From NCBI GenBank assembly GCA_002068935.1, contig MWBF01000006.1, positions 1-35,696 on the forward strand: a stretch of 35,696 nucleotides of DNA. Direction: 5' to 3'. How positions within the stretch are numbered: position 1 is the stretch's first letter; each line of letters begins with the position of its first letter. Both the position numbers and the translations under genes were made by a program. Source of the stretch: Chloroflexi bacterium ADurb.Bin325 (lineage in GTDB: Bacteria; Chloroflexota; Anaerolineae; CG2-30-64-16). Below, one piece after another: positions 1 to 35,696 of this stretch. The notes under the pieces are model-generated. The model was not told where the DNA came from and searched no databases. It was given only the letters and a program-made list of their open reading frames with translations.

Positions 1-1
1 C

Positions 2-1564
2 GTGCCGGCCGGCTGGCGGGGCGAGCGCATCTTCCTGCGCGTGGGCTCCGCCGTCTATCTTGCGACGGTTTATGTCAATGGGCAGAAGGTCGGCGTCCAC
101 GAGGGCGGCCACCTGCCCTTTGCGTTCGAGATCTCCGACCACATCCGGTGGGGCGAGGAGAACGTCATCGCCATCAGCGTCGAGAACGAGCTCAAGCCGA
201 GCCGTGTGCCGTCGGGCAACATGCCCCGCGGCACGGGCATGGACCTGGCCGTAACCACCCCGCGCACGACATACGATTTCTACCCCTTTTGCGGCATCCA
301 CCGGCCGGTTGTGTTATACTCCGTGCCGCAGACCTGCATCGAGGACGTGACCGTCGTCACCACCATCGATGACGCGACCGGGATCGTGCAGGTGACGGCC
401 CGGCTGAACAGCGCGGTCGCTGCGCCGGGCGCGGTCGAGCTGCGCGGCGACGCCGCGGTGCAGGACGCGGAGCTGGCCTTTGTCGACGGCGTCGCCAGCG
501 CCGAGCTGCGCGTCCCCGCGGCGCGTCTCTGGTCCGACCGCGACCCGTATCTCTACGACCTGACCGTCAGGGCTGCCGGCGACGAGTACAGCCTCAAGGT
601 CGGCATCCGCACCATTGCCGTGGAGGGCCCGCACATCCTGCTTAACGGCCAGCCCGTCAAGCTGAACGGCTTCGGCCGGCACGAAGATTTCCCGGCCAGC
701 GGCAAGGGCCTGAACCTGCCCTTGATCGTCAAGGACTATCAGTTGATGCGCTGGACCGGCGCCAACGCCTATCGCACCTCGCACTACCCGTACAGCGAGG
801 AGGAGATGCAGATGGCGGATCGCGAGGGGTTCCTCATCATCGACGAGATCCCCGCGGTCAGCCTCCAGATGAGCGACGAGGCCAACTTCCCCGAACGGCT
901 GCGCATGTGCTTGCAGCAGATCGAGGAGCTGATCGCGCGCGACAAGAACCATCCGTCCGTGGTCATGTGGTGCGTGGCGAACGAGCCCATGCCGGCCGGC
1001 CTCAACATCGGCGCGGCGGGCGCGGTCGGATCCGAGATCGAGGAGCGCAACCGGCCGGGCAAGCAGTTCCTGGATACGGAGATCGCGCACGCTCGCGCGC
1101 TCGACCCGACCCGGCCCGTGACCATCGCGACCATCATGGGCGGCCCGCAGAACTGGGTAGAGCAGTGCGACGTCATCTGCATGAACCGCTACTGGGGCTG
1201 GTATGCGCTCGGCGGCCAGTTGGACGTTGCCCGGAAGAGCCTCGAAGCGGAGCTCGACCAGACCTGGCATCGGTGGCAGAAGCCGATCATCATGACCGAG
1301 TTCGGCGCGGACACCATCCCCGGCTATCACGGCCATCCGAGCGTCATGTGGACCGAGGAGTATCAGGCCGATTACCTCCGCTTCCACCTCGAGGTGGCCG
1401 CGGAGCGCGAGTTTGTCGCGGGGATGCAGGTCTGGAACTTTGCTGATTTCGCCGCCGTGCAGAGCATCATGCGCGTGGGCGGCGTCAACCATAAGGGCGT
1501 CTTCACGCGCACGCGCACGCCCAAGATGGCCGCGCACGTGCTGCGGGAATTTTGGGCCAGATAG
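2..1564 (+). CDS. uidA: Beta-glucuronidase (GH2), 5'-truncated by window edge
   Basis: This retaining glycoside hydrolase would release D-glucuronate from beta-glucuronides. About 520 residues are visible, and roughly 85 N-terminal residues of the sugar-binding domain lie upstream of the window, so the GTG at 2 is not the real start. The order is the end of the jelly-roll domain, an immunoglobulin-like domain (about 110-205) and a TIM barrel. The acid/base Glu is E328 in VANEP and the nucleophile is E433 in MTEFGAD. The N-H-K at 496-498, followed by GVFTRTRTPK, matches the NxK motif that binds the glucuronate carboxylate in beta-glucuronidases and is absent from beta-galactosidases of the family. 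That makes the substrate call firm. No signal peptide can be judged. The uronate isomerase gene starts 22 bp downstream and handles the product. Confidence 0.93.
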   Translation: MPAGWRGERIFLRVGSAVYLATVYVNGQKVGVHEGGHLPFAFEISDHIRWGEENVIAISVENELKPSRVPSGNMPRGTGMDLAVTTPRTTYDFYPFCGIHRPVVLYSVPQTCIEDVTVVTTIDDATGIVQVTARLNSAVAAPGAVELRGDAAVQDAELAFVDGVASAELRVPAARLWSDRDPYLYDLTVRAAGDEYSLKVGIRTIAVEGPHILLNGQPVKLNGFGRHEDFPASGKGLNLPLIVKDYQLMRWTGANAYRTSHYPYSEEEMQMADREGFLIIDEIPAVSLQMSDEANFPERLRMCLQQIEELIARDKNHPSVVMWCVANEPMPAGLNIGAAGAVGSEIEERNRPGKQFLDTEIAHARALDPTRPVTIATIMGGPQNWVEQCDVICMNRYWGWYALGGQLDVARKSLEAELDQTWHRWQKPIIMTEFGADTIPGYHGHPSVMWTEEYQADYLRFHLEVAAEREFVAGMQVWNFADFAAVQSIMRVGGVNHKGVFTRTRTPKMAAHVLREFWAR

Positions 1565-1586
1565 GAACGCCGCCACGGGAGGAGCC

Positions 1587-3014
1587 ATGTCTGAACCGTT
1601 GTTGTCTCCGGATCGCTTTTTCGCGCCCGAGCCCGCGCAGCGCCGCATCGCGCGCGAGCTCTACGAGGGCATCGCCGACCTGCCCATCGTCAGCCCGCAC
1701 GGCCATGTCGATCCCGCGCTGCTGGCCGACGAGGACGCGACCTTCGGCACGCCCGCCGACCTGTTCATCATCCCCGACCACTATGTGTTCCGCATGCTCT
1801 ACTCCCAGGGCGTTTCGCTGGAGTCGCTCGGCATCCCCAGGCGGCCCGATGCGCCCGCGGGACCGGCCAGCGAGACGGATCATCGGAAGATCTGGCAGGT
1901 CTTCGCCGACCACTTCTACCTCTTCCGCGGCACGCCCAGCGGCGTCTGGCTGGCGCACGAGCTGTACGAGGTGTTCGGCATCCGGCAGAAGCTGACGGCC
2001 GCAACCGCGCAGGCCATCTACGACGAGCTGGCCGACAAACTGGCGCAGCCGGCCTTTTCTCCCCGCGCGCTGTTCGACCGCTTCAAGATCGAGGTGCTCT
2101 GCACGACCGACGGCCCGGCCGACTCGCTGGCCCAGCATCGGCGCATCCGTGAGTCGGGCTGGCCGGGCGTCGTCCGGCCGACCTTCCGGCCCGACGCCGT
2201 GACCAACCTCAGCCTGCCCGCCTGGAAGGCGAACATCGAGGCGCTGGGCGCGGTCGTCGGCCGGGAGATCACCACGGCCCGCGGCCTCGTCGCCGCGCTG
2301 GAGGAGCGCCGGGCCTTCTTCAAGAGCATGGGCGCGACCTCCACCGACAGCGGCGTGGAGACGCCCTACACCGAGACCCTGTCCGAGCACGACGCGGAGG
2401 CCATCTTTGCGCGGGCGCGGGCCGGCAAGGCCACGCCGGACGATGTGCGGCGCTTCACGGGCCACATGCTCCTCGAGATGGCGCGCATGAGCGTCGAGGA
2501 CGGGCTGGTGATGCAGCTCCACGCGGGCTGCGACCGCAACCACAACCCGCTCATCCAGGCGACGTTCGGCCCGGACAAGGGCGCGGACATCCCGATCGCG
2601 ATCGAGTGGGTGCGCAGCCTCAAGCCGCTGACCGACCGCTTCGGCAACGACCCGCGGCTGACGCTGGTGCTCTTCACGCTGGACGAGACCGGCTATGCGC
2701 GCGAGATGGCGCCGCTGGCCGGCCACTATCCGGCGCTCAGGCTCGGCCCGCCCTGGTGGTTCCACGACAGCATCAACGGCCTGGCCCGCTACTTCGACCA
2801 GGTGATGGAGACGGCCGGCCTCTACAACACCGCCGGCTTCATCGACGACACGCGCGCCTTCGTCTCGATCCCGGCGCGACACGATGTCTGGCGGCGGACG
2901 TCGGCCAACTGGCTGGCCGGGCTGGTCGTGCGCGGCATGATCGACATGGCCGAGGCGGTCGAGATGGCCGCTGACATGGCGACCGGCCTGGCGCGCCGGA
3001 CCTTCAAGCTCTAG
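1587..3014 (+). CDS. uxaC: Uronate (glucuronate) isomerase
   Basis: This enzyme interconverts D-glucuronate and D-fructuronate, or galacturonate and tagaturonate, as the first cytosolic step of uronate breakdown. It has 475 residues, the usual length of the family (about 470). It belongs to the amidohydrolase superfamily: the metal-binding H-G-H is at residues 38-40 (SPHGHVDP), and the conserved segment IPDHYVFRMLYSQG follows. A CTTDGPADSLAQH block corresponds to the conserved T-D-D/G-P region of UxaC. The ATG at 1587 is preceded by GGGAGGAG at 1577-1584, so the longer upstream open frame from 1413, which runs through the end of uidA, is not used. The gene follows beta-glucuronidase by 22 bp, which fits a glucuronide-utilisation operon. 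Confidence 0.92.
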   Translation: MSEPLLSPDRFFAPEPAQRRIARELYEGIADLPIVSPHGHVDPALLADEDATFGTPADLFIIPDHYVFRMLYSQGVSLESLGIPRRPDAPAGPASETDHRKIWQVFADHFYLFRGTPSGVWLAHELYEVFGIRQKLTAATAQAIYDELADKLAQPAFSPRALFDRFKIEVLCTTDGPADSLAQHRRIRESGWPGVVRPTFRPDAVTNLSLPAWKANIEALGAVVGREITTARGLVAALEERRAFFKSMGATSTDSGVETPYTETLSEHDAEAIFARARAGKATPDDVRRFTGHMLLEMARMSVEDGLVMQLHAGCDRNHNPLIQATFGPDKGADIPIAIEWVRSLKPLTDRFGNDPRLTLVLFTLDETGYAREMAPLAGHYPALRLGPPWWFHDSINGLARYFDQVMETAGLYNTAGFIDDTRAFVSIPARHDVWRRTSANWLAGLVVRGMIDMAEAVEMAADMATGLARRTFKL

Positions 3015-3050
3015 GCGCGGGGCGCAGCCGCCAAAGGAGGATCGCAGCGC

Positions 3051-4331
3051 ATGGTTATCGCTCAAGCTAGCGCGCAACAGGCCGCCTCGCAGGACGGCCT
3101 CCTGACGCGCGACCGGATCAGGGAGACCCTTGTTCGGGGGTTGGGCGGCAAGCTGGCCGGGCAGAAGGTGCTCGTGCTCATCCCCGACCACACCCGCTCG
3201 CTGCCGCTGCCCGAGCTCTTCCGCCTGGTCGTCGAGACCCTGCACGACGTGCGCGAGCTCAACGTGATGGTCGCGCTGGGCACGCACCCCGGCTACGACG
3301 AGGCCGGGCTCAACCGCCTGGTCGGCATCACCGCGGAGGAGCGCGCAACCACCTACAGACACGTCGGCCTGCTGAACCACGCCTGGAACGACCCGGCCGC
3401 CCTGGTCTCGCTGGGCCTGATGGGCAAGGACGAGATCAAGCAGCTCGCGGGGGCCAGCTACCACTTCTCGCTGCCGGACGAGATCGACATCCGCATCAAC
3501 CGGGCCGCGCTGGAGCACGACCACATCGTCATCGTCGGCCCGACCTTTCCGCACGAGGTGGTCGGCTTTTCGGGCGGCGCAAAATACCTCTTCCCCGGCA
3601 TCTCCGGGCCGGACGTCATCAACGCGACCCACTGGCTGGGCGCGCTGGCGACCGTCGTGGGCACCATCGGCGTCAAGGACACGCCGGTGCGCGCGGTCAT
3701 CCATGCGGCGGCCGCGCGGCTGAGGACGCCGACGACGCTCGTCGCCCTGATCGTGCAGGGCCGCGACCTCTCCGACATGTTCATCGGCGATATGTACGAG
3801 ACCTGGGAGGCGGCCGCGGATGTGTCCTCGGAGCGACACATCAAGTGGTGCGCGCGCCCGTACAAGCGCGTGCTGTCCACCTGCCCGCCGATGTACGACG
3901 AGCTGTGGACCGCGGGCAAGTGCATGTACAAGATGGAGCCGGTGGTGGAGGTCGGCGGCGAGCTCATCATCTATGCGCCGCACCTGGCGGTCGTCAGCCC
4001 GGTCCACGGCAAGTACATCTACGAGGCGGGCTATCACATCCTGCCCTACTTCCTCCAGGACTGGGAGCGTTACAAGCATCTGCCGTTGGGCGCGCTGGCG
4101 CACTGCACGCACGTGCGCGGCTCCGGCGTGATGGAGGACGGAGTCGAACGGCCCAACGTCCGGCTGGTGCTTGCGAGCAAGATCCCGCCCGAGGAATGCG
4201 CCCGGCTGAACCTGGGCTACATGGATCCGGCAACGATCGACCCGGCCGACTGGCAGGGCCGCGAGGACGAAGGCGTCCTCTATGTCGCCAAGGCCGGCGA
4301 AATGCTCTACAAAGTGAGGGGGAAATCATGA
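3051..4331 (+). CDS. LarA-family nickel-pincer racemase/epimerase homologue
   Basis: This is a 426-residue member of the lactate racemase LarA (DUF2088) family, whose enzymes racemise or epimerise alpha-hydroxyacids using a nickel pincer nucleotide. All residues known to matter in Lactobacillus plantarum LarA have counterparts. D46 and R49 in IPDHTR match the DxTR motif, and H79 in LGTHP matches H108. H168 matches H174, K178 in SGGAKYLFPG matches the cofactor-tethering K184, H194 matches the nickel ligand H200, and K290 matches K298. The H168-K178 and K178-H194 spacings (10 and 16) equal those of LarA. The larB, larC and larE maturation genes are not in the window. AAAGGAGG at 3033-3040 supports the ATG. 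The stop overlaps the next start (ATGA). Its place between uronate isomerase and a KDG-kinase-like gene suggests a sugar-acid substrate such as gluconate or mannonate rather than lactate; this is inference. Confidence 0.85.
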   Translation: MVIAQASAQQAASQDGLLTRDRIRETLVRGLGGKLAGQKVLVLIPDHTRSLPLPELFRLVVETLHDVRELNVMVALGTHPGYDEAGLNRLVGITAEERATTYRHVGLLNHAWNDPAALVSLGLMGKDEIKQLAGASYHFSLPDEIDIRINRAALEHDHIVIVGPTFPHEVVGFSGGAKYLFPGISGPDVINATHWLGALATVVGTIGVKDTPVRAVIHAAAARLRTPTTLVALIVQGRDLSDMFIGDMYETWEAAADVSSERHIKWCARPYKRVLSTCPPMYDELWTAGKCMYKMEPVVEVGGELIIYAPHLAVVSPVHGKYIYEAGYHILPYFLQDWERYKHLPLGALAHCTHVRGSGVMEDGVERPNVRLVLASKIPPEECARLNLGYMDPATIDPADWQGREDEGVLYVAKAGEMLYKVRGKS

Positions 4332-5410
4332 AATATGGGCTGAACATCAAATCCGAGGCCGCGCTGGATTTCGTGTCGCTGGGCGCGCTCGTCCACCGGC
4401 TGGATCCGGGCGTCATCCCGTTCCGCAAGGCCACCCACTGCGACATCCACGTCAGCGGCGGCGAGTTCAACGTGGCGGCAAACCTGTCGGACTGCTTCAA
4501 TCTCAAGACGGGGATCGTGACCGCGATGGTGAACTACCCGATCGGCGCGCTGATCGCGGAGCGCGTGCGCGTGATGGGCGTCACGCCGTTCTACAAGTAC
4601 TTCGAGCACAACGGCGTCACCGGCCCGAACATGGCGACGGTCTACAGCGACCGGGGCCAGGGCGTGCGTGCGCCGGTCGTCTTCTACAACCGCTGCAACG
4701 AGGCCGCCGCGCAGCTCAAGCCGGGCGACATCGACTGGGGACACGTGTTCGCCGGCGGGGTGCGCTGGTTCCACAGCGGCGGCATCTTCGCCGCGCTCTC
4801 GGAGACGACGGGCGAACTCATCATCGAGGGGATGAAGGCCGCAAAGGCCGCGGGCGCGGTGACCTCGATCGACCTCAACTATCGCGCCAAGCTGTGGAAC
4901 ATCTGGGGCGGCCACGAGGTGGCGCTCAAGGTGCTCCGGGGCATCGTCGAGCACGTCGATGTCATCGTCGGCAACGAGGAAGATCTCCAGATGGGCCTCG
5001 GCATCCCGGGGCCGGAGGTGGCGGCCAGATCCAAGCTCGACCCGAGCGTCTTCTTCGGCATGATCGACAAGGTGACGGCGATGTACCCCAACGTCAAGAT
5101 CGTGGCGACCACGCTGCGCGAGGTTCACTCGACCAACCGGCACAGTTGGGGCGCGGTGGCCTGGATCGACGGCAAGACCTACGAATCGCACACCTGCGAG
5201 CTGGACGTGCTGGATCGCGTCGGCGGCGGCGACGGATACGCCTCAGGGTTCTTCTACGGGCTGTTGACGGGCGCGTCCGAGCAGGAGGCGGTCAACCTCG
5301 GCTGGGCGCACGGCGCGCTGCTCACCACCTTCCCCGGCGACACGACGATGGCGACCGCGGATCAGGTTCGGGCCTTTGCGCAGGGCGGCTCGGCCAGAAT
5401 ACAGCGTTAG
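4328..5410 (+). CDS. kdgK: PfkB-family sugar kinase, probably 2-keto-3-deoxygluconate kinase
   Basis: This 360-residue ribokinase/PfkB-fold kinase probably phosphorylates 2-keto-3-deoxygluconate to KDPG. The N-terminal substrate motif SGGEFNVAANL is at residues 43-53. IDLNYRAKLW at 181-190 matches the family segment that follows the substrate pocket in KDG kinases, and NEEDLQ is at 216-221. The catalytic Asp is D302 in the anion-hole motif RVGGGDGYASG. The ATG at 4328 overlaps the larA-like stop by four bases, so translation is likely coupled. Context (beta-glucuronidase and uronate isomerase upstream, mannonate dehydratase elsewhere in the window) favours KDG over fructose or ribose. A KDPG aldolase is not present nearby, and substrate specificity is not proven by sequence alone. 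Confidence 0.82.
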   Translation: MKYGLNIKSEAALDFVSLGALVHRLDPGVIPFRKATHCDIHVSGGEFNVAANLSDCFNLKTGIVTAMVNYPIGALIAERVRVMGVTPFYKYFEHNGVTGPNMATVYSDRGQGVRAPVVFYNRCNEAAAQLKPGDIDWGHVFAGGVRWFHSGGIFAALSETTGELIIEGMKAAKAAGAVTSIDLNYRAKLWNIWGGHEVALKVLRGIVEHVDVIVGNEEDLQMGLGIPGPEVAARSKLDPSVFFGMIDKVTAMYPNVKIVATTLREVHSTNRHSWGAVAWIDGKTYESHTCELDVLDRVGGGDGYASGFFYGLLTGASEQEAVNLGWAHGALLTTFPGDTTMATADQVRAFAQGGSARIQR

Positions 5411-5427
5411 AAGTCAAGGAGCAATCA

Positions 5428-6555
5428 GTGAACACGACACGGCAACTGTACGAAGTCGGCCAATCGATCTGGTATGATAATATCGAACGCCGCATGTTGA
5501 ACAACGGAGACCTGGCAGGCATGATCGCGCGCGGCGAGGTCCGCGGCGTCACATCCAACCCGACCATCTTCATGCACGCGATGACCAAGGCGCATGACTA
5601 CGATGCGAGCCTGACCGCGCTGGCGCGCGCCGGCAAGACGGCCGAGGAGATCTTCTGGGATCTGGCCATCGAGGACATCCAGACCGCGACCGACCTGTTT
5701 CGGCCCCTCTACGAGGAGAGCAAGGGCGGCGACGGCTACGTCAGCCTGGAGGTCAACCCCTATCTGGCCAACGACGCCGCGGTTACGCTGGCGGAGGTCA
5801 AGCGGCTCTGGGCGCTCGTGAACCGGCCCAACCTGATGATCAAGATCCCGGCGACGCTGGAGGCCCTGCCGGCGATCCGGGACGCGCTCGCGGCGGGCAT
5901 CAACATCAACATCACCCTCATCTTCTCCCGCGCGCGCTACTGGGCGGTCATGGAGGCCTTCCTCAGCGGCCTCGAAAGCCGGCTGGCCGCCGGTCAGCCG
6001 ATCGACACGATCGCATCGGTCGCCTCCTTCTTCGTCTCGCGCGTCGACACGAAGGTGGACGCGCGGCTCAACGAGATCATCGCCCAGGGCGGCGCGCGCG
6101 CCGAGGAGGCGACCGCAAACCTGGGCCGGGCCGCGATCGCCAACACCCGCCTGGCCTACAACGACTACAAGATCATCTTCAACTCGGAGCGCTTTGCAAA
6201 GCTCGCCGCGCACGGCGCGCGCGCCCAGCGCCCGCTGTGGGCCTCGACCAGCACCAAGAACCCGGCCTACCGCGATGTGGTCTACGTCGAGGAGCTGATC
6301 GGGCGGAACACGGTCAACACCATACCGTCCGTGACCCTGGCCGCGTTCCTGGATCATGGCGTCGTGCGCCCCGACAGCGTGGAGGAGGGCATCCCCGAGG
6401 CGTACCAAACCTTCGCCCGACTGGAGACGCTGGGCATCGTCATGTCTGACGTCACGCACGAGCTCGAGGTCGAGGGCGTCGAGACCTTTGCCGGCGCCTG
6501 GCGCACGCTCCTGGACGCGATGGAGACGAGCCGCCGGGCCGTGACCGGAGAGTGA
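5428..6555 (+). CDS. tal: Transaldolase
   Basis: Transaldolase transfers a dihydroxyacetone unit between sedoheptulose-7-phosphate and glyceraldehyde-3-phosphate in the non-oxidative pentose phosphate pathway. At 375 residues it is the longer bacterial type, as in actinobacteria and Chloroflexota. Diagnostic blocks are QSIWYDNIERR at 12-22, VTSNPTIF at 41-48 and NLMIKIPAT at 135-143, in which K139 is the Schiff-base lysine. WASTSTKNPAYRD later in the protein is also typical. The start is a GTG at 5428 with AAGGAG at 5416-5421, six bases upstream. An open frame runs in the same phase from 4894 through kdgK but is a shadow. It lies 17 bp after kdgK and just before rpiA, forming a pentose-phosphate pair inside the uronate operon. 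Confidence 0.94.
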   Translation: MNTTRQLYEVGQSIWYDNIERRMLNNGDLAGMIARGEVRGVTSNPTIFMHAMTKAHDYDASLTALARAGKTAEEIFWDLAIEDIQTATDLFRPLYEESKGGDGYVSLEVNPYLANDAAVTLAEVKRLWALVNRPNLMIKIPATLEALPAIRDALAAGININITLIFSRARYWAVMEAFLSGLESRLAAGQPIDTIASVASFFVSRVDTKVDARLNEIIAQGGARAEEATANLGRAAIANTRLAYNDYKIIFNSERFAKLAAHGARAQRPLWASTSTKNPAYRDVVYVEELIGRNTVNTIPSVTLAAFLDHGVVRPDSVEEGIPEAYQTFARLETLGIVMSDVTHELEVEGVETFAGAWRTLLDAMETSRRAVTGE

Positions 6556-6560
6556 GGCCC

Positions 6561-7286
6561 ATGGGCGGCGCCCCCCAACAGTCCTTGAAGCAGCAGGCCG
6601 CAGACCAGGTGCTCACCTATATCCGGCCCGGCATGATCGTCGGGCTTGGCGCGGGCAGCACCGCGCTGCTGGCAGTCCGCGGCCTGGCGGCCCGGCTCGC
6701 GCGCGGCGAGCTGGCCGACATCAAGGGGATCCCCTGCTCGCGCGCGATCGAGGCCGAGGCGCGCGCGCTGGGCATCCCGCTCACCACGCTGGAAGAGGAG
6801 CAGGCCGACGCCGACGGCCGTGTCATCGACTTCACCTTCGACGGCGCGGACGAGGTGGACCCGGCCCTCAACCTGATCAAGGGCGGGGGCGGCGCGCTGC
6901 TGCACGAGAAGATCGTGGCGCAGGCCAGCCGCCGCGAGGTCATCATCGTGGACGAGTCCAAGCTGTCGCCGACGCTGGGCGTCCGCTGGGCCGTGCCGGT
7001 CGAGGTCGTCCCGTTCGGCTGGCGCACGCAGGCCGCCTATCTGGAGTCGCTCGGCGGCCGGCCGCGCCTGCGGCCCGGCGACGATGGCCGGCCGTACGTG
7101 ACCGACCAGGGGAACTTGATCCTCGACAGCGCGTTCGGGCCGATCGATGACCCGGCGCGGCTGGCCGCGCGGCTGGACGCCCGGACCGGCATCGTCTGTC
7201 ATGGGCTGTTTCTGCAACTGGCCGATGAGGTGATCGTCGCCGGGGCCGCGGGGCTCCGCCGGCTGACCCGGCCGGACAGGCCATAG
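6561..7286 (+). CDS. rpiA: Ribose-5-phosphate isomerase A
   Basis: RpiA interconverts ribulose-5-phosphate and ribose-5-phosphate in the cytosol. The protein has 241 residues from the ATG at 6561. The phosphate-binding VGLGAGST is at 27-34, DGADEVD at 94-100 and KGGGGALLHEKI at 107-118, with E116 matching the catalytic Glu of the family. The start is ambiguous: an in-frame GTG at 6552 overlaps the transaldolase stop (GTGA), while the ATG at 6561 sits 10 bases after GGAG at 6547-6550 and gives the usual short lead before ALKQQAA-like sequence. I prefer the ATG. The tight junction with tal indicates co-transcription and probably coupled translation. Confidence 0.94.
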   Translation: MGGAPQQSLKQQAADQVLTYIRPGMIVGLGAGSTALLAVRGLAARLARGELADIKGIPCSRAIEAEARALGIPLTTLEEEQADADGRVIDFTFDGADEVDPALNLIKGGGGALLHEKIVAQASRREVIIVDESKLSPTLGVRWAVPVEVVPFGWRTQAAYLESLGGRPRLRPGDDGRPYVTDQGNLILDSAFGPIDDPARLAARLDARTGIVCHGLFLQLADEVIVAGAAGLRRLTRPDRP

Positions 7287-7316
7287 GCAATCTTCTTGAT
7301 TCGAAGGAGCGAGGCG

Positions 7317-8546
7317 ATGGGCAAGATCGACAAGGTTGCGTTCTTTACCAACGAATACCCGCCGTATGTCTATGGCGGCGCCGGCGTCGTCGTCGAGTAT
7401 CTGAGCCGGGAGCTGATCGAAAAGGTGCCGCTGGAGATCCGCTGCTTCGGCGACCAGGATCTGCAACTGCCCAACCTGACCGTCAAGGGCTACGGCCCGT
7501 GGCCCGAGGCCAGGCAGAACACCGATCCGCGCTTCGGCGGCGCGCTCGACGCGCTGCACCGCAGCCTGGCGATGGCGAAGGACCGGCTCGACGCCGACAT
7601 CGTGCACGCCCATACCTGGTACGTGCAGTTCGCCGGCTTTCTCGCAAAGAAGCTGTGGGATGTCCCGTTCGTGCTGACCACGCACTCGCTGGAGCCGCTC
7701 CGGCCCTGGAAGGTGGAGCAGCTCGGCAACGCCTATCACCTGAGCGCGTGGATCGAGGACAACGGCATCACGCAGGCGGACGCGGTCATCGCGGTCTCGC
7801 AGGGGACGCGCGACGACATCCTGAACTACTTCGACGTCGACCCCGACCGGGTCAAGGTCATCTACAACGGCATCGACCTGAACCAGTATCGCCACACCGA
7901 CGAGGTCGATGCGCTGGTGAAATACGGCGTCGATCCCGCGCGGCCCTATGTGCTGTTCGTCGGCCGCGTCACGCGGCAGAAGGGCATCATCCACCTGGTG
8001 AACGCCATCCCGTACATCGACCCGTCCATCCAGGTCGTGCTGTGCGCGGGCGCGCCCGACACCCCGGCCATCGGCCAGGAGATGCAGGAGCGCGTGGCCG
8101 AGGTCAGCGCGGGCCGGCCGGGCGTCATCTGGATCCGCGAGATGCTGCCGAAGGAGCAGGTGATCCAGTACTACTCCAACGCGGCCGTGTTCTGCTGTCC
8201 CTCGGTGTATGAGCCGTTCGGCATCATCAACCTCGAGGCGATGGCGTGCGAGACCGCGGTCGTCGCCTCGGCCATCGGCGGCATCCCCGAGGTGGTGGTG
8301 CCGCCGGGCCGGGCCGGGCTCGACCCGACGGGCGAGCTGATCCCGCTGGAGCTGGAGCCGGGCACCTTCAACCCGGTCGATCCGGCAAGGTTCTCCCGCG
8401 AGCTGGCCGAGGCCATCAACGCGGTCGCGCTGAACCCGACGCTGCGCCGGACATACGAGCGCAACGGGCGCAAGCGCGTCGAGGAACACTTCAGTTGGAG
8501 CGTGATCGCGCAGCAGACGCTCGAACTATACGAATCTCTGGTATAA
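7317..8546 (+). CDS. Glycosyltransferase family 4, glycogen-synthase-like
   Basis: This 409-residue GT-B fold enzyme most resembles the actinobacterial-type glycogen synthase/GlgM group of GT4, which uses ADP-glucose to build glycogen or maltose-1-phosphate. The N-terminal [18 protein letters not shown] contains the nucleotide-sugar glycine loop. [12 protein letters not shown] segment lies in the acceptor domain. The C-terminal domain has VGRVTRQKG and then [16 protein letters not shown], the E-x7-E retaining-GT motif, followed by [11 protein letters not shown]. The ATG at 7317 follows AAGGAGCGAGG; an upstream in-frame TTG at 7296 lacks support. It lies 30 bp after rpiA and 26 bp before pgi. 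With Pgi and Pgm downstream, a role in glycogen synthesis is likely, but no glgC is present and another glucosyltransferase role is possible. Confidence 0.82.
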
Positions 8547-8572
8547 ATCGTAACCCGTGGAAGGAGCATAAG

Positions 8573-10207
8573 ATGGCAGGGCCTGTTGGCTTGCCGGCGT
8601 GGCAGGCGTTGGAGCGCCACCAACGCGAGATTGCCGATGTGCACATGCGCGACCTGTTTGCGGCCGATCCGCAGCGCTTTGCGCGCTTCTCGCGACGCAT
8701 CGACGGCATCCTGTTCGACTATTCCAAGAACCGCATCACCGCGGAGACGATGGCGCTGCTGATGGATCTGGCGCGGCAGGCCGGGCTGGCCGAGAAGATC
8801 GAGGCGATGTTCACCGGCCAGAAGTACAACAACACGGAGAACCGGGCCGTCCTGCACATCGCGCTGCGCAACCGCGCCAACCGGCCCATCCTGGTGGACG
8901 GCGCGGACGTCATGCCGGCGGTCAACGCGGTCCTCGCGCAGATGCGGACCTTCAGCGAGGCGGTCCGCTCCGGCGCGTGGCGCGGCTACACGGGCAAGGC
9001 CCTCACCGACATCGTCAACATCGGCATCGGCGGCTCCGACCTGGGGCCGAAGATGGTCTGCGAGGCGCTGAAGCCCTACGGCCAGCCCGGCCTGCGCGTC
9101 CACTTCGTCTCCAACGTGGACGGCGCCGACCTGGCCGAGACGCTCAAGAGCATCGACCCGGAGACCGTGCTGTTCCTGATCGCCTCCAAGACCTTCACGA
9201 CCCAGGAGACGATGGCGAACGCGCACTCGGCGCGCGACTGGTTCCTGGCCGCGGCGCAGGACGAGGCCGCGGTCGCCCGACACTTCGTCGCCATGTCCAC
9301 CAACGCGCAGGAGGTCGCCCGGTTCGGCATCGATACGGCCAACATGTTCGAGTTCTGGGACTGGGTCGGCGGCCGCTATTCGCTCTGGTCCGCGGTGGGG
9401 CTGTCGATCGCGCTCTACCTGGGCATGGACAACTTCGAGGCGCTCCTGGCCGGCGCGCACCGGGTCGACGAGCACTTCCGCAACACGCGGTTCGAGGACA
9501 ACATCCCGGTCATCATGGGGCTGCTGGGCATCTGGTACAACAACTTCTTCGCCGCGCAGTCGCACGCCATCCTGCCCTACGACCAGTACCTGATGCACTT
9601 CTCGTCCTACTTCCAGCAGGGCGACATGGAGAGCAACGGCAAGCGCGTAACCCGCGCGGGCGAGCCGGTGGACTATCAGACCGGGCCGATCATCTGGGGC
9701 CAGCCGGGCACGAACGGCCAGCACGCCTTCTACCAGTTGATCCACCAGGGCACCAAGCTGATCCCCTGCGACTTCCTGGCCGCCGCGCAGAGCCACAGCC
9801 CGCTCGGCGAGCATCACACGCTGCTGCTCTCGAACTACTTTGCGCAGACCGAGGCCCTGATGAAGGGCAAGACCGCGGACGAGGTGCGCGCGGAGCTCGC
9901 GGCCGCGGGGACGCCCTACAGCGAGATGCTCGTCTCGGCCAAGACCTTCCCCGGCAACCGGCCGACCAACTCGTTCCTCTACCCGAAGCTGACGCCGGAG
10001 ACGCTGGGCTCGCTCATCGCGCTCTACGAGCACAAGATCTTCACGCAGGGCGCGATCTGGGATGTCAACTCGTTCGATCAGTGGGGCGTCGAACTGGGCA
10101 AGCAGCTCGCCAAGGCGATCCTGCCGGAGCTGCGCACCGCGGACGAGATCCGCGCGCACGACGCATCGACCAACGGCCTGATCAACTACTACAAGAGCAT
10201 ACGCTGA
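8573..10207 (+). CDS. pgi: Glucose-6-phosphate isomerase
   Basis: This enzyme interconverts glucose-6-phosphate and fructose-6-phosphate. At 544 residues it matches the long E. coli/eukaryotic type (about 549), not the short type of about 450 residues found in many bacteria. [14 protein letters not shown] binds the phosphate. [10 protein letters not shown] carries the catalytic Glu, [17 protein letters not shown] carries the ring-opening His, and [11 protein letters not shown] near the C-terminus carries the catalytic Lys. The ATG at 8573 has AAGGAG at 8561-8566. It is followed after 20 bp by pgm, so the pair links fructose-6-phosphate (the transaldolase product) with glucose-1-phosphate. Confidence 0.96.
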
Positions 10208-10227
10208 CGACCGAGGGAGGGAGATCC

Positions 10228-11895
10228 ATGACGAGTCTGCATCCGCTGGCGGGCAAGCCGGCCCCCCACGACATGCTGGTCAATGTGCCGCGGCTGATCT
10301 CGGCCTACTACACCGTCGAGCCGGATCCGTCCGATCCGGCCCAGCGCGTGTCCTTCGGCACATCGGGCCACCGCGGCTCGGCCTTCAGGGCCAGCTTCAA
10401 CGAGGCCCACATCCTCGCCATCTCCCAGGCCATCTGCGAGTTTCGCGCGGGACAGGGCATCAGCGGCCCGCTCTTCATCGGCATGGATTCGCACGCCCTC
10501 TCCGAGCCGGCGCTCGCCAGCGCCGTCGAGGTATTTGCCGGCAACGGACAGGAGATCATCCTCGACGCGGGCACGGGCCGCGGCATCGGGTACACGCCCA
10601 CGCCGGTGATCTCGCACGCGATCCTCAGCTACAACCGCGGCCGGGCCAGCGGCCTGGCCGACGGCGTGGTCATCACGCCCTCGCACAACCCGCCGGACGA
10701 CGGCGGCTTCAAGTATAACCCGCCGGCCGGCGGCCCCGCTGACACGGGCACGACGAAGGCGATCCAGGCCCGCGCCAACGAGATCCTGGAGGGCGGCCTG
10801 CGCGCGGTCAAGCGCATGACGCTGGCACGCGCGATGCAGGCCCCGACCACGCACCTGCACGACTACATCACGCCGTATGTCTCGGATCTGCGCAACGTCA
10901 TCGACATCCCGGCCATCGCAGCCTCCGGCCTCAAGATCGGCGCGGACCCGATGGGCGGCGCGACCGTCGGCTACTGGCAGCCGATCGCCGAGATGTACGG
11001 GCTGAACATCGAGGTCGTCAACCCGCGCGTGGATCCGACCTTCGGCTTCATGACCGTGGACAAGGACGGCAAGATCCGCATGGACTGCTCGTCGCCCTAC
11101 GCCATGGCGAGCCTGGTCGATCTCAAGGATCGGTTCGATGTCGCGTTCGGCAACGACACGGACGGCGACCGGCACGGCATCGTAGCGCCGAGCGTCGGCC
11201 TGATGAACCCCAACCATTATCTGGCCGTCGCCATCTGGTATCTGTACCAGCACCGGCCCGGCTGGCGCGGCGACGCCGCGGTCGGCAAGACGCTGGTCTC
11301 CAGCTCGATGATCGACCGGGTGGCCGCGCACCTGGGCCGCCGGCTGGCCGAGGTGCCGGTCGGCTTCAAGTGGTTCGTGGACGGCCTGGTGGATGGCTCG
11401 TTCGGCTTCGGCGGCGAGGAGAGCGCGGGCGCGTCCTTCCTGCGGCGCGACGGCGCGGTCTGGACCACGGACAAGGACGGCATCATCCTCGACCTGCTCG
11501 CCGCGGAGATCACCGCGGTCACGGGCAGCGATCCGGGCGTGCACTACCGCAGGCTGACCGAGCAGTTCGGCGCGCCGGCGTATGAGCGCGCGGACGTCGC
11601 GGCGACGCGGGAACAGAAGGCCGTGCTAGAGCGTCTGTCGCCCGAGATGGTCGCGGCGCAGGAGCTGGCCGGCGAGCGGATCATCGCCAAGCTCACCGCC
11701 GCGCCCTTCAACAACGCGCCCATCGGCGGCCTCAAGGTGGTCACGGAGAACGGCTGGTTCGCCGCGCGGCCGTCCGGCACCGAGGATGTCTACAAGGTCT
11801 ATGCGGAGAGCTTCCGGGGCCAGGAGCACCTGAAGCAGATCTTCGGCGAGACGCAGGAGATCGTTGCGGCCGCGTTCCGCGCGGCGGGGCTGTAG
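10228..11895 (+). CDS. pgm: Alpha-D-glucose phosphoglucomutase
   Basis: This enzyme interconverts glucose-6-phosphate and glucose-1-phosphate, giving the precursor of ADP- or UDP-glucose. It has 555 residues, the length of E. coli Pgm (546). FGTSGHRG is at 43-50. The phosphoserine loop ITPSHNPP has S152 as the phosphorylated residue. The metal-binding loop is D310-T-D312-G-D314, the sugar-recognition loop is GGEESAGAS, and the phosphate-binding [15 protein letters not shown] is near the C-terminus. GGGAGGGAG lies just before the ATG. It is the last gene of the + strand operon and is followed by a 9-bp perfect hairpin before the convergent epimerase gene. Confidence 0.96.
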
Positions 11896-11920
11896 CCGGC
11901 TCGCCGCGGCCGCAGCAGGA

Positions 11921-11951
11921 CGCCCCCGACTCCCGCCGGGGATCGGGGGCG
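11921..11951. terminator. Hairpin between convergent pgm and AGE genes
   Basis: CGCCCCCGA (11921-11929) pairs perfectly with TCGGGGGCG (11943-11951) around a 13-nt loop. It begins 25 bp after the pgm stop and ends 6 bp before the stop of the opposing epimerase gene, so it could end transcription from both sides. There is no T tract, so it is a hairpin-only candidate. Confidence 0.55.
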
Positions 11952-11957
11952 CATCGT

Positions 11958-13220
11958 TCACCGTTGCGCCGGCCCATCCCCCCGCCGGAGCTCCTCCATC
12001 AGTTGCCAGCACACCAGCTCCATGCGCGGCACGTGGAACGCGCCCTTGTACGTGTTGCCCTTGATGGTCGAGGAGAGCCGGCCGTCGCGGTGCAGATAGC
12101 CGAACCATTCGCCATGCTCGCGGTCGGGGAAGCGGGCGTAGGCCCAGTCGTGGATCATGCGGTGCCAGCGCGCGTATCTCGCCTCCCCCGTCAGACGGTA
12201 GGCCATCAGCGTCGCGATGATGGCCTCGTTCTGCGGCCACCAGAACTTCATGTCGTGCCAGTATTCCTGCACGGGCAGCCCGCGCACGTCCACGAAATAG
12301 GTGATGCCCCCGTGCTCCCGATCCCAGCCGCGCGGCCACATCCAGTCCAGGATGGTCAGGCCCATCTGTAGCAGCCCGGCGTCGTTGCCGCGCTCGCGCG
12401 CCTCCTGCATAATGAACCAGGCCGCCTCGATGGCGTGGCCGGGGTTCAGCGTCCGGCCGTCGAAGTGATCCAGGAACTCGCCGTCCGCGCCGACGGTCTC
12501 CAGCACGGCCGCCAGCTCCGGGTGCATGTGATAGCGCCGGATCTCGTCGACATAGCGGTCGATCGCGGCGTTGCAGAAGGCGCGGCGCTCCGCATCCGGC
12601 TCCGCCGACCGGCTGGCAGGCCCCAACGCCCGGCGCAAGATCTGCGCGGTGACGAGCATGATCATCGGCGTCGCGAGGCCGCGCATCGGCCGGGTCTGCG
12701 CGTCCCATTTGGGCGGGAGGACGCCGGGCGTGTCCAGATAGCCCTGCACGCGGCGATACAGCTCGAACGCCTGCTCGACCGCGGCCGCATCGCCGGCCGC
12801 GCGGCCGTACGCGGCGAGGCCCGCGATCATGAATGCCTCGCTGAAGACGTAGCGACGCTTGCGCAGCGGCCGCCCCTGCCGATCCACCAGGAAGAACATG
12901 CGGCCATCCGCGTCGAAGCCGTGCTGTCGCAGAAAGTCAAGGCCGTGCCGCGCCCACCGGAGCCACTCCAGCCGCGGGGCCGCCTCCGCATAGAGGGTCG
13001 CCAACAGCCAGACGGCCCGCCCTTGCAGCCAGATGGCCTTGTCGGTGTCCAGGAGCGCGCCGTCCCGGTCGCGCGAGAACAGGAAGCCGCCGTATTCCTC
13101 GTCGATGCAGCGCGGGAACCAGAACGGCAGCGTGCTGTCGAGCAGGCCGTCGCGGTAGGTCACCAGCAGGCTGTCGATGCGCCCTGGCGTCATCAGGTTT
13201 TCACTGGGTTCATCTGTCAT
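11958..13220 (-). CDS. N-acylglucosamine 2-epimerase (AGE family)
   Basis: This 420-residue (alpha/alpha)6-barrel enzyme probably interconverts N-acetylmannosamine and N-acetylglucosamine. The family's conserved blocks are present: RYVFSEAFMIAGLAAYG, NPGHAIEAAWF, WWPQNEAI and, near the C-terminus, EWFGYLHRDG then KGAFHVPRMEL. The last pair closely follows the mammalian renin-binding protein/AGE pattern (WFGYLNREG, KGCFHVPR), which favours AGE over cellobiose 2-epimerase. The ATG at 13218-13220 has GGGAGGG upstream on this strand; an in-frame upstream start at 13262 has no such support. The neighbouring N-acetylneuraminate-lyase-like gene, 87 bp upstream, points to sialic-acid catabolism. An alternative is a mannose or cellobiose epimerase. 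Confidence 0.85.
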   Translation of the reverse strand: MTDEPSENLMTPGRIDSLLVTYRDGLLDSTLPFWFPRCIDEEYGGFLFSRDRDGALLDTDKAIWLQGRAVWLLATLYAEAAPRLEWLRWARHGLDFLRQHGFDADGRMFFLVDRQGRPLRKRRYVFSEAFMIAGLAAYGRAAGDAAAVEQAFELYRRVQGYLDTPGVLPPKWDAQTRPMRGLATPMIMLVTAQILRRALGPASRSAEPDAERRAFCNAAIDRYVDEIRRYHMHPELAAVLETVGADGEFLDHFDGRTLNPGHAIEAAWFIMQEARERGNDAGLLQMGLTILDWMWPRGWDREHGGITYFVDVRGLPVQEYWHDMKFWWPQNEAIIATLMAYRLTGEARYARWHRMIHDWAYARFPDREHGEWFGYLHRDGRLSSTIKGNTYKGAFHVPRMELVCWQLMEELRRGDGPAQR

Positions 13221-13307
13221 CGCATCGCCCTCCCGTCGATCGCCCCTGGCGCAGGCTCGCAAGGTCGCAGAAAGCCGCGCCGGGGGAGCTTCCGTCGCCC
13301 CGTCTCC

Positions 13308-14198
13308 TTACAGCGCGGCGAGCTCGGCAAAGCCGGCCTCGTGCAGCCCGGCGCGCAGCGCGGCAAGCTGCGCCTCCGCCGCGGGCACGTTGGGCAGCCG
13401 CGGCCGGCCGCAGTCGAACCCCAGCACGCGCAGCGCCTCGCGGAGCGCGGCCGCGAAGCCCATGTCGAGCAGCAGGCCGGTGACGCGGTTGGCGCGCTGC
13501 TGCAAATCGAGCGCACGCGGCGCGTCGCCGGCGGCCAGGCTCGCATAGATCTCCCGATAGACGCCGGGCATGATGTTGAGGGTGGAGCCGATGCAGCCGG
13601 CCGCGCCGTACATCCGCGCCAGCGCGGCCTGCTCGTCCATCCCGGAGAAGACGGTCCAACCGTTCGACCTGAACCGGACGAGCTGGTTCATCTCGTACAT
13701 GTTCGGCCCGGTATACTTCGTGCCCGCCAGGTTGGGGATGTGGCCCAGGTCGCGCATCAGCGCGGCCGCGTCGCGGGAGGAGCCGAAGAGGTAGGATAGG
13801 AAGGGCAGCTCCGCCGCGGCCGCCGCAATCGCCTCGAAGAAGGGTACGATCCCGTGAGCATCGTACAGCACCGGCGGCAGGATGCTGCTGACGCCCGCCG
13901 CGCCCGCGGACCGGGCGTGCTCGGCCAGCCGCCGGGCATCCTTGAGCGCCGCGGCCCCCACATGCACGATCACGGGCACGCGGCCCGCAACCTGATCCAG
14001 CACGGTCTCCGTCACCAGGATGCGCTCCTGCACGGTCTGGAGCGGGCCTTCGCCCGTGCTGCCGCAGACATAGAACCCGCTGACGCCCCTGGCCAGCAGA
14101 TGATCGACAAGCGCGCGCAGGACCTCGACGTTGACATCATCCTGCGGCGTGTACGGCGTCAGCAGGGCCGGCCAGCAGCCCTCGAATGTGCGCATCAT
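13308..14198 (-). CDS. DapA/NanA-family aldolase, probably N-acetylneuraminate lyase
   Basis: This 296-residue TIM-barrel class I aldolase probably cleaves N-acetylneuraminate to N-acetylmannosamine and pyruvate. The pyruvate carboxylate motif is CGSTGEG (residues 45-51); GSTGE is usual for the lyase, whereas dihydrodipicolinate synthase has GTTGE. The Schiff-base lysine is K161 in AGTKYTGPNMYEM and the active-site Tyr is Y136 in FLSYLFG. GGGGAGGA precedes the tandem ATG ATG start. It shares a strand and likely a transcript with the AGE gene, giving the two-step route from Neu5Ac to GlcNAc known in bacteria that use AGE in place of NanE. The KDG/KDPG-type aldolases of this family are an alternative, and one would complete the uronate pathway seen here. 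Confidence 0.75.
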   Translation of the reverse strand: MMRTFEGCWPALLTPYTPQDDVNVEVLRALVDHLLARGVSGFYVCGSTGEGPLQTVQERILVTETVLDQVAGRVPVIVHVGAAALKDARRLAEHARSAGAAGVSSILPPVLYDAHGIVPFFEAIAAAAAELPFLSYLFGSSRDAAALMRDLGHIPNLAGTKYTGPNMYEMNQLVRFRSNGWTVFSGMDEQAALARMYGAAGCIGSTLNIMPGVYREIYASLAAGDAPRALDLQQRANRVTGLLLDMGFAAALREALRVLGFDCGRPRLPNVPAAEAQLAALRAGLHEAGFAELAAL

Positions 14199-14325
14199 TA
14201 AATCCTCCCCGGCTGACCTCCGCCCCCCGGCTCCCCTTCAAGAGCGGGTGATGCAGTCTCTCAGCAATTCTCGGATAGATTAGCCGTGGCATCAGCCGCC
14301 CGGCTTGCCGATGCGGCCCGTGAAG

Positions 14326-14354
14326 ATTGTAACCCGCGGGCGGATGTTGGCCAA
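14326..14354 (-). promoter_or_regulatory. Sigma70-like promoter for the aldolase/AGE unit
   Basis: On the minus strand TTGGCC (14354-14349), a 17-bp spacer and TACAAT (14331-14326) form a promoter pointing to the aldolase gene about 130 bp away. The leader between them carries the short motif ATCTATCCGAGAAT (14280-14267). The elements are consistent but unproven. Confidence 0.5.
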
Positions 14355-14390
14355 ACTCTCGCTGGCGAGGTCGCGGCCGGGATCCCCGCA

Positions 14391-14420
14391 TTGACGCGAC
14401 AGGCCCGGCAATGTTATAGT
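14391..14420 (+). promoter_or_regulatory. Sigma70-like promoter for the molybdo-hydroxylase operon
   Basis: TTGACG (14391-14396), an 18-bp spacer and TATAGT (14415-14420) form a good match to a housekeeping promoter. Transcription would start near 14427, about 68 nt before the first start codon, leaving a leader with AGGAGGAGG and a strong hairpin. It lies about 40 bp from the opposing promoter. Confidence 0.6.
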
Positions 14421-14449
14421 GTGCCCGCACAGCCCGGAAACAGGAGGAG

Positions 14450-14472
14450 GGACGCCGCGCAGCGCGGCGTCC
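14450..14472 (+). promoter_or_regulatory. Leader hairpin overlapping an SD-like sequence
   Basis: GGACGCCGCG (14450-14459) pairs perfectly with CGCGGCGTCC (14463-14472) over a CAG triloop. The 5' arm abuts AGGAGGAGG (14442-14450), which is the only strong SD-like stretch before the ATG at 14495 and is about 45 nt away from it. The 22 nt between the hairpin and the start contain no SD. The structure may affect translation or be an RNA-stability element. Confidence 0.5.
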
Positions 14473-14494
14473 TCGAACATCCGAACTACACCAG

Positions 14495-17245
14495 ATGCCA
14501 CGACAAGATATCACCTTCACCGTCAACCGCCGCACCGTCAGCGTAACAGTCGACCCGGCCGCGCCCCTGCTCGACGTGCTGCGCGGGCCGCTGGGCCTGA
14601 CCGGCGCAAAGCAGGGCTGCGACTACGAGGGCGAGTGCGGCGCATGCACCGTCCTGCTCGACGGCCAGCCCGTGCGCGCGTGCCTGACGCCCGCGGGCAA
14701 GGTCGCGGGCCGCGAGGTGCTCACCGTCGAGGGGCTGGCCGCGGCGGACGCGCTGTACCCGCTCCAGGCCGCATTCATCGCGCACGGCGCGGTCCAGTGC
14801 GGCTTCTGCACGCCCGCCATGCTGCTGTCAGCCAAGGCGCTGCTCGATCGCGTGCCGGACCCGACCCCGGATCAGGTCATCGAGGCGCTGGACGGCCAGC
14901 TCTGCCGCTGCACCGGGTACGCAAAGATCGTCGCCGCGGTGCAGTCCGCGGCCGCGACGCTGCGCGGCGAGGTTGCCCCGGCCGCGCCCGCGACGGCGGC
15001 CCCGGTCATCGGCGGCAGCGCGCTGCGCGTGGACTCGGTCGCCAAGGTGACGGGCGCGGCGCAGTATGTCGAAGACATGCGCGTGCCCGGCCTGCTGCAC
15101 GTCCAGGTCCTGCGCTCGCCCCATCACCATGCGCGGCTGCTGGCGCTGGACGCGGCCGCGGCGCGCCGCGTGCCGGGCGTCGTCGCGGTGCTGGCCGCCG
15201 AGGACATCCCCGGCGAGAACGGGCTGGGCGACTACAGCGAGGACGAGCCGCTGCTCGCGCCGGTCGGCGCGACGCTGCGCATGGTCGGCGCGCCCATCGC
15301 GCTCGTGGTCGCCGAGACGCCGGCCGCCGCGGCGGAGGGGGTCGCGGCCATCGATGTGCGCTACGACATTTTGCCGCACGCCTTCGAGGTTGCCGACGCG
15401 CTGGCGCCCGGCGCGCCGCACATCGCGGGCGACGGCAACGTGCTCTCCGCAGAGCAGTTGCAGATGGGCGATCTGCCCGCGGCGCTGGCCGCGGCGGAGG
15501 TGAGCCTGGCGCGCGAATACCGCACGGCCTACCTGGAACACAGCGCGCTCGAACGGGAGACCGTGCTCGGCTACCCGGACGATGCGGGCCGCCTCACGAT
15601 CATCGGCGGGACGCACGAGCCCTACTATCAGCAAAAGTACATCGCGGGCGCGCTCGCCCTCCCGCTGGAGCAGATACGCGTCATCCTGCCGCCCACCGGC
15701 GGGTCGTTCGGCGGCAAGCAGGACCCCTGGCCCTTCGTGGCGACCGCGCTCGCGGTCCTGCGCACGGGCCGGCCCGCCCGCCTGATGTTCACGCGCCGCG
15801 AGTCCTTCGCCGCCTCGCCCAAGCGCCACCCGTATGTCGTACACAACCGCATCGCCGCGACGCGCGCGGGCCGGCTCCTGGCGCTGCGCGCGGAGATCGA
15901 CGCAAACACCGGCGCATACGACAGCGGCGGCAAGTACATCCCGAACTATGCGATCATCGCGAGCGGCGGCCCGTATCGCTGGCCCGCGGTCGATCTCAGC
16001 GCGCGCACGGTCTACACGAACGGGCCGAAGGCGGGCCAGTACCGCGGCTACGGCACCGCGCAGGCCGCGTTCGCCACGGAATGCCTGCTCGACGAGCTGG
16101 CCCAGGCGCTCGACATGGATCCGCTGGCGCTGCGCCGCGCGAACGCGCTGCTCGACGGGGAGACGACCTGGCTCGGCTACTCCACCGGCGAGTCGCTCGG
16201 CTTTGTCGAGGTGCTGGCCGCGGTGGAGCCGCACTACCGCGCGCTGCTGGCGGACGCCGCGGCGTTCAACGAGGCGGCCGGCCCCGTGCGCCGCGGGGTC
16301 GGGCTGGCCGGCATGTGGTACCGCTTCGGCAAGTCCGGCTCGCTCCGCATCGAGGCGCACGCGGAGCTGACGCGCGACGGCCAGTTCACCATCTACTGCA
16401 CCGCGCCCGACTACGGCCAGGGCACCAACACCGCGATGGCGCAGATGGCCGCGGAGACGCTCGGCGTCCCGCGCGCGCACGTCGCGGTGGTCAACGCCGA
16501 CACCGGGCGCGCGCCCGACAGCGGCATCCAGGGCGCTTCGCGCGCGACCTATTTCGTGGGCGGCGCGGTCGTCTCCGCGGCCACGAACCTGCGCGCCGTG
16601 CTGCTAGGCATCGCGGCGGAGCTGCTCGACGCCGCGCCCGACACCCTCATGTTGCAGGCCGGCCGCGTGACCAGCCCGACCACGCACGCGGAGGTTACGC
16701 TGGCCGAGGTCGCGGCCGAGTTCGACCGCATCGGCCATGCGCGCCGCGTGCGCGGCGTCTTCGACCTGTCCGACCGCTTCCCGGCCGAGACCCGGCCCAC
16801 CTACCTGCCCCTGTTCGTGACCGGCGCGCACGTCGCCGAGGTCGAGACGGATCTGCGCACCGGCGAGGTTCGCGTGCTGCGCATGATCGCGGCCCACGAC
16901 GTCGGCCGCGTGATCAACCGCCCCGACGCGGAGGGGCAGATCGAGGGCGCGGTGCTGATGGGGGTCGGCGCGGCGCTGCTGGAGGAGGTGCTGCCGGGCC
17001 ACACGACCGGGCTGGCCGATTACTATCTGCCGACCGCCAGATCCATGCCGCAGATCGACGTGCTGCTCGTGGAGGTGGCCGGCCGCCACGGCCCGTTCGG
17101 CGTCAAGGGGCTGGGCGAGGCCGCCATGCTGCCCGCGGTGCCCGCGATCATCAACGCGACCTCGCGCGCGATCGGCCGACGGCTGCGCGCCATCCCGGCC
17201 ACGCCGGAGCGCGTGCTGGCCGCCATCCGGAGCGACGCTGCATGA
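14495..17245 (+). CDS. Fused 2Fe-2S/molybdopterin hydroxylase (xanthine dehydrogenase/aldehyde oxidoreductase family)
   Basis: This 916-residue enzyme carries the iron-sulfur and molybdenum domains in one chain, as in Desulfovibrio aldehyde oxidoreductase (907 residues). The ferredoxin-type cluster has C42, C48, C51 and C63. The second cluster has C102, C105, C137 and C139 (QCGFC and CRC). After an Ala/Pro-rich linker (about 158-171) the molybdopterin part has PTGGSFGGKQD, RGYGTAQAAF, DYGQGTNT and, near the C-terminus, VKGLGEAAML, where E875 corresponds to the base that activates the Mo-bound water. The RGxG block resembles purine or aldehyde hydroxylases, while the AYRCSFR loop of CO dehydrogenase is absent. 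Substrate cannot be fixed from sequence. The stop overlaps the FAD subunit start (ATGA). No SD is visible close to the ATG. Confidence 0.88.
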   Translation: MPRQDITFTVNRRTVSVTVDPAAPLLDVLRGPLGLTGAKQGCDYEGECGACTVLLDGQPVRACLTPAGKVAGREVLTVEGLAAADALYPLQAAFIAHGAVQCGFCTPAMLLSAKALLDRVPDPTPDQVIEALDGQLCRCTGYAKIVAAVQSAAATLRGEVAPAAPATAAPVIGGSALRVDSVAKVTGAAQYVEDMRVPGLLHVQVLRSPHHHARLLALDAAAARRVPGVVAVLAAEDIPGENGLGDYSEDEPLLAPVGATLRMVGAPIALVVAETPAAAAEGVAAIDVRYDILPHAFEVADALAPGAPHIAGDGNVLSAEQLQMGDLPAALAAAEVSLAREYRTAYLEHSALERETVLGYPDDAGRLTIIGGTHEPYYQQKYIAGALALPLEQIRVILPPTGGSFGGKQDPWPFVATALAVLRTGRPARLMFTRRESFAASPKRHPYVVHNRIAATRAGRLLALRAEIDANTGAYDSGGKYIPNYAIIASGGPYRWPAVDLSARTVYTNGPKAGQYRGYGTAQAAFATECLLDELAQALDMDPLALRRANALLDGETTWLGYSTGESLGFVEVLAAVEPHYRALLADAAAFNEAAGPVRRGVGLAGMWYRFGKSGSLRIEAHAELTRDGQFTIYCTAPDYGQGTNTAMAQMAAETLGVPRAHVAVVNADTGRAPDSGIQGASRATYFVGGAVVSAATNLRAVLLGIAAELLDAAPDTLMLQAGRVTSPTTHAEVTLAEVAAEFDRIGHARRVRGVFDLSDRFPAETRPTYLPLFVTGAHVAEVETDLRTGEVRVLRMIAAHDVGRVINRPDAEGQIEGAVLMGVGAALLEEVLPGHTTGLADYYLPTARSMPQIDVLLVEVAGRHGPFGVKGLGEAAMLPAVPAIINATSRAIGRRLRAIPATPERVLAAIRSDAA

Positions 17246-18123
17246 CGACTTATGTCACCCCCGCCTCGGTAGAGGCCGCGCTCGCGCTCCTGGACGAACA
17301 CCGCGGCCGCGCGCGCATCATCGCCGGCGGCACCGACCTCCTGCCGGACATGCGTTCCGGCAAGCGCACGCCGGCCTGCCTGGTGGACATCACGGGCATC
17401 CCCGGGCTGCGCGAGATCCGCGTGGCCGCGGGGCATGTCGAGGTCGGCGCGTGCGTCACCTTTGCGGAGCTGCGCGACCATCCGTTCATCCGCCAGCACA
17501 TCCACGCGCTGGCCGAGGCCGCGGCGTCGGTCGGCGTGGCCGCGATCCAGAACGCGGCGACCTGGGCCGGCAACCTCGTCCAGGCCATGCCCGCGGCCGA
17601 CGGGGCCATCGTAGCGCTCGCGCTGGAGGCCGAGGCGCGCATCGTGGATCTGTCCGGCGAGACATGGCAGCCCGTCGCGAGCCTCTTCGCCGGCCCGGGC
17701 CGCTCGACCGTCGACCCCACGCGCCAGCTCATCACGCACATCCGCTTCCCGCGGCCCGCGGCCGCCTGGGGCACGGCCTGGCAGCGCGCCGGCCGCCGCC
17801 CGTCGCTGATCCTGCCCACCATCAACTGCGCGGCCCGGCTGATCCTGGCCGCGGACGGCGGCATCGCGGCCGCGACGATCGCGCTGGGGCCGGTCGCGGC
17901 GACGCCCTTCCGCGCGGCGCGCGCCGAGGCCTTCCTGCACGCCGCGCGGCCGGCGCCCGCAACCTGGGCCGAGGCTGCGCGCCTTGCGCAGGAAGAGGCG
18001 CAGCCGCGCAGCAACCCGCTGCGCGCCTCGCGCGCATACCGGTCGGCCATCATCCCCGCGCTCGTGGAGAGCGCCCTGGCGACGGCCTACGGCCGCGCAA
18101 CAGAGAAGGAGAGCCCATGCTGA
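17242..18123 (+). CDS. FAD-binding subunit of molybdenum hydroxylase
   Basis: This 293-residue protein of the CoxM/XdhB family carries electrons from the iron-sulfur clusters to the acceptor through FAD. The flavin-binding motif AGGTDLLPDMRSG is near residues 29-41, and the second motif, ATWAGNLVQAMPAAD, is around 109-123; it resembles the usual T-x-GGN-x-SPAD loop but is altered. A C-terminal CO-dehydrogenase-flavoprotein-like domain follows. The start ATG overlaps the stop of the fused hydroxylase gene by four bases and the stop overlaps the next start by seven, so the three genes are translationally coupled. The expected heteromer is a two-chain enzyme with a fused Fe-S/Mo chain. Confidence 0.86.
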   Translation: MTTYVTPASVEAALALLDEHRGRARIIAGGTDLLPDMRSGKRTPACLVDITGIPGLREIRVAAGHVEVGACVTFAELRDHPFIRQHIHALAEAAASVGVAAIQNAATWAGNLVQAMPAADGAIVALALEAEARIVDLSGETWQPVASLFAGPGRSTVDPTRQLITHIRFPRPAAAWGTAWQRAGRRPSLILPTINCAARLILAADGGIAAATIALGPVAATPFRAARAEAFLHAARPAPATWAEAARLAQEEAQPRSNPLRASRAYRSAIIPALVESALATAYGRATEKESPC

Positions 18124-19262
18124 ACTCAACCGGCCTCGAGAAACGCCGGGAGCCGCCGGCGCAGCCCGCGCACGAGGTTGCGCCCAGGATCCTGAACCTG
18201 CCGGAGATGGTCGCGGCCCTATCCGATGAGGATCAGGAGCGCTTCGACCGTATCTTCTCCGTCAGCGAGGTGTCCGGCGCGCTGGCAGCGCCCGAGGCCA
18301 TGCACGACTGGATCCGGGGCTACTTCGGCTCGGTCGAGGCCGTCGCCAACCAGCAGATCATCAAGGTCACGAACCGCGTCAGTTGGGAGGGCGCGCTCTA
18401 CAACGAGCTGCGCGCACGGCGTCCGCTGGAGGTGCGCGGGACCGCCGACCTCGACCGCGTCATCGCGGAGACGCGCAACGACCCCTTCTGCCACCCGCTG
18501 GACGGCACGCCCGCCGACACCTTCGGCCGGGTGCAGGGGAAGCACTCCATCACGGCCAGCAATGTCGCCAAGTATGACGGCTCGCACGGCATCGTTATCT
18601 TCGACGAGCATCACCCGCTGGCCCTCACGCGCGAGCGGGTGCGCGACTACATCGACACGGCCTGGAAATGGGGCCAGAAGGCGCACGCGGCCGACCCGTC
18701 GGCCAGCTACTTCTTCTTTATGTGGAACTGCGTCTGGAAGGCCGCGGCCTCGCTCGTCCACGGCCATACGCAGATGACCCTCACGCGCGACATGCACTAT
18801 TCCAAGGTGGAGTTTCTGCGCCGCCAGGCCGCGGCCTACTGCGCGCAGTACGCCGCCAACTACTTCGACGACCTGCACGCGGTCCACCGCGCCCTCCAGC
18901 TCGGGTTCGCCTGGCGGAACGTGAGCGTGGCCGTCTCGCTGACGCCGGTCAAGGAGCGCGAGACGCTGCTGATAGCGTCGAGCCTGAACGATAACCTCAA
19001 GGACGCCATCTTCACGGTGCTCGACACCTTCGTGAAGCAGTTCGGCGTCACCAGCTTCAACGTCGCGATCCAGATGCCGCCCATCGGGCCCGCGGCCGAG
19101 GATTGGAGCGGCTTTCCCGTCCTGGCCCGGATCGTGGATCGCGGCGACCCGATGAACCGCACGGGCGACATCGGCGCGATGGAGCTTTACGCGGCCAGCG
19201 TCATCGGCACCGACCCGTTCTTCGTGGCCGAGGCGCTCGACGCCGCCTTCCAGGAGGCATGA
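18117..19262 (+). CDS. GalT-like (HIT superfamily) protein of unknown substrate
   Basis: This 381-residue protein resembles galactose-1-phosphate uridylyltransferase. Residues 211-220 read ASLVHGHTQM: H215-G-H217-T-Q219 matches the HPHxQ active site of GalT, in which the second His forms the uridylyl intermediate, and the preceding N204 and A-S-L also match the family block. The canonical Pro is replaced by Gly. No CxxC zinc site is seen in the N-terminal part. AAGGAG at 18106-18111 supports the ATG, which overlaps the FAD subunit stop. No galactokinase or epimerase is nearby, and GalT is not a usual partner of molybdenum hydroxylases, so the reaction is uncertain. Another nucleotidyl- or phosphoribosyl-sugar transfer is possible. 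Confidence 0.7.
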   Translation: MLNSTGLEKRREPPAQPAHEVAPRILNLPEMVAALSDEDQERFDRIFSVSEVSGALAAPEAMHDWIRGYFGSVEAVANQQIIKVTNRVSWEGALYNELRARRPLEVRGTADLDRVIAETRNDPFCHPLDGTPADTFGRVQGKHSITASNVAKYDGSHGIVIFDEHHPLALTRERVRDYIDTAWKWGQKAHAADPSASYFFFMWNCVWKAAASLVHGHTQMTLTRDMHYSKVEFLRRQAAAYCAQYAANYFDDLHAVHRALQLGFAWRNVSVAVSLTPVKERETLLIASSLNDNLKDAIFTVLDTFVKQFGVTSFNVAIQMPPIGPAAEDWSGFPVLARIVDRGDPMNRTGDIGAMELYAASVIGTDPFFVAEALDAAFQEA

Positions 19263-19264
19263 GC

Positions 19265-19284
19265 GCGCGGCGGCTTCGCCGCGC
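19265..19284 (+). terminator. Hairpin after the GalT-like gene
   Basis: GCGCGGCG (19265-19272) pairs with CGCCGCGC (19277-19284) over a GCTT loop, starting two bases after the TGA at 19260-19262. There is no T run. It could end or attenuate the molybdo-hydroxylase transcript before the ABC transporter operon. Confidence 0.45.
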
Positions 19285-19367
19285 AGGGGCGAAGGACGCC
19301 TCCGCTCCCGCTCGCATCTCGAACCCCGGAACACGGGCAGGCGGCAGTTTCAGCCGTCGCCCGATTG

Positions 19368-19376
19368 TGGTAAACT
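19368..19376 (+). promoter_or_regulatory. Extended -10 promoter for the ABC transporter operon
   Basis: TG-G-TAAACT (19368-19376) has an extended -10 form. The -35 position (19348-19353, TTTCAG) is poor, as is common with extended -10 promoters. It lies 35 bp before the binding-protein start, whose SD AGGAGG is at 19401-19406. Confidence 0.42.
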
Positions 19377-19411
19377 GAGCCATCGTTCGGTTTCACGTAC
19401 AGGAGGCTAAT

Positions 19412-21022
19412 ATGACATCCGCACGCAGATTCAACGTCCTGCTGGCCCTGGTCGTGCTGGTCAGCCTGCTGCTGAGCGCGTGTGCGCCGCCGGCAGCCCC
19501 CGCGCAGCCCGCCGCTGAACCCGCGGCCGCGCAGCCCGCGGGGGAAGAGGCCGCCGCGGCGCCCTCGAAATACGGCGGCATCCTGCGCCACGCGTTCTTT
19601 GCGCCGACCAACCTGGACCCGGCCTTCCTCTCCACCGTAGCAGACGACGAGATCACCCGCCAGTGGGCTGAATTCCTGGTCTACATCGACGAGGACAACC
19701 GCCCCGACCCGGCCCGCAGCCTTGCGGAAAGCTGGGAGGCGAGCGCCGACGGCCTGACCTGGACGTTCAAGATGCGCCAGGGCGTGCACTTCCATGACGG
19801 CAAGACGCTCACCAGCAACGACGCAAAGTTCACCTTCGACCGCCTGCGCGACCCGGAGGTGGGCGCGGCGACGGTCGAGCTCTATAAGAACATCACCGAT
19901 GTGCAGGCGCCCGACGACGCCACCCTGGTCATCACCCTCGCTAAGCCCAACCCCGACTTCCTGCTCGACCTGGGCGACTACCACGCGGTCATCGTGGACA
20001 GCACGACCGAGGACTTCAAGACGCAGTTCAACGGCACCGGCCCGTTCATCATCGACCAGTACCTGCCCGAGGACCGCCTGACCTTCAAGCGCAACCCGAA
20101 CTACTGGATGAAGGACGCGGATGGCAACCAGTTGCCCTACCTGGACGGCATGGAGTTCATCTTCATGGGCGATCCCTCGGCCCAGGTCGAGGCGCTGCGC
20201 GGCGGCCAGATCGACTATCTCATCTATCTGCCCTCCGAGTTCGTCAAGACGCTGGAGGCGGATCCCAACGTCGAGGTGTATCAGAAGCCGTCCAACACCA
20301 CCTTCATCCTGCGCATGCGCTCTGACCGCGGACCGGCCGCCGATGTGCGGGTGCGCCAGGCGTTCAAGGCCGCGACCGACCGCAAGGCCATCCTCGATGC
20401 AGCGTTCGAGGGGCTGGGCGTGACCGGCCGCGACACCCCCATCGGCCCCGGCTATGCGGAGCTCTATCTGGATGCGCCGGAGCCGGTGCGCGATGTCGAG
20501 AAGGCTAAGCAGCTCCTCCAGGAGGCGGGCTACGGCGACGGGCTGACCATCAGCCTGACCACGCAGCAGCTCTCGCCGATCCCGGCCATCGCGACCATCT
20601 GGAAGGAACAACTGGCCGAGGCGGGCGTGACCGTGGAGATCCAGTCCGTGCCGTCCGACGTCTACTACGGCGCAGATAACCTTTGGCTGGAAGCGGACTT
20701 CGCCATCACCGACTGGGGCTCGCGGCCCTACCCGCAGCCCTATCTGGATCTCGCCTACACCTGCGCGGCCCCGTGGAACGAGAGCCACTGGTGCGACGAG
20801 GAGATGGACAAGCTCGCGGCCCAGGCTGCCAACGAGATGGATCCGGCGGTGCGCGCGCAGCTCTACAAGGACATCCAGCAGATCTTCATCGACCGCGGCT
20901 CGATCATCGTGCCGTTCTTCGCCAACAACCTGTGGGGCGCACGGTCGAACATCAAGGGCGTCGTGCCGACGAGCGCGCTCGCCACCGCGCTGGATCTGCG
21001 CCGGGTGTATATCGCGCCATGA
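19412..21022 (+). CDS. ABC transporter solute-binding lipoprotein, family 5 (Opp/Dpp type)
   Basis: This 536-residue extracytoplasmic protein captures a peptide, oligosaccharide or similar ligand for import. A signal peptide with a hydrophobic core (about 9-22) ends in the lipobox LSAC with C24 as the lipidated residue. An Ala/Pro/Glu-rich tether (25-50) follows, as is common in Chloroflexota lipoproteins. Family 5 features are LAESWEASADGLTWTFKMRQGVHFHDGKTL (positions about 104-133, quoted here only as a landmark by its start LAESWE), the FTFDR segment, GTGPFIIDQY and the C-terminal VPFFANNLWG. AGGAGG at 19401-19406 sets the start. The stop overlaps the permease start (ATGA). Ligand cannot be read from sequence; peptides are typical, but family members in glycan loci import oligosaccharides. 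Confidence 0.9.
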   Translation: MTSARRFNVLLALVVLVSLLLSACAPPAAPAQPAAEPAAAQPAGEEAAAAPSKYGGILRHAFFAPTNLDPAFLSTVADDEITRQWAEFLVYIDEDNRPDPARSLAESWEASADGLTWTFKMRQGVHFHDGKTLTSNDAKFTFDRLRDPEVGAATVELYKNITDVQAPDDATLVITLAKPNPDFLLDLGDYHAVIVDSTTEDFKTQFNGTGPFIIDQYLPEDRLTFKRNPNYWMKDADGNQLPYLDGMEFIFMGDPSAQVEALRGGQIDYLIYLPSEFVKTLEADPNVEVYQKPSNTTFILRMRSDRGPAADVRVRQAFKAATDRKAILDAAFEGLGVTGRDTPIGPGYAELYLDAPEPVRDVEKAKQLLQEAGYGDGLTISLTTQQLSPIPAIATIWKEQLAEAGVTVEIQSVPSDVYYGADNLWLEADFAITDWGSRPYPQPYLDLAYTCAAPWNESHWCDEEMDKLAAQAANEMDPAVRAQLYKDIQQIFIDRGSIIVPFFANNLWGARSNIKGVVPTSALATALDLRRVYIAP

Positions 21023-21846
21023 CCTTTTGGCGGCTGCGACGCTATCCGGCAACCGCGATCGGCGTCACGATCGTGGGGTTCTTCCTGTTGATGGCCGTCA
21101 TCGGCACATGGGTCGCGCCCTACGGCTACGCCGACCAGAAGCTGTCGGAGCGCTTGCAGCCGCCTTCCGCACAACATATCTTCGGCACGGATCAGTTTGG
21201 CCGTGACATCTTCAGCCGCATCCTAATCGGGAGCCGGGACGTGTTCGTCGTCGCCGGCTCCGGCACCCTGCTGGCCGTCCTGCTCGGCCTGACGCTCGGC
21301 CTGCTCGCGGGATACTACGGCGGGCCGATCGACGACCTCGCCATGCGCCTGGTGGACGTGCTGCTGGCGCTGCCGCCGCTCCTGCTCGCCATGATCATCC
21401 TCGGCTCGCTCGGCCCATCGCGCGCCAACGTCGTCTTCGTCGTCGGCTTCCTCTACATCCCGATGGTCGCGCGCGTGGTGCGCAGCGTCGTGCTGGATCT
21501 CAAGACGCGGCAGTTCGTCGAGGCGGCCCGGCTGCGCGGGGAGCGCAGCGCATACATCATGTTCCATGAGCTGTTGCCGAACGTCCTGCCGCCGCTGGCG
21601 GTCGAGGCATCGATGCGCTTCTCCTACGCCATCTTCCTGGTGGCGTCGCTCGGCTTCCTCGGCCTCGGCGTGCAGCCGCCCTCGCCCGACTGGGGCCTGA
21701 TGGTCGGCGAGGCGCGCACCTACTTCCAGCAGGCCGGCTGGGTGCTGCTCTTTCCTGCCGGCGCCATCGCGCTGCTCGTCGTCGGCGTCGGCTTCCTCAG
21801 CGACGGGCTGCGCCGGATGCTCCTGCCCGGCGGGGTGAGCGCATGA
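21019..21846 (+). CDS. ABC permease, DppC/OppC-like
   Basis: This 275-residue inner-membrane permease has an N-terminal TM helix (about 12-32), the conserved HIFGTDQFGRDIFSR segment typical of DppC/OppC at about 53-67, and five further hydrophobic helices. The EAA loop that contacts the ATPase is FVEAARLRGERS at about 157-168, followed by the HELLPNVLPPL stretch. GLGVQPPSPDWG near the C-terminus is also usual in DppC. It overlaps both neighbours by ATGA junctions (21019-21022 and 21843-21846), so its translation is tied to theirs. Usually a DppB partner precedes DppC; here the DppB-like gene comes after the ATPases. Confidence 0.92.
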   Translation: MTFWRLRRYPATAIGVTIVGFFLLMAVIGTWVAPYGYADQKLSERLQPPSAQHIFGTDQFGRDIFSRILIGSRDVFVVAGSGTLLAVLLGLTLGLLAGYYGGPIDDLAMRLVDVLLALPPLLLAMIILGSLGPSRANVVFVVGFLYIPMVARVVRSVVLDLKTRQFVEAARLRGERSAYIMFHELLPNVLPPLAVEASMRFSYAIFLVASLGFLGLGVQPPSPDWGLMVGEARTYFQQAGWVLLFPAGAIALLVVGVGFLSDGLRRMLLPGGVSA

Positions 21847-22834
21847 GCACAGGCCCGGTGCTGGACGTCCGCAACCTGACGGTGGCCTACGCGACCGCGG
21901 GCGGGCTGCTGCCCACCGTGCGCGACGTCTCGCTGCACATCGACGGCGGCGAGATCTACGGCCTGGTCGGCGAATCCGGCTCCGGCAAGACCACGCTGGC
22001 CCGCGCGCTGGTGCGTTATCTGCCGGAGAACGGGCGGATCACCGGCGGCGTCGTCACGCTGGACGGCGCGAACCTGCTGGCGCTCACGCGCGCTGAGATG
22101 CGCCGCGTGTGGGGCGTGCGCATCACGATGGTGCACCAGGACCCCGCCGCGGCCGTCAACCCCGCGCTGACCGTGGGCGAACAGATCGCCGAGATCGCGC
22201 GCGCCCACCTCGGCATGTCCGCCGGCCAGGCACGCGCAAAGGCGATCGAGATGCTCGCGCGCGTGCGCATGCCGGACCCGGAGTCGGTCGCGCGGCGCTA
22301 TGCGCACCAGCTCAGCGGCGGGATGCTCCAGCGCGTGCTGATCGCCGGCGCGCTGACCACCAACCCGCGGCTGCTCATCATGGACGAGCCGACCACCGCG
22401 CTGGACGTGACGACCGAGGCAGTCATCCTCGATCTGGTGCGCGAGCTGTTGGCCGATTATGACGCCGCGGTGCTCTACATCACCCATAACCTGGGCGTCG
22501 TCGCGCGGCTGTGTCAGCGCGTGGGCGTCATGTACGCGGGCCAGCTCGTCGAACAGGGGGACGTACGCCAGATCTTCAGGGCCGCGCGCCACCCGTACAC
22601 CATCGGGCTGTTGGGCTGCGTGCCTTCGGTGGCGCGGTCGGGCGACCGGCCGCAGCGCGCCGCGCTGCACACCATCCCCGGCTCCATCCCCCGGCCCGAC
22701 CGCCTGCCGGCCGGCTGCATCTTTGCCCCGCGCTGTCCGCTGGTCGAAGACGCCTGTCGCGTCGCGCAGCCGCCCCTCGTCGAGGCGGGGCCGGATCACC
22801 TGACCGCGTGCCGGCGGTGGCGGGAGATCCCCCC
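21843..22834 (+). CDS. ABC ATPase, OppD-like half of a tandem ATPase (frame broken at its end)
   Basis: This is a complete OppD/DppD-type nucleotide-binding domain. Walker A is GESGSGKTT (43-51), the Q loop is VHQDP (Q99), the signature is LSGGMLQR (157-164), Walker B is LLIMDEP (D181, E182) and the switch His is H215. The C-terminal Cys-rich segment GCIFAPRCPLVEDAC and HLTAC is typical of the family. Homology stops at about residue 329 (CRRWREI). The literal reading frame continues to a stop at 23276, but that tail is Arg/Ser-rich out-of-frame sequence. At the C6 tract (22829-22834) one extra C would join it to the following ATPase half as a single protein of about 655 residues, a common arrangement in this family. 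It could be a sequencing indel, a real mutation or two coupled genes. Confidence 0.85.
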
Positions 22835-23809
22835 AAACACTATCCCCTGCCTCGCGGGCTGCGCGACCTGTGGCAGCGCCGGACGCGCGCGGTGCACGCG
22901 GTGGACGGCATGTCCGCCGGGCTCTCGCGCCGCTTCACGTTGGGCGTCGTCGGCGAAAGCGGCTGCGGCAAGACGACCTTTGCCCGCTGCATCGCCGGGC
23001 TGGAGGAGGCCACCGACGGCGAGATCCGGCTGGAGCGGGCCCGGCTGCCCTATCTTGCGCGGCAGCGGCCCATGGCCGCGCTGCGCGAGATCCAGATGGT
23101 TTTCCAGAACCCGGACGCCTCGCTCAACCCGCAGCACACCGTCGGCGAGAGCGTCGCGCGGCCGCTCGTCCGGCTGCGCGGGCTTTCGCGCGGACAGGTG
23201 CGGCCGCGCGTCGCGGAGCTGTTCCGCGCGGTCAACCTGCCGGAGGATTACGTCAACCGGCTGCCGCACGAGCTGAGCGGCGGCGAGAAGCAGCGCGTCG
23301 CCATCGCCCGCGCCCTGGCCGCGGACCCCGCGGTCGTCATCTGCGACGAGCCGATCTCCGCGCTGGATGTCTCCGTCCAGGCCTCGCTGATGAACCTGCT
23401 CGTCGATCTGCAACAGGCGCAGGGCACGTCGTATCTGTTTATCTCGCACGACCTGGCGGCCGTGCGGCATCTGGCGGACTGGATCGCGGTGGTCTATCTG
23501 GGCCGCATCTGGGAGACCGGCCCGGCGAGCGAGGTGTTCGGCCCGCCGTACCATCCGTATACCGAGGCGCTGCTCTCCGCGGCGCCGACGCCCGACCCGG
23601 ACGCGCCCCAGGAGCGCATCCGGCTGGAGGGCAGCGTGCCCAGCGCGGTCGGCGTCCCGTCCGGCTGTCGCTTCCATACGCGCTGCCCGCGCAAGATCGG
23701 GCCGATCTGCGAACAGCAGGAGCCGCCGTGGCGCGAGGGCGCCAACGGCCACCGCATCTGCTGTCACCGCCCGCTGGCCGAGCTGGCCGCGCTGCAACAG
23801 GGTTCGTAA
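22835..23809 (+). CDS. ABC ATPase, OppF-like half in shifted frame
   Basis: The second nucleotide-binding domain is intact. It has Walker A GESGCGKTT, Q loop VFQNPDASLNP, signature LSGGEKQR, Walker B VVICDEPISALD and switch LFISHDL, with a Cys-rich OppF-type tail (GCRFHTRCPRKIGPIC). It reads in a frame offset from the preceding half. Recognisable homology begins at HYPLPRGLRDLW just after 22835, but the usual first strand (LLEVRDL-like) is missing, so a small deletion may accompany the frame break. If it is translated separately, starts could be GTG 22892 or ATG 22910, which would further trim the domain. The stop codon TAA at 23807-23809 lies in sequence resembling the downstream 70-bp repeat (GTTCGTAATGGGCGC versus GTTCGTAGTGGGCGC). 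Confidence 0.85.
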   Translation, partial: KHYPLPRGLRDLWQRRTRAVHAVDGMSAGLSRRFTLGVVGESGCGKTTFARCIAGLEEATDGEIRLERARLPYLARQRPMAALREIQMVFQNPDASLNPQHTVGESVARPLVRLRGLSRGQVRPRVAELFRAVNLPEDYVNRLPHELSGGEKQRVAIARALAADPAVVICDEPISALDVSVQASLMNLLVDLQQAQGTSYLFISHDLAAVRHLADWIAVVYLGRIWETGPASEVFGPPYHPYTEALLSAAPTPDPDAPQERIRLEGSVPSAVGVPSGCRFHTRCPRKIGPICEQQEPPWREGANGHRICCHRPLAELAALQQGS

Positions 23810-23811
23810 TG

Positions 23812-24078
23812 GGCGCTCAAGCGCCTACTACAAGCCAACGCCGTTCGTAGTGGGCGCTTCAGCGCTTCTCAACAACAACAAGGCGCTCAAGCGCCTACTA
23901 CAAACCAACGCCGTTCGTAGTGGGCGCTTCAGCGCCTCTCAACAACAACAAGGCGCTCAAGCGCCTACTACAAGCCAATTCTGTTCGTAGTGGGCGCTTC
24001 AGCGCCTCTCAACAACAACAAGGCGCTCAAATGCCTACTACAAGCCAATTCTGTTCGTAGTGGGCGCTTCAGCGCCCC
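23812..24078. repeat. 70-bp tandem repeat, 3.8 copies, each with a long palindrome
   Basis: Units begin at 23812, 23882, 23952 and 24022 (the last is partial), with an exact 70-bp period and few differences. Each holds an inverted repeat whose arms start GGCGCT and end AGCGCC. The longer arms, GGCGCTCAAGCGCCTACTAC and its counterpart ending CAGCGCC, match over 18 of 20 positions around a 15-nt loop. An AACAACAACAA linker joins the units. This is a REP/BIME-like structure. It lies inside the ABC operon between the ATPase and permease genes and would form a chain of hairpins in the mRNA. Confidence 0.9.
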
Positions 24079-24092
24079 TCGGCGAGGATCTC

Positions 24093-25043
24093 TTGACCGC
24101 TTACCTGCTCCGCCGCCTGGGGCTTATCTTGCTGACGATGCTGCTCGCCTCCATCGTCATCTTCGTCGCGACTCAGATCCTGCCCGGCGACGTGGCCCAG
24201 GTCTCGCTCGGCCAGTTCGCCACGGAGAAGGCGGTCGAGAACCTGCGCCAGGAGCTGGGGCTGAACCGCCCCGCATACGTGCAGTACGCCGACTGGCTGA
24301 CGAAGTTCGTGCGCGGCGACTGGGGCAACTCGCTGACGAGCCGCCAGCCCGTCCGCCCGATGGTGATGAGCCGCCTGCGCAACTCGGCCATGCTCGCGGT
24401 CATCGCGCTGGCGCTGTACGTGCCGCTCGGCATCGCGCTCGGCGTGCTGGCCGCGCTCAACCGCGAGAAGCTGGTGGATCAGGCCATCTCCGCGCTCACC
24501 ATGGCCTTTGTCGGCCTGCCGGAGTTCGTCACCGCGCTCCTGCTCATCGCGCTCTTCGCCTTTGCGCTTGCAGTGCTGCCGGCCAACTCCTCGATCAGTC
24601 CCGACAGCAGCTTCCGCGCGGCCCTGCCCTCGCTGATCCTGCCCGCGATCACCGTCAGCCTGACCAGCCTCGGCTATGTCGCGCGCATGACTCGCGCCAG
24701 CACCATCGATGTGCTGCGCACCGACTACGTGCGCGCGGCGGAGCTGAAGGGCCTGCCGCGGATGCAGGTGCTGTTCCGGCACGTGCTGCGCAATGCGCTG
24801 CTGCCCACCGTGACCATCGTCGCGATGGGCATCGGCTATCTCATCGGCGGGCTGATCGTGACCGAGCAGGTGTTCGGCTATCCCGGGCTGGGCCGCCTGC
24901 TCGTCTACGCCATCCAGCGCCGCGACCTGATCCTCATCCAGGCGTGCAGCATGGTCGTGGTGCTCGTCTTCAGCCTCTCCAACCTCGCCGCAGACCTGCT
25001 CTACAGCTTCCTCAACCCGCGCATCCGCGTGGGCATCAAATAG
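24093..25043 (+). CDS. ABC permease, DppB/OppB-like
   Basis: This 316-residue membrane permease has the DppB pattern: an N-terminal TM segment (TAYLLRRLGLILLTMLLASIV-type, about residues 2-27), the FVATQILPGD motif at about 27-36, LGLNRPAYVQY, GDWGNSL and a C-terminal FGYPGLGRLLVYAI. The EAA-like loop is YVRAAELKGLPR. I place the start at TTG 24093, which has GAGG at 24084-24087 five bases upstream and gives the normal N-terminus. A longer frame from GTG 24060 would add residues encoded by the tandem repeat (GASAPLG), which is unlikely. It completes the importer but is cut off from it by the repeat array, so its translation is not coupled to the ATPase genes. Confidence 0.88.
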   Translation: MTAYLLRRLGLILLTMLLASIVIFVATQILPGDVAQVSLGQFATEKAVENLRQELGLNRPAYVQYADWLTKFVRGDWGNSLTSRQPVRPMVMSRLRNSAMLAVIALALYVPLGIALGVLAALNREKLVDQAISALTMAFVGLPEFVTALLLIALFAFALAVLPANSSISPDSSFRAALPSLILPAITVSLTSLGYVARMTRASTIDVLRTDYVRAAELKGLPRMQVLFRHVLRNALLPTVTIVAMGIGYLIGGLIVTEQVFGYPGLGRLLVYAIQRRDLILIQACSMVVVLVFSLSNLAADLLYSFLNPRIRVGIK

Positions 25044-25045
25044 GG

Positions 25046-25073
25046 CTCGGATATATCTTGCGATCTATCCGAG
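25046..25073 (+). terminator. Hairpin just after the DppB-like permease
   Basis: CTCGGATA (25046-25053) pairs with TATCCGAG (25066-25073). After one mismatch, three further pairs (ATC with GAT) close a four-base loop. It starts three bases after the TAG at 25041-25043. There is no T run. The 3' arm is part of the motif ATCTATCCGAGAAT that recurs elsewhere. Confidence 0.45.
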
Positions 25074-25095
25074 AATAGCTCTGGCCTGCGCCCAT

Positions 25096-25144
25096 CCCCC
25101 TCTCCTGACGTGCGAGCCGAAAGCTCGCACGTCAGGAGAGGGGG
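25096..25144. terminator. Perfect 22-bp hairpin at a convergent junction
   Basis: The arms at 25096-25117 and 25123-25144 are exact reverse complements (22 bp, beginning CCCCCTCTCC) around the loop CGAAA. It lies between the permease gene and the oppositely oriented GH38 gene. The left arm is almost identical to the hairpin at 34073-34118. It is likely a two-way terminator or REP-like element. Confidence 0.7.
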
Positions 25145-25189
25145 AGCGAGGGGGTGAGGCCGGCGCTCGACAGCCTTCGGATAGACGCC

Positions 25190-28100
25190 TTACATCCGCA
25201 GCCGCAGCGTCCGGATATCGAACGGCCGCAGATCCAGGTGGATGGCGTCGCCGTCCAGGGTTACACCGTCCTGTTCCTCCAGCGGAACCTCCATCAGATC
25301 CGTCTCGACGACCTCTGTCAACGGCAGCCCGATCGTCAGCCGGGCGCGCGTGCGCTGCCCCGCGGATTCATAGAGCCGCACGATCAGATCCTTGCCGTCC
25401 TCGGCCCGTTTGACCGCCTCGACGATCACGGTGTCCGGGGTCGGCTGCATGAAGGAGCCGGACGGGGCCGCGGGCATGGCCGACAGCCGGTCGGCCCGGA
25501 GCGGCTGGTTGAACGCATAGGCCGCCTGCACGACGCCCGCGGCGATCGGATCGCCCGCGTGCGGGTAGAGCGCATAGCGGAACGTATGCTCGCCCTGGTC
25601 GGTGTAGGCGTGATGCGGCTGGCCCGGCGCGACATCCGAGTCCGCGACGAGCCGCGGGCCCGGATACGGCACGCTGCGGATGAGGTTGAGGTCGAGCACG
25701 TTGTCCTTGACCCTGTGCCCGTACTTGCAGTCGTTGAGCAGCGCGACGCCGTAATCCCGCTCCGACAGATCCACCCACTTGTGGCTCGGCACCTCGTCCA
25801 GCGCCAGATCCCAGGTCGTATTACGGTGCGTGGGGCGGCGGATATGGCCGAACTGGATCTCGTGTGTGGCCTCCAGCGCACGGATGTCCACCGGGAACTG
25901 CACGCGCAGCATGGTCATCGGCTCCAGCCAGCGCACGCGCGTATCGAAGACGAGGTACGGCTGGCCCGCGGTCAGGCTGACCTCCTGCACCAGCTCCGAA
26001 TGGCCGATGCGATACGTCCGCCGGACGACCGCGCGCGGCCCGTCCACGAACGGCTCGCTCCCCGCGAGCTCCAGCGACGCCGGGGCAGACTCCGCATAGT
26101 CCATCGGGAAGTCCCAGGCGTCGCCGTAGTCGCGATAGACGACGAAACGGTTGGCGGCCTGTCCCGGGGCCACGGCCTCGCGGCCCGTGGTCTTGTCCTG
26201 GATGGATGCGATCGCGCCGTCCGGCGCGAAGGTCACCCGCAGCAGATCGTTTTCGAGCGCCTCCGCGCTCGCCCGGAGCGCGGGTATCGGCTCGGCCGCG
26301 GGGCCGGCGTGCACGACGCCGTAGCCCAGCGCCGGGATCGTCACGCGCTGCCATGCATCGCCCGCGCGCACCCATTCCGAACGCGGCCACGACAGCGGGT
26401 TGAACACGATGAACGCGGCGTCCGCGGCCGGGCCTGCGGATGCGCCGGCCAGCACGCCCTGCGCCGCCTGGATGCCCGCCTCGACCTCCGCCAGCAGCAG
26501 CGCATAGCGCGCGACGCTCTCGTCGTAGACGCGCTTGATCGACGAGCCGGGCAGGATGTCGTGGAACTGGTACAGCAGCACCTCGTGCCAGATGGCCGTC
26601 AGCCGCTCATGCGGGTAGGCCGCGCCCGCGGTGGCCTGCGCCAGGCTCGCCCAGAGCTCCCACGCGCGTAGCCCCTCCTCCAGCCGCCGGTTGTAGCGCT
26701 TGTTTGCGGCCTCGGTCGTGTAGGTGCCCTGGTGTCGTTCGAGATACAGCTCCCCGCGCCACGCGGCGAAGCGTGCGGCGTCCTTGGCCCACCGCTCGAA
26801 GAAGGCCGCGGACCACTCCTGCTCGACCGGCGGCAGGCCCGCAAAGTTGTGCAGCCGCGCCAGCCGTTCCAGGTGCTCCTCGCCCGGCCCGCCGCCGCCG
26901 TCGCCGATGCCGTAGACCATCAGCGCCATGTCGGAGACGCCCTTGTCGCGATAGTTCTCCTCGATGCGCGCAAGCGAACGCGGGGCCGCGGGGCTGTTGT
27001 ACGTCTCCTCCGGCAGCATGTGCACCAGCACGCGCGAGCCATCGACCCCCTCCCACCAGAACGACTGGTGCGGGAACTTGTTGATGAGGCTCCAGCTCAG
27101 CTTCTGCGTGCAGAAGGTGTGCAGCCCGGCGCGCGCCATGATGCCCGGCAGCGCCGCGGTGTAGCCGAAGGCATCGGGCAGCCAGATATAGCGCGGGTCG
27201 ACGCCGAACTCGGCCTGGAAGAAGCGCCGGCCGTAGAGGATCTGGCGGATCAGCGACTCGCCGCCCGTCACGTTGGTGTCGCACTCCACCCAGAGCGCGC
27301 CCTGCGGCTCGATGCGGCCGGCCGCCACCCCCGCCCGGATGCGCGCATACAGGCCGGGGTATTCCTCCTTCATCCACTGGAAGTACTGCGCCTGGCTGGC
27401 CGCAAACACGTAGTCCGGATACCGCTCCAGGTTCGCCAGCGCGGTGGAGAAGGTGCGCGCGCCCTTGCGCTTGGTCTCGCGGATGGGCCACAGCCAGCCC
27501 AGATCCATGTGCGCGTGGCCGATCGCGCTGACCGAGAGCGACGGGTCGCCCCCGCGCTTGCTCAACACCTCCGCCAGCGCGGCCCGCGCGGCGGCAAGCG
27601 ACTCCGCGGTGATGCCGTTCCAGCAGGCATGCGCCGCGTCGTTGAGCGCGACGAGGATCTGGGCGTGCCGGGCGGATGTCGGCGGCAGCACCTTCAGCGC
27701 ATCGAGCAGCACCTCGAAGTCATAATACAGGTCGCGAACCGCCTCGTTGCAGATCGCGATGGTCGCCTCGCGGACCGCGCCGTTCTCCTGGAGGTTGCCG
27801 AACAGATCGTTGGCCCCGACATCGGCCCACACCTCCACCTGCTCGCCGCCGGCCGCGGGCGACGCAAGGGGCAGCACGCGCTTGCCCGGCCGGCCCAGCG
27901 AGAAATCATAGGTCGAGGAGAGGTTGGTCAGCCCGCGCACCGGCTCGCCGGCCGCGTCGAACACGCACATCTCGCCGTTGACATCGAGCAGCAGGACGAC
28001 CGTCTGTCCCGCGGCCGCGGGCGGGATCACGCCGGTGAAGCGGAACCAGGCGCAGTCGAACAGCGTGCCCCAGCTCTCTCCGATGACCGGTTGCAGCGGC

Positions 28101-28249
28101 TCGCCGCTCTGCCGTTGCGCATAGGGGACCGGCTCACGCGTGCGCCACGCGGCGATCTCGAGCGGCGCGACCGGCGTGTAGATCGCGGACGCGAGGTGTT
28201 CCAGCACGGCATCGAGCTGGCGTCGGGTGTACGGGATGAAATCAGGCAT
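25190..28249 (-). CDS. Alpha-mannosidase, GH38
   Basis: This 1019-residue retaining, zinc-dependent glycosidase is expected to trim alpha-linked mannose from imported glycans. The GH38 domain begins near residue 237 with SAIGHAHMDLGWLWP, where H247 and D249 are zinc ligands. The nucleophile is D359 in WLPDAFGY, and H563 in QFHDILPGS is another zinc ligand. An extra N-terminal beta domain (1-230) precedes it, and the middle and C-terminal beta-sandwich domains follow (DKTTGREAV around 690). There is no signal peptide, so it is cytosolic. AAGGAGG lies eight bases before the ATG on this strand. It is last of three glycosidase genes on this strand and separated from GH32 by 160 bp, which holds a palindromic repeat. 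Confidence 0.93.
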   Translation of the reverse strand: MPDFIPYTRRQLDAVLEHLASAIYTPVAPLEIAAWRTREPVPYAQRQSGEPLQPVIGESWGTLFDCAWFRFTGVIPPAAAGQTVVLLLDVNGEMCVFDAAGEPVRGLTNLSSTYDFSLGRPGKRVLPLASPAAGGEQVEVWADVGANDLFGNLQENGAVREATIAICNEAVRDLYYDFEVLLDALKVLPPTSARHAQILVALNDAAHACWNGITAESLAAARAALAEVLSKRGGDPSLSVSAIGHAHMDLGWLWPIRETKRKGARTFSTALANLERYPDYVFAASQAQYFQWMKEEYPGLYARIRAGVAAGRIEPQGALWVECDTNVTGGESLIRQILYGRRFFQAEFGVDPRYIWLPDAFGYTAALPGIMARAGLHTFCTQKLSWSLINKFPHQSFWWEGVDGSRVLVHMLPEETYNSPAAPRSLARIEENYRDKGVSDMALMVYGIGDGGGGPGEEHLERLARLHNFAGLPPVEQEWSAAFFERWAKDAARFAAWRGELYLERHQGTYTTEAANKRYNRRLEEGLRAWELWASLAQATAGAAYPHERLTAIWHEVLLYQFHDILPGSSIKRVYDESVARYALLLAEVEAGIQAAQGVLAGASAGPAADAAFIVFNPLSWPRSEWVRAGDAWQRVTIPALGYGVVHAGPAAEPIPALRASAEALENDLLRVTFAPDGAIASIQDKTTGREAVAPGQAANRFVVYRDYGDAWDFPMDYAESAPASLELAGSEPFVDGPRAVVRRTYRIGHSELVQEVSLTAGQPYLVFDTRVRWLEPMTMLRVQFPVDIRALEATHEIQFGHIRRPTHRNTTWDLALDEVPSHKWVDLSERDYGVALLNDCKYGHRVKDNVLDLNLIRSVPYPGPRLVADSDVAPGQPHHAYTDQGEHTFRYALYPHAGDPIAAGVVQAAYAFNQPLRADRLSAMPAAPSGSFMQPTPDTVIVEAVKRAEDGKDLIVRLYESAGQRTRARLTIGLPLTEVVETDLMEVPLEEQDGVTLDGDAIHLDLRPFDIRTLRLRM

Positions 28250-28315
28250 GATGATACCTCCTTGGGGTCTATCCGAAAATCTGCTCTGATCGGTCTCCGA
28301 GATCGTCTAAAAAGT

Positions 28316-28380
28316 TCCCCGGCGACTGAAGTCACGGCCACCATTGCCAGGTCGGCCTTCGCAGACTATCGAAGGCCGGC
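28316..28380. repeat. Palindromic intergenic repeat between GH38 and GH32
   Basis: The segment starts CCCCGGCGACTGAAGTC and includes a 9-bp perfect hairpin, CGGCCTTCG (28353-28361) with CGAAGGCCG (28370-28378), loop CAGACTAT. GACT-GA-AGTC is a second small palindrome. The form is that of dispersed REP-like repeats. On the minus strand it lies between the GH32 stop and the GH38 start and may end or stabilise the GH32 transcript. Confidence 0.5.
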
Positions 28381-28409
28381 CAGAGCAATTTGCAGCGCGC
28401 GGGCCGCCC

Positions 28410-29795
28410 CTACCAGATCGAGCGCAACGTGGACGCCTCCAGGCTGACCAGCCGGGCCGCGCCGGCCGAGGCATACGCTGCAACGCGGCTCGCGAGGTCT
28501 GCGGGCAGATAGCACGAGCTGAGCGAGACGCGGCCCGCGTTGGCGAAGACCTCGATGGACGTACGATCCACCAGCGCTTCCAGCGCGAGGCGGCCGTCGA
28601 CCAGCTCGCACGGCGCGGCGCGGCCCAGGCAGGTCAACTGCTGGCTGGCGACGTCGTAGCCGATCTCCTGGCCCGCCACGCGCAGCCCCACCGCGCGCGC
28701 GCCGCGCGGCTCCAGCACCGCCGCGATGCGCCACAGGCTGTCGGCCGACTCCGCCAGCGCGGTCTCGCCATCCGAAAGCAGCACATCCGCGCGCGTGACC
28801 GTCGCGTCGCGCAGCCGCGCGATCTCGCGCGCGGGCCGCCGGCGCAGCCGGAAGCCCTTCGGCGTCCGGTGCAGCGTCAGCTCGCAGGGGAAGCCCATCT
28901 GCTGGTTGAAGGGCATGTCCGGGTAGGCGCCCCTGGCCATCCAGGCGACCTGGATGCGCCGCGCATCCGTCGGCGGGATGTCGCTGTAGGTCTGGACCGC
29001 GTAGAAGTTTGCGCCCCAATCGGATCTGTGCGCCGTGTATTCGCCGGTCTGGGGGTCCGGCCCGTGCTCGGCCTCCGGCGTGAACCGTCGGCCGTCGAAC
29101 CGGCCAACCAGGTAGCGCCCGTTTGCGGCAGTCCACACCCAGCGCCGCTCGCCCGCGCCGCCCTCGACCGGCATCTCGAAGAAGTCGGGGCATTCATCGC
29201 AGTCGCGCACGGTCATATCGTGCAAATGGCCCCACGTCTTGAGATCCGGCGATGCATAGAAGGCGAAATCGCGGCCGTCGAGATAGAGGGCCATGATCCA
29301 CCGCTGCGTCCCCGCGTGCCAGACCACCTTCGGGTCGCGGTTCTCGCTCCGGATGTGCGGCAGCACCGGGTTATCCGCATACTTGGTCCACGTGCGGCCC
29401 CGGTCATTGCTGTACGCAAGGCACTGGGTGAACGGCTTGCCCTGCGATTCGGGCGAGTAATTGCCGGCCGCGGTGTAGAGCGCGGCCAGCGTCCTGTGCG
29501 CCCCCGTCTGGAAGCCCGCGGTGTTCTCCCAGTCCACGACCGCAGAGCCGGAGAACATCGTGCCCATCTCGTCGGGCAGCAGCGCATTGGGCAGTTGCCG
29601 CCAGTGCACGAGATCGGGGCTGACCGCGTGGCCCCAGGTCATGTTGCCCCACTCCACGCTGTCAGGGTTGTGCTGGAAGAACAGATGGTATTCCCCGTCG
29701 TAGTAGACGAGGCCGTTGGGGTCGTTGAGCCAGCCGCGCGCGGCGGTGAAGTGAAACTGCGGACGATAACGTTCCGCGTAGAGGGTCTCTTGCAT
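28410..29795 (-). CDS. GH32 beta-fructosidase (invertase/fructanase type)
   Basis: This 461-residue enzyme would hydrolyse sucrose, fructo-oligosaccharides or fructans. A five-bladed beta-propeller holds the nucleophile D25 in WLNDPNG, the transition-state Asp D154 in ENRDPK and the acid/base E201 in DECPDFFE. FQHNP at 40-44, FSGSAVVD and the C-terminal beta-sandwich (from about 330, with the DRTSIEVFANAG block) complete the family pattern. There is no signal peptide, so it acts in the cytosol on imported or phosphorylated substrate. The ATG at 29793-29795 has AGGAA eight bases upstream; the upstream extension of the frame to 29975 runs into the GH3 gene and is not used. It lies 43 bp after GH3 and probably shares its transcript. 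Confidence 0.93.
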   Translation of the reverse strand: MQETLYAERYRPQFHFTAARGWLNDPNGLVYYDGEYHLFFQHNPDSVEWGNMTWGHAVSPDLVHWRQLPNALLPDEMGTMFSGSAVVDWENTAGFQTGAHRTLAALYTAAGNYSPESQGKPFTQCLAYSNDRGRTWTKYADNPVLPHIRSENRDPKVVWHAGTQRWIMALYLDGRDFAFYASPDLKTWGHLHDMTVRDCDECPDFFEMPVEGGAGERRWVWTAANGRYLVGRFDGRRFTPEAEHGPDPQTGEYTAHRSDWGANFYAVQTYSDIPPTDARRIQVAWMARGAYPDMPFNQQMGFPCELTLHRTPKGFRLRRRPAREIARLRDATVTRADVLLSDGETALAESADSLWRIAAVLEPRGARAVGLRVAGQEIGYDVASQQLTCLGRAAPCELVDGRLALEALVDRTSIEVFANAGRVSLSSCYLPADLASRVAAYASAGAARLVSLEASTLRSIW

Positions 29796-29838
29796 GGCGA
29801 GCTTCCTGCTGGATGGTCCGGGCAACGCTACGAGTCTA

Positions 29839-31698
29839 TCACATCTCCAGCCCGAACCCGAAGGGGAAGAGCGGATCCTCCGAGTCATGCGGAAGGTCGG
29901 GCTTCTGCCGCCGGACGGCCTCCATCGAGGAGGGCAGTTCGAAGGGCAGCCTGCCCTCCGGCCGCGCCCGGCCAAAGACCACGTCCAGCACTGCGGCGTC
30001 GGTCGCGCCGTAGTCCGCCAGCAGGCCGCGGGCCGCCGCGGCGATCTCCGGGATGACCGCGGGCCGATCCAGGTAGATGACGACGACCGTGGGCACGCTA
30101 CGAAGCAGCGCCAGAAGCTCTTCCTTCGCCGCGGCCTTGAAGTCCAGGTCGCCGTGGTGGAAGCCGCGCGCCATCGGGTTCAGCGTCTCGACCGGTACCC
30201 AGGGCGTCTCCAGACGCACAACTGCCAGCTCCGCCTCCTGCGGCGTCGCGACGACCTCGGCGTACCGGCCCGCGACCTGCGCATCCAGATTTTGCACATA
30301 GAGCCTGGGCCGGCCGCCGAGCGGCAGGATCTGCCCCTCGTTCTTCAGCAGCGTCATCGCGCGGCGCTGGCTGGCCGCGCCCGCGGCCAGGACCTCGGGC
30401 CGGCCGAACACCTCGGCCACCCGACCGGGATCCACGAACGGGTTGTCGAACAGGCCCAGCTCGAACTTCTGGCGCAGCAGCCGCCGCACCGATGCATCCA
30501 GCCGCGCCTCGGACAGCCGGCCGTCTCGCGCCAGCGCCTCCACCAGATCCGAGCGGTTCTCGCCGCCGAACTGATCCACGCCCGCCTCGAGCGCCTTGCG
30601 CACGCGCTCGGCCTCGCTGAGGTGCTCCACGCCCCAGGCGCGCGCCGGCCAGACGACATCGCCCATGCGCGAGTCGGTGATCAGCCCCCAGTCGGTGCAG
30701 ATCACGCCGTCATACCCGTACTTCTCGCGCAGCAGCCCGGTGATGATCGCCCGGTTGAACGACATCGCGACGTTCTCGTCCGTCTGGTCGACCGGCACGC
30801 CGTAGTAGGGCATGATGGCCGCGGCGCCGGCTGCGAGCGCGGCCTCGAACGGGATCAGGTGATAGTCGAAGTTGTGGCCCGGATAGATCTGGCCCTTCTG
30901 GAACTCGAAGTGCGGGTCGAGGCCCTCGTTCTGGGGGCCGCCGCCGGGAAAGTGCTTGGCCATGCACGCGACGCTGTGCGGGCCGAGCTGGCGGCCCTGG
31001 AAGCCTTCGATGTAGGCCCGGCCTAACCGGGCGGTCAGGTGCGCATCCTCGCCGAACGTGCCGCTGATGCGCGGCCAGCGCGGCTCGGTCGCCAGGTCGA
31101 TCTGCGGGTGCAGCGCCACCCGGATGCCTACCGCGAGATACTCCTCCCGCACCATGTCCGCAAATCGCCTGACCAGCTCCGCGTCGCCGAGCGCGCCGAA
31201 GCCCAGCGTCTCGCACCACTGCGAGAAGTCCGTCGCCGACATCGCAAAGATGTTGCGGCTGAAATGGTTGCGCGGGTCAGAGGCGATGGTCACCGGGATG
31301 CCCAGCCGCGTCTGCTCCGCAAAACGTTGCAGGTTGTTATACCAGTTCGCGACGACCTGCGCGGCGGGAATCTGCCAGAGGTTGAAGTGGTTGAGGTTCC
31401 GCTCGGTCATCTGCGTGACCGCGGCGCGCGGGAACGGCGGGCCGTCGGGCCGCGGATCGAGGGACGCATCCTCGTTGACGACCGCGCCGTCAATGAAGAG
31501 CATCCCGGCCTTCTCCGCCAGCGTCATCTGGCCTAACAGATCCTCGACGCGGTCGGCCACGGGCCGGCGAGGGTCCTCGTAGACATCCAGCCGGCCGTTC
31601 TTGTTGAGGTCGCGGAACAGCAGCCCGTCCTCTGTGCGGGCCAGGCCGGATTGCGCGGCCAGCACGTCCCTGGCAGCTCCGTTCGGGCTTGAAGTCAT
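29839..31698 (-). CDS. GH3 beta-glucosidase/beta-N-acetylhexosaminidase-type glycosidase
   Basis: This 619-residue GH3 protein contains the TIM-barrel domain and the alpha/beta sandwich. The nucleophile is D336 in ICTDWGLI. KHFPGGG at 248-254 is the substrate-binding K-H motif, and SRNIFAM and EPRWPRISGTFGED are family blocks. Near the N-terminus DLNKNGRLDVYED (30-42) resembles an EF-hand calcium loop and precedes DRVEDLLGQMTLAEKAGML, the normal start of the barrel. The C-terminal GFGLEM ending replaces the usual longer fibronectin-type domain. There is no signal peptide. GAGGAG before the ATG at 31698 supports it over an in-frame ATG at 31713. Beta-glucosidase or beta-xylosidase is the likeliest activity; a hexosaminidase-type Asp-His dyad is not obvious. 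Confidence 0.9.
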   Translation of the reverse strand: MTSSPNGAARDVLAAQSGLARTEDGLLFRDLNKNGRLDVYEDPRRPVADRVEDLLGQMTLAEKAGMLFIDGAVVNEDASLDPRPDGPPFPRAAVTQMTERNLNHFNLWQIPAAQVVANWYNNLQRFAEQTRLGIPVTIASDPRNHFSRNIFAMSATDFSQWCETLGFGALGDAELVRRFADMVREEYLAVGIRVALHPQIDLATEPRWPRISGTFGEDAHLTARLGRAYIEGFQGRQLGPHSVACMAKHFPGGGPQNEGLDPHFEFQKGQIYPGHNFDYHLIPFEAALAAGAAAIMPYYGVPVDQTDENVAMSFNRAIITGLLREKYGYDGVICTDWGLITDSRMGDVVWPARAWGVEHLSEAERVRKALEAGVDQFGGENRSDLVEALARDGRLSEARLDASVRRLLRQKFELGLFDNPFVDPGRVAEVFGRPEVLAAGAASQRRAMTLLKNEGQILPLGGRPRLYVQNLDAQVAGRYAEVVATPQEAELAVVRLETPWVPVETLNPMARGFHHGDLDFKAAAKEELLALLRSVPTVVVIYLDRPAVIPEIAAAARGLLADYGATDAAVLDVVFGRARPEGRLPFELPSSMEAVRRQKPDLPHDSEDPLFPFGFGLEM

Positions 31699-31734
31699 CG
31701 TCAATCTCCTCATCGGTCAGTTGTACACAGCCAA

Positions 31735-31760
31735 CGGGCCGACGCTATGTCGTCGGCCCG
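31735..31760 (-). terminator. Terminator-like hairpin between membrane protein and GH3 genes
   Basis: CGGGCCGACG (31735-31744) pairs perfectly with CGTCGGCCCG (31751-31760) around six bases. It begins seven bases after the stop of the small membrane protein on the minus strand, and TTGG follows. It would separate that gene from the GH3 gene. Confidence 0.55.
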
Positions 31761-31766
31761 CCCACG

Positions 31767-32153
31767 TCAGAACCAGCTCTCGAACAGCCTCTTCGTCTTC
31801 GGGTCCAGGGGCCGGGCGCTGCGCGCCGAGCGCGGGCCTCCGGGCGGAGTGACCGGCGTCGCGCCGAGGGAGCCTTGCTGGGCCGCGGCCTGGTTGATGC
31901 CGACGGCGGAGGCGAAGACCAGAAAGCCGTTGAAGAACGCCAGGACCCACTTGAGGACCGACTGATCCTGCGCCAGCGCGGCCACCAGGTAAGACAGGCC
32001 GAGCGCGATGACGAACGAAACCCACTTGGCAAAGGGCCTGAAGCCATCCCCGATCAGATACAGCAGCACCGCCGGGACCAGCAGGGCCGCGGCCGCCGAG
32101 CCTTGCAGGCTCAACAAGCTATCCGTCGTGAACAGGGCCGACAGGTTGTCCAT
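31767..32153 (-). CDS. Small membrane protein of unknown function (three predicted TM helices)
   Basis: I do not recognise this 128-residue protein. It has a short polar N-terminus, three hydrophobic segments (about 19-35, 44-61 and 67-89), then a Gly/Pro/Ala-rich linker and a basic C-terminal tail ending in KTKRLFESWF. The lengths would suit a holin-like or small scaffold protein, but nothing proves either. AGGAGG sits six bases before the ATG at 32153; an in-frame upstream ATG at 32222 has no such support and would begin almost at the promoter. It has its own extended -10 promoter (32230-32238) and a hairpin after its stop, so it is probably a single-gene unit between the glycosidases and mannonate dehydratase. 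Confidence 0.75.
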   Translation of the reverse strand: MDNLSALFTTDSLLSLQGSAAAALLVPAVLLYLIGDGFRPFAKWVSFVIALGLSYLVAALAQDQSVLKWVLAFFNGFLVFASAVGINQAAAQQGSLGATPVTPPGGPRSARSARPLDPKTKRLFESWF

Positions 32154-32229
32154 CAAAACCTCCTGGAAGCAATAGAGGGCTATCGCCGCAACGCCGCCCG
32201 CGGCAGGGCCAGTGACGTCCACCGATCTG

Positions 32230-32238
32230 ATTATACCA
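32230..32238 (-). promoter_or_regulatory. Extended -10 promoter for the small membrane protein
   Basis: The minus strand reads TGGTATAAT, a perfect -10 hexamer (32235-32230) with the extended TG. No good -35 is seen. Transcription would start near 32223, about 70 nt before the ATG at 32153. Confidence 0.6.
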
Positions 32239-32281
32239 CTATTCTACGGCCAGCGCGCGGTCGAGCTCGGCCGGGGGCGCT

Positions 32282-32310
32282 TTGACGCCGCCCTCCGGTT
32301 GGAGTATCAT
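32282..32310 (+). promoter_or_regulatory. Sigma70-like promoter for uxuA
   Basis: TTGACG (32282-32287), a 17-bp spacer and TATCAT (32305-32310) lie 34 bp before the uxuA ATG. It is divergent from the membrane-protein promoter. Confidence 0.55.
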
Positions 32311-32344
32311 CCCAACATCCGATCCCAGGAGTTGTCCGTTCGCC

Positions 32345-33328
32345 ATGATCAAGATTGCAGAAGTATTGCCCGCCCAGCCGACCCAGTTGTGGACGCTGGC
32401 GAAACAGTGCGGCGTGGACTACGTCGTCTCCGGCATGGACTGGCGACGCGGCCTCGATGTGCCGCCGGAGGAGCTGCCCTGGAGCTATCAGTCGCTCGTC
32501 GCGCTGAAGCAGGGCTATGAAGAGGGCGGCTTCGAGCTGGCGGTCATCGAAGGCCGGCCCCCGCTCCACAAGGCCAAGCTCGGCCTGCCCGGCCGCGACG
32601 CGGAGATCGAGACGGCCATCGAGCTGATCCGCAACATGGGCCGGCTGGGCATCCCGGTCTGGTGCTACGAATGGATGCCCGTATACAACTGGATCCGCAC
32701 CGACACCGCGGTCACGACGCGCGGGGCCGCGCTGACCACGGAGTTCGATTTCGCGTTGGTGCGCGATGCGCCGCTGACCGAGTACGGCGAGGTGAGCGAG
32801 GAGCGGCTGTGGGAGAACCTTGCTTACTTCCTCGACTGCGTCATCCCGGTCGCCGAGGAGGCCGGCGTCAAGCTGGCGATGCACCCCGATGACCCGCCGC
32901 TCTCGCCCATCTACGGGCTGGGCCGCATCATGCGCAGCATCGAGAACTACCAGCGGCTCATCGACCTCCGGCCCAGCCCGGTCAACGGGATCGCGCTGTG
33001 CCAGGGCAACTTCTCGCTGATGACGCCCGACCTGCCCGCGGCCATCCGCCATTTCGGCGGCCAGGACAAGATCTTCTTCGTCCACTTCCGCGATGTGCGC
33101 GGCACGCCAGAGAAGTTCATCGAGACCTTCCACGACGACGGTCAGACCGACATGGTCGAGTGCATGCGGGCCTACCGCGATATCGGCTACGAGGGCGTGC
33201 TGCGGCCCGACCACGTGCCGACGATGGCCGGCGACACCAACGACAACCCGGCCTACTCATCCATCGGCCGCCTGTTCGCGATCGGCTACATCAAAGGGCT
33301 GCGCGAGGCGGTCTACCACGACAATTGA
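32345..33328 (+). CDS. uxuA: Mannonate dehydratase
   Basis: This 327-residue TIM-barrel enzyme dehydrates D-mannonate to 2-keto-3-deoxygluconate, the substrate expected for the KdgK-like kinase at 4328-5410. Metal-site residues typical of UxuA are present: H180 in AMHPDDPP, C219 in LCQGNF, H247 in VHFRDVRG and D289-H290 in RPDHVP. The family markers FHDDGQTDM (about 262-270) and [11 protein letters not shown] are present. It is somewhat shorter than E. coli UxuA (394). The SD AGGAG at 32327-32331 is 13 nt before the ATG, which is long but there is no better in-frame start. The stop TGA lies inside a run of GAAGATT repeats. It is transcribed separately from the main uronate operon and followed by a ThuA-like gene. 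Confidence 0.9.
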
Positions 33329-33354
33329 AGATTGAAGATGAAAGATTGAAGATT
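33324..33354. repeat. Low-complexity GAAGATT repeat over the uxuA stop
   Basis: ATTGAAGATTGAAGATGAAAGATTGAAGATT-type sequence (31 bp, units ATTGAAG/GAAGATT) starts within the last two codons of uxuA and provides its stop codon. It is A/T-rich compared with its surroundings. Confidence 0.7.
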
Positions 33355-33384
33355 CACCCGCTGCCCTGAACTCAGGAGGGTTCC

Positions 33385-34050
33385 ATGACTGCTAACATTT
33401 CCCCCGTGAAGGTCGCTGTGCTGACCGGCGGGCACGCCTACGATGTGCCGAACTTTCATCGGCTCTTCCGCGCGCTGCCGGGCATCGACGCCTACATCCA
33501 GCACATGGACGACTTCGCTGCCTCGTCCGAGGAGGTGCGGCGCAGCTACGACGTGGTCCTGTTCTACACGATGCTGATGGACGACCCGACCGACACGGGA
33601 CTGCCGGGCCACGCGGGCAAGCCGCTGACCGCCCTGCAGGGGCTGGGCGCGGCCCCGCAGGGCATCGTGCTGCTCCACCACGCCATCCTCGCCCATCCGC
33701 GCTGGCCGGTTTGGGCCGAGATCAGCGGCCTGCCCGACCGCGGCCGCTTCGAGTTTGACCACGACCAGACCCTCGACGTGCATGTTGCAGACGCGCGCCA
33801 TCCGATCACCGCGGGCGTCCAGGACTGGCGGATGATCGACGAGACGTATCTGATGGCCAGCCCGGGCGAAGACAGCCACGCGCTGCTGACCGTGGATCAT
33901 CCACGCAGCATGAAGACCATCGCGTGGACGCGCGCCTACCGGGACGCGCGCGTCTTCTGCTTCCAGTCCGGCCACGACAACCTGACCTGGCCCGACCCGA
34001 ACTTCCAGCGCGTGCTCCGCCAGGGCATCCTGTGGGCCGCGGGGCGCTGA
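33385..34050 (+). CDS. ThuA-like domain protein (glutamine-amidotransferase-like fold)
   Basis: This 221-residue protein has the ThuA/trehalose-utilisation fold. KVAVLTGGHAYDVPNFHRLF near the N-terminus gives the first strand and the G-G-H motif, DVVLFYTM the second, and IVLLHHAI at about 93-100 the elbow-like segment. The C-terminal DARVFCFQSGHDNLTW followed by FQRVLRQGILWAAGR matches the ThuA ending. The biochemical role of this family is poorly known; members occur next to sugar dehydrogenases and sugar catabolic genes. AGGAGG at 33374-33379 precedes the ATG by five bases. It lies 56 bp after uxuA and probably shares its transcript, ending at a hairpin before the convergent MFS gene. Confidence 0.85.
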   Translation: MTANISPVKVAVLTGGHAYDVPNFHRLFRALPGIDAYIQHMDDFAASSEEVRRSYDVVLFYTMLMDDPTDTGLPGHAGKPLTALQGLGAAPQGIVLLHHAILAHPRWPVWAEISGLPDRGRFEFDHDQTLDVHVADARHPITAGVQDWRMIDETYLMASPGEDSHALLTVDHPRSMKTIAWTRAYRDARVFCFQSGHDNLTWPDPNFQRVLRQGILWAAGR

Positions 34051-34072
34051 CCCGCCCGGCCTCACTCCCTCG

Positions 34073-34118
34073 CCCCTCTCCTGACGCGCGAGCCTTCGTC
34101 TCGGCCTCAGGGGAGGGG
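34073..34118. terminator. Hairpin at the ThuA/MFS convergent junction
   Basis: CCCCTCTCCTGA (34073-34084) pairs with TCAGGGGAGGGG (34107-34118), 12 bp with one G-T wobble, around a 22-nt loop. It is a degenerate copy of the element at 25096-25144 and again lies between two convergent genes. Confidence 0.6.
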
Positions 34119-34160
34119 GATGGTGAGCCAGAGCGGATTCCCGAGCCGCATCAGGCGCTC

Positions 34161-35372
34161 TTACGCGGCCTCGGGCGGGGCGGACGGCACACGAATCATC
34201 AGCGCAAACGGCACCGACAGCATGATAAGCCCGGCCGCGCCCCACGCCAGCGCCTCATAGCCCACGAGCACCAGCAGCGAGCCGGCCAGCAGCGACATGC
34301 CCACCGACGAAATATGGTTGACGCTGACCCCCGCGCTCAGCGTCGGCGTCAGCTCCTCCGCGGGCGCGATGCGGTTGACATACGTCGATAGCCCGATGCT
34401 CAGCGTGACGAGCAGGTTGATGCCGACGAGCATGGCGCAGAGGAACAGCGCGTTGTGGACTGTCGCATAGCCGACGAGACACAGCGCCAGCAGCAGATAG
34501 CTGACCGTCAGCGTGATGCGCTCGCCCACGAGATCCAGCGCGTGGCCGAGACGCCGCGCAAACAGAAAGTTCACGATGCCGCTGATCACCATCAACAGGC
34601 TGATCTGCCGCGCGTCCAGCCCGTACTCCTGGACCAGGATAAGCGTCCCGAAGGCCGAGAACACCTGCATGCGCGAGCCCTCGAAGAGGGTCAGCACGTA
34701 GTAGAGCCAGTAGCGCCGCTTGAGCAGCATCCGGGGCTGCGAGCGGCTCTCCTGGCCGATGGAGGCGGGCACGCGGAAGATGAGCAGCCCGCCCAGCACG
34801 ATCAGGATGCCGCCGAGCACGAAGAAGGTGCGCAGCGGCAGCGCGACCGCCAGCAGGCCCGCGATGCCCATGCCGAGGATGGACGCCAGCGCGCTGATCG
34901 CGGAGAGGGCGCCCAGCGTGCGGCCCGCCACCGCCTTGGGGATGAGCGACAGCGCCAGCGAGTTGGAGAGCGGCATCCAGTTGTGGAAGCCGATGCTGGC
35001 GATGATGACGACCGCGGCCAGCGCCAGATAGGAGTGGACGCTGGCGTAGAGCGCAAAGCCGATGCCCATCAGAATGAGCGACATGCCCGTCCGCCAGGAC
35101 AGGGGCAGGCGCATGATGAGCGCGGCGATGAGCATCAGGCTCAGCCCGGGGATCTCCCGGATGCCGGTCAGCCAGAGCACCTCCTGGCCGTTCAGCCCCA
35201 GGTCGTTGACGTAGTAGTTGGTGGTGATGCCGTTGAAGAGCCCCTGGCCCAGGGCGACCAGGAAGAAGGTCGCGGCCAGTGTGATGAGGTCGGGGCCCCA
35301 GCCAGCCGTCGCCAGGCTGAGGCGGCCGCGCAGCCCGTTGCCGATTTGCATTGCAGTCTCGTTTGCGCGCAT
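34161..35372 (-). CDS. MFS transporter
   Basis: This 403-residue protein has about 12 hydrophobic helices in two halves, with a polar central loop (PASIGQESRSQPRMLLKRR, about 207-225), as in the major facilitator superfamily. After the first two helices the loop IMRLPLSWRTG takes the position of MFS motif A; the equivalent loop in the second half is FARRLGHALDLVGER, with a G-h-x-x-D/E-R pattern. I chose the ATG at 35370-35372 because AAGGAA precedes it; the frame extends further upstream without SD support. Substrate is unknown. Its position beside mannonate dehydratase suggests a sugar or sugar acid, but gene orientation shows it is expressed separately. Helices near the ends are rich in Ala, Leu and Ile. 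Confidence 0.87.
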   Translation of the reverse strand: MRANETAMQIGNGLRGRLSLATAGWGPDLITLAATFFLVALGQGLFNGITTNYYVNDLGLNGQEVLWLTGIREIPGLSLMLIAALIMRLPLSWRTGMSLILMGIGFALYASVHSYLALAAVVIIASIGFHNWMPLSNSLALSLIPKAVAGRTLGALSAISALASILGMGIAGLLAVALPLRTFFVLGGILIVLGGLLIFRVPASIGQESRSQPRMLLKRRYWLYYVLTLFEGSRMQVFSAFGTLILVQEYGLDARQISLLMVISGIVNFLFARRLGHALDLVGERITLTVSYLLLALCLVGYATVHNALFLCAMLVGINLLVTLSIGLSTYVNRIAPAEELTPTLSAGVSVNHISSVGMSLLAGSLLVLVGYEALAWGAAGLIMLSVPFALMIRVPSAPPEAA

Positions 35373-35425
35373 GGAGGGTTCCTTCGGATGATGTCTGTAC
35401 GGCGGATGAGGCCGCCCACCGCCCA

Positions 35426-35454
35426 ATCATACACCCGCAAGGCCCGGCCAGCAA
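35426..35454 (-). promoter_or_regulatory. Sigma70-like promoter for the MFS gene
   Basis: Minus strand TTGCTG (35454-35449), 17-bp spacer, TATGAT (35431-35426). It lies about 54 bp before the ATG. Confidence 0.42.
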
Positions 35455-35492
35455 AGGCAGGAGGCCCCAGATATGCGCCCCCGTGAGGGCAT

Positions 35493-35555
35493 CCTGAGCG
35501 GGTGGACGGCTCAACGCCGCCGACGGCGCAAGGCCAGTCGAAGGAGCGGACGTGA
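35493..35555. repeat. 63-bp direct repeat, copy 1
   Basis: It is identical to 35632-35694. It begins CCTGAGCGGGTGGACGG and contains CAGTCGAAGG (35535-35544), which pairs with CCTTCGACTG at 35564-35573; CTGAGCGG (35494-35501) pairs with CCGCTCAG at 35597-35604. The region 35373-35696 has no gene; beyond the MFS promoter it holds only this repeat cluster. Confidence 0.85.
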
Positions 35556-35631
35556 AGGCCGCCCCTTCGACTGCGTGCGTCGCTGCGCGACGCCCTCCGC
35601 TCAGAGTGCTTCCATGAGTGAGACAGAGCAG

Positions 35632-35694
35632 CCTGAGCGGGTGGACGGCTCAACGCCGCCGACGGCGCAAGGCCAGTCGAAGGAGCGGACGTGA
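35632..35694. repeat. 63-bp direct repeat, copy 2
   Basis: Exact copy of 35493-35555, offset by 139 bp. It ends at the window edge, so the cluster may continue. Confidence 0.85.
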
Positions 35695-35696
35695 GG

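Follow-up and report, generated by a model that had tools for sequence, protein, structure and literature searches.

The LarA homologue described here is encoded in a glucuronate operon of the window, a stretch of 35,696 nt. It is predicted to be a nickel-pincer-nucleotide (NPN) enzyme of the GntE type, which would invert C2 to turn D-mannonate into D-gluconate and back, and would be used to carry glucuronate towards the pentose phosphate pathway. We put the probability of this reading at roughly 0.8. Its basis is computed (the genes, their residues, a fold prediction and the conservation of the neighbourhood), and from it we infer the substrate, the direction of the reaction and the substrate of the adjoining kinase. 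The more general assignment as a C2 epimerase of a C6 aldonate such as mannonate or gluconate, rather than a lactate racemase, had been proposed in an earlier note on this DNA. As a prediction from sequence it is well supported by the signature residues, the closest structure, the presence of LarB, LarC and LarE, and the conserved neighbourhood.

The window corresponds to the whole of one contig (C6) from an assembly of 3.96 Mb in 582 contigs, about 94% complete. The closest named relatives (76% identity) come from metagenome assemblies of Chloroflexota/Anaerolineae, to which the host therefore probably belongs. The ORF is intact (426 aa), matches Pfam Lar_N (1.4e-20) and has a Shine-Dalgarno-like AGGAGG ahead of its ATG. 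UxaC ends 36 nt upstream, and the LarA stop codon TGA (4329-4331) overlaps the ATG (4328) of a PfkB-family kinase in the sequence ATGA. The gene thus lies, as had been noticed before, between a uronate isomerase and a kinase with overlapping stop and start (Table 1). Outside the operon, genes for an N-acylglucosamine 2-epimerase-like protein (11958-13193, minus strand) and a NanA-like lyase (13308-14198, minus strand) adjoin each other and are perhaps a sialic acid pair. The segment 14495-19262 encodes a molybdenum hydroxylase, made of a fused 2Fe-2S/MoCo subunit and an FAD subunit; after it comes an ORF of 381 aa (18117-19262) for which Pfam gave no match.

Table 1. Genes of the glucuronate operon and a UxuA-like gene in the window, with the basis of each assignment.
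Feature	Coordinates	Strand	Basis
Beta-glucuronidase, 5' end lost at contig end; glucuronate source	2..1564	+	best match PRK10150, 502 bits, cut-off 544 (protein truncated)
UxaC, uronate isomerase (glucuronate to fructuronate)	1602..3014	+	NF002794 515 bits, cut-off 387; start from codon model
LarA homologue, GntE-type, predicted D-mannonate/D-gluconate 2-epimerase	3051..4331	+	catalytic/NPN residues, GntE signature, nearest structure 4NAR by sequence and fold
PfkB-family kinase, candidate gluconokinase	4328..5410	+	PF00294; clade apart from KDG kinases; LarA-linked in nine dereplicated loci
Transaldolase	5428..6555	+	TIGR00876 339.5 bits, cut-off 233.75
RpiA, ribose-5-phosphate isomerase	6561..7286	+	TIGR00021 216.9 bits, cut-off 126.4
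UxuA-like, possible mannonate dehydratase, outside operon	32345..33328	+	NF003027 236.2 bits (cut-off 191); TIGR00695 uxuA 175.4, below cut-off 199.55

All seven catalytic and cofactor residues listed in the earlier note (D46, R49, H79, H168, K178, H194 and K290) are present at these positions and are invariant in 34 aligned LarA homologues. Among NCBIfam models the nearest is NF052594 (group 18, nickel-dependent putative hexonate epimerase), whose cut-off of 500 bits is not reached (137.8 bits), so that the protein falls outside that subgroup. When PDB sequences were searched, the top match was 4NAR, the GntE2 protein of Thermotoga maritima (E 8.5e-55); a lactate racemase was matched at 1.3e-7. 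A fold search with the AlphaFold2 model (pLDDT 94.4) again placed 4NAR first (E 1.5e-41, TM 0.85), with lactate and malate racemases next.

The substrate pocket points in the same direction. Pocket residues of GntE have been published as E, V, A and H (PMC11770544), and the GntE type has further been described by a W in helix 11 and an E-V/S pair in a loop (PMC7583248). The window protein carries E169, V170, A350 and H351 together with W286, a pattern kept by 117 homologues; GntE2 itself has a serine in place of the valine (S156 for V170) and is otherwise identical in the signature. For the A-H columns the alignment is sound with GntE2 but not with lactate racemases, and this part of the signature is therefore read from the GntE2 alignment. 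In a LarA tree the window protein and GntE2 stand on the same side, apart from the lactate- and malate-type paralogs, the exact place of GntE2 being unsure because of long branches.

Lactate racemisation, which the earlier note thought made little sense in this operon, finds no favour in these data. The protein does belong to the same superfamily as the racemases of lactate, malate and other hydrophobic 2-hydroxyacids, and two more LarA proteins of this sort, both full-length, are encoded in the genome, one scoring 500 bits with the lactate racemase model NF033504 (cut-off 460), the other nearest to malate racemase. The window protein, however, reaches 70 bits with the former model and 82 bits with the malate racemase model (cut-off 500). 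Moreover, the loop after the catalytic histidine reads E-V where the lactate racemase-type paralog of the same genome has F-F, and the conserved neighbourhood is one of uronate and gluconate genes. On model scores and pocket residues we reject a lactate or malate racemase, and we give next to no credence to a racemase of this general kind. Two LarA fragments also occur in the genome and may both come from a single protein of the malate type (paralogs and fragments are on contigs C2, C20, C187 and C251).

The earlier note had regarded a genome devoid of larB, larC and larE as grounds for abandoning its proposal. A profile search of the same genome found all three genes together on contig C31, above curated cut-offs in each case. 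The note had also observed that fructuronate reductase was absent from the window, leaving room for a non-standard route. Indeed, we found no gene of the UxuB type in the window, and PF01232 matched nothing in the assembly as a whole (94% complete). However, contig C57 encodes an SDR that scores 352.6 bits with the D-mannonate oxidoreductase model (cut-off 281; 5695-6528 of locus L176). The idea of a pathway gap at this step was thus discarded: the mannitol-dehydrogenase-type UxuB is missing, yet an SDR-type enzyme is there. As for a non-standard route, one through mannonate and gluconate is what we propose, but it has already been described for T. maritima (PMC7583248, PMC3750489).

Contig C57 carries, besides the SDR gene, that of 6-phosphogluconate dehydrogenase (Gnd), the two being separated by a P-type ATPase gene. 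In relatives, for instance at locus L052, the order UxaC, SDR, LarA, Gnd, P-type ATPase, transketolase, transaldolase forms a single run, and from such arrangements the present genome seems to carry a similar gene set split over two contigs. P-type cation ATPase genes recur among Gnd, SDR and LarA genes (L176, 2760-5618; also L050 and L052) with no obvious link to the pathway. A GntK-type gluconokinase was not found in the assembly, nor was an FGGY gluconokinase recognised, the three classified FGGY kinases of this genome resembling xylulokinases. We counted the joint presence of the SDR and Gnd on C57 in favour of the GntE reading; the score below the NF052594 cut-off, the location of these two genes on a different contig and the lack of a recognised GntK or FGGY gluconokinase were counted against it.

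Gene neighbourhoods were compared in 120 loci (40 from a whole-genome search, 80 from named genome contigs), which dereplication at 90% LarA identity reduced to 106. Within 6 kb of LarA, an SDR gene is present in 64 of these, Gnd in 38, UxaE in 27, GntK in 24, UxaC in 23, the PfkB clade of the window in nine, transketolase in eight, transaldolase in seven and FGGY in two; the counts are lower bounds since contig ends cut many loci. UxaE, Gnd, GntK and SDR identities were checked with family models on representatives. The gene context expected for a GntE (mannonate oxidoreductase, Gnd and gluconokinase) is seen in relatives; here the SDR and Gnd genes sit apart from the LarA operon. In L052 a 621-aa ORF directly after LarA (6531-8396) fuses a GntK-type gluconokinase to 6-phosphogluconate dehydrogenase. 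A plasmid search yielded a natural GntK-LarA fusion in Saccharobesus litoralis (L184, 5422-7191, 589 aa), annotated only as gluconokinase, whose LarA part belongs to group 18 (618.9 bits with NF052594, above the cut-off) and whose neighbours are larB, a tagaturonate epimerase family gene (UxaE) and gnd. The same search showed UxaC, gluconokinase, LarA, LarC and LarB in one cluster of Catenovulum adriaticum. Several loci without a recognised gluconokinase (L121, L130 and L140) have a phosphofructokinase-like gene (PF00365 on the L076 homologue) and a HAD-like gene after Gnd.

These neighbourhoods bear on the identity of the substrate. Group 19 of the family, found in the context of uronic acid metabolism, has been suggested to act on aldarates or uronates (PMC7583248), and UxaC and UxaE as neighbours would fit some such compounds; the 2-hydroxy acid that LarA epimerises at C2 might then be a different one derived from uronates, for instance an aldarate (such as glucarate), fructuronate itself or altronate. 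Against this, mannonate and gluconate are precisely the compounds flanked by the activities of the conserved partners (SDR-type D-mannonate oxidoreductase, Gnd and gluconokinase), and the Saccharobesus fusion joins LarA to a gluconokinase. We regard a different acid as unlikely. Still, the very high KM of GntE1 for mannonate (PMC7583248) suggests that a different compound may be the substrate of some enzymes in the wider group.

Given that the gene set includes the SDR and Gnd, the likely flow is from glucuronate through fructuronate, mannonate, gluconate and 6-phosphogluconate to the pentose phosphate pathway. Beta-glucuronidase would release glucuronate, to be isomerised to fructuronate by UxaC and reduced to mannonate by the SDR-type fructuronate reductase. 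LarA, with the NPN cofactor made by LarB, LarC and LarE, would convert mannonate to gluconate, a reaction proposed by Rodionova et al. (as cited in PMC6978723) and measured by Desguin et al. (PMC7583248). Gluconate would then be phosphorylated, possibly by the adjoining PfkB kinase, and 6-phosphogluconate decarboxylated by Gnd into the pentose phosphate pathway, to which transaldolase and RpiA in the window belong. By analogy with LarA, for which others have shown these steps, and given the conserved residues, the C2 hydride would pass to NPN with H79 and H168 as acid and base, and the 2-keto intermediate would be reduced again by the hydride returning on the other face, with inversion of C2 as the outcome.

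We also envisaged the opposite use of the enzyme, in which gluconate would be turned into mannonate to feed the UxuA-like dehydratase, whose gene lies in the same window (the earlier note did not mention it), the PfkB protein being the KDG kinase of that branch. A KDPG aldolase in the genome would agree with this scheme, as would the resemblance of the PfkB protein to KDG kinases among solved structures. However, the UxuA-like protein stays below the equivalog cut-off, no UxuA-like gene is found within 6 kb of LarA in the 106 loci, where Gnd and gluconokinase are the common neighbours instead, and the same genome has another PfkB next to a KDPG aldolase fragment (contig C332). Altogether, reverse use appears very unlikely. 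Co-occurrence is uninformative on the direction of flow, as LarA and UxuA show no clear association in 396 genomes of the class: a LarA homologue is present at E <= 1e-20 in 176 of them (the weakest may be other LarA proteins), and UxuA in 60 of 168 LarA-positive genomes versus 61 of 228 (Fisher p 0.06, relatedness ignored, a few weak LarA genomes left out).

The kinase gene overlapping LarA had been called KDG-kinase-like. Its product is a PfkB protein whose nearest solved structures are indeed KDG kinases (2afb), and it keeps the likely carboxylate-binding arginines, but it is probably not a KDG kinase and would act on another substrate. Its KDG-kinase score (123.4 bits) is far below the cut-off of 440; since PfkB proteins linked to Eda likewise miss the KDG-kinase cut-offs, the tree weighs more than the scores on this question. 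There, the clade of the window protein is split from the T. maritima KDG kinase and from KDPG-aldolase-linked PfkBs with a support of 100/100. An AlphaFold model of the kinase (pLDDT 63) was set aside.

Relatives of this PfkB, 69-88% identical, occur in nine dereplicated LarA loci: directly after LarA in L090, L091, L107 and L168, after Gnd in L057, L094, L097 and L111, and upstream on the opposite strand in L106. L168, from another phylum (Fidelibacterota), has UxaC, SDR, Gnd, LarA and the PfkB in one run, and L057 holds both this PfkB and the KDPG-aldolase-linked kind. None of the 106 loci combines a window-type PfkB with GntK or FGGY (Fisher p 0.013-0.022 for GntK, relatedness ignored). By gene position and mutual exclusion, the PfkB may be a gluconokinase. 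Its descent from a KDG-kinase-like lineage and the arginines mentioned above count against this, as do the many operon-like loci that have none of these three kinases and those that have a PfkA-type kinase near Gnd. To our knowledge, only two unrelated families of bacterial gluconokinases are known; the PfkB protein has no homology to GntK or FGGY gluconokinases and belongs by sequence to a different fold family, and the titles and abstracts searched mention no PfkB-family gluconokinase. It is conceivable, at slightly less than even odds, that this clade represents a gluconokinase of a third type not described before (or a mannonate kinase), replacing GntK and FGGY in a complete operon from glucuronate via mannonate and gluconate to the pentose phosphate pathway, common to Chloroflexota and Fidelibacterota.

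Were the PfkB a mannonate kinase acting first, LarA would epimerise 6-phosphomannonate to 6-phosphogluconate. Such a route exists as activities in Lactobacillus suebicus extracts, without assigned genes (PMC6978723), and the overlap of the kinase start with the LarA stop would suit it. Nevertheless, we hold it to be extremely unlikely, as the closest characterised relative, GntE2, uses unphosphorylated mannonate (PMC7583248) and a GntK-type gluconokinase accompanies LarA in many relatives.

In conclusion, LarA is very probably a mannonate-to-gluconate nickel epimerase in an already known pathway. Such epimerases being known from Thermotoga, it is a further member of the family and not a new kind of system. 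These results extend the NPN-dependent shortcut between mannonate and gluconate, characterised mainly in T. maritima and Corynebacterium glutamicum, to many uncultured Chloroflexota. They help to correct annotations ("lactate racemase" and, for 4NAR, "putative uronate isomerase") and draw attention to one clade of PfkB proteins whose candidacy as a new gluconokinase can be tested.

Compared with T. maritima GntE2/LarAH20 (4NAR, a D-gluconate 2-epimerase), the window protein has the same fold, the same catalytic and NPN residues and the same signature bar one residue, at about 31% identity, and Gnd, UxaE and an SDR are operon partners in common. According to PMC3750489, the T. maritima operon runs gnd-uxaR-uxaE-uxaD-gntE-gntK; its UxaD belongs to the SDRs and is active as a mannonate oxidoreductase (as cited in PMC5673643). 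T. maritima uses a gntK gene of its own; in the present genome the PfkB kinase gene overlaps that of LarA, and the SDR and Gnd genes lie on another contig. By its published description (PMC7583248), GntE1/LarAH19 of C. glutamicum is alike in the E-V loop, the helix 11 W and the uronic-acid context of group 19; the group 18 hexonate epimerases form a different subgroup. Lactate racemase 5HUQ and malate racemase 6D6Z/7S91 share the fold and the catalytic mechanism residues but differ in the pocket, with 16-18% identity over the fold alignment, and their family cut-offs are not reached. Finally, the PfkB protein and the T. maritima KDG kinase 2AFB, both of the PfkB family, share the G-G-G-D catalytic motif and the N-Y-R and Y-x-R arginines; the former reads T-V-Y-S-D where the latter has I-Y-F-L-E, and its separate clade is linked with LarA and Gnd, not with UxuA.
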